Source: Flavobacterium galactosidilyticum (GTDB taxonomy: Bacteria; Bacteroidota; Bacteroidia; Flavobacteriales; Flavobacteriaceae). From it: 64,000 nt of DNA. Position numbers and translations under genes: made by a program. The notes beneath the pieces were generated by a model. It worked only from the letters and a program-made list of their open reading frames with translations. It ran no database searches and was not told the DNA's origin. The stretch is taken from the NCBI RefSeq assembly GCF_020911945.1, contig NZ_CP087135.1, forward strand, positions 62,001 to 126,000. The letters run 5' to 3'. The first letter of the stretch is position 1. The number at the start of each line of letters is the position of its first letter. Of this stretch, positions 1 through 64,000 are shown piece after piece.

Positions 1-2606
1 GCAATAGCGGTAAGATTTTCGATTTGACCTTTAGACAAACGTTTGTTTCCTTGCTCTTGAGCCGAAACTTTGATACATTTTACAATTCCACCTTCTTCAA
101 TTGGCTTACTAAAAACTTGGAAAGTCGTTTCTTTTACAATATCGGTGATGTCTTGCATCTTCAGACCATAACGTAAATCAGGTCTGTCGCAACCGTAAAA
201 ATCCATTGCATCTTTATAGGTAATCAATTCAAACGGATGCAAAATCCATTTTTTACCATATATTTTTGTCACTACTTCATTGAACATTTTAGTATTCAAA
301 TCAATAATTTGCTGCATACTCGCATACGCCATTTCAATATCCAATTGTGTAAATTCAGGCTGACGATCCCCACGAGAATCTTCATCTCTAAAACAACGCG
401 CAATTTGGAAATATTTCTCGTAACCACTTACCATCAACATTTGTTTGAACTGTTGTGGCGCTTGTGGAAGCGTGTAAAATAAGCCTGAACCTTTACGAGT
501 AGGAACAATAAATTCACGTGCTCCTTCATCGGTTCCTGCACTCAAAATTGGTGTTTCAATTTCTAGAAATTCTTCTTCATCTAAAATATCACGCAATAAC
601 TTAATTACTTTATGACGGTTTACAATCGCTCTTCTTACCTCTTCGTTTCTATGATCTAAAAACTTGTATTGAAAACGAATTGCTTCATTTGTTTTTGCTG
701 CTCTTTTAATTTCAAAAGGCAAAGTTTTAGATAAATTTAAAATTTCTAAATCAGAAGTTTCTAATTCAATTTTACCCGTACGTAAACCTGCATTATAATC
801 GTCTACATTACGACCAACCACAATACCTGTTACCGAAATAACCGATTCTGGTTTCAATTTCACTAACTCATCGATATTAGGAAATGACTCTCTACTGATA
901 CGAACTTGGAAAATTTCGTAACTCGAATCACGCAAATCGATAAACATCAAATCTCCATGATCACGAACACTTGCAACCCAACCCGACAACATCACTTCTT
1001 CTTTGATGCTTTCTTCTGACAACTGCGAAATCTTATGCGTTCTATACGTATCTTTTATAATAATTGGAATTTCAGGAAGACTTTCTTCTTGAATTACCTT
1101 TTCTTCCGAAATTGCCACGGACAAATCGGGATTTTCTTCCGAAAATGGTACAGACAAGTCGCGACTTGTCCCTACAGCTAATCCATCTAAAATAATTTGA
1201 CGAATTACTTTTCCGTTTGCTCCTTTTCCAATAATTCCTAAAACCTTCCCAACTAAAATACCCGCTTTTCCTTGGTCACCTGCTTTAATATCATTGGCTA
1301 CCTCCTCATTTTCTGAAATTACTTTTGCAATAACTTCTTGGATTTTATCTTCTGAAATCGTGTTATCTGAGAAGTATTTGTTGTAATCAAAATTTTGATC
1401 TTGTAAATAACCTGCAATCGCATTTTGAACTAAAACTGCCGTTATTTTTTCTGCTTTAAACAAAACAAAAATGGTTTCTAAATGCTCAATATTATGAATT
1501 TTAACGTAGTCTTCTGCCTTAACATTATTAGACAAAGTTTTAGCAACAAAAGAAGGATCGTTAATTTTGTTATTCAAAGTCACAAACGTTCTAGAACGCA
1601 ACGCATCTGCAGTAAAAAACTTAGCATCTTGGGGCAAGACACCTCCGTTAATCAAAATAGATTCCACCGCATAAGGCAAAGCACTTGTATCTACTTTAAT
1701 CGCTTCAATCTCTGCTTTAATATTTACGAAAGGCAAATCGGGTTCCGAAATAAAACGGTAATCCGCTTCGAATTCTTTTTTACGCATTACTTTGGTTTGC
1801 TTCAAATCAGCATCCCATAAAACCGTAGTTTGATCAGGTCTAAACTCTTTGTTTTCGATAAAATAATTGAACTGCTTCTCTACTTCTTCTTTCAAAGCTT
1901 CAATCATAAACTTAAACGAATTCAAGTTTTTGATTTCTGTCCTTGGATTTAAAACATCTGAATTTATTTTGCGTAAAGAAACCGAAACATCCGATTTGAA
2001 TTCTCCTTTTTCCAAATTCGCTTCAGAAATTCCTAGATTTTGAACAATACGTTGAATGTATTGTGCGTAAGTCGAAGCATCTTCTATATTACGAACACAA
2101 GGTTCTGTAACAATTTCGATCAATGGAACACCAGCTTTGTTAAAATCGACTAACGAAATTTTCTTTTCGTGCATCAATTTGGCAGCATCTTCCTCAATAT
2201 GAACTTGCGTTAAATTCACAGTAAATTGAGAACCGTCATTTCTATAACAAGAAACTTGTCCGTCAGGAATTATTGGATTGTGAAATTGCGTTATCTGAAT
2301 ATTTTTTGGATTATCTGGGTATTCGTAATGCTTTCTATCCCAAGAGATAATTTCATTACTAAATGATGATTCTACCGCTTTTCCAAAATAAATCGCTTTG
2401 GTAATCGCTTCTTTATTCAAGGCAGGCAAAACCCCCATTTGTCCAGTACAAACCGAACATATATTTTGGTTAGGTGTTTCTATTTCTTGATTGGGACAAG
2501 AACAAAACAACTTGGTTTTGGTATTCAATCGAACGTGAGTTTCCAGTCCGATTACCAATTCTAAATCGTGGGCTTTTAATGCCGATGTTAATTGCTCCAA
2601 TTCCAT
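1..2606 (-). CDS. gatB-aspS: GatB/AspS fusion: Asp/Glu-tRNA amidotransferase subunit B fused to aspartyl-tRNA synthetase (partial)
   Basis: One uninterrupted minus-strand frame runs from ATG 2606-2604 off the left edge. Residues 1 to about 478 are GatB (SWDRKHYEYPDNPKN, FNKAGVPLIEIVTEP), the subunit that binds tRNA and carries the kinase and transamidation channel. After a linker (about residues 479-505) an aspartyl-tRNA synthetase follows: OB-fold anticodon-binding domain (GWVASVRDHGDLMFIDLRD), class II motif 2 (FRDEDSRGDRQPEFTQLDIE) and then the catalytic core, cut off by the window. The ATG shares one base with the gatA stop (TAATG), so translation is probably coupled. Such fusions are annotated in Flavobacterium as bifunctional GatB/AspS. 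Linking the enzyme that charges tRNA-Asp (or mischarges tRNA-Asn) to the one that amidates it suggests a built-in transamidosome; that is inference. Confidence 0.95.
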   Translation of the reverse strand, partial: MELEQLTSALKAHDLELVIGLETHVRLNTKTKLFCSCPNQEIETPNQNICSVCTGQMGVLPALNKEAITKAIYFGKAVESSFSNEIISWDRKHYEYPDNPKNIQITQFHNPIIPDGQVSCYRNDGSQFTVNLTQVHIEEDAAKLMHEKKISLVDFNKAGVPLIEIVTEPCVRNIEDASTYAQYIQRIVQNLGISEANLEKGEFKSDVSVSLRKINSDVLNPRTEIKNLNSFKFMIEALKEEVEKQFNYFIENKEFRPDQTTVLWDADLKQTKVMRKKEFEADYRFISEPDLPFVNIKAEIEAIKVDTSALPYAVESILINGGVLPQDAKFFTADALRSRTFVTLNNKINDPSFVAKTLSNNVKAEDYVKIHNIEHLETIFVLFKAEKITAVLVQNAIAGYLQDQNFDYNKYFSDNTISEDKIQEVIAKVISENEEVANDIKAGDQGKAGILVGKVLGIIGKGANGKVIRQIILDGLAVGTSRDLSVPFSEENPDLSVAISEEKVIQEESLPEIPIIIKDTYRTHKISQLSEESIKEEVMLSGWVASVRDHGDLMFIDLRDSSYEIFQVRISRESFPNIDELVKLKPESVISVTGIVVGRNVDDYNAGLRTGKIELETSDLEILNLSKTLPFEIKRAAKTNEAIRFQYKFLDHRNEEVRRAIVNRHKVIKLLRDILDEEEFLEIETPILSAGTDEGAREFIVPTRKGSGLFYTLPQAPQQFKQMLMVSGYEKYFQIARCFRDEDSRGDRQPEFTQLDIEMAYASMQQIIDLNTKMFNEVVTKIYGKKWILHPFELITYKDAMDFYGCDRPDLRYGLKMQDITDIVKETTFQVFSKPIEEGGIVKCIKVSAQEQGNKRLSKGQIENLTAI
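1096..1161 (-). repeat. 33-nt imperfect tandem duplication in the GatB-AspS linker
   Basis: Two adjacent 33-nt units (1161-1129 and 1128-1096 on the minus strand) agree at 25 of 33 positions by eye. They encode 11-residue repeats DLSVPFSEENP and DLSVAISEEKV inside the linker between the GatB and AspS parts. The length is a multiple of three, so the frame is kept. Confidence 0.8.
1153..1170. repeat. 18-bp perfect palindrome inside the fusion gene
   Basis: The sequence gacaagtcgcgacttgtc is its own reverse complement and lies in the linker of the GatB/AspS fusion, abutting the 33-nt tandem units. It is GC-richer than the surrounding DNA and ends in cctac, resembling short dispersed palindromic elements. 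No second copy was seen in this window. Confidence 0.75.
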
Positions 2607-4003
2607 TATAGTGTATCTTTTAAGAAGTTTGCAAATTGCAATACTAATTCATCATTATTTTTTGCTGCCGTAATTTGCAGTCCAGTGCTAGTTCCTTGTG
2701 GCACGGTTAACGTTGGTAATTGTCCCAAACTAAAACCAACCGTATACGCATCTGACAAATACATTGCCAACGGATCTTTTAAACTATCTCCAATTTTAGG
2801 CGGAGTACTTGGTGTAACTGGCGATAAAATAATATCCACCTCGTTAAAATCTTTACTGAAGTTCTCCGAAATTTGATCTCTTACTGCCAATCCTTTCAAA
2901 TAGATTTCATCCGAGAAACCTTGAGACAATACTTGGTTTCCACCAACGATTCTACGTTTTGTTTCTTCTGAAAAGTTTTCAGAACGCGTTACTGCATATG
3001 TTTCAATTAAATTCTCTGCTTCAATTCGGTTTCCGTAATTAGTTCCGTCTAGACGAGATAAATTCGAAGCCGTTTCCGCCATTGCCAACGTATAATAAGT
3101 CGAAACTAAAATATCCGATTTAAAGAAATCCAATTCTTTTACTGTAATTCCTTTGGCTTTTATTCTTTCGATACTCGCTAAAAAATCAGCTTTTACCTGA
3201 GCATCAATAGCATCACTTTCGATAAAATTTTTGAAATATCCAACTGTTTTCACTCCTGAAGTTGCAACTGCCGCTTCACTAATTTCGTTTGAAGCAATTG
3301 AAGTTTGATCTTTTGGATCTTTTCCACTCATTACATTCAATACAATTCGGATATCTTCAATTGATTTTGCCAATGGCCCAACGCAATCTGTAGAAGATGC
3401 ATACGCCATTAGTCCAAATCTTGAAATCCTTCCGTATGTTGGTTTGAAACCATAAATATTATTGTAACCTGCTGGCTGACGAATCGAACCTCCTGTATCT
3501 CCACCAATAGAAAAAACTGTGTATTCTTTTGCCACATTTACCGCAGATCCACCGCTTGAACCTCCCGCAACTAATGTTGGATCGACCGCATTTTTCACTG
3601 CTCCAAAAATGGTGTTTTCGCTAGAAGAACCGTGACCAAAACTATCGCAGTTTTCTTTCACCAAAGGAATCGCACCTGCATCCAATAATTTTTGAATGGC
3701 AGTTGCCGTATATGGCGATTTATAATTTTTAAGTAAATCAGAACTTGCCGTTGTGTAAGTTCCTTGAACCATATACACATCTTTAATTCCAAAAGGAATT
3801 CCTTCTAACAGACCGATGGTTTCTCCGTTTGCAATTTTAGCATCTACCTTAGCAGCTAAATCTAGCGCCAAAGTATCCAATAAAGAATTGACAGAATTAT
3901 ACGTATTTTGTTTAAGCACCTCTAATTTTTCTTGTACCAAAGCCGTACAAGTTATTTGTTTCGACACCAATTGTTGGTGTATTTTTTTTATTTGAGAATC
4001 CAT
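2606..4003 (-). CDS. gatA: Asp-tRNA(Asn)/Glu-tRNA(Gln) amidotransferase subunit A
   Basis: This 465-residue amidase-signature protein is the glutaminase subunit of GatCAB, which releases ammonia from glutamine to convert Asp-tRNA(Asn) and/or Glu-tRNA(Gln). The Ser-cisSer-Lys triad is visible: Lys74 in GIKDVY, cis-Ser150 in AGGSSGGSA, and nucleophile Ser173 in GGDTGGSIRQPA. Length is normal for the family. It starts two bases after the gatC stop and its TAA overlaps the gatB start by one base, so all subunits lie in one operon. Everything needed for activity looks intact. Confidence 0.96.
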   Translation of the reverse strand: MDSQIKKIHQQLVSKQITCTALVQEKLEVLKQNTYNSVNSLLDTLALDLAAKVDAKIANGETIGLLEGIPFGIKDVYMVQGTYTTASSDLLKNYKSPYTATAIQKLLDAGAIPLVKENCDSFGHGSSSENTIFGAVKNAVDPTLVAGGSSGGSAVNVAKEYTVFSIGGDTGGSIRQPAGYNNIYGFKPTYGRISRFGLMAYASSTDCVGPLAKSIEDIRIVLNVMSGKDPKDQTSIASNEISEAAVATSGVKTVGYFKNFIESDAIDAQVKADFLASIERIKAKGITVKELDFFKSDILVSTYYTLAMAETASNLSRLDGTNYGNRIEAENLIETYAVTRSENFSEETKRRIVGGNQVLSQGFSDEIYLKGLAVRDQISENFSKDFNEVDIILSPVTPSTPPKIGDSLKDPLAMYLSDAYTVGFSLGQLPTLTVPQGTSTGLQITAAKNNDELVLQFANFLKDTL

Positions 4004-4005
4004 TT

Positions 4006-4278
4006 TTATCCTTCTATCACTTTAGCAACTACTAAAAAACCATTTTTTTTGTTCGGGAAGTTTTCTATAATTATTTGTTTTTCAATAGCCGAACTCTCTA
4101 TCACCACATCTTCTCTTAAATCATTTACAGACACACAATTACGATTGACATTATTTTCAGGATTATTATTATTTGTTGGAACTGCATTTTTAATTACATC
4201 AAATAATTTGTTCACGGACTCTGAAGGCTGTGCTCCTTTAATACTCGACAAGATGTCGACTGTCATTGTTTTGCTCAT
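4006..4278 (-). CDS. gatC: GatC-like subunit of the tRNA amidotransferase
   Basis: This is a 90-residue protein starting at ATG 4278; an in-frame TTG at 4302 is a less likely start. Its C-terminal half carries the GatC signature (NDLREDVV, then NFPNKKNGFLVVAKVIEG), the belt that wraps GatA and GatB. The N-terminal half (SSIKGAQPSESVNKLFDVIK, followed by an Asn-rich stretch) does not resemble the usual two-helix GatC N-terminus. Assignment rests on the C-terminal motif and position immediately upstream of gatA, two bases away. The divergent N-terminus may be lineage-specific. Confidence 0.78.
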   Translation of the reverse strand: MSKTMTVDILSSIKGAQPSESVNKLFDVIKNAVPTNNNNPENNVNRNCVSVNDLREDVVIESSAIEKQIIIENFPNKKNGFLVVAKVIEG

Positions 4279-4315
4279 AATTTCGTTTCGTTTTAAAGTC
4301 AAACTTTTAAGGTGG

Positions 4316-4323
4316 CGAATTTA
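4316..4323 (-). promoter_or_regulatory. Putative -7 element for the gatCAB operon
   Basis: The minus strand reads TAAATTCG about 40 bases before the gatC ATG, one mismatch from the Bacteroidota -7 consensus TAnnTTTG. The gap 4324-4580 contains no gene. No clear -33 box was seen, so this is tentative. Confidence 0.35.
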
Positions 4324-4580
4324 CGAAAGTTTTAGTTATGGAATGGTGTTTTTTTACTGATTTAAGACAGACAATAGCTTTGTATTCTCACAAAAATAAC
4401 AGATTTTGTGCTTTTTTGTGAATTAGGAGATTAGGAAATGGTTAATCATGCTCTAACTGCCATTTTGGATATAAAACATTAAATATTTTTCAAAAAAAAG
4501 GACTCATTTTGGCTTCTATTGAATAAAGGCAAAATGTAAACATCTTCAAAAACCATAAAGAATCATTCTCTTAAATATCC

Positions 4581-6206
4581 TTATTTCACTTTTTTCCCTT
4601 TTAAATAAGTGGCTGACGGAACAATTTTTACAATTTCTTCCTCCTTAACTTTCATCAAATCTTGATCAAAAATTACGAAATCAGCCCATTTTCCAACTTC
4701 TAAACTTCCTTTTTCTTTTTCCTCGAAATTTGAAAAGGCAGCCCAAATTGTCATTCCTTTTAATGTCTCTTCTCTGCTTAACGCATTTTCCATTTGGAAT
4801 CCACCTTTTGGATAATTTTTACTGTCTTTTCTAGCAACAGCTGAATGAAAAGTTAACATTGGATTTACTTCTTCGATTGGGAAATCAGTTCCTAAAGCTA
4901 CAATTCCAGCTTTTTTAAGCAACTTTTTATAGGCGTACGAATTTTTCAGTCTTTCTTTTCCTAATCTATCACCTGCCCAATACATATCAGATGTTGCATG
5001 AGTAGGTTGAACCGAAGGAATGATTCCTAATTTGAAATAATCAAAATCTTGTTCCCGAATTACCTGCGCATGTTCAATTTTCCATCTTCGGTCTTTTTTA
5101 CCAGTCAAAACTTCTTTATAGATTTTTAATAAAACAGTATTGGCTGAATCTCCAATAGCGTGTGAGTTTAGTTGAAAATCAGATGCTGCAATTTGTTTTG
5201 CAATCGATTTTAATTCTTGCGGAGTGGAACGCAAAGCACCATGTTGTTTAGCCATATCCGAATATTCTTTGTGCATACAAGCACCCCTAGAACCTAAAGC
5301 TCCATCACCAAATAGTTTAAACGAACGCACATTCAAAGCATCGGTTTTATAAAGTCCTTTTTTTAGATATAAATCAATATTTTTCTGATTGGCTGAAATC
5401 ATTGCATAGACATTAATATTCAACACTTTTGCTTTCTGTAAACTGTCAATTAACTGGATTATATCAGGAGATAATCCCGCATCATTTACAGTGGTTAAGC
5501 CATAATCAAACATCGTTTTTTCAGCATCTACTAAAGCTGCTATTTGCGTTTTACGGCTTGGTTGTGGAATAATAGCGCTAATCATACGCATTGGATTATC
5601 AATTAAAATCCCTGTTGGCTGTCCATTCACCAATTCGATTTGACCTCCAATAGCAATAGTTTTACTAGTAATGCCAGCTAGCGCTAAAGCTTTACTATTA
5701 ACAATCATAGCATGTCCATCTATTCTATTTAAAACTACAGGAATATTAGGAAACTCAGCGTCTAAATCTTCTTTTGATGGATATTTTTTTACTTCCCAAT
5801 CGTTTTGATCCCAACCATTACCTACAATAAAATCGAGATTTTTCTCTTTCTGAAAAGCCTTTACACGCTCTATAACTTCCTTCATACTGATTGTACCGCG
5901 CAAATCTACTTCCTGCAAATTTAGTCCGTAACCATAAAAATGACAATGCGCATCTATCAATCCTGGATAAATAAATTTGCCTTTTGCTTCAATCATATTT
6001 TTAGAATCGTAAGTGTTTTTAATTTCTTCATTGGTTCCAATTGCTAGAATTTTACCATCACTAATCGCCATAGCTGATGCAGTACCAAATTTTTCATCGA
6101 CGGTGTAAATTGTAGCATCAGTAATAATAGTATCAGCAGCTATTTTATTTTTTTGATTACAAGAAATCAATAAATATATAGAAAGAAGTAGTATGATTTG
6201 TTTCAT
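4581..6206 (-). CDS. Exported amidohydrolase (YtcJ-like metal-dependent hydrolase)
   Basis: This is a 541-residue lipoprotein: a short hydrophobic signal ends in LLISC, so it is probably anchored in the cell envelope. The amidohydrolase barrel shows metal-binding DAHCHF near residue 88, then NSHAIGD and KIEHAQVI (metal His), and the catalytic Asp in LGTDFPIEEV. The overall pattern, including NGWDQNDW and the C-terminal EVGKWADFVIFD, matches the YtcJ-like group. Substrate cannot be predicted; relatives hydrolyse amide or ring C-N bonds. It lies 31 bases downstream of the GreA/B-like gene and may be co-transcribed with it. Confidence 0.85.
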   Translation of the reverse strand: MKQIILLLSIYLLISCNQKNKIAADTIITDATIYTVDEKFGTASAMAISDGKILAIGTNEEIKNTYDSKNMIEAKGKFIYPGLIDAHCHFYGYGLNLQEVDLRGTISMKEVIERVKAFQKEKNLDFIVGNGWDQNDWEVKKYPSKEDLDAEFPNIPVVLNRIDGHAMIVNSKALALAGITSKTIAIGGQIELVNGQPTGILIDNPMRMISAIIPQPSRKTQIAALVDAEKTMFDYGLTTVNDAGLSPDIIQLIDSLQKAKVLNINVYAMISANQKNIDLYLKKGLYKTDALNVRSFKLFGDGALGSRGACMHKEYSDMAKQHGALRSTPQELKSIAKQIAASDFQLNSHAIGDSANTVLLKIYKEVLTGKKDRRWKIEHAQVIREQDFDYFKLGIIPSVQPTHATSDMYWAGDRLGKERLKNSYAYKKLLKKAGIVALGTDFPIEEVNPMLTFHSAVARKDSKNYPKGGFQMENALSREETLKGMTIWAAFSNFEEKEKGSLEVGKWADFVIFDQDLMKVKEEEIVKIVPSATYLKGKKVK

Positions 6207-6237
6207 GTATTTAGAATTTAAAGTATTAACTCTTAGA

Positions 6238-6687
6238 TTATGATAGGTCTTCGATAGTATATTTTGTACTATTTATTTCAAAAGTAAAACCTACTGGATT
6301 CCCCATCAACTTATTACCCAATGGAGATTGTGGAGATAGTGCGATAACATTAATTCCTTCGATATTAATTTTTGGCAAAGCCAAAGATAGATACAAGTAA
6401 ATTCCGTTTGCCTTTACTAAACTCCCCAAAATAATAGTTTTGGCAACAGTATTAGAATCTATTTTATCCAAAATTATTTTTTGATCTAGCACTTCTCTCA
6501 ATTTGCGATTGAGTTTTTCTTGTTCAATGTGCATCATTGATAATGCTGTTTCATGCTTATCACCAGCTGAACCTTTAGCATCATTCTTTGAATCATCAGT
6601 AAGCGCCACAATCATATCTTTAAAAATATCGATTTTGTCTTGAACTAACTGCAAGTAATAGGAATGTATTTTTTGTTTAAAAGTCAT
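6238..6687 (-). CDS. GreA/GreB-family transcript-cleavage-factor-like protein
   Basis: This 149-residue cytoplasmic protein has a helical N-terminal half (predicted coiled coil, residues 1-75) and a C-terminal beta domain containing ALSPQSPLGNKLMGNPVG, the typical GreA/GreB C-terminal signature. True GreA is about 158 residues and rescues backtracked RNA polymerase. Here the N-terminal coiled coil is divergent and I cannot see the acidic tip pair with confidence, so it may be a Gre-like RNAP secondary-channel protein with a modified role. Confidence 0.75.
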   Translation of the reverse strand: MTFKQKIHSYYLQLVQDKIDIFKDMIVALTDDSKNDAKGSAGDKHETALSMMHIEQEKLNRKLREVLDQKIILDKIDSNTVAKTIILGSLVKANGIYLYLSLALPKINIEGINVIALSPQSPLGNKLMGNPVGFTFEINSTKYTIEDLS

Positions 6688-6912
6688 ATTTTTTTGTATG
6701 AAATAATGCTGAGAAAGAAAACAAAACTAGCGTAAATTAACTAAAAACGGAAACCAGTTTTGAGTCTTATTAAACCATCAAAGTTAGGGTATTATTTCAA
6801 AATCATAACATTAGATAATAAATCGTAATTTCTTTGTTATGAAACTTCGGTATGAATATATAACTTTACGAATTAAAATTGACTTTATAAACTATTAACC
6901 GTTAGTATAATT

Positions 6913-7458
6913 ATGAAAAAATCGACACTTATTACCACAGGAATCTGTTCACTTACGATGCTTTTATCTGTTGACGCAAATGCTCAAAAATTTCCAGATC
7001 TAGACAAAAGCCCAATGGATGCGGCATGGTTTCCTACTGATTATAAAGATTCCAACAAAATTGCTCGAGTAATCTACAGCAGACCTCAATTAAAAGGGCG
7101 TAGTCTTACTGAAGTAGTACCTCAAGGAAAAGTTTGGAGAACAGGAGCTAATGAAGCAAATGAAATAAGTCTTTTTAATGACATGTATTTAGGTAAAACC
7201 AAAGTGCCGGCTGGGATTTATACCCTTTATACCATTCCCACCGAAAATGAATGTGTCATTATAATAAACAAAGACAGAAATGTTTGGGGAGCCTACACGT
7301 ACAACGAAAAAAATGATGTAGCACGCTTAACAGTTCCTGTAACTGTGGCAGATGAATATCTAGAAGCTCTTTCTATGGTTTTCACCAAAGCTGATAATGG
7401 AACAGTACTTAATTTAGGTTGGGACAAAGTGAGACTTGCTATTCCTTTTACAAAGTAA
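6913..7458 (+). CDS. DUF2911 family secreted protein
   Basis: This 181-residue protein has a clear signal peptide (MKKSTLITTGICSLTMLLSV, cleavage near DANAQ). The mature part contains VIYSRPQLKGRS, VWRTGANEANEI and AGIYTLYTIP, features of the DUF2911 family, which is common in Bacteroidota and has no known function. It is probably periplasmic. It is transcribed alone, divergent from the GreA-like gene, and ends just before a strong hairpin terminator. Confidence 0.88.
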   Translation: MKKSTLITTGICSLTMLLSVDANAQKFPDLDKSPMDAAWFPTDYKDSNKIARVIYSRPQLKGRSLTEVVPQGKVWRTGANEANEISLFNDMYLGKTKVPAGIYTLYTIPTENECVIIINKDRNVWGAYTYNEKNDVARLTVPVTVADEYLEALSMVFTKADNGTVLNLGWDKVRLAIPFTK

Positions 7459-7479
7459 AAACAAAATCTAATTTATACA

Positions 7480-7515
7480 AAAACAGGCTACTCGAAAGAA
7501 TAGCCTGTTTTTTTT
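7480..7515 (+). terminator. Intrinsic terminator after the DUF2911 gene
   Basis: The inverted repeat aacaggcta / tagcctgtt with a 10-base loop is followed by a T run, 20-odd bases after the DUF2911 stop. It lies between convergent genes and the A run on the other side may let it work in both directions. Confidence 0.85.
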
Positions 7516-7532
7516 ATGTGCATTTTAAAATA

Positions 7533-9347
7533 TTAAAAGTCAAATTTATAATTTGCTCCTAGAATCAATTGAAAACTCTGTACCGGATAACTTAACCATT
7601 TTTGGTATCCATTATTTGCAATATTATTAGCTCTAACAAATGCAGTCAAACGATCACTATAATTGTATCCAACATTTGCGTTAACATCAAAATATGATTT
7701 TAAGGTGGTTGGATTTTGACTTGGAGCAACTACATACACTATATCCATATTTGTTTTATAGTCTTTACGTTCTCCTACGTAAAACAAATTAGCTCCTGCA
7801 AACCATTTTTTTGTAATATTAAAATCAAGACTTGTATTTACTTTTATAGCTGGTAAATTCCAGGCTTCACTTTGATTATCATTCTTAAAACTACTGAAAC
7901 TTCCGTTTACGCCAAAAGTTACATTGTCCGAAAAATCAGCTTTTAATTCTCCGTAAAAATTCAATGTTCGCATATCATCGTAAACTACTTGAAAAGAATT
8001 TCCAAAAGCATAGTTTTCATTAGCAGTATTTTCAGTGTAATCATTACTTCTAAATAATGCTTTGTTTCTTTCGTTAATATAAGAACCCTTAACATTATAA
8101 CTTAAATTATTTGTTAGTTTTCCTTTTAAACCAGCAAAAATATCATATTGCTGATCCGAAGGTTTAATGAATAAAGTTGGTGACAAAAATGGATTTAAAT
8201 CTACTAAATCTTGATACGAGTTTTGCTTTAAATCTCCCTCTGCTCCAGCATAAAAAATCATTAAGTCTCCAACTACTTTATAAGAAGCGTTGAATTTTGG
8301 ATAAACATACAATTTATTAGTATTTTGATTTTCTATACTGTAAAAAATAGCAGCACCAATATTCAATGTCCAGTCTTCTTTTAGCATTACAAAACTAGGA
8401 GAAATACCTATGTTTGTAAAACCATATTCTAAAGACTGCGTATTATTGATGTAGTTTTTTTCGAAAGTTCCACCTACATAATCCACTATTATATCTGTTT
8501 TTACAGCACTATCCATTACGTCAAATTGTACTGTTGGTTTTATGTAGAATCTATTTTCCGCAGAATTAAAAATATCCGTAAAATGACTGAATTCCAAACT
8601 CATTTTATTTAAGATACTTTCTTTAAAAGCGATATTTCCACCTAAAGATATTCTATTGTAAGATTGTCTTGGATCAATACTATTTATTAGTTGCCCTCTG
8701 TTTTGCGGAGTTAATCCACTACCGAAATCAGTTGGTAAACCATACCAATTATAAATTTGATTCTGCAAACCTAAATCAAGATTCCACGACACATTTTCGC
8801 GATTTGAACCGTACATTAAATCTAATGAAGTATCATAGAATTTATCATCTAACAACACGTCTTTAATACCGCCTTGAGATGAATGATGACGGAACATTCC
8901 GCCCACATAATCCGTATCATTTAGATCATGATTTACAAACAATTCCCCAATAAATGTACCGTAGTTACCAAGACCTGCAGTTGCATAGTTTTTAAACAAA
9001 TGTGCTTGCTCTTCTTTCTCTACTCCTTCAGCTTTTCCTTTAGAAGGTGCAAACGTTGAGGCTACTGGAAATGAAAAAATAGTATATTTAATCGTTTCTT
9101 TTTTAGCATTTCCCTCATCATCTAACTCAGGCACTTCTTTTACTTTAGAAGCATCAGAAATTTTTGGAGTATAAGGTTTAACCACATTTACCGTTTCATT
9201 TCCTATTTGTTTTTTGTCTTGCGCAAGTGAAATTTGCGATATAAAAAGCAGCGCCACTCCCACACTAAGTTTACTAACAGAAAGTAAATTGATGCATTGA
9301 GAAAAAGGCTCTTTAAATGAAATTGTATTATATTTTTTAATTACCAT
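7533..9347 (-). CDS. Outer-membrane beta-barrel protein (TonB-receptor-like)
   Basis: This 604-residue protein has an unusually long N-terminal leader with a hydrophobic segment ending ISLAQ (about residue 43). After a charged linker, the rest alternates aromatic and polar residues in many strand-like segments and ends in LILGANYKFDF, a terminal aromatic typical of outer-membrane barrels. No plug or TonB box was recognised, so it is probably a TonB-receptor-like barrel, not a complete receptor. It sits directly downstream of the large TPR gene on the same strand (84-bp gap), suggesting a pair; function unknown. Confidence 0.7.
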   Translation of the reverse strand: MVIKKYNTISFKEPFSQCINLLSVSKLSVGVALLFISQISLAQDKKQIGNETVNVVKPYTPKISDASKVKEVPELDDEGNAKKETIKYTIFSFPVASTFAPSKGKAEGVEKEEQAHLFKNYATAGLGNYGTFIGELFVNHDLNDTDYVGGMFRHHSSQGGIKDVLLDDKFYDTSLDLMYGSNRENVSWNLDLGLQNQIYNWYGLPTDFGSGLTPQNRGQLINSIDPRQSYNRISLGGNIAFKESILNKMSLEFSHFTDIFNSAENRFYIKPTVQFDVMDSAVKTDIIVDYVGGTFEKNYINNTQSLEYGFTNIGISPSFVMLKEDWTLNIGAAIFYSIENQNTNKLYVYPKFNASYKVVGDLMIFYAGAEGDLKQNSYQDLVDLNPFLSPTLFIKPSDQQYDIFAGLKGKLTNNLSYNVKGSYINERNKALFRSNDYTENTANENYAFGNSFQVVYDDMRTLNFYGELKADFSDNVTFGVNGSFSSFKNDNQSEAWNLPAIKVNTSLDFNITKKWFAGANLFYVGERKDYKTNMDIVYVVAPSQNPTTLKSYFDVNANVGYNYSDRLTAFVRANNIANNGYQKWLSYPVQSFQLILGANYKFDF

Positions 9348-9431
9348 CTTATTTTATGTGTTTTTAACAAAGAGAAATACACTCTTGATTTTTATCAAAT
9401 TTTAGATCTAAACAAAGATTAAATCGGCGAA

Positions 9432-12400
9432 TTATTTTGTTATCGATGAATTTGTTTTAGCTTCTTCTGTTTTAATTTTGTCCAACGTTGTTTTAGCGTC
9501 TGCAACTACTTCCGGATAATCTGTGAAGTTTTTAATTACATTTTCTAAAATATAAGTTGCTTGAAAACTATCTTTCAGTCCGTAGAAGTTTTTAGCCATT
9601 AAGACTAATCCTTTTGCTCCAAAATATTTATAACTTGAATAATTCTTAGCCAGTTTCTGAACCACATCATTTGAAGCACTGTAATTTCCTTCTTTATTTT
9701 TGAAATACGCATCATAGTATAGCGCCTCAGCTGCTAATTCTCCCCTAGCAATATTCTGTACTTGCGCATAAGCGACTTTTGCTCGTGCCTCATCACCAGT
9801 TTCAAATGCTGCTCGTGCTATAATAATTTGAGCATCACTTTTAACTTTGTCATCCATTCTAGTGTTTGCTAATACTTTTTCAGCATACACTACTGCATTT
9901 GGATAATCCTTTAGCTCGTAGTAAGATTTCATCAAATTAGATTGTGCATAGGTTTTATTCTGAGCAACATCAGCTTCATTATCTAAACGTAATAAAACAG
10001 GAATAGCTTTCTCAGTTTGCTTGTTTTTCAAATATATTTGAGCCAAACGAGATAAAGATTGCTCCGTAAATTCGCTTCGTGCTTGTGCAACTACAAATTC
10101 ATAATTTGGTATGGCTTTGCTTTCAGAACCCTCAGCAAAATAAGATTGTGCTAAGTAATAATTAGCTTTTAAAGCATGTAAACCACGAGGAAATTGACTT
10201 ATATAACTATTAAATCCTGCAATTGCTTGTTTTGAATTATTCTGTTGAAATTGTTTTTCAGCCGCTTCATAGCTGTCATTTTCAAGCTCTACATCAGTTA
10301 CGGCAACAAAATCTAAAGTACGAACCCAACTTGCATACTCATCAACTCTACCACTATCCACATAAATCAATCTAGCGGTTGCCACTGCTTCTAAAGCCTC
10401 TGGAGTGCGAGGAAAATCAGCAGCAACTTTTTTAAACTTAATTACTGCCTGATCATTTTTATCTGTATTATAATAAACTAATCCTTGGCGTAAAATAGCT
10501 CTGGAAGTAAATGAGCCTTTCTTGAATTCAACATTCAAACGCTCGTATGTTTTAATCGCTAAATCATTTTTATTATCAGCAACGTAAGTATTAGCTAATT
10601 CAAAAAGTGCATCATCTTTATATTCTGATTTTGGATACGATTGAATGAAATTATTTAACTCGTCAATTTTTTTGTCATTTTTAGACAAAAACCCATAAGA
10701 AATTGCTTTCTGGAAATAAGCATAATCCGCATCAACACTTTTAGATTCAATCACTTTATTATAAGCGTCCATAGCTTGACTGTACTTAGAAGTGACAAAA
10801 CGACAATCAGCTAAACGCAAATACGAATCACTTAAACGCACCTTATCAGAAGGCGCCTTTTCTATTTGGCTTTGAAAATAATTACCTGCCTGATCGTACT
10901 CTTTTAGTTTAAAATACGAATAGGCAATATTGTAATTGTAATTTTTGTACTCAGCCGTTTTTGATGCTTGAGCCGAAGCAGCAAATTGTTTGTAACTCAA
11001 CAATGCTTCTCTAAAATCATTCAAAATATATTCTGTTTCCCCTTTCCAGAAAATTGCTCTAGCTGCAAAAATAGGATCTTTTTGCTCTGTAGTTGCTTTG
11101 GTAAACATTTTTAAAGCATCATCATATTTCCCATCCGTGTATAACTCAAGTCCTCTGTAAAAAAGCACTTTTTGGTACGCTAATTTATTTTCAGGTGATT
11201 TATTTTTTTCCAATAAAACTAAAGCTTCCTTATAGTTTTTAGAAGAAATATAAGAATCGATCACTAATTTTTCAATCTCTGATTTACTTGTGTTATTTGG
11301 ATATTTACTAAGGAAACCTTGCAGAATTGAAGGCACGCTTTGATACGAATTCCCTAATTCATAACTCAATTTAGCATAATTCAAACTAGCATCTTCTTGA
11401 ATAGCTAGATCATAGCTCATCTCTGAAGCATTTTTGAATGCATTTAAAGCCTGTTGCTTTTTATTGGTATTAAGATAACTTTCACCTAAGTGATAGTACG
11501 CATTTTGTGCAACTGAATCTTTACCACCTATAATTTTATTGAACTGTGAAATTGCACTTTCATACTCTTTTTGCTTGTAATACGCATACCCTAATTGGTA
11601 ATAATCAGTGTTATTCCATCTTCCATTTTTTCCTTTGTAAGCAACTAAAAAAGGGATTGCAGTGTCATATTTTTTTAAATTAAAGTAGCTTTCCCCTATA
11701 ATTTTATTCAATTCTGATTTTTCAGCAGGAGTTGATTTCGCCATTGCTTTTTGACCTAAGTCAATCGCTTTTTGGAAATTACCCAACTTAAAATTCATAT
11801 CCGCTTGATAATAGGAAAGCTTTTCTTTATATTTTTCTTCTGTAGAAACTTCGTCAAAATACTTTGTGGCTTGCTTATAGTCATCACCTTCATATGCCAT
11901 AAAACCTAAATAATATTTTGCTTGAGAACCATATTCGGCAGAATTCACCACTTTGTTCAAATATGTTGTTGCCTCTTTTTTCTTTTGTGCATTAAAGAAA
12001 CTGTAGCCTTTTTGAAAGTTAAACTGATCTTGATCATTTCTACTCAAACTACTTTCGTCCACTTTATCAAACCACTGTAACGCTTGCGGATAATTACCTT
12101 GATTAAAATGGTAATGCGCCACTTCAATATAGGCTTGGTTTTGTTTAACACTAGTAGGATAATCCGAAACGAATTTCTCCATCAAATCATCAGCATTCGA
12201 TTGATTGGTTCGAATGGCACAATTAGCAGCGTAGTACGCACAATCAGATTTTAATTCAACAGTATTTGCCGTTTCAGCTACTTTATTAAATATAAGTTGT
12301 GCAGATGCATACTGTTGCCCTTTAAATAAAGAAACGGCTCTATTAAAATCCTTAGATTCATGTGTGTAAATATCTGATTTTTGTGCTGAAGCCCCAGCTG

Positions 12401-12446
12401 ATATAATAAAAGAAGTAAGTAAATAGCCCCAAGAAAGTTTACGCAT
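9432..12446 (-). CDS. Large secreted tetratricopeptide-repeat protein
   Basis: This 1004-residue protein has a signal peptide (MRKLSWGYLLTSFIISAGAS, cleavage near AQ). Nearly the whole chain consists of degenerate TPR units with repeated motifs such as YPQALQWFDKV, YYQLGYAYYKQKEYESAI and DAYNKVIES. It is probably a periplasmic scaffold comparable to YbgF/BamD-like TPR proteins, but much longer. It is followed by an outer-membrane barrel gene. A TATATTTG element lies just upstream of the start. No enzymatic domain was seen. Confidence 0.85.
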   Translation of the reverse strand: MRKLSWGYLLTSFIISAGASAQKSDIYTHESKDFNRAVSLFKGQQYASAQLIFNKVAETANTVELKSDCAYYAANCAIRTNQSNADDLMEKFVSDYPTSVKQNQAYIEVAHYHFNQGNYPQALQWFDKVDESSLSRNDQDQFNFQKGYSFFNAQKKKEATTYLNKVVNSAEYGSQAKYYLGFMAYEGDDYKQATKYFDEVSTEEKYKEKLSYYQADMNFKLGNFQKAIDLGQKAMAKSTPAEKSELNKIIGESYFNLKKYDTAIPFLVAYKGKNGRWNNTDYYQLGYAYYKQKEYESAISQFNKIIGGKDSVAQNAYYHLGESYLNTNKKQQALNAFKNASEMSYDLAIQEDASLNYAKLSYELGNSYQSVPSILQGFLSKYPNNTSKSEIEKLVIDSYISSKNYKEALVLLEKNKSPENKLAYQKVLFYRGLELYTDGKYDDALKMFTKATTEQKDPIFAARAIFWKGETEYILNDFREALLSYKQFAASAQASKTAEYKNYNYNIAYSYFKLKEYDQAGNYFQSQIEKAPSDKVRLSDSYLRLADCRFVTSKYSQAMDAYNKVIESKSVDADYAYFQKAISYGFLSKNDKKIDELNNFIQSYPKSEYKDDALFELANTYVADNKNDLAIKTYERLNVEFKKGSFTSRAILRQGLVYYNTDKNDQAVIKFKKVAADFPRTPEALEAVATARLIYVDSGRVDEYASWVRTLDFVAVTDVELENDSYEAAEKQFQQNNSKQAIAGFNSYISQFPRGLHALKANYYLAQSYFAEGSESKAIPNYEFVVAQARSEFTEQSLSRLAQIYLKNKQTEKAIPVLLRLDNEADVAQNKTYAQSNLMKSYYELKDYPNAVVYAEKVLANTRMDDKVKSDAQIIIARAAFETGDEARAKVAYAQVQNIARGELAAEALYYDAYFKNKEGNYSASNDVVQKLAKNYSSYKYFGAKGLVLMAKNFYGLKDSFQATYILENVIKNFTDYPEVVADAKTTLDKIKTEEAKTNSSITK

Positions 12447-12467
12447 TGTAGTTTTATTTTAATAATT

Positions 12468-12475
12468 CAAATATA
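12468..12475 (-). promoter_or_regulatory. Putative -7 promoter element for the TPR/barrel pair
   Basis: TATATTTG on the minus strand, 21 bases before the TPR gene ATG, matches the Bacteroidota TAnnTTTG -7 box. A well-spaced -33 box was not found. Confidence 0.45.
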
Positions 12476-12693
12476 TTATATTCCAAACTCTATAACGAAT
12501 CAAAATTAACTTTTATTATCTAAACTTATTTTACAATCTCTATTTCACCTTATTTACTTATACTATTCTTAAAATCAAAGGTCCTACTTCCCATTATTAT
12601 TTTTTTAATTTTCTAATTCTGCCTTTTACAGTAGAATTTATTTTGAATAGAACCGTTATCTTATTACTTTTACCACATAAACAAAAGCAAATT

Positions 12694-13380
12694 ATGTCAC
12701 AATCCGTCCTGTCTTTAAAAAATGTAACTATTTATCAAGAAGCAAAATCTATTTTAACAGAGGTAAACTTAGAGGTAAATCATGGAGAATTCCTTTACAT
12801 CATTGGTAAAACAGGTTCTGGAAAAAGTAGTTTAATGAAAACTTTATATGCTGATTTACCTTTATCTGAAGGTGAAGGAAGTGTTGTAGGTTTTGATTTA
12901 GCCACTTTAAAAGAAAATGACATTCCTTTTTTAAGAAGAAAGATTGGTATTGTTTTTCAAGATTTCAAACTACTTCCAGACCGCAGTATCAATGACAATA
13001 TGTTATTTGTACTTAAAGCAACTGGCTGGACTGATAAAGTAGAAATGGAAGACAAAATTGTTGAAGTTTTAAATAAAGTGGGAATGGGAAATTTTGGCAA
13101 AAAAATGCCCCATCAACTTTCAGGCGGTGAGCAGCAACGTGTGGCTATTGCACGTGCTTTACTGAATGATCCAGAATTGATTCTTGCTGATGAACCTACA
13201 GGAAATCTAGATCCACAAACTAGCGTTGAAGTACTAGAGCTACTAAAAAAAATCAATACGAACGGAAAAACCATCATTATGGCAACGCACGATTATGCGT
13301 TGTTAATGAAATTCCCTTCGAAAACATTGAAATGTGAGGACTCTAAAATTTTTGAAGTAGTTCAGCAAAGAGCAGTTTAA
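12694..13380 (+). CDS. ftsE: FtsE-like ABC transporter ATP-binding protein
   Basis: This is a 228-residue ATPase; I chose ATG 12694 ([11 protein letters not shown]) because the upstream in-frame extension is hydrophobic and unlike the family. It has Walker [10 protein letters not shown] (residues 38-46), signature LSGGEQQRV, Walker [13 protein letters not shown] and the switch His in ATHDY. FtsE with FtsX controls septal peptidoglycan hydrolases. No ftsX is adjacent: its stop overlaps the start of a glycosyltransferase (TAATG), so the partner must lie elsewhere. Confidence 0.85.
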
Positions 13381-14276
13381 TGCTCTCCATCCTGGTTCCA
13401 ATATACAATTACAATGCTTTTCCGTTAGTATTTGCATTGCATCAACAATGTATGGAATGCGGGATTCCTTTTGAGATTTTATGTCAGGATGATTGTTCAA
13501 CTATAACCTTTATTGAAAACAACCAAATAAATAAATTACAAGGTGGCCAATATCTGAGTAATAAAAAAAACCTTGGCAGAGCTCCCAACATCAACACGTT
13601 AGCTGAAATTTCAAAATTTGATTATCTGCTAATTCTAGAGGCCGATAGTTTTCCCTTAAATAAAAATTACATCAAGACCTACATTGAAGCAAGCAAGCAA
13701 GAGCCACAGGCGGTATTTGGCGGAGTAACTTATTCTGAAGCTAAACCTCAAAAGAACAAGCTACTGCGTTGGATTTACGGCAATGCAAGAGAAGCTAAAG
13801 ATTTGACATACCGCATTACAAATCCGCATGACATCGTTTTTAGTTGGAATTTATTAATTGAGAAAAAACTTTTTTTAAACAATCGCTTTGACGCTACTAT
13901 AACGACTTATGGATTTGAAGATTTAGTTTTTTTGAAAAAATTAAAAGAAAAGAATGTATCCATACGGCAGATTGACAATCCTTGTGTGCATCAAAATGAA
14001 GAACAGTCAGCTGTTTTTATTGAAAAATCAAAAATAGCAGTACTAAATCTGATTGAATTATATCGAAAAAATATACTTTCTACTTCTGATTCAAGTTTAC
14101 TAAAGGCGTTTGAAATCTTAAAAAACACGTACTTAGTAGCTACAACTTCCTTTCTTTTTGATCGTTTTGAAAAACCATTGAAAAAAAACCTGCTATCTAA
14201 AAAACCATCCTTATTTTTATTCGACCTTTACCGATTGGGTTACTTTTGTAAAAATTCCAAAATGAAAAAGATCTAG
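13380..14276 (+). CDS. Family 2-like glycosyltransferase
   Basis: This 298-residue cytoplasmic GT-A enzyme begins LSILVPIYNYNAFPL, has the nucleotide-sugar motif CQDDCS (residues 35-40), a metal-binding LEADS (86-90) and a later acidic FEDLVFL likely contributing the base. It overlaps the ftsE stop by one base, so it is translated from the same message. Donor and acceptor sugars cannot be inferred. It opens the polysaccharide locus that runs to 23.4 kb. Confidence 0.82.
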   Translation: MLSILVPIYNYNAFPLVFALHQQCMECGIPFEILCQDDCSTITFIENNQINKLQGGQYLSNKKNLGRAPNINTLAEISKFDYLLILEADSFPLNKNYIKTYIEASKQEPQAVFGGVTYSEAKPQKNKLLRWIYGNAREAKDLTYRITNPHDIVFSWNLLIEKKLFLNNRFDATITTYGFEDLVFLKKLKEKNVSIRQIDNPCVHQNEEQSAVFIEKSKIAVLNLIELYRKNILSTSDSSLLKAFEILKNTYLVATTSFLFDRFEKPLKKNLLSKKPSLFLFDLYRLGYFCKNSKMKKI

Positions 14277-14349
14277 TTTCATCTTTCTTTTCAAAGCTGC
14301 ACTTAAAACTCAAAATTCAACATCATTAAAAAAATGTGATATTAACCCA

Positions 14350-14378
14350 TTTGACCCTTAAAAAATATATTATGTTTG
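14350..14378 (+). promoter_or_regulatory. Bacteroidota-type promoter for the 14398 glycosyltransferase
   Basis: TTTG (14350-14353) is followed after 17 bases by TATGTTTG (14371-14378), a full match to TTTG/TAnnTTTG with normal spacing. Transcription would start about 15 bases before the ATG at 14398, separating this gene from the upstream ftsE-glycosyltransferase message. Confidence 0.7.
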
Positions 14379-14397
14379 CTAATAAAAAAGTAGTTAG

Positions 14398-15333
14398 ATG
14401 CCTTTATTTTCGGTCATAATCCCTCTTTTCAATAAAGAAGCTTTTATTGAAAACACTTTAAAAAGCATTTTCAATCAATCTTTTTCAGATTATGAAATTA
14501 TAATCGTGAATGATGCTTCAACTGATAAAAGTGAAGAACTTGTTTTGCAATTCAATGATGCTAGAATTAAATATTTTTACAAAAAAAACGAGGGAGTTTC
14601 TGTCGCTAGAAATTATGGCATTGAACAATCAAAAGGAAATTATGTAGCATTCTTGGATGCTGATGATTTATGGCTTCCTGACCATCTTGCAGTTTTAAAT
14701 AAATTAATTCACAATTTTCCTGAAGTCGGCCTATATGCTTCTAGGTATATTTCTAAAGTATCAAAAGACAAATACATCAAAAACAAGTTTTTAAAAATAC
14801 CTGAAAATTTCACAGGTATCGTAACCGATTTTTTTTATTCTAGCTTAGTTAACAGAATTGCATTAACATCAGCAGTTGCAATCCCAAAATATATTTTAGA
14901 TAAAATAGGAGGTTTCGACCCAAATATATCTAGCGGTCAAGACTTAGATTTATGGATAAAAATTGCCGTTCATTATCCAGTCGCTATAACAAATTCAGTT
15001 ACTGTAGAGTACAATACAATAGACAACAATAGCCTTTCAAAAATCAATATTAAAGACAAAAAACTGATTGACTTTTCTCAATTTCAAGATACAGAAAAAA
15101 ACAATCAAAGCCTTAAAGCCTTTATTGATATTCACCGTATGGATTATGCATTAAAGTTTAAAATTAGTGGAGATTTAAAAAAAGCGAAAGAGTATTATAA
15201 AAATATTGGCAAAGAAAACATAACATTAAAAAACTGGATTGTGTTCCATTTACCTCGATGGATCCAAATTCCATTGGTTACAATAAAGAAAAAGCTCTAT
15301 AGAAACGGAATCGAATTTTCCGTATATCAATAA
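14398..15333 (+). CDS. Family 2 glycosyltransferase
   Basis: This 311-residue GT-A protein has the classic order FSVIIPLFNKEAF, IIIVNDASTDKS, NEGVSVARNYGI and the DXD-type LDADD (residues 86-90), then SGQDLDLWIKIA supplying the acidic base. The C-terminus has an amphipathic basic helix that may touch the membrane. It has its own promoter and its stop directly abuts the stop of the convergent ketoisomerase gene with no spacer. A role in O-antigen or capsule assembly is inferred from context. Confidence 0.88.
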   Translation: MPLFSVIIPLFNKEAFIENTLKSIFNQSFSDYEIIIVNDASTDKSEELVLQFNDARIKYFYKKNEGVSVARNYGIEQSKGNYVAFLDADDLWLPDHLAVLNKLIHNFPEVGLYASRYISKVSKDKYIKNKFLKIPENFTGIVTDFFYSSLVNRIALTSAVAIPKYILDKIGGFDPNISSGQDLDLWIKIAVHYPVAITNSVTVEYNTIDNNSLSKINIKDKKLIDFSQFQDTEKNNQSLKAFIDIHRMDYALKFKISGDLKKAKEYYKNIGKENITLKNWIVFHLPRWIQIPLVTIKKKLYRNGIEFSVYQ

Positions 15334-15726
15334 TTAATATTTAAACCCTAGAAATTCTTCAAAATCTCTAATATAGTCATTTTCATCAAAAACAGCAGAA
15401 GCAACGACCAGACAAACACTTCCTGAAGAAAAATTATTGAGTTCACGCCAAATCCCTTGGTTAATCAATAATCCTTCATAAGGCTTGTTCAGGGTTACTA
15501 TTTGCTGATTTTGACCATCATTCAAAACCACATCAAAGCTTCCGCTTAATGCTACAAGAAACTCTTTTTGGTCGATATGTGAATGTCCGCCGCGCTCAGC
15601 TCCCGCTGGAACATCATACAAATAATAGACTCTCTTTATTTCAAAAGGAATCACATCGTGCTCAATAACAGATAAATTCCCACGATTATCTTCAATTTTT
15701 GGAATTGATATTAGTTTTATATTCAT
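15334..15726 (-). CDS. FdtA/QdtA-type dTDP-sugar 3,4-ketoisomerase (cupin)
   Basis: This is a 130-residue cupin. ATG 15726 was chosen because the family begins MxIKLI and it lies one base after the preceding stop; another ATG at 15738 overlaps that gene. Motifs DNRGNLSVIE, VYYLYDVPAGAERGGHSH and NQGIWRELNNFSSG match dTDP-4-keto-6-deoxyglucose 3,4-ketoisomerases. It would create the 3-keto sugar that the aminotransferase at 21352-22458 aminates. FdtA (galacto) and QdtA (gluco) cannot be separated by eye. Confidence 0.85.
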   Translation of the reverse strand: MNIKLISIPKIEDNRGNLSVIEHDVIPFEIKRVYYLYDVPAGAERGGHSHIDQKEFLVALSGSFDVVLNDGQNQQIVTLNKPYEGLLINQGIWRELNNFSSGSVCLVVASAVFDENDYIRDFEEFLGFKY

Positions 15727-15727
15727 A

Positions 15728-16801
15728 TTAAACTTCATTGATACTCAATAATTTTAACCATTTTTTCTGAATATTTTCTCCTAAAAATGATTGAACTGAC
15801 GTTTTTGAATTTTGTTTACAAAAATTGTACAAATGATTGCCATCTACTATTCTGTTAATTGCCATTTGAAGCGCTACAAAATCTTGATCTTTAACTAATA
15901 AACCATTAAATTCATGCTGTACTAATTCATTTGGCCCCGTTTCGCAGTCAAATGAAACAACCGGAATTCCAGCATTTAAGGCTTCTAATACGACCATTGG
16001 AAAACCTTCATATTTACTACTTAACACTAAAAACCTAGCTTCCTTAATATAGCAAATAGCATCATTTCTAAAACCTAGTAAATGAACGAATTTTGTCAAT
16101 TTCAAACTTGCAATTTGCATTAATAAGTTTTCTTTCTCTATACCATCGCCAACAATAACTAAATGTATTTCGCTTTTACGTAAATTTGAGTTGCAGTATG
16201 CATCAATCAGTTTATCAAACTGTTTTAACTCTACTAATCTCCCAACAGCAATACAGTATTCAAAAGGAAATAAAGCATCTAAACACTCCGCTTCACATGA
16301 TTTTTCAGCAATTGAATTAGGAATTACAACGCAATCATGGAACTGATATTTTTTTTTAATTTTCTCATTCAAGGCCCCAGAAACCGATACAATTCTATAA
16401 GCTCGATATAACATTTGTTTAGAAATCCATCCTTTAGAAGTTAAGTACACCTCTAATTTACTACTATGAATAGTATAAATAAATTTAAAACCAGAATAAA
16501 TATAATGAATAAACAGCAGTTCCATCCAAGGATTTATGCGATGTCTAAAATCAATCACATAATTAAACTGATTCCTTTTTAAATAGCGTCTTAATTTAAA
16601 ATATTTTTTAAACTTAGAATATCCTCCTAAATTAATCAATGTTCCATGAAAAGGATATTCAACTTCATTTTCTAAAACAATCCCACAAACTTCACAATTC
16701 GAATAATGCAACAACTCTGAAACCGTACTTAAAACACGCTCTAATCCGCCATTGGCTAATTTATATCCTACCAGCGCTATTTTAATCTTTTTACCTTGCA
16801 T
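15728..16801 (-). CDS. Family 4-like (GT-B) glycosyltransferase
   Basis: This is a 357-residue protein starting at ATG 16801; a TTG two codons upstream is less likely. The N-terminal half has the acceptor-side ANGGLERVLS motif. The C-terminal half has AVGRLVELKQFDKLI, LVIVGDGIEKENL, a conserved HLLGF and the E-x7-E element YEGFPMVVLEAL. It is co-oriented with, and one base upstream of, the ketoisomerase gene, suggesting coupled translation. Divergent from the next glycosyltransferase. Confidence 0.88.
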   Translation of the reverse strand: MQGKKIKIALVGYKLANGGLERVLSTVSELLHYSNCEVCGIVLENEVEYPFHGTLINLGGYSKFKKYFKLRRYLKRNQFNYVIDFRHRINPWMELLFIHYIYSGFKFIYTIHSSKLEVYLTSKGWISKQMLYRAYRIVSVSGALNEKIKKKYQFHDCVVIPNSIAEKSCEAECLDALFPFEYCIAVGRLVELKQFDKLIDAYCNSNLRKSEIHLVIVGDGIEKENLLMQIASLKLTKFVHLLGFRNDAICYIKEARFLVLSSKYEGFPMVVLEALNAGIPVVSFDCETGPNELVQHEFNGLLVKDQDFVALQMAINRIVDGNHLYNFCKQNSKTSVQSFLGENIQKKWLKLLSINEV

Positions 16802-16856
16802 TGCCAATATCGAAGTGTTATTTTCGTAACAAATATAAAACTCTTATATCAAATTT

Positions 16857-17753
16857 ATGCACAACAAGCCGTTAGTTACCGTTATTTGTTTGTGCTACAA
16901 TCATGCTAGCTTTGCGATAGAAGCTTTAGAATCAGTTCTAGGTCAAACACATCCTAATGTGGAACTAATTGTTGCAGATGATTTTAGTACAGATAATTCA
17001 GTGCAAGTCATTAATAACTGGCTAAAACAACATCCAGAAATTCAGTTTATAGCTAATAAGGAAAATTTAGGCAATACCAAAACCTTTAATAAATGTCTAA
17101 AATTAGCTAAAGGTGAGTACATAATTGACCTAGCTGCTGATGATCTTTTGAAACCAGATAGTATTGTAAATCAACTTAAAGGTTTTGAAGAAAGTATTTA
17201 TGGAAATCTAGGTTTAATTTATGGAAATGCCGAGTTAATTAATGAAGATGGCCGCTACATCAAAGATTATTTTGAAACAAACAGTAACCAAAAAAGAATA
17301 AGAAGGCAACCTACTGGAGATATTTACATCGGCTTACTAAATGGGAACAATAATCTTTGTTCTATAAGCTCTTTGGTCAAAAGAGAGGTTTTTGATTCCC
17401 TAAACGGATATGATGAAAACTTGGCTTATGAAGATTACGACTTCTGGATTCGTGCATCTAGAATTTACAACTTTGATTATGTGGATAAAATTTTAGTTCA
17501 AAAAAGGGTATTAAAAGATTCCATGTACACTTTACTCACTCAAAAAAACAATAAAAAGACCCGCAGATTCAACCACTCTACTTACCTAATTCTTCAAAAA
17601 GCGTTTAAATTGAATCGCACAAAAGAAGAGTTTGTAGCAATGCTGAAAAGAATTCATTTTGAAATGACAGTTGCTTATAAAACAAGGGATTTTGCGTTAT
17701 TGATTAAATATATCTTTTTAGAGTTAAAAGTTAGACTAGAAACAAAAAAGTAA
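16857..17753 (+). CDS. Family 2 glycosyltransferase
   Basis: This 298-residue enzyme has PLVTVICLCYNHASFAIEAL, LIVADDFSTDNS, LGNTKTFNKCLKLAKG and an acidic AADDLL (residues 93-98) as nucleotide-binding DXD equivalent, followed by YEDYDFWIRAS with the likely catalytic acid. It is a single plus-strand gene between two minus-strand blocks, so the polysaccharide locus has a mosaic orientation. Sugar specificity is not predictable. Confidence 0.87.
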   Translation: MHNKPLVTVICLCYNHASFAIEALESVLGQTHPNVELIVADDFSTDNSVQVINNWLKQHPEIQFIANKENLGNTKTFNKCLKLAKGEYIIDLAADDLLKPDSIVNQLKGFEESIYGNLGLIYGNAELINEDGRYIKDYFETNSNQKRIRRQPTGDIYIGLLNGNNNLCSISSLVKREVFDSLNGYDENLAYEDYDFWIRASRIYNFDYVDKILVQKRVLKDSMYTLLTQKNNKKTRRFNHSTYLILQKAFKLNRTKEEFVAMLKRIHFEMTVAYKTRDFALLIKYIFLELKVRLETKK

Positions 17754-17810
17754 AGTTTTCTTAGATATTTCAGTGGATTCTGTGCTAGAAGAGTCACTTT
17801 CGATCAAAAT

Positions 17811-18864
17811 TTAAATACTTCTAAAATAATCATTCAAAGGCTTTTCAACATAATAATAAAGTGTAATTGCAATTACATTTAAAGATAGAAAAACGAAAAA
17901 ATAATTAGTCGAAATTGTATTTAAAAAAGTTCTAAAAAACCCAATGTGAATTAGATAAAAAACATAAGAACTTTTGCCTAACAAGATAAAAAAATCACTA
18001 CCTAATACTTTCGAAAATGCTGTTTTTTCATTAATTAGTCCGTAAAAAAAAGGCATTATTCCAAAAACAGGAAGTAGTATACTATTAACTATACTTTTTT
18101 GAATAAAAAGCAGGTTGGAATAAGGATGATATTCTAAAATCGACAAAAAATAAATGAAAAATAGAATACCAAAAACACCTCCAGCTGTAAAAAATTTAAA
18201 TTTGTAATTTGGATTCTTTTTCAACAGTAGTCCTAATGTTATACCTACAAAAAATTCAAATATCCGACCAAAGAAAGTATATCCTAACATAAAATTAATG
18301 TTATTCATAAAACCATGAAAATTGCAATTTTGGAAGATTCCAACTAAAAAAACCCCTAATAAAATAAAGCAGAATGGAATCAAAATTACCATCCATTTGC
18401 ATTTTTTTATAAGTACAAAAAATAACGGCGCTAAAAAATAAAAGGATTCTTCTACCGTTAAGGTCCATCCTTGAGCAATATCGCTAAATTTTAAATCATC
18501 AAAAAAACCTCTCAAAAATGTAATGTTCAAAAAATAACTTCCTAAACTACCATAACTTTTAAAGAAAAAAATACCCTAAAAAAAATGTCAAGGAAGTTAA
18601 AATAAAATACATGGGGTATATTCGAGCCAACCGTTTTTGTAAATACGATTTGAGATCAAAATCACGACTGTCAAAATATCTATGTGTAATTAAAAATCCG
18701 CTCAATACAAAAAATAAAGTTACTCCTATGTGAAAACCATCAAAGAAATAATGCATACCAACACCAAATACCTCTGCTTGAAATGGATTAAAATGATGGA
18801 TGTAAACCATATACGCTGCAAGAATCCGAATGCCTGTCAATGCTGGAAAATTCACTTGTCTCAC
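17811..18864 (-). pseudogene. Acyltransferase-3 family O-acyltransferase, frameshifted in a homopolymer
   Basis: Two minus-strand frames together make one acyltransferase-3 membrane protein. The N-terminal part (18864-18559, GTG start overlapping the flippase stop) has FPALTGIRILAAYMVYIHH and GVTLFFVLSGFLITHRYF. The C-terminal part (to 17811) has GWTLTVEESFYFLAPL and about seven membrane helices. The frames meet at a 7-base A run (18565-18571 plus strand): removing one base gives a continuous chain through GYFFFKSYGSLGSYFLNI. Such enzymes acetylate surface sugars. The break could be a true mutation, a slippage-driven on/off switch, or an assembly error. Confidence 0.85.
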
Positions 18865-20354
18865 TTGTTGAATTTATGTCTAAACTTTAATAAATATTCT
18901 TCGATTTTAATTCTCTTATTCAATTCTACATAAGAGAAATAGATAGATGTCAAACACAAAATTAACAGAATCAAATACGCATCAGGGTAATCAACGAAAA
19001 GAACGGTAATTGCAGCCAAAATTCCTAAAACCATAGATTTCACTATAATTCCTAATGTGTTTTTTCGAAAAGTAAATTGGAATTTGTTTTTGACCACGTT
19101 ATAAACATAAACCCCATAAACCGTGTAATTGAATAGCATTGCCAATCCAATTCCTATCAGACCAAAGTATTCATAAAATAAAATAGTGAAACCAATATTC
19201 ATAGCATCACCAATTAATTCCTGCTTAAAATAAAGTTTTTTTTCTCCCTTAGCTAAAATTATAAAAGCGAGCGGCCAAATAATTGCTTTTACGATTATTG
19301 CCAATAATGCCAATTTTAGAATTAAAACCACATTGAGAAAGTCCTTTGAATAGAGCAGTCTGACAACAACTGGTGCTAAAAAATAAAACCCTAAAATTAA
19401 TGGTGTAATTAGTAATAATGCCACTTCAATTTGATCATTTACCATTTCTTTTACTTGCGAATTAACTTTTTGCACAACTGTCAGCCTCGGATAAAAATCA
19501 GTGGACATGGCGCTAAAAATCATTCCGACATAAGTAATTAACAACGTTGAAGCTACAACATATAATCCCAAAACTGAATCTGAAGTATTCTGGAAATTAA
19601 AATACAACTTCAGTAAATAAGACATTATTTGCCCAAAAATAACATTGATAGAAAGTAAAAAACCCAATTGAATCATTTCTATTCCGCGCGAAAGAGTTTC
19701 TTTTACGCTCACTTGGACAGGAATTATTTCAATCTTTCTTGAGAAAAACCAATTGACTAAATAATTCAAAACAGTTGTTAAAACCAATACGGCAACAATT
19801 CCGTCCATTCTAAAAAAGTAATAAATGGGAATGGTAACGAACGTTGCTAAAATAGCATATATAACCGTTGAAAGTACAATCGCTTTCATCGAACGCGTAC
19901 CTTGCAAAACCACCATTTTATTAACTGCTAAACTTGAAAAAATGAAATTGATGGATAAGATGAAAAACCAGTTTACATAATCAGAAGAGCCAAAAGTCCA
20001 AATACTTAATGGTTTAGCTAGGATTAAAGTTAACAAAACCCCTAGAATTCCAGTTAAAATTGACCATCTTTTAAGAGCTAAAATTGTTTTTGAAAACTCT
20101 CGCTGATTATTTTCTGAATACGACAAAGCGACCATTCGAACCCCGCTAATATTGATTCCAAATCCAGTTAATGAGGTGATAATGGAAAGTGTGTTTTGTA
20201 AAAGTCCTACTACACCTATTCCTGTTGTCCCTAAAAATAGAGCAACAAACTTAGAACTAACTAATCCTACAAGTATCTTTAGCAGCTGGGCAAAGCCAAA
20301 AACCCCTGTTGTTTTAAGAATAGTTTTGTGTGATTCTTTTTTTTCTATTTCCAC
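18861..20354 (-). CDS. Wzx-type polysaccharide flippase
   Basis: This 497-residue protein has about 12-14 hydrophobic helices and begins with KTTGVFGFAQLLKILVGLVS, typical of the MATE-like O-antigen translocase group. It would flip undecaprenyl-linked oligosaccharide units across the inner membrane. Its TGA overlaps the GTG start of the acyltransferase, and it lies five bases downstream of the glycosyltransferase at 20360-21364, placing it in the same minus-strand operon. No Wzy polymerase is next to it; the ligase-like protein at 30.9-32.6 kb is a remote candidate. Confidence 0.88.
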   Translation of the reverse strand: MEIEKKESHKTILKTTGVFGFAQLLKILVGLVSSKFVALFLGTTGIGVVGLLQNTLSIITSLTGFGINISGVRMVALSYSENNQREFSKTILALKRWSILTGILGVLLTLILAKPLSIWTFGSSDYVNWFFILSINFIFSSLAVNKMVVLQGTRSMKAIVLSTVIYAILATFVTIPIYYFFRMDGIVAVLVLTTVLNYLVNWFFSRKIEIIPVQVSVKETLSRGIEMIQLGFLLSINVIFGQIMSYLLKLYFNFQNTSDSVLGLYVVASTLLITYVGMIFSAMSTDFYPRLTVVQKVNSQVKEMVNDQIEVALLLITPLILGFYFLAPVVVRLLYSKDFLNVVLILKLALLAIIVKAIIWPLAFIILAKGEKKLYFKQELIGDAMNIGFTILFYEYFGLIGIGLAMLFNYTVYGVYVYNVVKNKFQFTFRKNTLGIIVKSMVLGILAAITVLFVDYPDAYLILLILCLTSIYFSYVELNKRIKIEEYLLKFRHKFNK

Positions 20355-20359
20355 TTTTA

Positions 20360-21364
20360 CTAAATGTTACAACCTATTTTCCGGAATTGTTGTTTAAAAA
20401 GAAATACCCATTTATTCCAATCTTGTACAGTCGCTTTAAAATTATTTTCTATTGACAAAACACCTTCAATTTTTGTAAGATTCACAACTTCTGAAGTATC
20501 ATCATTCATATTAAATTGATCAACAAACCAAGCCTGATTTAATATTTTATTAAATACAAAAACATCAAAGTTACCTACTGCAAAATTTTTATTCGAAGCA
20601 GAAGATAAAAATCCAGTAGCTACATACTCTTCAGTAGTCCTAGCGAACTGAATTTTTGAATTTTTATACAAAAATTTAACTGCGTTTCTTAATTGTAAAT
20701 TTTCATCCACTTGGTTTTCATGATCGTTCCATAGCGTTAGAAAATAATCTTTTTTAAAAACTGCACCGGCTACATTATAAATTGAATAATAATGCAATGC
20801 ACGATCTTTTGAGTATACCTTAAAAACACTCATTATTCTTCTGATTTTATACCGTGTTGTCCCAAAAATAAGACGATGAAAAATAGGTCTCTTTACAAAT
20901 AAATCCGGATTATATAGCGTAATATCACCCTTGGTTTTAATGGTGCTTCCATTAATTAACTTCGGGTTATTCAACCAAATTAATTTCAACAAGTAAATAT
21001 TCTCCTCTTGCAAAATTTTTTGCGTTTCTTCTAAATTAATCTTTTTTGTAAATTGAAAATCATCTTCAAGTAGTAAAAAATAGTCTGTTGCATCTTTTGC
21101 AGCATTGATCCATAAATCTATTGGAATTCTCAAACTTTCTATTTCTCGATTGACATCAATTGCTTCTGATTTTTCATCATAATAGGATGATTTATAAATA
21201 AGAATTTTAGGATATTTAATTTGTAACTTTTCTAAGTAGCGAGAAGGTGTCCCGTCGTCTAAAACTTTGATTAAAATCGCCGTATCCAGTACATTTGCAT
21301 AAATGCTTTGAATACATCGATCTAGGTAATACGGCCTGTTAAACGATTTTATTAGAATATCCAT
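20360..21364 (-). CDS. Glycosyltransferase (GT-A type)
   Basis: This 334-residue protein begins [18 protein letters not shown] and has [14 protein letters not shown] and a metal-binding LLLEDDFQF (residues 97-105), pointing to a GT-A family 2-like enzyme. The C-terminal half is less typical and lacks an obvious standard acidic motif. The start overlaps the end of the aminotransferase gene by 13 bases. Substrate unknown; operon context suggests it handles the 3-amino-sugar made by the neighbouring enzymes. Confidence 0.78.
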
Positions 21365-22458
21365 TGATTCACTATTTTTATAATATAATCAACCTCAACC
21401 ATAGTCAAAACCGGGCTTATAGGCAAACTCAATACTTCATCATGAATTTTCTCCGTAAGTGGAAAAGATAGATTATTAAAAGAAACTAATGCTTTTTGCT
21501 TGTGCGGCGGAATTGGATAATGAATCATGGCTTGGATTCCGTTATCTAATAAAAATGTTTGTAATTCTGTTCTTTTTTCAGTTCGAATAACAAATAAATG
21601 AAATACATGATTTGACAAATTATCATAAAACGGCAAAATAATTTTATCATTTTTAATTTCAGACAAATACCTTTTTGCAATGATTCGACGCTTTTCATTT
21701 TCGGCATCTAAATATGGTAGTTTGACATTCAAAAAAGCGGCTTGCAACTCATCTAATCTTGAATTTACACCAATATAATCATTATAATATTTGGTTTCTG
21801 AACCATAATTGGACAGGGAATAAATGACATTTGCTAATTTCGCGTCATTTGTTGTTACTGCACCCGCATCGCCTAAAGCTCCTAAGTTTTTCCCTGGATA
21901 AAAGCTGTAAGCACTTGCAGATTGGAGATTATCGGTTTCAAGTTTTAGATTTTTTACTGCGCCGTGAGCTTGAGCTGCATCTTCTACAACGATCAAATTA
22001 AATTTTCTAGCAATTATATTTATCGTGTCCATTTCTGCTAACTGACCATATAAATGAACTGCTAAAATAGCTTTAGTTTTAGACGAAATTTTTTCTTGAA
22101 TTAAATCTGGGTTAATGTTGTAGGTTTCCAACTTTGGCTCGACCAAAACAGGAATTAAATCTGCTTGTAAAATAGCGAGAATACTCGCAATATAAGTGTT
22201 TGCCGGAACAATAACTTCGTCACCTTTTTGCAATTTCCCTAACTGAATATATCCTTTAAAAATCAAGACTAAGGCATCAAGGCCATTCCCTACTCCAATA
22301 CAGTGTTTTGTAACACAATAGTTGGCAAAATTAGTTTCAAATTCCTTGACTTCATTCCCTAAAATATACCAACCATTATCTAAAACCGATTTCAGTTTTT
22401 CCTGAAAAGCAATTTCATACGGTTCGTTTATTTTTTTTAAATCTAGAAATTTAATCAT
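21352..22458 (-). CDS. DegT/DnrJ/EryC1 sugar aminotransferase (FdtB/QdtB type)
   Basis: This 368-residue PLP enzyme has [42 protein letters not shown] and the Schiff-base lysine Lys190 in [16 protein letters not shown]. The family aminates keto sugars bound to nucleotides. Together with the ketoisomerase at 15334-15726 it would give dTDP-3-amino-3,6-dideoxyhexose. No rmlA/rmlB lies in the window, so the dTDP-4-keto-6-deoxyglucose precursor must come from elsewhere. Its start overlaps the FemAB-like gene stop by four bases (ATGA). Confidence 0.9.
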
Positions 22459-23441
22459 ACTATTATATTGTCTAAATAGTAAAAATTAGCAGTTGAAACT
22501 TCATAAAAGTCCTGTACAACAATATTTGCTCCAAAACTTTCTTTCCAATAACTAAGTCCTTGATTTAAGTTTCGCCCCTGATTTAAATTAGAAATACCAA
22601 AATCAAGATAGGCTTTGTTTTTAAATACTTTTGTGACTAAATTATAGTAAACGAAATCAACACTACCTAAAGTACTTTTATCAAAATCACCTGAAATATA
22701 TTGAGCGTGAGCCACGTTTTTAGTTTCGAAAATAGTAGTTCCTGCCACAATTTTATTTTCATGGTAAACATTAAACTGTCTTATATTACTTGGAAATTTT
22801 TGATGCAAATATTGAATTTCTTCTAGTGAATGAACAGGTTTAACCTGATAGTTTTCGCTAAGATTGGGAATTAAAATTTCATTCCAAAAAGCGTCAAAAG
22901 CACATTCCTCTTTAATAACTAGATTATTATTTCGAGCTTTTGCAACCCCTTGCATTCTTCCTTTTGCAATTAAAAATTTCTTTTGTAAATCGATAACAGC
23001 ACATGTATCTCTTCTAAATAATTTGGCTTGAGCTAAAAACAATGCGTAGTTTATTTCCTCAGAATGCGCTATCGCATAAAAACTAGGCAACAAGTTTATT
23101 TGCAATTGTAAAATCCCTTTTTTATTTAAAAAAGCTAAAACACTTCTAAAAACCTCCAAAACATGCGTCAATTTCAGTTTTTGACCATAAACCAATCCGC
23201 CATACGTTAAACCTTGATGCGAATAAACAGTATCTCCTACTCGATTTGTTGGCAACACCGCAACAAGTTTTTGTTCATTATATATAAGAAGTGAATAATC
23301 CTCAAATCGGTCTTCATGGTATTCCATAAAATCGCGATGAAATAAAAAAGTAGCATTTTTGGCTTGACCAATAAAGGCATTCCAAGCTAAATAATCACTT
23401 TTTTGGTATTTTTTGACAGAATAATTTTTCACTATTTCCAT
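22455..23441 (-). CDS. FemAB/GNAT-fold acyltransferase of the polysaccharide locus
   Basis: This 328-residue soluble protein contains a GNAT-like region: [15 protein letters not shown], then [20 protein letters not shown] and [20 protein letters not shown] near the C-terminus, resembling FemAB-type acyl or aminoacyl transferases. Placement directly upstream of the aminotransferase with a 4-base overlap suggests it N-acylates the 3-amino sugar; that is inference. No hexapeptide-repeat FdtC enzyme is present, so this may be its functional replacement. Confidence 0.72.
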
Positions 23442-23467
23442 TTAAACTTCGTGAAAGTAAACATTTT

Positions 23468-24070
23468 TTATTTATTTTCTACAGTAGGTAAAGACCATTT
23501 ATACTTAACGGCCATTAATCGGACTATAATAATTACAAGCGAAGTCGTTAGGTACAAAACATCGTTATCTAAATTTAGTTTGCGAAGTAAAAAAAACACT
23601 GTTCCACCTAAAATGCAAATTGTAGCATAAATTTCCTTTCTAAAAATTACGGGAATTTCAGTACATAAAATATCACGAATCACTCCTCCAAAACAAGCAG
23701 TCATAGTACCTAATGCTATACAAATCATGGGATTAAGACCAATATTTATTCCTTTCTCCAATCCTATTAATGTAAAAACACCTAATCCGATAGTGTCAAA
23801 TAAAAATAAAGAAGTGCGCAGTCTATCAAATTTTTTTCTAAAAATAATAGACAAAATAACAGCAGCAATTATTACATAAGCATATTTTAAATCTAGCATC
23901 CACCCTACTGGCGTTCTACCAATCAATACATCACGTAATGTTCCGCCACCAACCGCAGTTACAAATGCGACAATAAATACGCCAAAAGGATCCATCTTTT
24001 TGTTCATCGCCGTCAAAGCGCCTGACATGGCAAAAGCCATTGTACCAATGATATCCAGTAGTTGAAACAT
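23468..24070 (-). CDS. TRIC-type (UPF0126/YicG) membrane channel protein
   Basis: This 200-residue protein has about seven membrane helices in two similar halves, each with a Gly-rich FVTAVGGGTLRDVLIG or TACFGGVIRDIL element, the hallmark of bacterial TRIC-like proteins. These homotrimeric channels conduct monovalent cations; for YicG-type members a glycine-related role has been suggested. It lies 26 bases upstream of the FemAB-like gene on the same strand and has its own TATTTTTG promoter element. Confidence 0.88.
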   Translation of the reverse strand: MFQLLDIIGTMAFAMSGALTAMNKKMDPFGVFIVAFVTAVGGGTLRDVLIGRTPVGWMLDLKYAYVIIAAVILSIIFRKKFDRLRTSLFLFDTIGLGVFTLIGLEKGINIGLNPMICIALGTMTACFGGVIRDILCTEIPVIFRKEIYATICILGGTVFFLLRKLNLDNDVLYLTTSLVIIIVRLMAVKYKWSLPTVENK

Positions 24071-24102
24071 TTGAGTTGTAAATTTAGATTTTCAGAATTT
24101 TA

Positions 24103-24110
24103 CAAAAATA
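24103..24110 (-). promoter_or_regulatory. Putative -7 element for the TRIC gene
   Basis: TATTTTTG on the minus strand, 32 bases before the ATG, matches TAnnTTTG. A TTG lies 14 bases further upstream, slightly short for a -33 box. Confidence 0.5.
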
Positions 24111-24213
24111 AAGAAAATACTCGTCAATTCTGTTGTAAAGTCTTGTAATTAAAGAAACTGTTTACAGTTAAGAAATAATTGATTCCTATTAGAATAACTG
24201 GATTTACTCTCTG

Positions 24214-24221
24214 TATCTTTG
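24214..24221 (+). promoter_or_regulatory. Putative -7 element that sets the start of the SpoU methyltransferase
   Basis: TATCTTTG matches the TAnnTTTG consensus. A transcript starting a few bases after it excludes an upstream TTG at 24219 as start codon and favours TTG 24249. The -33 region is weak. Confidence 0.5.
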
Positions 24222-24248
24222 TGGCTACTAATTAAACTGTTGAAAGTC

Positions 24249-25034
24249 TTGAAACAAATCACTTCAATACAAAATCCATACGTAAAATCTTTAGTGCAGT
24301 TGCAGGAAAAGGCAAAAGCGCGCAGACAATCAGGAACATTTTTAATGGAAGGAAAACGCGAAATTGAAATAGCCATTAAAGGTGACTACGAAATAGAAAC
24401 ACTCCTATTTTTACCTGAAATTTGTTCCGAAAGTGAAGTTCGCCAGTTATCAAAAAATGCGGAACTTATAGAAATCAACAAAGAGGTCTATCAAAAACTA
24501 GCGTATCGCGATACCACCGAAGGTATTTTGGCTGTAGCCAAAACAAAAACACTGCAACTATCTGATTTGAAACTATCAGAAAACCCATTGATCCTAGTGG
24601 CCGAAGCACCAGAAAAACCAGGAAATATTGGCGCATTGTTAAGAACGGCTGATGCCGCTAATCTGGATGCCGTCATTATTGCCAATCCAAAAAGTGACTT
24701 ATACAATCCTAATATTGTGCGGTCGAGCGTGGGATGTTTGTTTACGAACCAAATTGCAACTGGAACAACTTCAGAAATTATTGCTTTTTTAAAAGAGCGA
24801 AAAATCAATTTTTATTGCGCAACGTTACAAAATTCAACGAGCTATCATACACAGGATTACACTTCGCCAACTGCATTAGTTGTTGGTACAGAAGCCACAG
24901 GTTTAACGGAAGAATGGAGAAAAGAAGCTACGCAAAACATCATCATTCCAATGCAAGGAGAAATCGACTCTATGAATGTCTCGGTTGCAGCAGCAATTTT
25001 AATTTTCGAAGCCAAAAGACAAAGAGGGTTTTAG
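24249..25034 (+). CDS. TrmH/SpoU-family RNA methyltransferase
   Basis: This is a 261-residue SPOUT enzyme that would 2'-O-methylate rRNA or tRNA using SAM. The TTG at 24249 gives the family-like KQITSIQNPYVKSL N-terminus, whose substrate-binding domain continues FLMEGKREIEIA. The catalytic domain has EAPEKPGNIGALLRTADAA (motif 1), ALVVGTEATGL (motif 2) and IPMQGEIDSMNVSVAAAIL (motif 3, trefoil knot). All three motifs are intact. The exact RNA target is unknown. Confidence 0.9.
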   Translation: MKQITSIQNPYVKSLVQLQEKAKARRQSGTFLMEGKREIEIAIKGDYEIETLLFLPEICSESEVRQLSKNAELIEINKEVYQKLAYRDTTEGILAVAKTKTLQLSDLKLSENPLILVAEAPEKPGNIGALLRTADAANLDAVIIANPKSDLYNPNIVRSSVGCLFTNQIATGTTSEIIAFLKERKINFYCATLQNSTSYHTQDYTSPTALVVGTEATGLTEEWRKEATQNIIIPMQGEIDSMNVSVAAAILIFEAKRQRGF

Positions 25035-25088
25035 ATTGCAGATTTAAGCTTTTTAGAGAAATATCAAATTAATTACAATTATTGAAAC

Positions 25089-26639
25089 ATGAAAAAATTC
25101 ACCATTATACTTTTGGTTTTAGCTATATCTCATACTGGTATTTACGCGCAAATTAGCTCGAAGCAAGTAGATGAACTTGTTGAAAAAACTCTGAAAACAT
25201 TTAATGTTCCTGGAATTGCAGTTGCTATTGTAAAAGATGGAAAAGTCATTCATGCAGAAGGATACGGCGTTAAATCAATTTTGACAAAGCAGAAAGTAGA
25301 TACTAATACACTTTTTGGAATAGCATCAAATAGTAAAGCGTTTACTAGTGCAGCCTTAGCCATGCTTGTGGATGAAGGGAAAGTAAAATGGAACGACAAA
25401 GTCATTAAATACCTTCCAAATTTCAGAATGTATAACGAATACGTAACTAATGAATTTACGATTCGGGACTTACTAACACACCGCAGTGGTTTAGGCCTTG
25501 GAGCAGGTGATTTAATGATTTGGCCTGACGGAAGTGATTTTACCGCACAAGATATCATTCAGAATTTACAGTATCTTAAACCTGTTTCCGCATTTAGAAC
25601 GCAATACGATTATGACAATTTACTTTATATTGTAGCTGGCGAAGTAATACACGTTGCCAGTGGATTATCTTGGTGTGATTTTATCGAACAACGCATGATG
25701 AAACCACTAGAAATGAACAGCAGTGCTGCCTCGTTCCTACGACTAAAAGACACTACAAATATCATTGTTCCTCACGTTCCTATTGATGGCAAACTTAAAG
25801 TTATAAAACGATATCAAAACCAACTTTTTGATGCTGCCGCCGGAATTTATTCCAGTGTGAATGATTTGAGCAAATGGACCATCATGCAAATGAATAATGG
25901 AAAATATGGAACAAATAACAAACAATTATTTTCTACTAAAGAGCATAATGAAATGTGGCAATTGCAGACTATAATTCCAGTAAATCCGAGACCTCCTTAC
26001 AATACTCATTTCAGCGGCTATGGTTTAGGATGGTTTTTGAGTGATGTAAAAGGATACAAGCAAGTGACTCATACTGGAGGATTAGAAGGAATTGTTACAC
26101 AGGTTACACTAATTCCAGAATTAAATTTAGGAATTATTGTATTGACAAATCAACAATCTGGCGCGGCATTTCGGGCGATCACAAATACTATAAAAGACAG
26201 CTATTTAGGAATACAAGCAGAAGATTATATTACGAATTACAGCAAGATTGGAAAAGATAATCAAGATTCAGCCGATAAAAAGACAGAAGCAGTTTGGGCC
26301 ACCGTAGCTAAGAACAAAAAAGATAAATTCAAAGTTGATTTCAAAACTATTACTGGAACTTACAAAGACAATTGGTTTGGCCAAGTAGTGCTATCAGAGA
26401 AAAAGGGTAAACTATACTTTGCTTCAAAACGTTCTCCTCAACTTAGTGGCGAAGTTTTTTTATACAAAGACAACAACTATGTCGTAAAATGGAACAATGC
26501 TTATTTCCATGCTGACGCTCATTTATTTTTTGAATGTGACGCAACTGGTAAAGCAGTTCGATTGACTATGAAACCTATTTCTGAACTGACTGATTTTAGC
26601 TATGATTTTCAGGATTTGGATTTTAGTAAAATTCAATAA
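25089..26639 (+). CDS. Secreted serine hydrolase, class C beta-lactamase/CubicO fold
   Basis: This 516-residue protein has a signal peptide (cleavage after IYAQ). Catalytic SxxK is Ser80-Lys83 (IASNSKAFTSA), the Tyr motif lies in YDYDNLLY, and the third box is THTGGLEG. About 140 residues follow the catalytic domain (KTITGTYKDNWFGQVVLSEK onward), a lipocalin-like extension often labelled DUF3471. Relatives include D-aminopeptidases and esterases; true beta-lactamase activity cannot be claimed. Confidence 0.9.
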   Translation: MKKFTIILLVLAISHTGIYAQISSKQVDELVEKTLKTFNVPGIAVAIVKDGKVIHAEGYGVKSILTKQKVDTNTLFGIASNSKAFTSAALAMLVDEGKVKWNDKVIKYLPNFRMYNEYVTNEFTIRDLLTHRSGLGLGAGDLMIWPDGSDFTAQDIIQNLQYLKPVSAFRTQYDYDNLLYIVAGEVIHVASGLSWCDFIEQRMMKPLEMNSSAASFLRLKDTTNIIVPHVPIDGKLKVIKRYQNQLFDAAAGIYSSVNDLSKWTIMQMNNGKYGTNNKQLFSTKEHNEMWQLQTIIPVNPRPPYNTHFSGYGLGWFLSDVKGYKQVTHTGGLEGIVTQVTLIPELNLGIIVLTNQQSGAAFRAITNTIKDSYLGIQAEDYITNYSKIGKDNQDSADKKTEAVWATVAKNKKDKFKVDFKTITGTYKDNWFGQVVLSEKKGKLYFASKRSPQLSGEVFLYKDNNYVVKWNNAYFHADAHLFFECDATGKAVRLTMKPISELTDFSYDFQDLDFSKIQ

Positions 26640-26741
26640 AAATATATTGAATGTTTAAACTTTTTATTTAAAACAGAATGCCAATTTTTCTTGTGTATCT
26701 CCTAACTAATTTCTATTTTTAGGAATTGAATCCTTCCACTT

Positions 26742-28964
26742 ATGATAGAAATTGATCTAGAAAAAGAAAATAAAGCAATTGCACAAGAGTATAAAGAGCT
26801 ACTCCGTATTAGCTACCAAACCTTAACTGATGAGGATAAAAAACTCATCAGAAAAGCATTTGATCTTGCTGTAGATGCTCACAAAGACCAAAGACGAAAA
26901 TCTGGTGAAGCTTATATTTTTCACCCCATTGCAGTTGCAAAAATTGTAGCCTCAGAAATTGGTTTGGGATCGACATCTATTGCTGCAGCTTTACTCCACG
27001 ATGTGGTGGAAGATACTGAAATTACAGTTCAAGACATCGAAAAGATGTTTAATCCGAAACTAGCACAAATCGTCGAGGGTTTGACCAAAATAGCATTGGT
27101 TCAAAAAGATTTGAATATATCGATGCAGGCAGAGAATTTCAGGAAAATGATCTTAACTCTGAATGATGATGTACGCGTTATTCTGATCAAACTTGCTGAC
27201 CGTTTGCACAATATGCAAACAATGGATTCAATGCGGGAAGATAAACAAACCAAAATCGCATCGGAAACCTTGTACATATATGCTCCTTTAGCACATCGAT
27301 TGGGCTTATATAACATCAAATCCAAGTTGGAGGATTTAGGATTAAAATATACCGAACCTGCCATTTATAATGAAATTGTAAGTAAGCTTAAAGAAACTAA
27401 AGAAGAACAAGATGACTATATCAAATCTATTTCTGAAGTGATTAAAAAGTCATTAGACGAAGAAGGAGTCGAATATTTCATTAAAGGACGTCCAAAATCT
27501 ATTTATTCGATTCGCAGAAAAATGCAAGCGCAAAACGTAAGCTTCGAGGAGGTTTACGATAAATTTGCACTGCGAATTGTCTACAAATCAAATCCACATG
27601 AAGAAAAATTCATTGCTTGGAAAATATATTCTATAGTAACGGATCATTATAGACCGAGTCCCAGCCGTTTACGCGATTGGATTTCGTCACCAAAATCCAC
27701 TGGATATGAAGCCTTGCACATAACTGTTATGGGACCAAAAGGTCGCTGGGTAGAAGTGCAGGTCCGTAGTGAACGTATGGACGAAATTGCTGAAAAAGGA
27801 TACGCGGCTCATTATAAATACAAAAATGGTGCTACTGAAGAAAGCGGTTTAGATCATTGGTTGAATTTACTTAAAGAAGCTTTAGAAAGTTCAGAAGCAA
27901 ATGCGGTTGATTTCGTTGAAGATTTTAAAATGAATTTATATTCAAAGGAAATCTTTGTGTTTACACCAAAAGGCGAAATCAAATCCTTGCCTAAAGGCGC
28001 AACATCATTAGACTTCGCATTTAGCATTCACTCAGAAATAGGAATTAGAACTAGAGGAACCCGTGTAAATGGAAAATTAGTTCCTTTGAATTTTGAATTA
28101 AAAAGTGGAGATCAAATCGAAGTTATTACCTCACAGCACCAGAAACCAACAATCAACTGGCTTGATTATGTAACTACAGCTAGAGCTAAAACTAAGATTA
28201 AGAATGTTCTTAATGAAAATACTAAGAAAATTGCCGAGGAAGGTAAAGAATTGCTTACCCGAAAATTAAAACATTTAAAAATTACATTAAGTGAGCAAGT
28301 TGTTAATGAACTGGTCAACTTTTTCAAATTAAAAACAAGCTTAGATTTATTTTATAGAGTTGGTGTGGGTGCAATTGAAAACCAACAGCTCAAAGATTAC
28401 GCTGCACAAAAAAGCAATACGTTCATTAATTTTTTCAAAAATAAAATGAAACGTGCACCAAGCACAACATCTGATGAGGATATACACAGACAAGTAATTA
28501 GCAGTAATTACGATATGCTTGTTTTTGGAAAAGAACAAGATAAATTAGATTATAAGTTATCTCCTTGCTGCAATCCTATTCCTGGCGATGAAGTATTTGG
28601 TTTTGTAACTATAAATGAAGGAATAAAAGTGCATAAAAAAGATTGTCCAAATGCAATAGGAATGCAGTCCAATTATGCATACAGAATTATGCAAGCGAAG
28701 TGGATTGATTCCTCACAAGAGGAATTCAAAGCAATTATCAACGTCACAGGAATGGATGTCTTAGGGCTTACAAACCAACTGACAAAGGTAATTTCAAACA
28801 ATATGCACGTAAATATTCAAAGTATTGCATTGAGTACTGATGCTGGACTTTTTCATGGACAGGTCACCGTAATTGTACAAAACAATACCATTTTGAAAAA
28901 AATGATTAGCAATATCAAAAAAATTGACGGAGTCGATAAGGTAACGCGCGAATACAAAACATAG
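26742..28964 (+). CDS. RelA/SpoT family bifunctional (p)ppGpp synthetase/hydrolase
   Basis: This 740-residue protein has the full long-RSH layout. The HD hydrolase domain contains HPIAVAKIVASEIGL and AALLHDVVEDTE (HD at 86-87); the synthetase contains KGRPKSIYSIRRKM, FALRIVY and STGYEALHITV. These are followed by TGS (IFVFTPKGEIKSLPKGA), a conserved SPCCNPIPGDEVFGF and a C-terminal ACT domain. Both catalytic halves look complete, so it should make and degrade (p)ppGpp. It ends in TAG. The fur-type and purA genes follow on the same strand. Confidence 0.95.
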   Translation: MIEIDLEKENKAIAQEYKELLRISYQTLTDEDKKLIRKAFDLAVDAHKDQRRKSGEAYIFHPIAVAKIVASEIGLGSTSIAAALLHDVVEDTEITVQDIEKMFNPKLAQIVEGLTKIALVQKDLNISMQAENFRKMILTLNDDVRVILIKLADRLHNMQTMDSMREDKQTKIASETLYIYAPLAHRLGLYNIKSKLEDLGLKYTEPAIYNEIVSKLKETKEEQDDYIKSISEVIKKSLDEEGVEYFIKGRPKSIYSIRRKMQAQNVSFEEVYDKFALRIVYKSNPHEEKFIAWKIYSIVTDHYRPSPSRLRDWISSPKSTGYEALHITVMGPKGRWVEVQVRSERMDEIAEKGYAAHYKYKNGATEESGLDHWLNLLKEALESSEANAVDFVEDFKMNLYSKEIFVFTPKGEIKSLPKGATSLDFAFSIHSEIGIRTRGTRVNGKLVPLNFELKSGDQIEVITSQHQKPTINWLDYVTTARAKTKIKNVLNENTKKIAEEGKELLTRKLKHLKITLSEQVVNELVNFFKLKTSLDLFYRVGVGAIENQQLKDYAAQKSNTFINFFKNKMKRAPSTTSDEDIHRQVISSNYDMLVFGKEQDKLDYKLSPCCNPIPGDEVFGFVTINEGIKVHKKDCPNAIGMQSNYAYRIMQAKWIDSSQEEFKAIINVTGMDVLGLTNQLTKVISNNMHVNIQSIALSTDAGLFHGQVTVIVQNNTILKKMISNIKKIDGVDKVTREYKT

Positions 28965-29066
28965 AAAACGAGCCTTCTTATGATTAAAGTTTAGTTTTAA
29001 AATAAGAAAGACTACAAACTTAAAACTAAACAATCGCGGAAGTTTTATTCTTTAAACTAAAAAAAT

Positions 29067-29074
29067 TATCTTTG
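29067..29074 (+). promoter_or_regulatory. Putative -7 element for the Fur-family gene
   Basis: TATCTTTG ends seven bases before the ATG at 29082, so a normal start site would give an almost leaderless transcript. The -33 region is not convincing. Confidence 0.5.
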
Positions 29075-29081
29075 CCAGTAT

Positions 29082-29567
29082 ATGACACTCATTTCCACAG
29101 ATAACACGAAAAACCAAGAAATTGTAAAAAATGTTTTTACAATGTATCTTGAAAATAAAGGACATAGAAAAACTCCTGAACGCTACGCTATACTTCAGGA
29201 AATTTACGATAGTGAAGAGCATTTTGATGTAGAAAATTTATACATCAAGATGAAAAACAAAAACTATCGTGTAAGTAGAGCAACGCTTTACAACACCATC
29301 GAACTATTGCTTGACTGTGCTTTAGTGAGAAAGCACCAATTTGGACAAAATCAAGCGCATTACGAAAAATCCTATTTTGACAAACAGCACGATCATATTA
29401 TTATGACTGATACTGGTGAAGTAATAGAGTTTTGTGATCCAAGAATACAAACCATAAAGAAAACAATTGAAGAGATTTTTGACATAGAAATCACGAATCA
29501 TTCCTTGTATTTGTATGGTGTAAAAAAACAAAAAAAGGACGTGGGACAAGATAGTTCCGAAATATAA
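29082..29567 (+). CDS. Fur-family metal-responsive regulator
   Basis: This 161-residue protein has the Fur winged helix ([14 protein letters not shown], then [15 protein letters not shown] as recognition helix) and dimerisation domain with metal ligands in [16 protein letters not shown] and VIEFCDP. The usual CxxC structural zinc pairs are absent (a single Cys near FCDP). It could be a Fur, Zur or PerR type; the ligand set does not decide. It is 25 bases upstream of purA and probably co-transcribed. Confidence 0.88.
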
Positions 29568-29592
29568 AAATTAACTACAAATAACACACAGA

Positions 29593-30864
29593 ATGACCGT
29601 AGATTTATTACTAGGATTACAATGGGGAGATGAAGGAAAAGGAAAAATTGTTGATGTTCTTACTTCAAAATACGACATCATTGCTCGTTTTCAAGGAGGA
29701 CCAAATGCAGGACATACTCTAGAATTTGACGGTATAAAACACGTACTTAGAACCATTCCTTCGGGGATTTTTCACGGTAACAACATGAACATTATTGGTA
29801 ATGGAGTTGTTATAGACCCAGTAGTTTTTAAAAGTGAAATTGACGGTTTAGCTAAATTCAACTTGGATTTAAAGTCAAAATTAATCATTTCAAGAAAAGC
29901 ACATTTAATTTTACCAACTCACCGATTACTAGATGCAGCTTCAGAAGCATCTAAAGGCAAAGCAAAAATTGGATCTACTCTAAAAGGAATTGGACCAACA
30001 TACATGGACAAAACTGGTAGAAATGGAATCCGTGTTGGAGATATTGAACTAGAAGATTTTGCTGATCGTTATAGAGCTTTGGCTGACAAGCACGAGGCAA
30101 TGATTGCATTCTATGATGTGGATATCCAATACAACTTAGTAGAATTAGAAAAAGAATTCTTTGAAGCAATTGAAGATTTAAAGAAATTAGATTTTATTGA
30201 TAGCGAAGAATATTTACACCAAGCTCAGAAAGCTGGTAAATCAATATTGTGCGAAGGCGCTCAAGGTTCATTATTAGATGTAGACTTTGGAACCTATCCT
30301 TTCGTAACTTCTTCTAATACTACCGCAGCTGGTGCTTGTACTGGTTTAGGGATTGCTCCAAATAAAATTAAAGAAGTATATGGAATTTTCAAAGCTTACG
30401 TAACTCGCGTAGGTAGCGGACCGTTCCCAACAGAGCTTTTTGATGAAGACGGTGCTTCTATGGCACGTGTAGGAAACGAATTTGGATCTGTAACAGGAAG
30501 ACAAAGACGTTGCGGTTGGTTAGACTTAGTTGCCCTTAAATATGCGGTACAAGTAAATGGTGTAACGCAATTGATGATGATGAAGGGCGATGTTCTTTCA
30601 GGATTTGAAACATTAAAAGTATGTACGGATTACAACTATAAAGGAGAGAAAATTACTCATTTCCCTTATAATATTGAACCAGAAAACGTAACTCCGGTTT
30701 ATAAAGAATTCAAAGGTTGGAAAGCTGATTTAACAGGCATGACCACTTATGATGAATTACCAGCTGAATTGAAAGCATATATTGATTTCATTGAAAAAGA
30801 AGTGGAAGTACCCATCAAAATTGTTTCTGTTGGACCAGACAGAAAGCAAACGATTTTAAAATAA
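29593..30864 (+). CDS. purA: Adenylosuccinate synthetase
   Basis: This 423-residue enzyme couples GTP hydrolysis to IMP and aspartate in the first AMP-specific step. It shows the N-terminal P-loop LQWGDEGKGKIVD, QGGPNAGHTL, KGIGPTYMDKTGRNGIRVGD, a catalytic-loop EGAQGSLLDVDFGTYPFVTSSN and VTGRQRRCGWLD. Length and motifs are complete. It is followed closely by a hairpin terminator. (p)ppGpp made by the neighbouring RelA/SpoT enzyme is a known inhibitor of PurA in other bacteria. Confidence 0.96.
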   Translation: MTVDLLLGLQWGDEGKGKIVDVLTSKYDIIARFQGGPNAGHTLEFDGIKHVLRTIPSGIFHGNNMNIIGNGVVIDPVVFKSEIDGLAKFNLDLKSKLIISRKAHLILPTHRLLDAASEASKGKAKIGSTLKGIGPTYMDKTGRNGIRVGDIELEDFADRYRALADKHEAMIAFYDVDIQYNLVELEKEFFEAIEDLKKLDFIDSEEYLHQAQKAGKSILCEGAQGSLLDVDFGTYPFVTSSNTTAAGACTGLGIAPNKIKEVYGIFKAYVTRVGSGPFPTELFDEDGASMARVGNEFGSVTGRQRRCGWLDLVALKYAVQVNGVTQLMMMKGDVLSGFETLKVCTDYNYKGEKITHFPYNIEPENVTPVYKEFKGWKADLTGMTTYDELPAELKAYIDFIEKEVEVPIKIVSVGPDRKQTILK

Positions 30865-30871
30865 AAGCACC

Positions 30872-30904
30872 AAACGCCTTGAAACTTTCGAGGCGTTTTT
30901 TTTG
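30872..30904 (+). terminator. Intrinsic terminator after purA
   Basis: The stem aaacgcct / aggcgttt with an 11-base loop is followed by a T run, just after the purA stop and before the convergent ligase-like gene. Confidence 0.85.
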
Positions 30905-30908
30905 GATT

Positions 30909-32645
30909 TTATTTTTCCAATGTTTGTATTTCTATCAAACGTCTTTTAGTTTCAATTTTTATATTTTCAACTGTTTTGGAAGGAATTTTAACCTTCAAAT
31001 TTAGTATTGAATTTCCCCAATATAATGCTTTGTTCCACTGTTTTGCTTCGTAATAAAACTGAAACAATACTTGCCTATTTCCAAATAATTTCGGATCTAA
31101 ATAAACTACTTGAATAAATTGTTTCTCAGCTTCTGAAAATTGTTTCTTTTCTAAAAGCAAGTTTCCCATCAATAAAGCACATTTATCATCGTAACGATAT
31201 TTCATTGTTTCATTTAGAACTATTATTGCCGAATCCAGTTGATTAACTTTAGTCAGTTCATCCGCATAATTATACATTAAATCTCCATCTTTAATAAAAT
31301 CATTATACAATTCGCAATAGTTATTTATTGCTTTTTTTCTGAATCCGGTATTTGACAACAAAACCGTTTCATTAGCCTTTTGGTAAAAAAGAAAAGATTG
31401 ATAACCAAAAAACAAAAGACAAATTGATGTTACTAAAAGTGTTATTTTACCAATGACTTGATATTTATTCTCATTCAAAAATTGTTGCTTTGAAGATTCC
31501 TTTTGGTGATAACTAGCTATAACTGCAATACACAATACAAAATGAATTAAAATTCCAATCATCTGAAATGGAAAGGAGAAAAAAGAACTCACAACTATAC
31601 AAACAATACTTAAATAAGCACCAAATAAAATTGGTTTATCAATCAATGATAAGTAATCACGCCTTAAACATCTAAAAAAATAAATTGTTCCAACAATTAA
31701 AATCGCAAGTCCCAATAATCCAATTTCTATAACCAATTGCAAAGGATCATTATACATATAAATTGTATTTCCTGCTAATAAAGCTTCATCATTACTAATT
31801 GATTTTTTTGAAAAATAAACAGCTTGAAATAAGTTATATTGAGCTCTAAAATTCCCATAACCTATACCCAAAAATAATTCTTTAGGTTCTAATTGCGTAT
31901 AAACCACTTTGTAAATAAGCAATCGTCCATTTGAAGAATCTGATTTAACATTTATCAATGCGAGCATTAAACAAGAAATAGTCGCTCCAATAATTAAAAT
32001 ACTGATTTTTGATTTTAAAAAATGGTAATTCAAAAAGAGTAAACCAACTGTAAATCCTAAAATTCCAGCTCTTCCTTTAGTATAAAACAAAATGAAGTAA
32101 CAAAAAATAATAAAAATATACGGAAAAATTTTATTACTGTTTTTCTCTTTGTAAAACCGCTTAAGAGTAGGAATTATAAACAACAACTGTCCAGCCAATA
32201 ATATTGAAAAAACACTTTCGTTGGGATAAAATCTAAAAAATTGAAAGTTTTTAGATGCCAAAACAAGAACATTTTCTATACTAATCATTATACCATAAAC
32301 AACAATTAAACCTTTACTATTTATGATTTTGTTTCCAACTAAAAAACTATAAAACACTTCGTACAAAAGAAATAGAGCCAAAATAAAAATATAAGGGAAT
32401 ATATTTCCTAAACCAAAATAACACTTCAAATCTAGCCAGAACACACCTAATAATGTCAAGACATTAGCAATACTATTTCCAGTAAAATTTTCTCTTTTTA
32501 ATACCATTAACAAACCAGTGAAACCAACAATAAAAACAAATACAGGCTTCATAAACATCCTCGCATCACTATAAAAATGAAAAAATGGAAAAATAATGAT
32601 TAGGCAAAAAAAGAATACATAAAGATTAGTACAGAAATTTTTCAT
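30909..32645 (-). CDS. O-antigen ligase/polymerase-like membrane protein with C-terminal TPRs
   Basis: This is a 578-residue protein from ATG 32645. Residues 1 to about 430 hold 11-13 membrane helices with the Wzy_C-type periplasmic loop (SSNGRLLIYKVV, ELFLGIGYGNFRAQY). The C-terminal 140 residues are TPR-like (MYNYADELTKVNQLDSAIIV, LLMGNLLLEKKQFSEAEKQF). Family members ligate or polymerise lipid-linked glycans, some onto proteins. It is the last gene on this strand after the metalloenzyme cassettes, 63 bases from the small exported gene. It could belong to the cassette locus or be the missing ligase for the 13-23 kb locus. Confidence 0.8.
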   Translation of the reverse strand: MKNFCTNLYVFFFCLIIIFPFFHFYSDARMFMKPVFVFIVGFTGLLMVLKRENFTGNSIANVLTLLGVFWLDLKCYFGLGNIFPYIFILALFLLYEVFYSFLVGNKIINSKGLIVVYGIMISIENVLVLASKNFQFFRFYPNESVFSILLAGQLLFIIPTLKRFYKEKNSNKIFPYIFIIFCYFILFYTKGRAGILGFTVGLLFLNYHFLKSKISILIIGATISCLMLALINVKSDSSNGRLLIYKVVYTQLEPKELFLGIGYGNFRAQYNLFQAVYFSKKSISNDEALLAGNTIYMYNDPLQLVIEIGLLGLAILIVGTIYFFRCLRRDYLSLIDKPILFGAYLSIVCIVVSSFFSFPFQMIGILIHFVLCIAVIASYHQKESSKQQFLNENKYQVIGKITLLVTSICLLFFGYQSFLFYQKANETVLLSNTGFRKKAINNYCELYNDFIKDGDLMYNYADELTKVNQLDSAIIVLNETMKYRYDDKCALLMGNLLLEKKQFSEAEKQFIQVVYLDPKLFGNRQVLFQFYYEAKQWNKALYWGNSILNLKVKIPSKTVENIKIETKRRLIEIQTLEK

Positions 32646-32708
32646 TGAATTAAAAGAAATAAAAAACTGACACAAAATTGTATCGGTTCAAATTACATTT
32701 TTCCTTTT

Positions 32709-33128
32709 TTACTCCTTAGGCTGATTTATGACTTTTATTCTCACAACAGCAAGATTGCCATATTTTTCAGCATCTTCTTTAGTCCATATCAGCTCATTTC
32801 CTTTAGGTCTTTTTTCCCATTTCCAATCAATTGGTTCTTTTACATAGACATAAAGGGATACACGATCTTCCCAATTGCCTTTATTCGTTCTCTGTTGTTC
32901 ATATGTAATAAATTTAAATCTGAAAAAGTAAGGACTATCAATACTAGTGTCAGCTGTTCTAATTTCAGGCTTAATTTCTTTCAGTAAATCTTTTAGTGGT
33001 TTATTAATAAATTGTTGCTCGTTTGTTTTTAATAAATAGACATCTTTGGTTGTTTGCACCATTTGTGCCTTACAGCTATAGTTCATTAAAAGGAATACTA
33101 TTACTGAAATTTTTAATAAGGTTTTCAT
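32709..33128 (-). CDS. Small exported protein after the JAMM-like cassette (unknown)
   Basis: This 139-residue protein has a hydrophobic N-terminal signal (LLKISVIVFLLMNYS) followed by CKAQ, so it may be a lipoprotein or be cleaved after AQ. The mature part is charged and Trp-containing with no recognised domain (EPIDWKWEKRPKGNELIW near residue 100). It starts 12 bases after the JAMM-like gene. Position and size suggest a partner or protective protein for that enzyme, but no homology supports this. It shares no obvious similarity with the protein at 34140-34583. Confidence 0.6.
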   Translation of the reverse strand: MKTLLKISVIVFLLMNYSCKAQMVQTTKDVYLLKTNEQQFINKPLKDLLKEIKPEIRTADTSIDSPYFFRFKFITYEQQRTNKGNWEDRVSLYVYVKEPIDWKWEKRPKGNELIWTKEDAEKYGNLAVVRIKVINQPKE

Positions 33129-33139
33129 AATTTATTATT

Positions 33140-34110
33140 TTAGTTATTACAAGGTATTAAAGTATATGTTTTGGAACCATCAGGATTTACGGTTTCTTCT
33201 ATTTTAAAAGGCTTAAAGTTTCCGTCACTATCTTGCTTTAGTATCGTTATTCCAGATTCATATTTATCTAATAGGAAAGAAATTGCTCTCATATAATTTT
33301 CAACACTAGAACCTGAACCCATAGAATACCTTAAAGAATAAATTTCATCTAAAATTGCATCAGGAAATTCTGGAGGATAATTCAGTGATATATCTGCAGG
33401 ATAAGCTACCACAAAATTATGAGCTGCTGACAAATCAGTTACCACTATTGCATATGAACCGTCGGGCAAATTCACAAATGAGGTAATATGCTCACTATTT
33501 ATTTCATTTTTTTTAACAGCAGCATATACTATATCATTAGATGATGGTGGTCCATTTGTTGTGTGGTTATGAATATCTGCGAAAGCGCCAGGCCAACTAG
33601 TGTTTGTTGCTACAATATTAGGACTGCCATTATTCATAGGGGCTTGAGTAATATTCCCATGAACATCTCTTCCTAATGTGATACTGTGTTCATTGCCATC
33701 AGCACTGGCTGTCATTATGCTTGTATTAGCTGTTATGTAGCTACTATTTTGAGAAATAGTTGTAGTTGCTGAACCAGTTGAGCAAGGATCGTTTGGCGGT
33801 CAGCTGGTGGGTCAGTTGGTGGATCTCCTCCACCGTCGCTACAGCCCAAACCATAAAATTCACATAGGCAATTAGGGTCAGGATTATTATCACATGGATT
33901 TGTACCATCTGGTGCACATATTTCGTATGGTGCAGACTCCCAAACTAAAACCCAATTATCACATTCTCCTGTATATACCCAGACATCTCCTTGTTGCTCA
34001 ATTTCACATTGTGCTTCCCAATACTGATCTTTAAATGTTTCGCAACTATTGTTTTTTTTTGGGGTTAATGTACTTTTATTAGTTTTTATTTTTACTTTTT
34101 TTAGGCATTT
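33140..34110 (-). pseudogene. Orphan cassette: Cys-rich module plus JAMM-like metalloenzyme domain, truncated and frameshifted
   Basis: The upstream open frame begins after a TAA at 34113-34111 with no start codon and encodes the Cys-rich module (DQYWEAQCEIEQQGDVW, then APDGTNPCDNNPDPNCL) nearly identical to the next gene upstream. At about 33797-33799 one base is missing: adding a C joins it through a Pro-rich linker (DPPTDPPADPPNDPCSTGS) to the second frame, which runs to 33140. That part has FADIHNHTTNGPPSSNDIVY, an HxH...S..D arrangement like JAMM/MPN metallopeptidases (RadC: HNHPSG..PS..D). An ATG at 33715 could yield only the C-terminal domain (191 residues). It could be a silent recombination donor or a remnant. 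Confidence 0.8.
33831..34102 (-). repeat. 272-bp direct repeat, copy A (in the orphan cassette)
   Basis: This segment matches 35317-35588 base for base over most of its length, with scattered substitutions and no visible net indel. It encodes the shared Cys-rich module. Divergence increases toward the upstream (34.0-34.1 kb) end. Confidence 0.9.
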
Positions 34111-34139
34111 TTATGAATCCAATTAATTTTTATTTTTGA

Positions 34140-34583
34140 TTAGGCAGTACCATCAAGGAAAATTCTCCATTTCAAATAATATCCTTCTCGTATTTTATAA
34201 ATCACGTACATATATTGACGATGGTATCTTCCTTTCCTATATTGATCTGGAGTAATGTATTTTATACAATCGATTGACTTCAGTTTTTTAGGACGCTTGT
34301 CAATACATAACATTCTAATGCAGAAATCTTTTACATTTACTGGAACCATTTTTTTTTGAAGTTTTCTTATGCTATCAAAATGGTTTTTTCTCTGTTCTTT
34401 CGTTTCATATCCTTGCAAATAGATACAAAAATCTGCTTTGGTACTATCTTTCGAAAAAAAATATTCTACAAACTTTGTTCCTTTTTCTATATAAATAAAG
34501 GTGGAATCATTTTTATCGTTTTGTGAAAAAGAATAAAAAGATGTCATTAATAACAAAAAAAATGTTAGTTTTAGTTTTGACAT
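34140..34583 (-). CDS. Small secreted protein after the zincin cassette (unknown)
   Basis: This 147-residue protein has a signal peptide (LKLTFFLLLMTSFYSFSQ) and a basic mature chain with three Cys and many Tyr (YRKGRYHRQYMYVIYKIREG near residue 115). No domain was recognised. Its start overlaps the 3' end of the zincin gene by 13 bases, so the two are translationally coupled, as expected for an enzyme-partner or effector-protector pair. That role is inference only. Confidence 0.6.
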   Translation of the reverse strand: MSKLKLTFFLLLMTSFYSFSQNDKNDSTFIYIEKGTKFVEYFFSKDSTKADFCIYLQGYETKEQRKNHFDSIRKLQKKMVPVNVKDFCIRMLCIDKRPKKLKSIDCIKYITPDQYRKGRYHRQYMYVIYKIREGYYLKWRIFLDGTA

Positions 34584-36169
34584 TTTGGCGAATTTTGTAT
34601 ATAGTTATTTAAAGTTTGTATTAAATTAAGGCGCTCCTGCGCACTCAGATTTTTCCAAGCAGTTGTTGAATTAGGTAAAAGACCTGTACTATCAAACGAA
34701 CTTCCCGTACCTTTCAATCCAAACCAAGCAATTGCATTATATACATCATTGGTTTGGGTATTATCGTATTGTTTTAATGCACTTACAATAATACTAATAT
34801 AATGTTGAGCCATTAGTTCGTGCATAGCATTTGAAGGCTCTTGACCAGAAGGTACATTATATTCATATCTCATATAGTAATCATAAAGCCCTGGGAAATT
34901 ATTTCTTAAACTTTCTACATAATCAATTTGTTGCTGTGTAGTCATAATAGTTGGGTCTATATTTCCACTTTCGGCAGCTATCATCATTTTTCTGAACATT
35001 TCAGCATGAATAATTTCATGAATAAAAATATCAGCAACAAATAAAGGAGGAGTTTCTGCCAACTTACCTGCATCAAGTGTAATAGTAATTGATCCATTAT
35101 TAGGCGGTGAAGTTTCACCGTATGTATTTCCAACGAGAGTTCCAATAGCAAAATTCAAATTGGCAACGGAATTATTTCCGTCAAATCTTTTAAGATAATA
35201 ATCAAATCCACTTGCTTGTCCAAGTTTAGAATACACTTCATTCAAACAAGGATTATTTTTCAACGCTTGATCATTAATTATTATAGCAGGTACAACCGGA
35301 CTCCCTCCTCCATCACCACCGTCGCTACAGCCAAAACCATAAAACTCACATAGGCAATTAGGGTCAGGATTATTATCACATGGATTTGTACCATCTGGTG
35401 CACATATTTCGTATGGTGCAGACTCCCAAACTAAAACCCAATTATCACATTCTCCTGTATACACCCAAACATCTCCTTGTTGCTCAATTTCACATTGTGC
35501 TTCCCAATACTGATCGGTAACTGTTTCGCAACCATTGGTTTTGTGGGTTAATGTACTTTTACTAGTTTTTATTTTGACTTTTTTTTTATCCTCTGGTTTG
35601 ATTGTATTAATCGTTTTTCCATTTGATAAAATCTTCATTGATAAAACTTCAGAGTCCCATGTTTTTATAATTACTTTTCCAGAAAAGTCATTCCCTTTCC
35701 GCAAATCTACATCACTTATATCAAAACCTTTACGCTCTAAATAATCATAATCTGGTATATACTGTATTTCACGCAAGTAAATTTTATCCTTCCCCATCTT
35801 AATGAATACCGCTCTAGTCAATGACGCATCTAAAACTCTTTGAGCTTGTGCTGAATTCAATTTTCCAGAGTTAACAAAACTAACTTGTTTTTTTGCTTTT
35901 ATTAATGGAAATTCAATAATCTCAACATATCCTATTTTTCTATAATACTCATTATTCTAATCCGGATATTTTTTATCCTTCCTTTTAACAGATTTATTAT
36001 ATTGATCTGTTTTTTTAAACATAGAATAGTACCACAATTCAGCTTCCTCTGTAGAAAAAGAAGTATCAGTTGGTTGTTCATAAAGATCTTTTTCACAAGA
36101 GGTAAATAGCAGGTTAAGCATTACAATTAAACAAAATAGTTTGAGTAATTTAGGATTTTTTTCTTTCAT
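34571..36169 (-). pseudogene. Lipoprotein with Cys-rich module and HExxH zincin domain, interrupted by an in-frame TAG
   Basis: ATG 36169 starts a lipoprotein signal (KLFCLIVMLNLLFTSC). The same frame meets TAG at 35959-35957 after 70 residues (KRKDKKYPD-stop-NNEYYRKIGY) and then stays open to 34571, for 532 residues if read through. A single TGG-to-TAG change would explain it. The body has an N-terminal region, the Cys-rich module (about 225-310), a Gly linker (SDGGDGGGSP) and a zincin domain with FIHEIIHAEMF and HELMAQHY. The downstream part has only a TTG (35860) as possible start and would lack an export signal. TAG is a normal stop in other genes here, so a nonsense mutation is most likely. 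Confidence 0.8.
35317..35588 (-). repeat. 272-bp direct repeat, copy B (in the zincin gene)
   Basis: This is the counterpart of 33831-34102. The repeat covers the Cys-rich module and stops at the Gly-rich linker, exactly where the two proteins switch to different catalytic domains. Confidence 0.9.
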
Positions 36170-36381
36170 TTTAATAATATATAATTTATAAAATAATTTT
36201 TACCTACTTTAAATTTGCAAAAAAACAACTTAATTATAAGAATTATTTTATTATTTTAACAAAAATTTAACTTAATAGTTAATAAAAATTCTTTAAAATT
36301 AAACAAATGTACATTGCTTTTTAAGATTCTAAAAATCTCATTTCACTGCTTTATACTATCTTTATAGATTAATTCAAACCA

Positions 36382-36963
36382 ATGAAAAACCCAGCTATAA
36401 AAATCCAAAAAACAGAATTACTTTCTGATAATTGGTACCTATTAAATAAAGTAACCTTTGACTATCAGAAAGAAGATGATTCATGGATCACTCATAAACG
36501 AGAAGTCTATGATCGTGGTAACGGCGCTGCAATTTTACTTTATAATACATCTAAAAAGACAGTGATTCTTACGCGTCAATTTCGTTTGCCTAGTTATCTA
36601 AACGGAAACCAAACAGGCATGATGATTGAGGTTTGCGCTGGTTTATTAGACCAAGACAATCCAGAACAATGCATTATCAGGGAAACAGAGGAAGAAACAG
36701 GATACCGGATTTCTAAAGTCGAAAAAATAATGGAAACCTATATGTCTCCTGGCGCCGTAACCGAGATTTTACATTTATTTATTGGAGAATATGATGAAAG
36801 CATGAAAGTTAGTGAAGGTGGCGGATTAGAGCACGAACAAGAAAATATTGAAGTAATGGAAATGTCTTATGATGAAGCTTACTCCATGATTGCATCAGGC
36901 GAAATAAAAGATGCTAAGACTATTTTATTACTGCAACACGCCAAAATAAAAAATCTTGTTTAA
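36382..36963 (+). CDS. nudK: Nudix hydrolase, NudK (GDP-mannose pyrophosphatase)-like
   Basis: This is a 193-residue Nudix protein. The box region GLLDQDNPEQCIIRETEEET continues with GY, matching the REtxEEtG catalytic helix and the longer G-to-E spacing of NudK/ADP-ribose pyrophosphatase types. Upstream RQFRLPSYLNGN and downstream YMSPGAVTEILHLFIGEY also fit NudK. The likely reaction is cleavage of GDP-mannose or related nucleotide sugars. Its stop overlaps the start of the DMT transporter by one base. Confidence 0.85.
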   Translation: MKNPAIKIQKTELLSDNWYLLNKVTFDYQKEDDSWITHKREVYDRGNGAAILLYNTSKKTVILTRQFRLPSYLNGNQTGMMIEVCAGLLDQDNPEQCIIRETEEETGYRISKVEKIMETYMSPGAVTEILHLFIGEYDESMKVSEGGGLEHEQENIEVMEMSYDEAYSMIASGEIKDAKTILLLQHAKIKNLV

Positions 36964-37868
36964 TGAATAATCAGACAAAAGGTGTCTTATTTGCCTTATT
37001 AGCTACTTTTTTATGGTCGGTTAACATGGTAATTGCAAGCGGAGTAAAAGGACATATTCCTCCTGTGGGACTAGCTTTTTGGCGCTGGACAATAGCTTGT
37101 ATTGTGTTAGCTCCATTTGCATTAAAAGAAACTATTGGAACTTTTAAGATTGTTAAAAATCATTTTTGGTTTCTTACAGTAACCGCTATCTTAGGCATAA
37201 CCATTTTCAATACTTTAATTTACTTTGCAGGAAAAACGACGAGTGCTGTCAATTTATCTTTGATTGCAATTTCAATTCCGTTATTCATTATTGCAATTTC
37301 GAGAGTTATGTTTAGAGAGAAAGTTTCAAACCTACGAATCCTGGGAATACTTACCATAATCACAGGCGTTTTTGTCTTGATCACAAAAGGTTCTCTGGAA
37401 GCATTACTCAATATTAACTTTACAATTGGCGATTTATTAATGCTACTCGCCTGTTTCTTCTTTGCGTGCTACACACTTTTAGTTCGCAAGAAACCTCAGG
37501 AAATAGATTCAAAAGTATTTCTGTTCAGTGTATTTGTAATTGGCGCAGTAGTACTTTTACCCTTCTATATATGGGAACATAATTATTATGAAAAAATGAC
37601 ATTCGACTTTAAAACTATACTAATTACCTCGTATGTAGGGATATTTGCCTCCTTGGTCTCCTATTATTTATGGAATGAAGCTATTGCATTAATAGGAACT
37701 TCAAAAACGGCTTTGATTTATTATTTGATTCCAATATTTAGTGGAATTCTAGCATATTTTTTTCTCGATCAAGCGATAGAATTTATTCAAATAATAAGCA
37801 TGGTGATTATCGTTTTAGGATTATTAATCACCAATAGAAATAACTCTGAAAACAAGAAAGCAGCATAA
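36963..37868 (+). CDS. EamA/DMT-superfamily transporter
   Basis: This 301-residue inner-membrane protein has ten predicted helices in two EamA halves (the first starting LFALLATFLWSVNMVIASG, the second around FTIGDLLMLLACFFFACYT). It is an exporter-type permease with unknown substrate. The ATG shares a base with the nudK stop, so it is coupled to it. The stop codon lies inside the upstream flank of a 13-bp hairpin. Confidence 0.88.
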   Translation: MNNQTKGVLFALLATFLWSVNMVIASGVKGHIPPVGLAFWRWTIACIVLAPFALKETIGTFKIVKNHFWFLTVTAILGITIFNTLIYFAGKTTSAVNLSLIAISIPLFIIAISRVMFREKVSNLRILGILTIITGVFVLITKGSLEALLNINFTIGDLLMLLACFFFACYTLLVRKKPQEIDSKVFLFSVFVIGAVVLLPFYIWEHNYYEKMTFDFKTILITSYVGIFASLVSYYLWNEAIALIGTSKTALIYYLIPIFSGILAYFFLDQAIEFIQIISMVIIVLGLLITNRNNSENKKAA

Positions 37869-37888
37869 AAATATACTGCTTTCTTGTT
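37851..37888. terminator. Bidirectional terminator between convergent genes
   Basis: A perfect 13-bp stem (aacaagaaagcag / ctgctttcttgtt) with a 12-base loop begins within the last codons of the DMT gene and ends 18 bases before the peroxiredoxin stop. Confidence 0.75.
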
Positions 37889-37905
37889 ATTATACTTTAC
37901 GAAAA

Positions 37906-38544
37906 CTATTTATTAGGTTGCGGAGTCATTCTAAGATATGGTTTTATTCTTTCGTGCCCTTTAGGAAATTTAGCGGGAATATCTTCATCTTTAATAGCAG
38001 GTGAAATTACAACTCTTTCGCCATCCTTCCAGTTGGCTGGAGTTGCAACACTATAATTAGCGGTTAACTGTAAACTATCGATCACACGCAGTAGCTCATC
38101 AAAGTTTCTTCCCGTAGAGGCTGGATAAGTCAGTGTTAGTTTAATTTTCTTGTCCGGTCCTATTATGAAAACAGAGCGGACTGTAAAACTCTCACTTGCA
38201 TTAGGATGCATCATGTCATACAATTCAGCTACACGCTTGTCTTCGTCAGCGATTATAGGAAAATTCACTACGGTGTTTTGGGTTTCGTTGATATCCTTGA
38301 TCCATTCCATGTGTGAATCTACGCCATCAACACTTAATGCAATTACTTTTACATTTCGTTTTTGAAATTCCGGATAATAGTTAGCTACTGTACCTAATTC
38401 AGTAGTACAAACTGGAGTAAAATCTGCAGGATGTGAGAATAATATACACCAAGAATCACCAATCCATTCGTGAAACTTTATTTTTCCTTGTGATGTTTCT
38501 GCTTCAAAATCAGGGGCAATATCGCCTAATCGTACTGTTGCCAT
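37906..38544 (-). CDS. 1-Cys-type (Prx6-like) peroxiredoxin
   Basis: This is a 212-residue protein from ATG 38544 (MATVRLGDIAPDF); an upstream in-frame extension to 38574 lacks family similarity. The peroxidatic Cys46 lies in DFTPVCTTELG. The long C-terminal arm (VVISPAIKDEDIPAKFPKG) and size above 200 residues are typical of the Prx6 subgroup that reduces peroxides with a single Cys. The upstream gap holds a 65-bp stem-loop repeat. Confidence 0.92.
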   Translation of the reverse strand: MATVRLGDIAPDFEAETSQGKIKFHEWIGDSWCILFSHPADFTPVCTTELGTVANYYPEFQKRNVKVIALSVDGVDSHMEWIKDINETQNTVVNFPIIADEDKRVAELYDMMHPNASESFTVRSVFIIGPDKKIKLTLTYPASTGRNFDELLRVIDSLQLTANYSVATPANWKDGERVVISPAIKDEDIPAKFPKGHERIKPYLRMTPQPNK

Positions 38545-38691
38545 AATGGTTTTATTTTTTGAAATTAATAACAATGTAAGTTATTGAAATTAAACCAATA
38601 TACTAAGAATATAATCCTAAAATTCTACTAATTTTTGACTGGAATTAAAAAATGAATTTCGGAAAATAGTGATAGGATTCCGGTTTGTATT

Positions 38692-38756
38692 GCCCTGATC
38701 GCAATGGCATCCCACGCTTTTTAGCGTGGATATAATGAAGAGCAGGATTAAGCTCC
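38692..38756 (-). repeat. 65-bp dispersed stem-loop repeat, copy 1
   Basis: Read on the minus strand it runs from ggagct to catcagggc-like ending gatcagggc, with a central hairpin ccacgc-taaaaa-gcgtgg. About four-fifths of positions agree with the copy at 45687-45751. It lies between the MFS stop and the peroxiredoxin start. Confidence 0.85.
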
Positions 38757-38771
38757 AAAAAAATAAAGGAA

Positions 38772-39983
38772 TTACTTTTTCTTTAAATTGGGCAAAAATA
38801 AAGCGACAATCCCAATTAAGGGCAAGTAAGCGCAAAGGTAGTATACGTACGTTATACTGGTATGATCGGCGAGATTTCCTAACAAGGCAGAGCCTAAACC
38901 TCCCATTCCGAATGCAAAACCATAGAAAAGTCCCGAAACCATTCCGAGTTTTTTAGGGAGTAATTCTTGTGCATAAACCAAAATAGCTGGAAAGGCTGAA
39001 GAAATAATTGTTCCTATAAGAACCGATAACACAGCAGTCCAAAATAAATCGACATACGGTAATAACAATGTAAACGGAGCCGCTCCTAATACGGAAAACC
39101 AAATGACATATTTTCTGCCAAACTTATCTCCTAATGGTCCGCCGATTAATGTACCAATTGCGCAAGATGCTAAAAATAAAACCAAATAAAATTGAGAGTC
39201 TTGAACTGATAAGTTAAATTTTTCCATCAAGTAGAATGTAAAATAACTAGACATACTGGCCATGTAAAAAAACTTAGAAAATATCAAAACCATTAAAATT
39301 GCTACTGATAAAATAATTTTGTTTTGAGAAATATTTGGCAAATCGATTACTGCTTTCTTAGTACTTCTTAAGTTTAAATGATTTTGGTACCAAAGAGCAA
39401 TTCTACTCAAAACTACTAATCCAATTATTGCTGCGGCAAGAAACCAAATAATGTAGTGTTGCGCGTTAGGAACTACAATTAGTGCAACTAACAATGGCCC
39501 TAATGCAGTTCCTGCATTTCCTCCTAATTGAAATATGGATTGTGCTAAACCACGTCGGCCTCCTGATGCTAAAAATGAAATTCGGGAAGCTTCAGGATGA
39601 AAAATAGAAGACCCTATTCCCACCAAAACAACGGAAACAATAATCATTGAAAAACCAGAAGCATAGGACAAACATACGATTCCAAGGGAGGTAAAAACCA
39701 TTCCAAAGATTTGAGAATAAGGCTTTGGTTTCTTGTCTGTGTAAAGTCCGACCAATGGTTGTAATAAAGATGCAGCTAATTGATATGCAAGCGTTATCAA
39801 CCCAATTTGCGTAAATGTTAAATTAAAATTTTCTTTTAGAATAGGATAAGCAGCGGGTATAACGGCTTGTAATAAATCATTTATTAAATGTGCAAATGCA
39901 ATAGAAAACAATATAGGATAAACCGTTTGCGGAACACTAGGTACACTTGCAATATTCGAATTTGTAACCGAAGATGAACTCAT
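38772..39983 (-). CDS. Major facilitator transporter, fosmidomycin-resistance (Fsr) type
   Basis: This 403-residue protein has 12 predicted helices. N-terminal AHLINDLLQAVIPAAYPIL, GLYTDKKPKPY and STIFHPEASR-like GSSIFHPEASRISF are typical of Fsr-like MFS drug exporters. The second half repeats the MFS loop GGPLGDKFGRKYVIW. Substrate is unproven. It lies 34 bases downstream of the AEC transporter and may be in one operon with it. Confidence 0.88.
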   Translation of the reverse strand: MSSSSVTNSNIASVPSVPQTVYPILFSIAFAHLINDLLQAVIPAAYPILKENFNLTFTQIGLITLAYQLAASLLQPLVGLYTDKKPKPYSQIFGMVFTSLGIVCLSYASGFSMIIVSVVLVGIGSSIFHPEASRISFLASGGRRGLAQSIFQLGGNAGTALGPLLVALIVVPNAQHYIIWFLAAAIIGLVVLSRIALWYQNHLNLRSTKKAVIDLPNISQNKIILSVAILMVLIFSKFFYMASMSSYFTFYLMEKFNLSVQDSQFYLVLFLASCAIGTLIGGPLGDKFGRKYVIWFSVLGAAPFTLLLPYVDLFWTAVLSVLIGTIISSAFPAILVYAQELLPKKLGMVSGLFYGFAFGMGGLGSALLGNLADHTSITYVYYLCAYLPLIGIVALFLPNLKKK

Positions 39984-40017
39984 TTTTTGAAAAGAACTTT
40001 AATGACTAATAATTAAT

Positions 40018-40926
40018 TTAAAGCTGAAGTATAAAATACCAAAATAGTAAGGTAATAAACGATAATGGAATTCCAAAACCAATCATCATACTACACAATC
40101 GCGGCTTGAGTCCATGAGCGGAGGCAAGTATGCTTGCCGTAATCATTGGCGCCATTGCTGATTCCATAACTGCAACTTCAATCGTTTTTGAATGTTGCTG
40201 CAAAATTACAACATACAACACGTAAATGACAGCCGGAGTCAATATTAATTTATACAAAAGTCCATATCCTAAAAATCTCCAATGCTGGCTTTTCCTATCA
40301 AACTGTAATTGTAATCCAACAGATAGCATTGCTAATGGTGTCATCACAATACCTATTTGTTGAAGCGTGAACTGAATATAGTAATGAAAATCCAAGTTTA
40401 AAAAATTCATCAAACAAGCTACTAAAAAAGTAATAAAAGGTGGAAATATCGCAATTTTCTTTACAATTTGTAATCCGTTCGGTTTTCCACTGGAATACAT
40501 TGTTGCTACAATAATTGCTAAAGTAGAAAGTACTACAAATGAGCCAGGCTGATCGACTAAAATAGCCGTTTTCATTCCTTCTTCTCCGTATAACGCTTGA
40601 ATAATAGGAAATCCTAAAAAAGAAGTATTTCCTAAACCAGCAGTAATAATCAAACAACCAGTCAACTTTTTAGACCAGCCGAATTTCTTACTCAAAAAAT
40701 TAAAGAACAAATAAGCACCTCCAAAAGTAATCCACGCAACACCTATTGGATATAGTAATTCATCGCTAGCCTCAATCTTTGGAATATAGTATAACGCTAA
40801 AGCAGGAAGACAAAAGTAAATCACAATAGTATTCAACACTTTGTACACGCTTACAGGGAATCCCTTGACATTCTGTAGAATTAGACCTAAGAATAGAAAA
40901 ACAAAAATTAGGATGAAGTTGTACAT
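40018..40926 (-). CDS. AEC (auxin efflux carrier) family transporter
   Basis: This 302-residue inner-membrane protein has about ten helices and the AEC features LPALALYYI (first half) and MAPMITASILASAHGL (second half, Pro break). Bacterial members move malonate, malate or other carboxylates; nothing here fixes the substrate. The start is ATG 40926. It is the first gene of a minus-strand run with the MFS gene. Confidence 0.85.
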   Translation of the reverse strand: MYNFILIFVFLFLGLILQNVKGFPVSVYKVLNTIVIYFCLPALALYYIPKIEASDELLYPIGVAWITFGGAYLFFNFLSKKFGWSKKLTGCLIITAGLGNTSFLGFPIIQALYGEEGMKTAILVDQPGSFVVLSTLAIIVATMYSSGKPNGLQIVKKIAIFPPFITFLVACLMNFLNLDFHYYIQFTLQQIGIVMTPLAMLSVGLQLQFDRKSQHWRFLGYGLLYKLILTPAVIYVLYVVILQQHSKTIEVAVMESAMAPMITASILASAHGLKPRLCSMMIGFGIPLSFITLLFWYFILQL

Positions 40927-41127
40927 ATAAAATAATTGTGTACAAAAATACCAATTAAATTTAGCATGAGAATGAAGAAAAATCCATTTACATAATTAAT
41001 GTATCTTTCCTATTTATTCAATGTTTAATTAGTATTTCGTGAAAAATCTCCTTTTATATTCATTAATCAACACGAATTAATAAAACAGGAAACAAAGTTT
41101 CTTTTAAGTCAAAATAAAGAGTTTGCG

Positions 41128-42276
41128 ATGGCAATGCATTTTTTGAAAGTGTTTTTGTTTTTCTTACTTTTACATTTCAAACTATTCGCTTTGTCAAAAA
41201 AACAATATCCCAGCGCTCTAAACGAAAAAGCAGGAATTTCTCCTCCAGAAATCACTAGCCTAACTTCTATTGAACACATTCAAAATTATCGAAAAATACA
41301 ACCGTCAGCGGCCGAATTAGTTGAAGGTATTCGATCGGGGAATATAACTGCTTTGAGTCGGGCGATTACATTGGTCGAAAGCACTAATAGCGATCATTTG
41401 GCTAAAGCCAATAAAGTAATAAATGCTTGCTTGCCCCATTCAGGCACCTCCGTCCGAATAGGAATAACTGGCGTTCCTGGCGTAGGGAAAAGTACTTTCA
41501 TTGAAGCTTTTGGAAAATTCTTAACCAGTTTAGGTAAGAAAGTTGCCGTACTTGCAGTTGATCCTAGTAGTACGATTAGTCACGGAAGTATTCTAGGTGA
41601 TAAAACCAGAATGGAAGAATTAGTAAAAGACAAAAATGCGTATATACGTCCTTCAGCTTCGGGAGAAACATTAGGCGGCGTGGCTCGAAAAACGCGCGAA
41701 ACCATTACACTTTGTGAAGCCTGTGGTTTTGACACCATTATCATTGAAACCGTAGGTGTTGGTCAAAGCGAAACTGCCGTTCACAGCATGGTAGATTTCT
41801 TTTTATTATTAAAGATCTCTGGTGCTGGCGACGAACTACAAGGAATTAAACGAGGCATTATGGAAATGGCGGATGCCATTGTAATCAATAAAGCAGATGG
41901 CGATAATATAAAGAAAGCACATTTTGCTAAAATGGAATTCAATAGAGCACTTCATCTTTTTCCGGCTAAAAAATCAGGATGGACACCCAAAACTTCGACT
42001 TGTAGCGCGATAACACAAGAAGGAATTCCGGAGGTATGGGAAATTATTGAAAAATTTCTTGAATTAACGAAAGGAAATAATACCTTTTATGATAAAAGAA
42101 AAGACCAAAATCAATATTGGATGTTGGAAACCATCAATGAGCAGTTAAAACTGAATTTCTACAACCAGCCCGAAATTCATAATCTATTAGAAGATACTAA
42201 AAAAGCGGTGCAAAATAATGAAATATCACCTTTTGCAGCCGCTCAAAAATTATTAGAACAGTATTTTAAAAAATAG
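41128..42276 (+). CDS. meaB: MeaB/ArgK-type G-protein chaperone of methylmalonyl-CoA mutase
   Basis: This G3E GTPase has P-loop GITGVPGVGKST, LAVDPSSTISHGSILGDKTRM, the switch ETVGVGQSE and base-binding NKADG. MeaB protects adenosylcobalamin-dependent methylmalonyl-CoA mutase; the mutase genes are not in the window. The ATG at 41128 adds a hydrophobic 20-residue stretch (MHFLKVFLFFLLLHFKLFAL) not expected in a cytosolic GTPase. An in-frame TTG at 41191 (SKKQYPSALNEKAGIS) gives a family-like 361-residue protein and is the likelier start. Confidence 0.9.
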   Translation: MAMHFLKVFLFFLLLHFKLFALSKKQYPSALNEKAGISPPEITSLTSIEHIQNYRKIQPSAAELVEGIRSGNITALSRAITLVESTNSDHLAKANKVINACLPHSGTSVRIGITGVPGVGKSTFIEAFGKFLTSLGKKVAVLAVDPSSTISHGSILGDKTRMEELVKDKNAYIRPSASGETLGGVARKTRETITLCEACGFDTIIIETVGVGQSETAVHSMVDFFLLLKISGAGDELQGIKRGIMEMADAIVINKADGDNIKKAHFAKMEFNRALHLFPAKKSGWTPKTSTCSAITQEGIPEVWEIIEKFLELTKGNNTFYDKRKDQNQYWMLETINEQLKLNFYNQPEIHNLLEDTKKAVQNNEISPFAAAQKLLEQYFKK

Positions 42277-42283
42277 TGAATTA

Positions 42284-42514
42284 TTACTCTTTCTCGTAAC
42301 GCTCCATTTCACGATCATAAAACGTATTGGCTTGTTCGATCAAACCTTCCATTTCAGTATTTAATTCTCCTTCATCAAGATCCTCAGCCTCTTCCATAAA
42401 CTCAACCTCATCATCTTTTAAGTTGATGATAAACCTTGGATAATCTAAGTGAATGATAAAAATATCATCGGGAAAATCAGTGTTATCCCCTAGTAAAAAT
42501 TTTGGTAATTCCAT
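42284..42514 (-). CDS. Small acidic conserved protein (unknown)
   Basis: This is a 76-residue cytoplasmic protein, strongly acidic in its second half (EEAEDLDEGELNTEMEG). The N-terminal half LPKFLLGDNTDFPDDIFII HLDYPRFI-type composition suggests a small beta domain. No signal, helix pair or known motif was found. It ends seven bases before, and starts seven bases after, its neighbours (MeaB convergent, MATE co-directional), a compact arrangement that favours a real gene. Confidence 0.65.
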   Translation of the reverse strand: MELPKFLLGDNTDFPDDIFIIHLDYPRFIINLKDDEVEFMEEAEDLDEGELNTEMEGLIEQANTFYDREMERYEKE

Positions 42515-42521
42515 TTTATTC

Positions 42522-43916
42522 TTATTTATTAATGCCGTTATTATCTCCTACTAAAATTAATTTCTTTGTCAATCTTACAAAGCGAATATACAAAAATATC
42601 GAGGCAGCTGTTAATCCTGCTAAAAGTCCGATCCAAATACCAATTGCCTTCAAATCTGTATACAATCCCAAGTATATTGAAATAGGAAAACCAATAATCC
42701 AATACGCAACAAAAGTAATGTACATAGGCACTTTTACATCTTGCAAACCTCTTAAAGCACCTAAAACAACAACTTGGATGCCATCTGAAATTTGGAAAAA
42801 AGCCGCAACAAACAACAGTTGCGACGCTATTAAAATCACTTCGTTAGTTTCTATTATATGACTCATATCATTTACATCGACAAATAATTGCGGTAAATAC
42901 TGATGAAAAATGATGAAAATCGCAGCAAACACAATCTCAACAAGTATTGCTAATAAGAATATAGATCGTGCTACAAGTTGTAATTTTACATAATCCATTA
43001 AACCTTTTTGATTACCCACTCGTATCATTACAGCCACGCTCAATCCCATAGCAAACATAAATGTTAATGAAGCTAAACTTAAAGCAATCTGGTTGGCAGC
43101 TTGACTTGTAGTTCCTAAAACTCCCGATAACCAAATAGCTCCTGTAAATAAAGCAACTTCAAAAAACATTTGCATCGCTGAAGGCAAACCTAAGTTGATG
43201 ATTTTATTCAGCATCTTTTTCTTAATTTCTTTAAAACTAAAATTCTCAAAATAAGGATGAAATTTCGGTTTTCTAATCAGGCTGTAATGCATATACGCTA
43301 ACATCACAATTCTGGAAGCAATTGTTCCAATACCCGCTCCTACAATTCCCATTTTAGGAAAAATCCAGATTCCGTAAATCAAGAAATAATTGATAATCAC
43401 GTTAACGACATTACCTATTATCGTGGCCCACATTGAAATTTTAGTTTCTGATTTACCATCAGCAAATTGCTTATAGGCTTGATAAATAATCAGTGGCACA
43501 AGTGAAAACGCGACAATATCCAGATAAGGTTTTGCCATTTCCACTACAATCTCTGGCTGCCCCATTAATGAAATTAATGGTTTGAAAAAGAAAATTATAA
43601 AGAAAAGCGTAAATCCTAAAATTGTGCATAAAAACAAACCATGGTGAAAAACACTTCTTCCCTCTTCAATATCACTCTTGCCATCTGCTTCAGCAGCTAA
43701 AGGTGTTATAGCGGTTGAAAAACCAATTCCTAATGATAAGGCTATGAAAACGAAACTATTACCTAGGGAAACTGCAGCTAATTCTGTTGGTCCAAGTTTA
43801 CCAACCATTATATTGTCAACAATACCTACAATTGTATGTCCGAGCATACCCAAAATAATAGGATAGGCCAATCGTAAATTATAAGAAAACTCTTTTGTGT
43901 ACTGGGATAAATTCAC
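42522..43916 (-). CDS. MATE-family multidrug/Na+ antiporter
   Basis: This 464-residue protein has 12 helices with the MATE features RLAYPIILGMLGHTIVGIVDN, GIGFSTAITPLAAEADG and, in the second half, LPSAMQMFFEVALFTGAIWL. I chose GTG 43916 (NLSQYTKEF) because a promoter element TACCTTTG lies just upstream at 43944-43937, inside the region required for the longer in-frame start (TTG 43973). Exports cationic compounds in exchange for Na+ or H+; substrate unknown. Confidence 0.9.
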   Translation of the reverse strand: MNLSQYTKEFSYNLRLAYPIILGMLGHTIVGIVDNIMVGKLGPTELAAVSLGNSFVFIALSLGIGFSTAITPLAAEADGKSDIEEGRSVFHHGLFLCTILGFTLFFIIFFFKPLISLMGQPEIVVEMAKPYLDIVAFSLVPLIIYQAYKQFADGKSETKISMWATIIGNVVNVIINYFLIYGIWIFPKMGIVGAGIGTIASRIVMLAYMHYSLIRKPKFHPYFENFSFKEIKKKMLNKIINLGLPSAMQMFFEVALFTGAIWLSGVLGTTSQAANQIALSLASLTFMFAMGLSVAVMIRVGNQKGLMDYVKLQLVARSIFLLAILVEIVFAAIFIIFHQYLPQLFVDVNDMSHIIETNEVILIASQLLFVAAFFQISDGIQVVVLGALRGLQDVKVPMYITFVAYWIIGFPISIYLGLYTDLKAIGIWIGLLAGLTAASIFLYIRFVRLTKKLILVGDNNGINK

Positions 43917-43936
43917 TTCATTTTTTTTAAAGGCCA

Positions 43937-43944
43937 CAAAGGTA
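43937..43944 (-). promoter_or_regulatory. Putative -7 element that sets the MATE gene start
   Basis: TACCTTTG on the minus strand matches TAnnTTTG and lies 20 bases before GTG 43916. A distant TTG (43973-43971) is too far away for a standard -33 box. Confidence 0.5.
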
Positions 43945-44141
43945 AGCAGAAGCTTTGAATTGTATCCCCTCAATTCAATATATAACGCTGTTATTTCATG
44001 AAATCGAATCGTTAATCTAATAATTCTGTAACAAAGCCTTTAAATGATGTAAGTGCAGATACTATTTGCTGTTTTACTTTTACACCGTTGATTTAGGTCA
44101 ATAAAAACAAATAAAAAGAACCCAATTTTAAAAAAAAGATT

Positions 44142-44711
44142 ATGAAAATCGCAGGAAAAATTAAATTAGCATTAGTATTTACAATGGCACTTTTTTTCGG
44201 AAGCCAAGCACAAGCACAAGAAACAAATTACGACCAAGGATTCCGTTTAGGATTTGGAGCAAATGTTGGATATGCAACTAACGACCCATACAAATTAGCA
44301 TTAGGAGGAGATATTAGAGGTCAATACGATTTATCTAAAGTGTACTCCCTTACATTAACTACAGGTTATACTAACTTATTTGTTAGCAAAGCTGATGTTT
44401 TCCCGGGGCAAGTTGAAGGAAAAGACTTGGGGATTATCCCAGCTAAAGCAGGCTTTAAAGCTTTTGTATGGAATGATCAATTTTATTTAATGGGAGAAGC
44501 TGGTGCAGCATTTGCAGTAAGTAATGTAGATAATACGAGAGACAAAACTTCGTTATTGTTATCCCCAAGTGTTGGATACGCTACAAAGTACATCGACATT
44601 TCTTTGAACTATACACATTATAATCATTTTGATCGTATAAATGATAATGGTTCTGTTGGTAAAGGTGTAGGACAAGTAGGAGTTAGATTAGCTTACGGTT
44701 TTAAACTATAA
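44142..44711 (+). CDS. Small outer-membrane beta-barrel protein
   Basis: This 189-residue protein has a signal peptide (ALVFTMALFFGSQAQAQ) followed by an eight-strand-like alternating pattern (FRLGFGANVGYATN, YSLTLTTGYTNLF, FYLMGEAGAAFAVS) and ends in VGVRLAYGFKL with a C-terminal hydrophobic residue. It resembles OmpW/OmpX-size barrels of Bacteroidota. It is a single-gene unit followed by a strong terminator. Confidence 0.8.
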   Translation: MKIAGKIKLALVFTMALFFGSQAQAQETNYDQGFRLGFGANVGYATNDPYKLALGGDIRGQYDLSKVYSLTLTTGYTNLFVSKADVFPGQVEGKDLGIIPAKAGFKAFVWNDQFYLMGEAGAAFAVSNVDNTRDKTSLLLSPSVGYATKYIDISLNYTHYNHFDRINDNGSVGKGVGQVGVRLAYGFKL

Positions 44712-44730
44712 AACAACTTTTAAAATCATA

Positions 44731-44762
44731 AAAAATGCGCTGAAAATTCAGCGCATTTTTTG
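44731..44762. terminator. Bidirectional terminator after the OM barrel gene
   Basis: The inverted repeat aaaaatgcgctga / tcagcgcattttt flanks a 4-base loop and lies between the convergent barrel and PPK2 genes. Confidence 0.9.
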
Positions 44763-44763
44763 T

Positions 44764-45642
44764 TTATTCCTTTGCCAAAATATCTTTGTACATTTCGATA
44801 TTAGCCTTTACTTTATCATCTATTTCAGGATTTTTTATATCGGTGTGTTTCTGCATTTCTTCCCAAATAATTTTACCCACAATATAACGCGCCATTTCCT
44901 TATCGTCAGCCGGAATAACATACCAAGGAGCTGATGCTGTCGATGTGTTGTTTATAGCTTTTTCATAATAATCCATATATTCATCCCAGTGTTCTCTTTC
45001 TTTTAAATCACCCGTCGAGAATTTCCAGTTGTGTTTTCCTTCCTCCAATCGGCGTAATAAGCGCTGTCTTTGTTCTTCCTTGCTCAAGTGTAAATAGAAT
45101 TTCAATACTATAATTCCGTTTTGTGTAATATGTTTCTCAAAATTCTTAATTTGCTCCATCCTATTTTGCCAAAACTCAGGAGTAATATCAGCCACTGACT
45201 CTATTCCTGGTAAATTCTCGTTCATTATATATTCCGGATGAACCCTAGTCACCAAAACATTTTCATAGTGCGACCTATTAAAAATAGCGAACTTCCCTTT
45301 TTCGGGTAAAGCTAAATAATGACGCCATAAATAATCATGTTCTAGTTCCGCTGAATTTGGTGTTTTGAAACTATGTACCACTACTCCACGTGAATTAAAA
45401 CCTTTGAAAACCTCTCGAATCAAACTGTCTTTACCCGACGTATCCATACCTTGAAGACAAATCAAAACGCCGTATCTATTGTGCGCATACATCACATCTT
45501 GCAATTCACTAAGCTTCTCACTCACTTTTTCAAGCTTGTTCTCTTTTTTGTCGTCACTCGCACCAATTTCTAAATTTGTTGGTATTTGTGATAACTTAAT
45601 GTTTTCAACTACTTTAAAATCATCGGGATCTATAGACTTCAT
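44764..45642 (-). CDS. PPK2-family polyphosphate:nucleotide phosphotransferase
   Basis: This 292-residue kinase has Walker A CLQGMDTSGKDS (about residues 62-73), a lid-like SRGVVVHSFKTPN, Walker B-like AIFNRSHYENVL and RRLEEGKHNWKFS. It uses polyphosphate to phosphorylate AMP, ADP or GDP. The single-domain length and LWRHYLALPEKG block fit the class III-like group; this subclass call is tentative. A -7 element lies 26 bases before the start. Confidence 0.88.
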   Translation of the reverse strand: MKSIDPDDFKVVENIKLSQIPTNLEIGASDDKKENKLEKVSEKLSELQDVMYAHNRYGVLICLQGMDTSGKDSLIREVFKGFNSRGVVVHSFKTPNSAELEHDYLWRHYLALPEKGKFAIFNRSHYENVLVTRVHPEYIMNENLPGIESVADITPEFWQNRMEQIKNFEKHITQNGIIVLKFYLHLSKEEQRQRLLRRLEEGKHNWKFSTGDLKEREHWDEYMDYYEKAINNTSTASAPWYVIPADDKEMARYIVGKIIWEEMQKHTDIKNPEIDDKVKANIEMYKDILAKE

Positions 45643-45667
45643 AATAAAAATTTTATCTTTATAAACT

Positions 45668-45675
45668 CAAATATA
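45668..45675 (-). promoter_or_regulatory. Putative -7 element for the PPK2 gene
   Basis: TATATTTG on the minus strand, 25 bases before the ATG. It lies just inside the gap shared with repeat copy 2; no good -33 box was seen. Confidence 0.45.
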
Positions 45676-45686
45676 GCAAATTTTAA

Positions 45687-45751
45687 GGAGCTATTTCCCG
45701 CTGTTCGCTATATCCACGCCCAAAAGCGTGGGATGCCGCTGCCATCAGGGC
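45687..45751 (+). repeat. 65-bp dispersed stem-loop repeat, copy 2
   Basis: This is the partner of 38692-38756 in opposite genomic orientation: ggagct..., then tatatccacgc, loop ccaaaa, gcgtgggatgcc and a final catcagggc. The hairpin arm ccacgc/gcgtgg is conserved while the loop differs. It lies between divergent genes. Confidence 0.85.
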
Positions 45752-45778
45752 TAAAAACTTATTTTCAAAACACAACTA

Positions 45779-46615
45779 ATGGATCAATTAAAACTAGAAT
45801 TATTATTTCAAATCATCGGCATTGGTTCCGCCTCCGGACTCGTTTACAAAGACAATGCACTATGGATTATCGGTGACAATAGTGGCTTTCTTTATGAATA
45901 TCATATGGATTCCAAAGATTTAAATCGGCATCCGTTAATCGAAAATCCATCTGAAAATATTCTTAAAAAAGATAAACCTGATTTTGAGGCCATTACCCAT
46001 TTTGGCGAAGACCTTTATATTTTCGGTTCTGGTTCTACCGAAAAAAGAAACAAAATGGTTCAGATAAATGTGGCAGATAAAAAAATAATAACCACTAATG
46101 ATCTTGGTGATCTATATGCCGTAATGCAAAGTTTTGGAAAAATAAAACCCGAAGATTTTAACCTCGAAGGCGCCATTTACAATGGTAAAAGTTGGTACTT
46201 ACTAAATCGCGGCAACGGAAGCGCTACTAAAAATGTGCTGTTTACTATTGAAGGTGAAAATTTAACTGATCAATTTTCCGTTCTTTCAAACGACTATAAA
46301 CTTCCTAAAATCAAAGGAGTTCGTACCAGCTTTACAGATGCAGTTCTGGTCGACAATACCATTTATTTTTTGGCCACAGCCGAAGACACCGTATCTACTT
46401 ATGAGGATGGTGAAGTATTGGGGAGCATCATTGGAAGCATTGACTTGAAAACTATGAAAATAAAGTTTACAAAAAAAATAAGTGATAGCCACAAATTTGA
46501 AGGCTTAACATTGTATAGCCAATCTAGCGAAAAAATTGAATTTTTACTCTGCGAAGATAAAGACACGGAAGTTCTAGAAACTGATATCTATAAATTAAGC
46601 ATTGACCTCAACTAA
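45779..46615 (+). CDS. Beta-propeller-like protein of unknown function (DUF6929-like)
   Basis: This 278-residue protein lacks a signal peptide. Repeated strand blocks (GSASGLVYKDNALWIIGDNS, DFEAITHFGEDLYIFGSGS, FNLEGAIYNGKSWYLLNRG, SFTDAVLVDNTIYFLATAED, KFEGLTLYSQSSEKIEFLL) suggest a five-bladed propeller. This looks like a family labelled DUF6929, but that is recall, not verified. No catalytic residues are evident. Confidence 0.6.
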   Translation: MDQLKLELLFQIIGIGSASGLVYKDNALWIIGDNSGFLYEYHMDSKDLNRHPLIENPSENILKKDKPDFEAITHFGEDLYIFGSGSTEKRNKMVQINVADKKIITTNDLGDLYAVMQSFGKIKPEDFNLEGAIYNGKSWYLLNRGNGSATKNVLFTIEGENLTDQFSVLSNDYKLPKIKGVRTSFTDAVLVDNTIYFLATAEDTVSTYEDGEVLGSIIGSIDLKTMKIKFTKKISDSHKFEGLTLYSQSSEKIEFLLCEDKDTEVLETDIYKLSIDLN

Positions 46616-46680
46616 AACTTCGGAATGCTGTAACATTTATAAATCCTTATAGTCTAACCACTAAAAATAAAACAATATAG

Positions 46681-48546
46681 ATGAAAAGAATATTTTTCGC
46701 ATTAGCTTTTGCTTCCTTTTTCTGGAGCTGTAAAACTGCTGGAGTAGCTATCTTTACCAAGCCAGTTATTGAAAACGTAGCAGTTGCAATCAATCTAAAT
46801 GATGTAAATGATGACAAAGTCTTAGTTACTATTACCGCACCCAAAATCAGTACGGACGAAGTAACCTATAGTATTCCTAAAATTGTACCGGGAACCTATT
46901 CTATTGACAATTACGGCAAGTTTATTGAAGATTTTAAAGCATTCGATAACAAAGGAACTGCTTTAACAATTGCGAAAACTGATGATAATACATGGTCGAT
47001 CAAAAATGCAAAAACGGTGGCAAAAGTAACCTATTTAGTTAATGACACTTTTGATACTGAGAAAGGAAGTGGTTTTGGAAATAGCGATATTTTCTCGCCT
47101 GCTGGTACAAATATCGACGCTGGGAAAAACTTCATGCTCAACATGCATGGTTTTGTAGGTTTTTTTCAAGACAAAAAAGATTTACCTTATAATGTGAGCA
47201 TTTCGCATCCAGCAACGCTTTGGGGAGCAACATCAATGACTGATCGTGACGTTAGCGACACAAATGACTTGTTTACAACCACGCGGTATGCGGAGTTAGT
47301 GGAGAATCCTATTATGTACGCTAAACCGGATTACACCACATTTACAATTGATGGTATGGAAATTCTAATTGGCGTGTATTCACCAACTGGAAAAGTAACA
47401 GCTGAAAGCATTACTTCAGAAATGAAAACGATGATGACCGCGCAAAAGAATTTTCTAGGAAAAATAAACGCAACAAAAAAATACAGTGTTTTACTTTATT
47501 TATCAACAATGACAGATACTGATGCAAAAGGATTTGGTGCTTTAGAACATCCTACAGCAACCACCGTTGTTCTACCTGAAATGATGCCAAAATCTGAATT
47601 AGTAAAATCAATGGTCGACGTAGTTTCACATGAATTTTTTCATATTGTAACACCATTATCGATTCATTCGAAAGAGATTCATGATTTTGATTACAATGCG
47701 CCAAAAATGTCAGAACACTTATGGATGTATGAAGGTGTTACGGAATACTTTGCTAATTTGTTCCAAATCAATCAAGGATTAATTACTGAAGAAGATTTCT
47801 TGAACAGAATGTCCGAAAAAATTGCGAACGCTAATGCTATGAATGATACCATGCCTTTTACAACCATGAGTGCAAATGTTTTGAATGAGCCTTACAAAGC
47901 GCAATATTTGAACGTTTACGAAAAAGGAGCTCTTATTGGAATGTGTCTGGATATCATTATCAGAGAAAAAAGTAATGGCGAAAGAGGAATTCTTGATTTA
48001 ATGCAGAAATTATCAAATGAATATGGACCTTCAAAACCTTTTAATGATAATGAGCTTTTTGCAAAAATAACTTCGTTCACGTATCCTGAAGTAGGAACTT
48101 TTTTAGAAACGTATGTTTCTGGACCAACACCTATTCCTTATGATACTTTTCTAGCTAAAGTAGGAATTACAAAGTCATTGAAAAAAGTACCAACAAATGT
48201 TTTCCTAAAAGGACAGGTTCCGTATATCACCGTGAATCAGCAAACCAAAGAGATCATTGTAATTCCAAATAGTGAGTTAAACGATTTTTATAAAAATTTA
48301 GATTTAAAAGGAGGCGATATTATAGTCGCAATAAACGAAAAATCCTTTTCACTTGAGAATATTTACGAAATGATAAGTGTTAGCGAAACGTGGAAAGAAA
48401 ATGATCCAATTGCCATCAAAATAAAAAGAAACGGCAAAGAACAAATAATCAAAGGAAAAGTAAAACTTCCTTATGAAGAAAAGGAAGGACTTAATACGAC
48501 CGACTCTTCAAAAAAAGCATTGAAAGAAGCTTGGTTAAAAGGATAA
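46681..48546 (+). CDS. M61-family (glycyl aminopeptidase-like) metallopeptidase lipoprotein
   Basis: This is a 621-residue lipoprotein (signal then FFWSC). An N-terminal beta region is followed by the zincin core HEFFH (His317) and the third ligand Glu in MYEGVTEYFANLF. The C-terminal 100 residues form a PDZ-like domain (LDLKGGDIIVAINEKSFSL). Periplasmic or cell-surface aminopeptidase activity is likely. It is followed by a hairpin terminator. Confidence 0.9.
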   Translation: MKRIFFALAFASFFWSCKTAGVAIFTKPVIENVAVAINLNDVNDDKVLVTITAPKISTDEVTYSIPKIVPGTYSIDNYGKFIEDFKAFDNKGTALTIAKTDDNTWSIKNAKTVAKVTYLVNDTFDTEKGSGFGNSDIFSPAGTNIDAGKNFMLNMHGFVGFFQDKKDLPYNVSISHPATLWGATSMTDRDVSDTNDLFTTTRYAELVENPIMYAKPDYTTFTIDGMEILIGVYSPTGKVTAESITSEMKTMMTAQKNFLGKINATKKYSVLLYLSTMTDTDAKGFGALEHPTATTVVLPEMMPKSELVKSMVDVVSHEFFHIVTPLSIHSKEIHDFDYNAPKMSEHLWMYEGVTEYFANLFQINQGLITEEDFLNRMSEKIANANAMNDTMPFTTMSANVLNEPYKAQYLNVYEKGALIGMCLDIIIREKSNGERGILDLMQKLSNEYGPSKPFNDNELFAKITSFTYPEVGTFLETYVSGPTPIPYDTFLAKVGITKSLKKVPTNVFLKGQVPYITVNQQTKEIIVIPNSELNDFYKNLDLKGGDIIVAINEKSFSLENIYEMISVSETWKENDPIAIKIKRNGKEQIIKGKVKLPYEEKEGLNTTDSSKKALKEAWLKG

Positions 48547-48564
48547 GCTCACTAACAATTGAAG

Positions 48565-48601
48565 AAATCCCAATTTAGAAATAGATTGGGATTTTTTTTT
48601 A
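48565..48601 (+). terminator. Intrinsic terminator after the M61 gene
   Basis: The stem aaatcccaat / attgggattt with a 10-base loop is followed by a long T run, starting 19 bases after the stop. Confidence 0.85.
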
Positions 48602-48744
48602 GAAATTTGGCACTAATACCTGAATCATATCAACAATTTTCTTTATTTTGCGCCAAAATTAAAAAGGAAATAAATTCATATTGATTTAAAGAAATCAGAA
48701 AAGAATAACGAATAATATTCCAAGAAAAATAAATTTTACTTCAC

Positions 48745-49455
48745 ATGAAAAAATCAATTATTGCAATTGTTACACTTCTTTTATTAGTTGCCTGCGACAA
48801 AAATGAAACTAAAGGCAATCTTCATATTACCGGAAATATCAAAGGATTAAAAAAAGGAACTTTATATATACAACGACTTGTGGACACTGCATTTGTAGCG
48901 ATGGATACCATTATAATTGAAGGAAGTTCAACTTTCACTAGTAATTTAGATCTTAAATCACCTGAAATGCTTTACTTATTCCTAGATCGTGGGACAAGTA
49001 ATTCATTAGACAATAATATACCTTTTTTTGCCGAACCTGGGAATATAAGTATCGAAACGACACTCGAAAATTATTTATCTAATGCTAAAATTACGGGTTC
49101 AAAGAACCACGAAATATACGAAGAGTACAGAAAAATAAATAGCACTTTTACAGACAAAAATCTTTCTAACATAGAGCAAAAATTCAGTGCTTTAAAAAAT
49201 CAAAACGCAAAAAAAGTAGATAGTATCAACGTCGCACAAGATGCTAATGTAAAAAGAAAGTACTTATTTGCAGCTAACTTTGCTTTGAACAATAGAGATT
49301 ATGAGGTTGCTCCTTACATTGCGTTATCTGACATCTATGACATTAATATAAAATATTTAGACACGATTCAAAAAGCGATGTCTCCAAAAGTAGCGCAATC
49401 ACTTTACGGAAAAAAACTAACGGAATATGTTACGGCTGCTAAAAAAGAAAATTAA
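48745..49455 (+). CDS. DUF4369-type lipoprotein
   Basis: This 236-residue lipoprotein (signal LLLLVAC) has the N-terminal beta domain typical of DUF4369: FHITGNIKGLKKGTLYIQRL-like repeats and FFAEPGNISIETTLENYL. The C-terminal half is helical. Many family members continue into a thioredoxin/AhpC domain of about 150 residues; this one stops before it and has no CxxC. Binding or envelope-stress roles have been suggested for relatives but are unproven. Confidence 0.8.
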   Translation: MKKSIIAIVTLLLLVACDKNETKGNLHITGNIKGLKKGTLYIQRLVDTAFVAMDTIIIEGSSTFTSNLDLKSPEMLYLFLDRGTSNSLDNNIPFFAEPGNISIETTLENYLSNAKITGSKNHEIYEEYRKINSTFTDKNLSNIEQKFSALKNQNAKKVDSINVAQDANVKRKYLFAANFALNNRDYEVAPYIALSDIYDINIKYLDTIQKAMSPKVAQSLYGKKLTEYVTAAKKEN

Positions 49456-49480
49456 AACAGCTCTAATTTATTAAAATCAA

Positions 49481-49514
49481 AAAACCATCTTGTTAATCGC
49501 AAGATGGTTTTTTG
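49481..49514 (+). terminator. Intrinsic terminator after the DUF4369 gene
   Basis: The stem aaaaccatctt / aagatggtttt with a 9-base loop is followed by T-rich DNA, about 25 bases past the stop. Confidence 0.85.
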
Positions 49515-49630
49515 ATTTTAAGGGGTTTTTTTAATAGTAACGAAATAAATACTTTTAAAATATGTATTGGAATTAAAACAAAAGATTACAACGGCAATCT
49601 GCCCACAAAAACCCCAAAAAACATAAAAAG

Positions 49631-50041
49631 TTACAGTGAAAAAATAATCACCATCATAATTCCAATATATTGTTAATGTGATTTTAAATAGCATTAAGAG
49701 GTAATCAATTCTTCTGAATCATTATCGCGTAAAACTGCTTGAGCATTGGAAGCAAATTTATTTAGGTTATAAGTAGGTAAGAAATAAAATACTGCAACCA
49801 GAAAGTAGAGAAAAGAGATAAAAATCCTAAAAGAAGGATCACCAACAGCTAACATTGCATTTGCACTACAAGTCGCGGAAATTAGTGTCCCAGCAAAAAG
49901 TGCTATTAGAACAATAAACCCAATTCTTATAGAGCCAATAATCGTTAAAAAATAAGCCCATTTTGTGGTCTCTTTCAAAAGTTTCTTTACAGATTCATTT
50001 AGCTACCTATCGAGATTTACGATATTTGAATGTTCTTCCAT
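49631..50041 (-). pseudogene. Decayed paralogue of the adjacent small membrane protein
   Basis: The frame from ATG 50041 (MEEHSNIVNLDR) hits TAG at 50005-50003 and then continues in alignment with the intact gene at 50171-50602 (LNESVKKLLKETTKWAYF versus LNESAKDSLNEIAKWTYY). After KFASNAQAVLRDNDSEELIT it meets TAA, then CYLKSH, a second TAA, and QYIGIMMVIIFSL, all aligned to the intact C-terminus. With three in-frame stops it is a pseudogene; an ATG at 49978 could still yield a 94-residue membrane fragment. Confidence 0.88.
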
Positions 50042-50170
50042 ACTTTATAATTTTAGTTTGATTTCGAATGTAAGTAAAAACAGTAAATATATTTAAAAAC
50101 AAGTTTAATTATTTATGCAATAAAGACAAAAATTAGAGCACATTTAATTCAAAATTTTCAAAGAAATCAT

Positions 50171-50602
50171 CTAACGTATAAAAAGTACCAAATAAATTAA
50201 AGAAATAATTACGGTCATCACTCCAATGTACTTGTAATGATTTTGCAAATATTTGAAAGACGCTGCTAGCATTTCTGCATCATTTTCATTAATAGCTTCT
50301 TTCATTTCTGACGAAAATTTATTCAAATTATAAACAGGATAGAAATAAATCAAAGCCATTGCTACTCTTAAAAGGGCCATCAAAATCCCCAAATTACCTC
50401 CTATTCTATACATTCCTGTACCTATTTGTCTCATGGAATAAGAAATTTTCAGCCCATATAATCCAGCGCTGAATATTAATACAATTGCGATGTAACCAAT
50501 TATTGATACATAATAAGTCCATTTAGCAATTTCATTCAAAGAGTCTTTTGCAGATTCATTTAGCTTAAGATCATAATTTTCAATTTTGGATTGCTCTGTC
50601 AT
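50171..50602 (-). CDS. Small four-helix-like membrane protein (DUF5362-like)
   Basis: This 143-residue protein has a soluble N-terminus (residues 1-25) and three to four membrane helices (YYVSIIGYIAIVLIFSAGLY, ILMALLRVAMALIYFYPVY, IGVMTVIISLIYLVLFI). The segment FYPVYNLNKFSSEMKEAINENDAEML between helices 3 and 4 is conserved in the pseudogene copy. It resembles a family labelled DUF5362 (by recall). Function unknown; located in the inner membrane. Confidence 0.7.
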   Translation of the reverse strand: MTEQSKIENYDLKLNESAKDSLNEIAKWTYYVSIIGYIAIVLIFSAGLYGLKISYSMRQIGTGMYRIGGNLGILMALLRVAMALIYFYPVYNLNKFSSEMKEAINENDAEMLAASFKYLQNHYKYIGVMTVIISLIYLVLFIR

Positions 50603-50905
50603 AGTGTATTCAAATTTTTTGGTTTAACATCAAATGTACTACTATTCTTTAGTAAAAAAACACATTTAATTTTTTATTTAATATAGCACTAACTACACGA
50701 AATACAGCAAAAAAATAACACTGTTACTGTATTCGGATTCAAAAAATAACAGCTAAATTAATAGTCAATCATCCGTATTTGCTGTTGCAAACAACTTGTT
50801 TAAAGCAGTGCGTTAACACTCATAACTTCAAAATCAAAAATTGTACAAAAACAGAAAAGGCCATCATTGTTATGACGACCTTTTCTTATAGGAATAAAAT
50901 GAGTT
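50603..50905. other. Gene-free gap containing a terminator
   Basis: No open frame with start and family resemblance was found in these 303 bases. Apart from the hairpin at 50844-50886 and the upstream region of the membrane-protein gene, nothing was recognised. Confidence 0.6.
50844..50886 (-). terminator. Terminator after the muramidase-like gene
   Basis: On the minus strand agaaaagg pairs with ccttttct around an imperfect upper stem (gtcgtcat/atgatggc), followed by a T-rich run. It starts about 20 bases after the stop of the gene at 50906-51547. Confidence 0.7.
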
Positions 50906-51547
50906 TTATATAGTTCTTGCTTTTGCATTTATATTTGCTACGATAAACGATGTATCGTAACCACCAAACATTTTCATATAGCTTCTTATGGAGCTTCCGT
51001 ACGCATCTTTAAAATTGCGTTTTCCTTTATATCTAAAAAATTTCTTTACAGATCCAGCTCCTCCAAGATGAGCAGCTGCTAAAATACCAGATTCGGTAAC
51101 ATGAAGACCATTGATTACTTTACCGTCGTATTTTTCAATTTCTTTTCTTAATTCCCATTTATTCTTTGCTAAAAGTGCTATAAAAGCTTTTTCTTGCAAT
51201 TCTGGACTGTTCAAAAAGGCATCTTTATCATGTATGCCAACAGATTTTAAGGTTTCAATACCAAACTGGTATTTACCTATATAACCTAAAGAATTAATTT
51301 TTTTGTATTTACTTTGTGATTCTCGGAAGCCAACTGCTTCTCTAAAACCAACAAAGAAATTTCCAGTAAAAGGGATGCTCAAATTAGCGTATTCTTCTAC
51401 TTCTTGAGATGGAAATAAGTAGTGTGTACCATCTTCTTCATTAATAAGAAACCAGGGGTTGGTTTCGACATTTGCAGGTTTAAAACCTAAGCTTAAAAAA
51501 ACTGTAATTACAGTTAGACTTGAATAAAAATACCATTTCTTTATCAT
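50906..51547 (-). CDS. Secreted muramidase/transglycosylase-like protein
   Basis: This 213-residue protein has an N-terminal signal (WYFYSSLTVITVFLSLGF). Its core has FVGFREAVGFRESQSKY, with a candidate catalytic Glu in FRES, then SLGYIGKYQFGIETLKSVGI and AAAHLGGAGSVKKFF, a pattern of lytic-transglycosylase/lysozyme folds (E followed by Y(x)GKYQFG). It may cut peptidoglycan. A TATCTTTG promoter element lies 46 bases before the start. Exact enzyme class is not certain. Confidence 0.72.
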   Translation of the reverse strand: MIKKWYFYSSLTVITVFLSLGFKPANVETNPWFLINEEDGTHYLFPSQEVEEYANLSIPFTGNFFVGFREAVGFRESQSKYKKINSLGYIGKYQFGIETLKSVGIHDKDAFLNSPELQEKAFIALLAKNKWELRKEIEKYDGKVINGLHVTESGILAAAHLGGAGSVKKFFRYKGKRNFKDAYGSSIRSYMKMFGGYDTSFIVANINAKARTI

Positions 51548-51593
51548 AAATTGTTTTTCTTCAAACGCTGTCCCGTTATGAAATTTCTACGCG

Positions 51594-51601
51594 CAAAGAT
51601 A
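51594..51601 (-). promoter_or_regulatory. -7 promoter element for the muramidase-like gene
   Basis: TATCTTTG (minus strand) followed by gcgcg, 46 bases before the ATG; perfect TAnnTTTG match, -33 box not obvious. Confidence 0.55.
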
Positions 51602-51643
51602 CAATAAAAATATTAATACTGATAATCAAGTAGTTAAACTTTT

Positions 51644-52561
51644 CTAAAAGTAAACAAAGTGATATTTAGGAGCGCCGTGAGACCGCAACTCTATTGTAGG
51701 TGCCGGGATTTTTAATGTATTTACAAGCGAGAAAATGGTTTTCAAAAAAGCAGAATTTGTTTGAATTTTTTTTAAATCTACGTCCAAACTGAGGTAAAAT
51801 TGTCTAAATCTTTCAGGATTTGAAGTTGAAAAAGTAGCTATATTTTGTGTGTTTCCAGTAATCATTCCATCGGCTCCATAACCTAATGCTAAATTTAACC
51901 ATTTGGGTATTTTGGACTCTTTAAAAAAGGAATGCATATTGACAGAAAGCCAATAAGTTTGACCATTATAATCTTTTAGAATTTGTTCTGAAAAGGAACT
52001 TCCTAAAGCTTCTGGTCGTACATTAGCAAATGGAGTACTGTGAAAAGAAAATTTAGGAATAAGGCGCTGCTCGTTCCATAATAATTCCTGCGATATAAAT
52101 AAAGCCGTTCCCGAAGCATTAGCTATTATATCGCCTGTAGAAGCGCCCCATTGTGAAGAATATCCGTCTAGAACCTCAACTGCTGTAAGAAAAGCAAAAC
52201 CTAAACCTGCACCATAAAGCAATTGCTTTTGTTTAGAAGCACCGCTCCACTGCAACATTTCTGAACCAAGTCGGCCTGAATGATAGGATGAAAAAGCGTG
52301 TCCCACTTTATCCATTTGAAGCCACTCCGAATTATCATTAATAAAATGAAAATTAGAGCGAGGATAATCTGAATACCAAAGTTGGTTTAAACCTATTAAA
52401 GTACCCGCAGCGAGAACTGTTTCAGAAAGTAGTACTGTATTCTGTCTTCTTACGTTTAAAGAATCTGATGGTTTAAAGAAATCTCCAAATTGCCTATTTT
52501 GTGAATAGCCAATTTGAAAACCAAACAAAATCAGGTATAGAAGTCCTATTTTAAATTTCAA
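51644..52561 (-). CDS. DUF2279 (YfiM-like) envelope protein
   Basis: This 305-residue protein has a signal peptide (IGLLYLILFGFQIGYSQ). The family core includes WLQMDKVGHAFSSYHSGRL, FAFLTAVEVLDGYSSQWGAS and DIIANASGTALFISQELLW, with conserved His/Asp/Glu residues on hydrophobic segments, as in DUF2279/YfiM. The C-terminal half has barrel-like strands. Function unknown. It lies two bases downstream of mltG on the same strand. Confidence 0.85.
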   Translation of the reverse strand: MKFKIGLLYLILFGFQIGYSQNRQFGDFFKPSDSLNVRRQNTVLLSETVLAAGTLIGLNQLWYSDYPRSNFHFINDNSEWLQMDKVGHAFSSYHSGRLGSEMLQWSGASKQKQLLYGAGLGFAFLTAVEVLDGYSSQWGASTGDIIANASGTALFISQELLWNEQRLIPKFSFHSTPFANVRPEALGSSFSEQILKDYNGQTYWLSVNMHSFFKESKIPKWLNLALGYGADGMITGNTQNIATFSTSNPERFRQFYLSLDVDLKKIQTNSAFLKTIFSLVNTLKIPAPTIELRSHGAPKYHFVYF

Positions 52562-52563
52562 AA

Positions 52564-53604
52564 CTATCTTTTCACGTCTTGACTGTTAATCCAGTCAGAA
52601 TATTTCTTAGCATTTTTAGTATGCTCCTCATAAGTAGCAGCAAACTCATGATATCCGAAACGATCTATACTTGCACAGAAATAAATAAAATCATTCTTTT
52701 CAGGAGCTAACACCGCTTCAAGTGCTGTAATATCAGGCATAGCAATGGGTCCTGGAGGAAGTCCTAGATTATTATACGTATTATAAGGATGACTCATTGT
52801 TAAATCCTTGTAAAATACTCTTTTGATAACTTGTTCAAAATCATTCGACTTCTTTTTGATCGCATAAATAACTGTTGGATCCGCTTGTAGTGGCATTCCA
52901 GCTCTTAAACGATTCAAATAAACGCCAGCAATTCTAGGTCTTTCATCTTTTTTAACTGATTCTTTATGAACAATTGAAGCTAATATAGTCGCATCAATTG
53001 GCGTTAAACCTTGTTTTTCAGCTTTTACAACTCTTTCTTTGGTCCAAAAATTGCGGTATTCCTTAATCATTTTGTCGCGGAATTTCACAGCTGAAGTATT
53101 CCAGTACACCTCATACGTGTTTGGGATAAACATTGCTAAAACATTTTCTTCATTAAATCCATTCTCTTTTAAGAAAATAGAATCTTTAAAGGAAGTAAGC
53201 AATGACAAACTGTCAGCTTCGATTTGCGATCCTACACGTCCTGCTAAATCCTCAACTCGCTCTTGATTATTGAAAGCTAGTTTTACGGGCGAATTAAGTC
53301 GCATCGCTTTTACAATAGCGTAGCTATTCATACCTTTTGTCAACAAAAAACGACCAGGAACAACATTCTCATCATATCCTCTTTTGCTCGCTACTAAATC
53401 AAATCGATTCATGTTTTCAATGTAAGGCGAAACTATTTTCTTTACATCATCATATGTAGCAGCTGTTGGCACGTATACGTAAACTTCTTTCTCAGTAAAT
53501 TTGGTATTTGCAGAAAAAATTTGGTTTAAAAGAATCAGTCCATATATCATTAACACTGATATTAAAACAACAGATACAATGGTGATAATTTTCTTTATGT
53601 TCAT
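52564..53604 (-). CDS. mltG: Endolytic transglycosylase MltG
   Basis: This 346-residue protein has one N-terminal membrane helix and a YceG domain with the catalytic Glu in VHKESVKKDERPRIAGVYLN, then GMPLQADPTVIYAI and SHPYNTYNNLGLPPGPIAMP. It cleaves nascent glycan strands in the inner membrane and sets their length. It heads a short unit with the DUF2279 gene two bases downstream. Confidence 0.95.
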   Translation of the reverse strand: MNIKKIITIVSVVLISVLMIYGLILLNQIFSANTKFTEKEVYVYVPTAATYDDVKKIVSPYIENMNRFDLVASKRGYDENVVPGRFLLTKGMNSYAIVKAMRLNSPVKLAFNNQERVEDLAGRVGSQIEADSLSLLTSFKDSIFLKENGFNEENVLAMFIPNTYEVYWNTSAVKFRDKMIKEYRNFWTKERVVKAEKQGLTPIDATILASIVHKESVKKDERPRIAGVYLNRLRAGMPLQADPTVIYAIKKKSNDFEQVIKRVFYKDLTMSHPYNTYNNLGLPPGPIAMPDITALEAVLAPEKNDFIYFCASIDRFGYHEFAATYEEHTKNAKKYSDWINSQDVKR

Positions 53605-53689
53605 TTGAAGTATTTTTTATTTTTAGAAATTAAAGTAACTCTATTTTTCTTTTTTATTTTAAAATTACAAACCTTTATAACTAAAGGAT

Positions 53690-54223
53690 TTAAAATTTAG
53701 TATTGATTAGCTGAAAAATAGCTTCGTCTTTGTATTTTCCATTTACAAAAGTCCAATCTTTTTTCACACCTATCAATTCGAATCCAAATTTAGTAAAAAG
53801 TGCTTTACTTGCTACATTTTCAGTGCCAATATTTGCATACAATTGATGTAAATTCAAAGTAGAAAAGGCGTACTCAATTAATAAATGCAATGCTTCTGAT
53901 CCAATATTCTGATTTCTATTTTCACTTCCTTGAATAACGATGCCAACCCCTGCTCTATTATTCTTTGGATCAAAATCAAATAAATCTACTAAACCTACTG
54001 CGGGAAAATCCTGATCTTGACAAATAGCTAGTCTCAACTGTTTCGCTTCATATATATCTTGATGTGCATTTTCTAAATATTGTTTCACTAAAAACCGACT
54101 ATATGGCGTATTGGTATTACTCACCTCCCAAATACTTTGATCGTTCTCTATACCATAAATAAACTCTAAATCATTTGGCTCCAATGCTCGGATATAAATG
54201 TCATTCCCTTTTAATGTTTTCAT
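53690..54223 (-). CDS. GNAT-family N-acetyltransferase
   Basis: This 177-residue RimJ/RimL-like enzyme begins LKGNDIYIRALEPNDLEFIY and has the acetyl-CoA-binding region GVGIVIQGSENRNQNIGSEA, followed by HQLYANIGTENVASKALFTKFGFELIGV. Substrates may be protein N-termini, amines or antibiotics such as spermidine-like compounds; nothing decides. It lies 13 bases downstream of dapF. Confidence 0.88.
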   Translation of the reverse strand: MKTLKGNDIYIRALEPNDLEFIYGIENDQSIWEVSNTNTPYSRFLVKQYLENAHQDIYEAKQLRLAICQDQDFPAVGLVDLFDFDPKNNRAGVGIVIQGSENRNQNIGSEALHLLIEYAFSTLNLHQLYANIGTENVASKALFTKFGFELIGVKKDWTFVNGKYKDEAIFQLINTKF

Positions 54224-54236
54224 TTTTTAATTGCGT

Positions 54237-55019
54237 TTAAATCTCAATAGTTCCTTTAAAAACAAATTCGGCAGGACCTTTTAAGGTTACTTGCGTAAAA
54301 ATGTTATCATCTCTGTCAAAAGAAACGATCAGTTTACCGCCTTCAACATTCAAATTTACCGAAGAAGCATCCGTCTTTCCTAGGACATTCATCGCAATGG
54401 CAACAGCTGTAGCACCTGTTCCACAAGAAAGCGTTTCATCCTCCACGCCTCTTTCATAGGTTCGCAAAGAGAACGTATGTGAGTCAATTTGTTTCACAAA
54501 ATTAACGTTACTTCCCGCTTTTCCATACAAGTCACCATATCTAATTCGGGCTCCATTTTCCTTGATATTGTAATTTTCGAGATCATCAACTATTTGTACA
54601 TGATGAGGTGAACCTGTATTCATAAAAACAAAATCTGGATTTACTTGTACATCTGTAACATCTATCATTTGCAAAGCAACTAATCCGTCATCACTGATAG
54701 TTGCGTGATGTAAACCATCCGTTGCAATAAAAGTAGTATGATTTTCAATTACTCCTAATTTTTTAGCAAAAGCCACTAAACATCTACCTCCGTTGCCACA
54801 CATAGAACTTTGATTTCCATCAGAGTTATAATAAACCATTTTAAAATCGGTTTCCTTATTGTTTTCTAATAAAATTAATCCATCACCACCTATACCAAAA
54901 CGTCTATCACATAAGCGCGCTATCAAATCAATATTCTCTTTTGGGAAAAATTCCGAACGATTATCAATCATTACAAAATCATTTCCTGTACCTTGGTATT
55001 TATAAAATTCTAATTGCAT
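54237..55019 (-). CDS. dapF: Diaminopimelate epimerase
   Basis: This 260-residue enzyme interconverts LL- and meso-diaminopimelate for lysine and peptidoglycan. Both catalytic cysteines are present: Cys74 in SMCGNGGRC and Cys199 in LSCGTGATAVA. FYKYQGTGNDFVMID and GIGGDGLI are also typical. Length is normal. It is the first gene of the unit with the GNAT gene, with a TACTTTTG promoter element upstream. Confidence 0.96.
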   Translation of the reverse strand: MQLEFYKYQGTGNDFVMIDNRSEFFPKENIDLIARLCDRRFGIGGDGLILLENNKETDFKMVYYNSDGNQSSMCGNGGRCLVAFAKKLGVIENHTTFIATDGLHHATISDDGLVALQMIDVTDVQVNPDFVFMNTGSPHHVQIVDDLENYNIKENGARIRYGDLYGKAGSNVNFVKQIDSHTFSLRTYERGVEDETLSCGTGATAVAIAMNVLGKTDASSVNLNVEGGKLIVSFDRDDNIFTQVTLKGPAEFVFKGTIEI

Positions 55020-55040
55020 TTTATTTTTTATTTATTGACA

Positions 55041-55048
55041 CAAAAGTA
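55041..55048 (-). promoter_or_regulatory. -7 promoter element for dapF
   Basis: TACTTTTG (minus strand) matches TAnnTTTG, 21 bases before the dapF ATG. Confidence 0.55.
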
Positions 55049-55156
55049 CGAACTATTAATGAAATGTTAATCATTGTTAAAGAGCGTTAAACCTTAATTT
55101 ATGGAATGATTTTAGTGTTAATTTTACATATAAATGTTTTAAAAAACGAAGATAAT

Positions 55157-56557
55157 ATGAAAAAAATTTCAACACTTTTACTGGTTTCGTTGCTAAGTGG
55201 AGCTGTAACACTTGGAGCATACAAAGTATTATTTGATACAAACGGCTATTTTTCACATGACAAAAATTCAGGAATAACAACGGTTGCCAATTCTTATGGT
55301 AAAAAAGTAGGTCTCTCAGCAGACGTAATTGATTTTACAGCTGCTGCTGAAAAAACAATTCATACTGTTGTTCACGTAAAAAATGTTTCGAGAAGGACAG
55401 TTAGCAACCCAATACTAGAATATTTCTATGGTTATAGAGGCGGACAGACACAAGAGCAAGTAGGAACGGGTTCTGGAGTGATAATATCTGAAGATGGATA
55501 TATAGTAACCAATAATCACGTAATTAAAGGTGCTTCGGAAATTGAAATCACCTTGAATAACAAAAAATCCTATCCTGCAAAATTGATTGGAACGGATTCC
55601 AAAATGGATATCGCTTTATTAAAAATTGACGCAAAAGAAAAATTACCGTACACGGTTTTTGCCAATTCTGATTCGGTGAAAATTGGCGAGTGGGTTTTAG
55701 CAGTGGGAAATCCCTATAACTTAACTTCTACAGTAACTGCTGGAATAGTTTCAGCTAAAGCTAGAGATTTAGACACAAGCGGAATCCAGTCATTCATACA
55801 AACGGATGCAGCTGTAAATCCAGGAAATAGTGGTGGTGCGTTAGTCAACACACGTGGAGAATTGATAGGAATAAACACGATGATTTCGTCAATGACAGGT
55901 TCATACGTGGGATATTCATTTGCCGTACCATCCAATATTGCTCGAAAAATAATTGAAGATTTGATGGAATTTGGTAACGTACAACGCGGAATATTAGGCG
56001 TTGAAGGAGGTGAACTTAATGGAATTGCCTCTAAAGAATTAGGCGTTGCTCAAACTGAAGGGTTTTATATCAATAAAGTAACTAAAAACTCTGGTGCGCA
56101 AAAATCAGGTCTAGCAAAAGGTGATATAATTGTCAAACTAGACGAACAAAAGATTGCTACTTTTGCTGATCTTTCCGGCTTTATTAATACTAAAAGACCA
56201 AATGACTCAGTAAAAGTGACTTATATTAGAAATGGAAAAGAGAATGTAGTTTCAGTTGTACTTACTAAAAATGAGTTTTTCACCACTGATTTTAAAGGAA
56301 TTGAATTAGAAAATATTGAAGCTGCTGATAAAAAGAGATTCAAAATTGATTATGGTGTGAAAATTAAATCAATAACAAGCGAAAGCCTAAAACAATATAC
56401 TGATGAGCTTAAAGGGAATATTATTTTGAGCATTGATAATGTAAAAGCTACCGATGTAGAAACAGTGTCAAAATTATTAAGTAAAAAAGAAGAAAATCAA
56501 ACCGTACGCATCGAAATGATTAATAAAAATGGAGAAATAATGCGTGTGATTATCTAA
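55157..56557 (+). CDS. HtrA/DegP-type periplasmic serine protease
   Basis: This is a 466-residue protein from ATG 55157 (MKKISTLLLVSLLSGAVTLG); an ATG 51 bases upstream is not needed. Catalytic triad: His in VTNNHVIKG, Asp in DSKMDIALLKI, Ser in AAVNPGNSGGALV. Two PDZ domains follow (EGFYINKVTKNSGAQKSGL and a second ending SKKEENQTVRIEMI). It degrades or refolds damaged envelope proteins. Divergent from dapF. Confidence 0.95.
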   Translation: MKKISTLLLVSLLSGAVTLGAYKVLFDTNGYFSHDKNSGITTVANSYGKKVGLSADVIDFTAAAEKTIHTVVHVKNVSRRTVSNPILEYFYGYRGGQTQEQVGTGSGVIISEDGYIVTNNHVIKGASEIEITLNNKKSYPAKLIGTDSKMDIALLKIDAKEKLPYTVFANSDSVKIGEWVLAVGNPYNLTSTVTAGIVSAKARDLDTSGIQSFIQTDAAVNPGNSGGALVNTRGELIGINTMISSMTGSYVGYSFAVPSNIARKIIEDLMEFGNVQRGILGVEGGELNGIASKELGVAQTEGFYINKVTKNSGAQKSGLAKGDIIVKLDEQKIATFADLSGFINTKRPNDSVKVTYIRNGKENVVSVVLTKNEFFTTDFKGIELENIEAADKKRFKIDYGVKIKSITSESLKQYTDELKGNIILSIDNVKATDVETVSKLLSKKEENQTVRIEMINKNGEIMRVII

Positions 56558-56613
56558 GAAATATTTGGCTTTAACAAGATTTAATAACCTTTGTTTAAAT
56601 CTTATACTAAAAA

Positions 56614-56653
56614 AAACGCCCTCAAATAGTCAAATGCTATCTGGGGGCTTTTG
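56614..56653. terminator. Terminator between htrA and the TPR regulator
   Basis: The imperfect hairpin with arms aaacgccctcaaatag and ctatctgggggctttt lies between convergent genes and has a T-rich 3' side on the plus strand. Confidence 0.75.
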
Positions 56654-56680
56654 ATTGAAATAGAAAAAAAACTATTACAT

Positions 56681-58408
56681 CTAAGCATTTAAACTTAAAT
56701 AATGTTCTAACTTCTCATATTTTTCGCCTAATTTTTTCCTTAATCGCTGCTTTGATTTTTTAATAGCTTCAGTTGTAACTCCTAAAAGTTCCGCTATTTC
56801 AGTATTACTAAAATTAAGTTTCTGAAGTAATAGTATTCTCATATTTGAATCCGTTATTTCTTTATATTCAAATAATAACATTTGATAGAAATCAGGATGT
56901 TCTTTTTCAAATTCTCGCTTAAAAATATGCCAATTACTTTCAGTCATCAAATGTGACTCTAATAATGCATTTAGCTTTCCACTTTTCTCTTCTAAATAAT
57001 GAGAAGAAGATTCCTTAACTGTAATGATTTCACTTTTTAACTTCTTAATTTGAACATTTTTATTTTTTAGATATTCAATTTGAGTGCTTAAATCTTCGTG
57101 AGCCTCAGATAATCTTTTATCCATTTCAACCTTGTCATTTTCTAATGATGTCACTTTCTGAGTATAATCCAATTGTCGCTTTTTTAATCTTTTCTTAAAA
57201 TTAAAATAGATGAATAAAGCTATTAAAATGGCAAAAAATGCAATAATAGCATACATAATCTTAAAAAATGATTCTTGTTGGTATTGTAATTTTGTAGTGT
57301 TTAGTTTTTTTTCAAATTTAGTTTTGTTAAAAATCCAGCTGGCATTGCCTATTGCAATTTCACCATCTTTTGTTTTTAAAGAATCATCTAATGTCGCCAA
57401 ACGCCTCCTAAGGATTAATTCATCCTCTGCGTTATTTTGCTTTTGTAAAACAGCTAATTGAAGCTTAATAATTTTATGCTCAGAAATATTAAAATATGAT
57501 TTTGAACGGGCAATAAATATTGCTTTATCAAGAAACTCCTCTGCCCGTTTCAAATCATTTGTCGCTACATACAATTCTGATAAGGAAATAGCAGCATGCA
57601 TCGTGTTTTTATCATTTCCACAACTTTCAGATAGCCTAATGTCTTCCTTTAATAAAGAAATTGCCTTGGTTAAATCACCCTCTTTTTGACGTACCTCAGC
57701 AATATATCCTAATGATTTTGCATAATTCAAAGTATCTCTAATTTGTTGAGATAGCTTCGCGGTTTTATAGTAATAATAAAGCGCTTTTTTTGAATCATTA
57801 TTTTTAAAATAATGCGTCCCAATAGAGTTTAGCACACTGGCATATTCTGAACTGTTCTTAGCTGTATAGGCCTCTGCTAGTTCTAAATAATACATTGCCG
57901 TCTTGTAATCACCAAATGATTGTAAGATCCACGCTATTTTTTTAAAGGATTCACCCGGAAAGATCATCTCATCAGGAGCTATAACCTGCGTTTTGTTGAT
58001 AACCTCTAATAGTAAAGGAGTTAATTTTACGTAATCTCGATAATTATACAAATAGCTAATATAATTGAGTTGTGTCCAAATTTCTAATGCGGGTTTTTTG
58101 TCCCTTTTTGCCCAACCAATAGACTGTAAATAATGATGATTACTTTTATGGTTTATTTGATCAAAAGCCACACTGATACCATTTGCTAACACAGCTTCGT
58201 ATACGACTAGAAATTGATTGTCTTTTAATAAAGGATTTAAATATTTTTTTAAAGAAATTGTATCGGTCCCAAAATCTTTATTTTGTAATAGTATAGCTTC
58301 TATAGTTTTATTCTCTTTTTTAGAAAAAGGAATTTTTAAAACTTGTGCATTTGCTTGAAAAAAAGCAAAAAAAATCATTAAAAAAAAGTAGGTCTTTTTT
58401 TGGAGCAT
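56681..58408 (-). CDS. TPR-sensor/LuxR-type HTH regulator
   Basis: This 575-residue membrane-linked regulator has a signal peptide (FFLMIFFAFFQANAQ) and TPR units (about 100-330: ALYYYYKTAKLSQQI, KAISLLKEDIRLSESC). One membrane helix follows (IIAFFAILIALFIYF), then a coiled coil and a C-terminal helix-turn-helix (NTEIAELLGVTTEAIKKSKQ). This fits Bacteroidota regulators that sense envelope or cytosolic conditions and bind DNA at the C-terminus. It lies next to the surface-protein operon and may control it; no experimental basis. Confidence 0.8.
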   Translation of the reverse strand: MLQKKTYFFLMIFFAFFQANAQVLKIPFSKKENKTIEAILLQNKDFGTDTISLKKYLNPLLKDNQFLVVYEAVLANGISVAFDQINHKSNHHYLQSIGWAKRDKKPALEIWTQLNYISYLYNYRDYVKLTPLLLEVINKTQVIAPDEMIFPGESFKKIAWILQSFGDYKTAMYYLELAEAYTAKNSSEYASVLNSIGTHYFKNNDSKKALYYYYKTAKLSQQIRDTLNYAKSLGYIAEVRQKEGDLTKAISLLKEDIRLSESCGNDKNTMHAAISLSELYVATNDLKRAEEFLDKAIFIARSKSYFNISEHKIIKLQLAVLQKQNNAEDELILRRRLATLDDSLKTKDGEIAIGNASWIFNKTKFEKKLNTTKLQYQQESFFKIMYAIIAFFAILIALFIYFNFKKRLKKRQLDYTQKVTSLENDKVEMDKRLSEAHEDLSTQIEYLKNKNVQIKKLKSEIITVKESSSHYLEEKSGKLNALLESHLMTESNWHIFKREFEKEHPDFYQMLLFEYKEITDSNMRILLLQKLNFSNTEIAELLGVTTEAIKKSKQRLRKKLGEKYEKLEHYLSLNA

Positions 58409-58830
58409 AGTTACTTTAAGATAGCTTAAACCTTTTCGTTTATAAAAGCCAAATTACTCTTATTTTTATTTATTACAAAACATCGTTTTAAAAGTTAAAA
58501 AAAAAATCCTAATAAAATTACACTAATACTAATTAAGAAGCAGTTATACGATTTTAAACCATTGGCAAAATTAAGTGTAATTACCCTTACCTTCTGCATT
58601 AAGGTTAATAAAATTTAATGAATGACTTTCGCTGTCTTTTTATAAAATATACTGTATAAATGACTTGAGAACATATTGGTTTTTACCATAAAATGCATTC
58701 TTAAATCCAAGACCTTAGGAAATAACGATTGTGTTTTAAGCAAAAAACCTCCTAAATCAAAAATTTAGAAGGTTATTTTATCCAATTAAATGTTTAATCC
58801 TATATCATTGTTAACATATTATTAATTTAG
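58409..58830. other. Gene-free gap with a terminator
   Basis: No credible gene was found in these 422 AT-rich bases. The only recognised element is the hairpin at 58741-58774 that ends the upstream (minus-strand) operon; the stretch next to 58408 would contain the regulator's promoter, but no clear TAnnTTTG box was found. Confidence 0.6.
58741..58774 (-). terminator. Terminator of the surface-protein operon
   Basis: On the minus strand the stem aaccttctaaat / atttaggaggtt with a 5-base loop is followed by a T run, about 57 bases past the stop of the small lipoprotein gene. Confidence 0.8.
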
Positions 58831-59220
58831 TTATTCAACTAATTCAAAATCTCCTTGTCCCTGGTATTTAAGGTACGCTTTATAATCACTACCTAATATT
58901 TGTGCCAAATTATCTCCTTCTACAAGTACAATTGGAATTATTTGCGCCCCTTTTATCGAGAAATTCATTGTATACACAACTCCATTAACAGAATAATCTA
59001 CACGTAGCGGCTGGCCTTTAGTTTTAAATTTAGAGGTAGTTTCTACCTTGATTGCGTATTTCATATTGGGATTAATACATTCATTTTCAGCAATTGCCGT
59101 GCCATCTGCATGAACAAAAGAAATATTTGACGGACTCATTACGTTAGGTTCTTCATCTGGCGAACAGGAAAAAAACGCCATAACTAGTAATAGTAGTAAA
59201 AAAGAGTTTTTCGTTTTCAT
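58831..59220 (-). CDS. Small lipoprotein of the surface-protein operon (unknown)
   Basis: This 129-residue lipoprotein has a signal (LLLLLVMAFFSC) and a predicted beta-rich mature part (YAIKVETTSKFKTKGQPLRV, VLVEGDNLAQILGSDYKAYL) with one further Cys. No family was recognised. It begins two bases after the 59223-60131 gene and is the last gene of the operon. Confidence 0.65.
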   Translation of the reverse strand: MKTKNSFLLLLLVMAFFSCSPDEEPNVMSPSNISFVHADGTAIAENECINPNMKYAIKVETTSKFKTKGQPLRVDYSVNGVVYTMNFSIKGAQIIPIVLVEGDNLAQILGSDYKAYLKYQGQGDFELVE

Positions 59221-59222
59221 GA

Positions 59223-60131
59223 TTAGTTTTTTTGTTTAATACTTACTTCTTTGTTCATACCTCCTACATTTATTACGTAGGCACCTACTTCAAGATTATT
59301 AAAAATAGTTTCACCATTAGTCACTTTTTGAGAGGTGATTAATTTACCATTTTTAGATAATGTTACAGTAGCATTATTGTCATCATACAAAACTTTGATA
59401 ATACCTCCAGCATAACACACTGCATCTTTTTTATAAAATTTTGCTGTTCCTATCTTTACAATTACTGTCCATTTTTTTAATACAGATTGATCCTCGGATA
59501 GTACTTGAAATTCAACTGGGTTTTTAAAATCTATAGTGTTTGAACCTGACACCTGATTTATAGTTCCTACAAATAATTTAGCTCCAAGACTTAGCTCAAA
59601 TATTCCATTCAATGCCGAAACATTTGTGTCTTTATCGACAAAGAGTGTTAGTTGCGATCCTACAGCCGTTTTATCTATTACTTTTAAATCTTTAAATTTA
59701 AAATCGACTATTTCAGCACTACTATTCAATGATGGACTAGCAAAACTGTACGCTTGAAACAGGTTTCCAAAATGCTTATTATTTTCGAACACTTTTGTTT
59801 TTTCCACATTCTTAATGGAATTAGTTGCCGAATCATAAATTTTAAAACTGATTACCTCACTATCCACATTAGCAAAAACGGTTAGATAAGCAATGTACTT
59901 TTTTTCTGCTGGCACGTATAATAGCCTCGCACTACCGCGACATTCACCATTTACAAAAGCTGCCACTTTATCATTTACGTTGGATAAAGTTTTTCCATCC
60001 ACATTGATAAAACCTTCAATTGACATAGTGTATTGAAAACTATTTTCGTTCACAGACCAATCCGGTGATTGTCCAAATGCATTAATACTCATTAAAACAA
60101 GTATAAATATCTTGTATATATTATTCCTCAT
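59223..60131 (-). CDS. Secreted protein sharing a module with the giant LamG protein
   Basis: This is a 302-residue protein from ATG 60131, with a signal peptide (IYKIFILVLMSINAFGQ). Residues 18-115 (PDWSVNENSFQYTMSIEGFI, then DKVAAFVNGECRGSARL) match a module in the upstream giant protein (PDWNVDATKFDYSMSIVGKI, DKIAVFHNGEVRGSVNL). Later parts resemble a Bacteroidota beta-sandwich region. No T9SS sorting domain or enzyme motif was seen. Probably an accessory of the giant protein. Confidence 0.7.
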   Translation of the reverse strand: MRNNIYKIFILVLMSINAFGQSPDWSVNENSFQYTMSIEGFINVDGKTLSNVNDKVAAFVNGECRGSARLLYVPAEKKYIAYLTVFANVDSEVISFKIYDSATNSIKNVEKTKVFENNKHFGNLFQAYSFASPSLNSSAEIVDFKFKDLKVIDKTAVGSQLTLFVDKDTNVSALNGIFELSLGAKLFVGTINQVSGSNTIDFKNPVEFQVLSEDQSVLKKWTVIVKIGTAKFYKKDAVCYAGGIIKVLYDDNNATVTLSKNGKLITSQKVTNGETIFNNLEVGAYVINVGGMNKEVSIKQKN

Positions 60132-60200
60132 ATTTAAGTGATTATAAGCTCCTAAAAATTGTTTTATGAGCAACTTTTTAGGAGCTCAATAATTAGATTA

Positions 60201-63200
60201 TTACTTTTTAATTACTTTAAAAATTTCTATTTTCCCATCTCTTTCAATTTGCAAGATATAAACACCTTGAGCTACATTTGGTGCAACTTCAAGTAGATTA
60301 TTGCCTTTTTCCACCTGTTTTTCTTCAGTAAACACTAATTGGCTTGCTACTGTAAAAAGTTGAATTTTCACTTCTTGACTTTTAGCTACAGTAAGCGCTA
60401 TGTTTAATTTCGTGTCAAAAGGATTCGGATAGATACTAGTACCATTAATAGTGCTATTTGAAATTCCTTCTAAAACAATAGGATTCAAGGTCGTTCCTAG
60501 GACATCATTACCTTTAAAAACAAAAGTTTTAGCCGTAGTTGTCTTATCGAATTCATTTCCTATTGTAAAAGTTAGTGTCTCAGAGTCATCTCCGAAAATG
60601 GTTATAAAACATAGTTCTCCACCGTTAACTTTTTGATTCTTTGTTACCCCTTTTAAAGCCCCTTTAGAATCATATACAAATAGTTCATCGAAACCTTTAG
60701 GTAGTAAAACAATAGCATTCATATTCTGTGAATACTGTTGAAAATCTGGTCTAATTGCCTCTTGCTTATCCTCTGAAACTGTTTTCAAACGAGCCTTTGA
60801 CTTTTCATTTTGATAAGTTGGATACTTAAAGGTTTGAGGTTTCGTTGACTTAATCATATAACCTTTTCCAGCCTCTAAATATTTTAAAGTTCCGTGCCAT
60901 CCGATAAGTGGATCATAAACAGCAAATAAGTTCTGAGATTTAATTATATCCCCATCAGTGGCGTCAAAATAAGCTAATGCCTCATTTGTAGATTGATTAT
61001 TGGTCAATGGATAAGGAAGCCAGTTCCAGTTCTCTTTGATTGGAAAACTCCAATTAGCAATATCAAGACGTTTTCCTTTAATAGTTAAAGTTTGCTGATT
61101 TGTTAAATTAGTCTTGTACATTTTTGACGCTAGCAATCCTCCATCAGTACTTATCGTTCCAGACCAACCACTACGTGAAGGAGTAGATAAATCTTTGAAA
61201 TAAGTTTCTAATTGTGCAGGAGAATGACTCAAAATACGATTAGAGGTTTCCAATATCAAACTCTTAGTCAAGCTATTAATTTTTGAAAAACTTTCATCAT
61301 ATACATTCAAAGAAATCCAAGACCATCCTTTATTGAGCGCAATTTGTTGTTCTACAAATCCAGTATTAGCAAAAATACTTGGCTTACTTAAAGTTCCAAA
61401 CACTTCATTATCCCTAAAAGTAAATGATGTGTTAGCATTAAGACTTGCATCGACGACCATACCTTGAGAAGCATCCCAGATCTTAAATGTTAAATCTTCA
61501 CCAGAGTTACTGTTGCTGTAAACTGTCAAAAATGCAAAGTATTCTTGATACGGTTCATTATAAACTAAATTTACTGATCCTCTAACTTCTCCATTATGGA
61601 AAACGGCAATTTTATCGTAAGAATCGGTTGAAAGTATACCATCAACCTTTATTTTTCCAACGATGCTCATGCTATAATCGAACTTGGTAGCATCAACGTT
61701 CCAATCTGGTTCAGGAGCCAAAACTCTCAATTTTACTTGTATTTTTTGATCGTAACCAAAGTCTGTTTGCAATTGCAAATTCTCTAAATACGCACCAGCT
61801 GAAATTTCTTTATCAATGGTTGCTACGATAGTTACTCTGCTATCAGGTTCAATTGTGCCCGATTTTTTGCTTAAACTTAACCAACTAGGTACATTATTGA
61901 TTGTGTAAGGGTGTTTTTTTCCTCCTTTATTAACCAACGTGATATCAAAAGATTTTGTTTCACCACTGTTCTTAACAATTTCTACAATTTCATTGTATCC
62001 TTCGGCAAACCAGCTTACTTCATTGCGATTTACATAAGCTGTCCAAGTCGCTGGAGATTGTTGCATATTATTACCACTATCAAACATTCTGTGTACCGTA
62101 ATATCTACTGTTTGTCCTTTTAATGATGCCCAATCTGTAATAACTGGTTCAATAATCATTTCGCCCTCTTTAATTACATGATTTGTCATAAATTTAATTA
62201 ACTGGCGTTCTGGTTTTATAGCTGGAACATCATTAGAATAATTTACCACTCCACTACTTAGTGTAGCATTACTCGCAACTACGGTTTGGTTTACATCTGC
62301 ATGATAGTATCTTGGACCATTAGCTGTAACTGGTTCTGGAACATTCATCCGTGCATATAGCATCAGGCCTATTGTTTCTACATCTAATTCGTGATAACTA
62401 TCTCGAGTTATTTGTTCCACATTTCGCAAAGTATTCCAAAAACGGAATTCATCAATTTTCCCTGTAAATTCACGATCAACAGTTTCTATTCCTGCTAAAT
62501 CTTTTGAACCTCTAGCACCTAACCAAACTTTATTGCCCGAGAAGCCGCCAATGCTAGTCATTTGATTAGAAGAAACTAATTTTGTATCTACATACGTTCT
62601 TAATGAACCAATTCGATTGAATAATAAAGTCACATGATGCCAATTGTCATCAGCAACACTTTTTGTTGTTAGTTCATATGATTTGCCCTCACTTTTCAAT
62701 GATAACAAACCAGAATTATTGATATCAACAGACCATTTATTAGATAAGCCATTGCTTTGAATTACATCCGATCCATCTCCTTTTCCATTTGAAAAGATGG
62801 TAGCTTCCTGGGAAGTTCCTGTTTTTATCCAAAACTCCATAGTAGCGTCCATTTCATTAGTCAACTGAACAAAATTCACATTGTCCATTACCAAATGTTG
62901 TCCGTTAGTAAATTCATATGAAGTCCCTTTTGGTTTGATATCCCAAGAAGTATTGACAGTAGCATGTTTATATCGCGCCAAATCTTTAGCCAAATTACTT
63001 CTACCTTCATTCATTGGCCAATAACCAATCAATTTAGACTCATTACCTGATAACTTACTAAACATTTTAGCATACGAGTCTTCCTTTGTGATTGATTTAT
63101 TCCACAAACGAAGGTCATGCATATTTCCAACAAATGTATTTCCTCCAATTATCAATGCATTGTTATTTGCAAATTGCATATTAGCACTTGCTGTTTTAGT

Positions 63201-64000
63201 ACCTATTTCAGTATCATCTTCGAAGATCCGAATAGCACCAGTAGTGCTATTATAAGTAAAGGTATAGTGATGAAATAAGTTGTCATTTGTCAAAATTCCA
63301 TCTGTAGTAACACCTCCTAATGTGAAAGAAATACCATCAGTACCACGTAATCCGATACTCAAGCCACCTTCTTGTGAAAGAATAGTACTTGGACTACTAG
63401 TTTTTGTTCCATTTTTCATCCAAAATTCAAAAGTCAAATCTCCTGAAGCAATTTTTGGATCATTTATTACAGCAGTGTTACTATTTCCTTCAAAATAAAG
63501 AGATACATTATGATCAACTGGCAATTGATTGGTTTGTCCTTTTATTTCTATAGTACTTACTGCTGAGTTGTAAAAAACATCTTCACTGAAATTCACTTTC
63601 AAATCTTCTCCCACTCCTAAAATTCCATCAATAGGTAGAGGGGTGCCAAATAATTGTGGCGCACGTAAATCGACTGTTCCGGTTATAACATCAGATATAA
63701 ACTCAGTATCATTCGTACACGTACTTCTCGCTCTAATTTCATATTTTCCATCAAGCAATTTTGAAGTTGCAATGTCAAAATTATAGGTCAAATTAGAAGC
63801 TGAACCAATAGCCGATATTTGAGTCTCTTTGTTTAATACCGCTTCGTCGTAAAATGCAGTAGTGCCATAATAAGTATGTAAACGAATCCAATTAGGACTT
63901 GACGCCAATCGATACTCTAAATCAAGTTTTTTGAAACTCTTGAATTTAGTACTAAAATTATTCAAATTTATTGCTAATGGTTTCGTTGTACCATCAGTAT
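60201..64000 (-). CDS. Giant LamG-domain surface protein with T9SS C-terminal sorting domain (5' end outside the window)
   Basis: The minus-strand frame is open to the right edge; an ATG-like start at 63965 is only an internal TTG. At least 1265 residues are visible. There are two LamG/concanavalin-like domains (SLYFEGNSNTAVINDPKIAS with NLFHHYTFTYNS; and MDATMEFWIKTGTS with DDNWHHVTLLFNR). These are followed by Ig-like beta regions, the module shared with 59223-60131, and GWSWISLNVYDESF. The C-terminal 90 residues end ISIYPNPFDTKLNI...GVYILQIERDGK, a type A T9SS sorting signal. It is probably exported by T9SS and attached to the cell surface; LamG domains suggest glycan or protein binding. 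Confidence 0.9.
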   Translation of the reverse strand, partial: TDGTTKPLAINLNNFSTKFKSFKKLDLEYRLASSPNWIRLHTYYGTTAFYDEAVLNKETQISAIGSASNLTYNFDIATSKLLDGKYEIRARSTCTNDTEFISDVITGTVDLRAPQLFGTPLPIDGILGVGEDLKVNFSEDVFYNSAVSTIEIKGQTNQLPVDHNVSLYFEGNSNTAVINDPKIASGDLTFEFWMKNGTKTSSPSTILSQEGGLSIGLRGTDGISFTLGGVTTDGILTNDNLFHHYTFTYNSTTGAIRIFEDDTEIGTKTASANMQFANNNALIIGGNTFVGNMHDLRLWNKSITKEDSYAKMFSKLSGNESKLIGYWPMNEGRSNLAKDLARYKHATVNTSWDIKPKGTSYEFTNGQHLVMDNVNFVQLTNEMDATMEFWIKTGTSQEATIFSNGKGDGSDVIQSNGLSNKWSVDINNSGLLSLKSEGKSYELTTKSVADDNWHHVTLLFNRIGSLRTYVDTKLVSSNQMTSIGGFSGNKVWLGARGSKDLAGIETVDREFTGKIDEFRFWNTLRNVEQITRDSYHELDVETIGLMLYARMNVPEPVTANGPRYYHADVNQTVVASNATLSSGVVNYSNDVPAIKPERQLIKFMTNHVIKEGEMIIEPVITDWASLKGQTVDITVHRMFDSGNNMQQSPATWTAYVNRNEVSWFAEGYNEIVEIVKNSGETKSFDITLVNKGGKKHPYTINNVPSWLSLSKKSGTIEPDSRVTIVATIDKEISAGAYLENLQLQTDFGYDQKIQVKLRVLAPEPDWNVDATKFDYSMSIVGKIKVDGILSTDSYDKIAVFHNGEVRGSVNLVYNEPYQEYFAFLTVYSNSNSGEDLTFKIWDASQGMVVDASLNANTSFTFRDNEVFGTLSKPSIFANTGFVEQQIALNKGWSWISLNVYDESFSKINSLTKSLILETSNRILSHSPAQLETYFKDLSTPSRSGWSGTISTDGGLLASKMYKTNLTNQQTLTIKGKRLDIANWSFPIKENWNWLPYPLTNNQSTNEALAYFDATDGDIIKSQNLFAVYDPLIGWHGTLKYLEAGKGYMIKSTKPQTFKYPTYQNEKSKARLKTVSEDKQEAIRPDFQQYSQNMNAIVLLPKGFDELFVYDSKGALKGVTKNQKVNGGELCFITIFGDDSETLTFTIGNEFDKTTTAKTFVFKGNDVLGTTLNPIVLEGISNSTINGTSIYPNPFDTKLNIALTVAKSQEVKIQLFTVASQLVFTEEKQVEKGNNLLEVAPNVAQGVYILQIERDGKIEIFKVIKK

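Follow-up and report, generated by a model that had tools for sequence, protein, structure and literature searches.

Probable polymorphic toxin–immunity locus with exchangeable lipoprotein-borne enzymatic tips in Flavobacterium galactosidilyticum

Two adjacent units on the minus strand of the stretch of F. galactosidilyticum DNA analysed here (the window, 64,000 nucleotides) very probably form a polymorphic toxin–immunity locus with swappable tips borne on lipoproteins. We observe a modular layout, tip swapping, linkage between tip and immunity gene, recurring orphan cassettes, and a contrast between the lipoboxes of toxins and partners. Read from the sequences, the family has the marks of polymorphic toxins, namely a constant N-terminal part with varied tips, an immunity gene that follows the tip, and orphan cassettes. 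In the mechanism that we propose, a carrier made of a signal peptide, a lipobox with an acidic signal, an N-domain, a Cys-rich module and a Gly-rich linker would display a C-terminal enzyme, and the next gene would encode an immunity protein that matches the tip and is exported to the periplasm.

Each unit consists of a Cys-rich module, a catalytic tip and a small exported ORF (Table 1). In unit 1, a lipoprotein with the N-domain, the module and an HExxH zincin tip is followed by a small exported partner; downstream, an orphan copy of the module leads to a JAMM-like tip and then to the exported partner of that tip (unit 2). The first-pass annotation of this DNA had described two units that share a near-identical Cys-rich module, bear different catalytic domains and are each followed by a different small exported protein, and this description holds in full: the modules match at 94.5% over 273 columns (blastn, E 1e-121), the tips carry HEIIH and HNH...S..D, respectively, and a distinct exported ORF lies behind each. 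The match stops at the Gly-rich linker ahead of the tip, and 37 nt lie between the first partner gene and the module copy.

Table 1. Coordinates of the features of the locus, as positions in the window
Feature	Position	Strand	Remarks
Signal peptide carrying the lipobox (TSC|EKDLYE), and first part of the N-domain, unit 1	35957..36169	-	closes at in-frame TAG; acidic residues at +2 and +4, surface-lipoprotein-like
Remainder of the unit 1 carrier N-domain, frame unchanged, past the stop	35586..35956	-	N-domain comparisons
Cys-rich module, unit 1	35316..35585	-	273-column direct repeat, 94.5%
Zincin (HEIIH) C-terminal domain	34571..35296 with stop codon (34574-35296 without)	-	H, E, H invariant in aligned members
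ImmZ, small exported zincin partner, predicted immunity, intact	34140..34583	-	overlaps the zincin stop
Orphan Cys-rich module copy, without start or signal	33830..34102	-	direct repeat
JAMM-like C-terminal domain (HNH...S..D), orphan unit	33140..33790 with stop codon (33143-33790 without)	-	frame differs from that of the module; invariant E, H, H, S, D
ImmJ, small exported lipoprotein-like JAMM partner, predicted immunity, intact	32709..33128	-	family directly after 18/18 JAMM toxins
O-antigen-ligase-like membrane protein with TPR	30909..32675	-	Wzy_C 31.4 bits, cut-off 31.7
Insert, purA to NUDIX gene	30865..36381	.	adjacency in relatives; low GC

In this strain the frames of both toxins are broken, and both partner ORFs, the predicted immunity genes, are intact and of full length. 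Unit 1 is interrupted by an in-frame TAG (35959-35957), which splits a 70-aa signal-bearing piece from the remainder and which the annotation had not mentioned; in unit 2 the module copy lacks a start codon and a signal peptide, as had been noted, and module and JAMM domain lie in different reading frames. Since both toxins look dead, the present role of the locus in this strain is likely protection by the two retained predicted immunity genes. That the locus is here an inert relic whose immunity genes were kept by chance is unlikely, although it deserves some weight: the stop in unit 1 and, in unit 2, the lack of a start and the change of frame speak for it, but the intactness of both immunity ORFs and the occurrence of cassettes without a carrier start in other arrays speak against it, and it would leave the nature of the family untouched.

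Catalytic residues are retained in both tip families. Among 17 aligned JAMM members, assigned as such on the motif alone, E34, H74, H76, S83 and D86 are invariant; among 19 aligned zincins the H, E and H of HExxH are invariant, and 13 of the 19 gave weak SprT-like matches (best E 0.0006). None of the five window pieces scored above a curated family cut-off in Pfam and NCBIfam, and the PDB, searched by sequence profile, gave no convincing match, the zincin matching Spartan at E 0.8. The predicted structures of the toxin of Flavobacterium sp. Root420 (mean pLDDT 44.6) and of the JAMM piece of the window (mean pLDDT 42.1) were of unusable quality. A first clustering of C-termini was unfit to define kinds of tip, because shared linkers merged unrelated tips (cluster C0); the kinds given here rest on profiles and cross-profile comparison.

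The annotation had proposed that the Cys-rich module should occur with many C-termini, each paired with its own small gene. Because the exact module of the window was not found at sequence level in other genomes, where the matches cover the N-domain, the survey used the N-domain and the tips as queries in its place; the expectation was upheld by this route. A weak match to the module search in genome G227 (E 5e-4, four stops) was discarded as noise. Relatives have Cys-containing segments at the corresponding place, as judged by eye. The N-domain of the window is 32-40% identical to those of three other Flavobacterium genomes. Genome contigs gave no match when searched with the single protein and 5 loci with profile A1, built on the window N-domain alignment. 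Profile A2 had matches in 17 genomes of a set of 249, at 24 loci with zincin (10), JAMM (5) and other (9) tips. Eight of these 24 loci are profile seeds (3 zincin, all 5 JAMM), and the 16 non-seed loci comprise 7 zincin and 9 other tips. Alignments A1 and A2 match each other in hhalign (93.2%, E 3e-7), and a profile made from the 4 zincin-bearing seeds only recovers all 5 JAMM-bearing N-domains (E 5e-31 to 1e-21), the converse also being true. No carrier locus was found in viral contigs, and plasmids gave no match to an N-domain or the JAMM tip. Locus L073 was discarded as it has no matching ORF; L070 and L071 have plain signal peptides. Flavobacterium sp. NK2020 has seven N-domain matches in a single 16-kb array; over the 16,414 nt compared, survey genome G269 and CP051546.1 do not differ. 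Tips on related Flavobacterium carriers include zincin, JAMM, PPPDE-like and several without a family name, and related species bear at least seven kinds of tip on this sort of carrier. Judged by profile comparison, a single N-domain superfamily bears unrelated tips.

The gene downstream of the carrier tracks the type of tip. A member of the ImmJ family is the next gene in 18 of the 18 JAMM toxins that have a next gene, the window one included, and in none of 50 non-JAMM toxins (0/38 zincins, 0/12 other tips), for at least three of which the 'next gene' is a remnant of the same broken toxin. In Mantel comparisons over 17 JAMM toxins, tip distances correlate with immunity distances (0.72, p 0.0001), and immunity distances correlate poorly with those of the N-terminal part (0.16, p 0.12); as a counterpoint to tip-specific pairing, tip and N-terminal part also correlate (0.44, p 0.0016). 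A remote JAMM relative outside the 18 (L072) is followed by a different exported family, and of 6 JAMM loci in another family, ImmJ is unmatched at 2 and weakly matched at 4. In one genome (G004), eight tandem ImmJ genes stand behind one JAMM toxin. The shared-front, variable-cassette logic that the annotation had put forward is thus supported by unrelated tips on one N-domain superfamily and by next genes that track the tip, and neither a single C-terminal domain nor small genes indifferent to the tip was what the survey returned.

These patterns also bear on what the proteins are for. Surface metallopeptidases for nutrition or processing, every one paired with its own exported inhibitor or chaperone, would be no weapons at all; nutrient-capture surface lipoproteins are described as widespread in Bacteroidota (PMC5080379), and both window tips are metallopeptidase-like. 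We consider this improbable, as related carriers bear PPPDE-like and unnamed tips, of which three have partners with no signal, and as such a function gives no reason for orphan cassettes or for an eight-gene immunity array. It is very improbable that the proteins are effectors against eukaryotic hosts, the role suggested for APD1/APD2 of Amoebophilus, which likewise have a lipobox, a conserved N-domain and a variable C-terminus: in the same source (PMC3482391) the absence of immunity genes marks host-directed effectors, and here partner genes specific to the tip are linked to both the JAMM and the zincin tips.

Orphan or carrier-truncated cassettes behind a full gene were also found in G046 and G275, where the shared carrier or linker DNA matches at 85-99%. 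The second window unit would be such an orphan cassette, a tip and its immunity gene behind a copy of the module, and this copy would supply homology for recombination onto a carrier. The locus lies inside a 5.5-kb insert flanked by purA and a NUDIX gene, which are direct neighbours in 4 of the 5 relatives inspected; its GC content of 29.7% is the third lowest among 234 sliding windows of equal length, overlapping ones included. Two-gene units in an insert at a variable site might recall a phage-defence or intracellular toxin–antitoxin module, which is hardly credible given that PADLOC matched 0 of 5 proteins and that toxin and partner both have signal peptides. An O-antigen-ligase-like protein recurs beside such loci (L023, L025, NK2020), with homologues near JAMM toxins in G004 and G042; at L117, a locus with the neighbour-gene pair, Tox-MPTase2 scores above the Pfam cut-off.

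Returning to the polymorphic toxin interpretation, the lipoboxes suggest where its two components reside. The 43 distinct toxin lipoboxes have a mean of 1.93 acidic residues at +2..+6 (none has fewer than one, and 36 have two or more), in keeping with the acidic surface-export signal of Bacteroidota; the 16 partner lipoboxes lack such a signal (mean 0.25, none with two), and 27 other lipoproteins of the same loci, which may still include false lipoboxes, have a mean of 0.74 (5 with two). These counts are not phylogenetically independent and cover unbroken frames in which a lipobox was recognised. The contrast suggests that the toxin is outside and the immunity protein inside. The toxin, on the cell surface, would reach a neighbour through contact or vesicles; tips with exported immunity (zincin, JAMM) would act in the periplasm of the neighbour, and tips with unexported immunity inside the cell. 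As for known routes, SprA is encoded in the genome, but the window proteins have no Por_Secre_tail match, and T9SS was rejected as a carrier. VipB of T6SS had no match in the own genome, in a search where E. coli alone of 14 controls matched and sensitivity to the Bacteroidota form is uncertain.

With slightly less than even confidence, we propose that these loci are undescribed polymorphic weapons of Flavobacteriota, lipoproteins flipped to the surface by an export signal and passed on through contact or in vesicles, with no need of a dedicated injection machine, in which the lipobox sets the topology (acidic toxin outside, neutral immunity lipoprotein in the periplasm) and the JAB toxins act on an envelope target and not as the nucleases proposed in 2012. 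If the surface placement is true, a very large phylum swaps toxic enzymes on a lipoprotein scaffold independently of any known secretion machine, and the signal of each immunity gene reveals the compartment of the cognate toxin. Root420, CRH and CF108 are candidates with unbroken genes for lipoprotein-borne antagonism, and the locus family gives a context to JAB and zincin toxin domains without a known target.

CDI and Rhs loci contain orphan tip–immunity cassettes with stretches of sequence in common with the full gene. The family described here resembles them in this, as it does MafB in the account of PMC3482391, although those loci have other carriers and export routes. As in TANFOR toxins, a Bacteroidetes N-domain precedes variable toxins with downstream immunity; TANFOR toxins are large proteins with a different N-domain, the word 'lipoprotein' is absent from the main text of their description (PMC7073777), and NCBIfam lists no match of the window pieces to that N-domain (TIGR02542). 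BSAP proteins of Bacteroidales are likewise lipoproteins with an export signal and need surface display for killing (PMC12853789); they are MACPF pore formers, for which the passages of that paper on BSAP mention no exchangeable enzymatic tip paired with an immunity gene, and the window pieces and L023 have no match to MACPF (Pfam). By description, SitA/SitI of myxobacteria are similar in being lipoprotein toxins with polymorphic tips, N-terminal carrier (escort) domains and cognate immunity, but SitA is delivered by outer membrane exchange and its nuclease tips act in the cytoplasm (PMC5562445, PMC8546572).

The closest likeness is to Tox-JAB-1 and Imm65. In the published description (PMC3482391), Tox-JAB-1 is a C-terminal toxin of Bacteroidetes with a JAB/JAMM motif, found behind RHS repeats and suggested to be a nuclease, and Imm65 is its strictly linked immunity protein with a signal peptide and a lipobox. 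Set against that description, the 17 aligned JAMM members show the same HxH, S and D pattern with an upstream acidic residue; of NxxxE the E is invariant, with no evident N at the corresponding distance. Like Imm65, the window partner has a signal peptide, a lipobox and YxC (NYSCKAQ), with Cys directly ahead of xAQ in 25 of 38 distinct ImmJ proteins and not in every member. Unlike Tox-JAB-1, the family is found on short lipoprotein carriers, with no RHS match in the proteins scanned, and its exported immunity points to the periplasm as the site of action, as opposed to the nuclease activity suggested for Tox-JAB-1. The annotation knew of no such system; a lipoprotein export signal joined to a polymorphic toxin was not found in the literature searched, most subscription papers lying outside it, but since JAB and metallopeptidase toxin domains and lipobox immunity (Imm65) are already described (PMC3482391), the parts are less new than had been held. 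What appears to be new is the combination, with precedents in Tox-JAB/Imm65, the SitA lipoprotein toxins and the BSAP surface lipoproteins.

Judged from its sequence, the locus very probably encodes polymorphic toxin-immunity pairs, one of them as an orphan cassette. The first-pass annotation had described two adjacent units, and this layout was confirmed: their Cys-rich modules are near-identical (94.5% over 273 columns), the copy in unit 2 has neither start nor signal, and the catalytic domains differ, a zincin in unit 1 and a JAMM-like domain in unit 2, each followed by its own small ORF. Both units run on the minus strand. In unit 1, a lipoprotein, the signal-bearing piece is directly followed by an in-frame TAG, past which 461 codons in unchanged frame encode the remaining N-domain, the module and the zincin domain; this stop position is stop-free in relatives, including loci L023 and L025. 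A predicted exported ORF of 147 aa overlaps the end of unit 1, the module copy begins 37 nt after it, the JAMM-like domain lies in another frame than this copy, and a 139-aa lipoprotein-like ORF follows. The own genome, one contig of 3.53 Mb, gave no third match to unit 1, and a search of Flavobacterium genomes found no counterpart of the window's module elsewhere. Since a continuous signal-bearing frame is missing from both toxins, the strain probably holds predicted immunity without weapons, unless the frame breaks are sequencing errors.

Features of the window and of related loci
Feature	Coordinates	Strand	Remark
Unit 1 piece with signal peptide and lipobox, 70 aa	36169-35957	minus	ORF reading
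O-antigen-ligase-like gene with TPR	30909-32675		inside insert
Eight tandem diverged ImmJ genes (genome G004)	L113:2352-5949		behind one JAMM toxin
JAMM toxins	L113:5967-8837, L114:9833-12712		plain signal peptides
Tox-MPTase2, above Pfam cut-off	L117:683-1948		few kb from ligase/transglutaminase pair
Small exported peptides	L115:10248-10589, L116:7610-7876		beside ligase/transglutaminase pair

Both units lie in a 5.5 kb insert between purA and a NUDIX gene (GC 29.7% vs 32.4% for the window). The NUDIX gene is present in 15 of 31 genomes, own genome counted; five of the 14 other carriers were inspected, and purA and NUDIX are direct neighbours in four and separated by a single unrelated gene in the fifth. 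Homologues of the ligase-like gene occur in 9 of 121 genomes (own genome counted), and the relatives NK2020, Root420 and CRH have it in common with the window. This gene pairs with a transglutaminase-like gene, adjoining it in L113-L118 and, by eye, flanking with it the toxin cassette or array in L023, L025 and NK2020; none stands beside the window's ligase-like gene. In six of these nine loci a toxin sits a few kb away at most; three of the loci had come to light through their toxin. We take the small peptides of L115 and L116 to be reminiscent of NVEALA-type peptides; a Pfam search at 0.01 gave no match for that of L116.

The 220 residues after the unit 1 stop match in 5 of 398 Flavobacterium genomes, own genome counted, one of them (G227) dismissed as noise. 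An N-domain profile (A1) matched 1 of 397 genomes in a family sample, the own genome, and five loci in genome contigs: CF108, azizsancarii, Root420, NK2020 and CRH. The NK2020 array (L015/L016), identical to G269 over 16,414 nt, holds seven N-domain matches in 16 kb, with tips that by eye include zincin, a second JAMM-like type and others; several frames are broken and a transposase is inserted, and, the record being assembled from a metagenome, some breaks may be assembly errors. Nine toxins identified through their tips (four zincin, five JAMM) gave a second carrier profile (A2); the circularity in this was removed by cross-testing, in which zincin-only and JAMM-only profiles each recovered all members of the other subset (E 5e-31 to 2e-17). 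A2 matched A1 in a profile comparison (93.2%, E 3e-7). Among 249 genomes, 17 contain the 24 loci that A2 detects, and the own genome is not one of them. Ten tips are zincin, five JAMM and nine other; eight loci are A2's own seeds (three zincin, five JAMM), and the 16 non-seed loci comprise seven zincin and nine other tips.

The full-gene-plus-orphan architecture recurs in other genomes. G046 carries a full zincin gene, its immunity and two JAMM cassettes with truncated N-parts (common segments of 223-424 nt at 95-99%), and in G275 a full zincin gene precedes a second unit whose carrier is broken (955 nt at 92.7%) as well as an orphan that begins within the linker (85-93% over 234-237 nt); on a separate contig of G275 a JAMM toxin has the same carrier (94% over 815 nt).

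Related carriers bear seven kinds of tip, since representatives (zincin, JAMM, PPPDE-like, L092, L097/L100, L098 and one NK2020 tip) lack mutual similarity at E 0.1, except PPPDE-like vs zincin, where the L096 segment used still contained linker. The "other" A2 tips also include L088, which by eye is of the second JAMM-like type and was left out of this comparison, L093, which is short and hard to class, and L090, a broken zincin. The similarity of the L096 tip to PPPDE peptidases (E 0.001) stays below the cut-off, and in L086 and L096 a hydrophobic membrane-like protein comes next, a candidate further toxin-immunity pair. The zincin tip matches in 54 of 299 genomes, many weakly, and the JAMM tip in 18 of 299; in a sample of the order, 8 of 196 genomes matched the JAMM profile, five of them in another family (own genome counted throughout). 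The zincin residues H, E, H are invariant in 19 members, and the same holds for E, H, H, S, D across 17 domains classed as JAMM by motif alone.

The proposal that the small downstream gene tracks the catalytic domain held up. A set of 73 distinct toxin frames, among them the window's units and some broken frames, had 330 nt or more of downstream sequence. A next gene is present in 68, and this was ImmJ, the predicted immunity family, after 18/18 JAMM toxins, 0/38 zincins and 0/12 others; in at least three of these 12, the next gene is a leftover of the broken toxin itself. Distances over 17 toxins correlated at 0.72 for tip and immunity, 0.44 for tip and N-part, and 0.16 for immunity and N-part. 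Behind L072, a remote JAMM relative outside the 18, stands a different exported protein family; in the other taxonomic family, four of six JAMM loci gave weak ImmJ matches (domain E 2e-6 to 2e-3; two near-identical to each other) and two gave none. Next genes have a signal-like hydrophobic start in 37/38 zincin and 7/12 other cases; of the five without, two are broken-toxin leftovers, and the other three, which belong to two tip types (L016 with L092; L015), may be immunity genes whose products stay unexported, so the compartment of action may differ between tips.

In surface lipoproteins of Bacteroidota, acidic residues stand immediately behind the lipidated Cys (PMC5080379), Bacteroides packs export-signal lipoproteins into vesicles (PMC6222051), and BSAP-1 killing requires the export signal (PMC12853789). 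At positions +2 to +6, 43 distinct toxin lipoboxes average 1.93 acidic residues (each has one or more, 36 have two or more; CEKDLY in unit 1), against 0.74 in 27 further distinct lipoproteins encoded in the window and the retrieved loci (five with at least two) and 0.25 in 16 partners (none with two). Against a first, uncleaned background, Fisher's test gave p 4e-9 (36/43 vs 5/32), relatedness ignored, and the contrast persists with the cleaned set. In ImmJ, 25 of 38 distinct proteins have Cys directly before the xAQ motif, none acidic there; the remainder lack this Cys or are incomplete. From this contrast and the published export-signal roles, we infer that the toxin would lie outside the cell and its immunity protein would be periplasmic, an arrangement that would place the action of the JAMM and zincin tips in the envelope. 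SprA (T9SS) is encoded in the own genome and window proteins carry no T9SS sorting domain; VipB (T6SS) was not found there, only E. coli matching among 14 controls. The JAMM toxins of L113 and L114 both adjoin a protein that, in L113, combines Sel1 repeats with a T9SS sorting domain, and the L113/L114 toxins are perhaps a T9SS-linked branch.

The nuclease role proposed for Tox-JAB (PMC3482391) would fit badly with envelope action of these tips. The literature searched gave no case of polymorphic toxin-immunity on export-signal lipoprotein carriers; the single parts of the locus have precedents.
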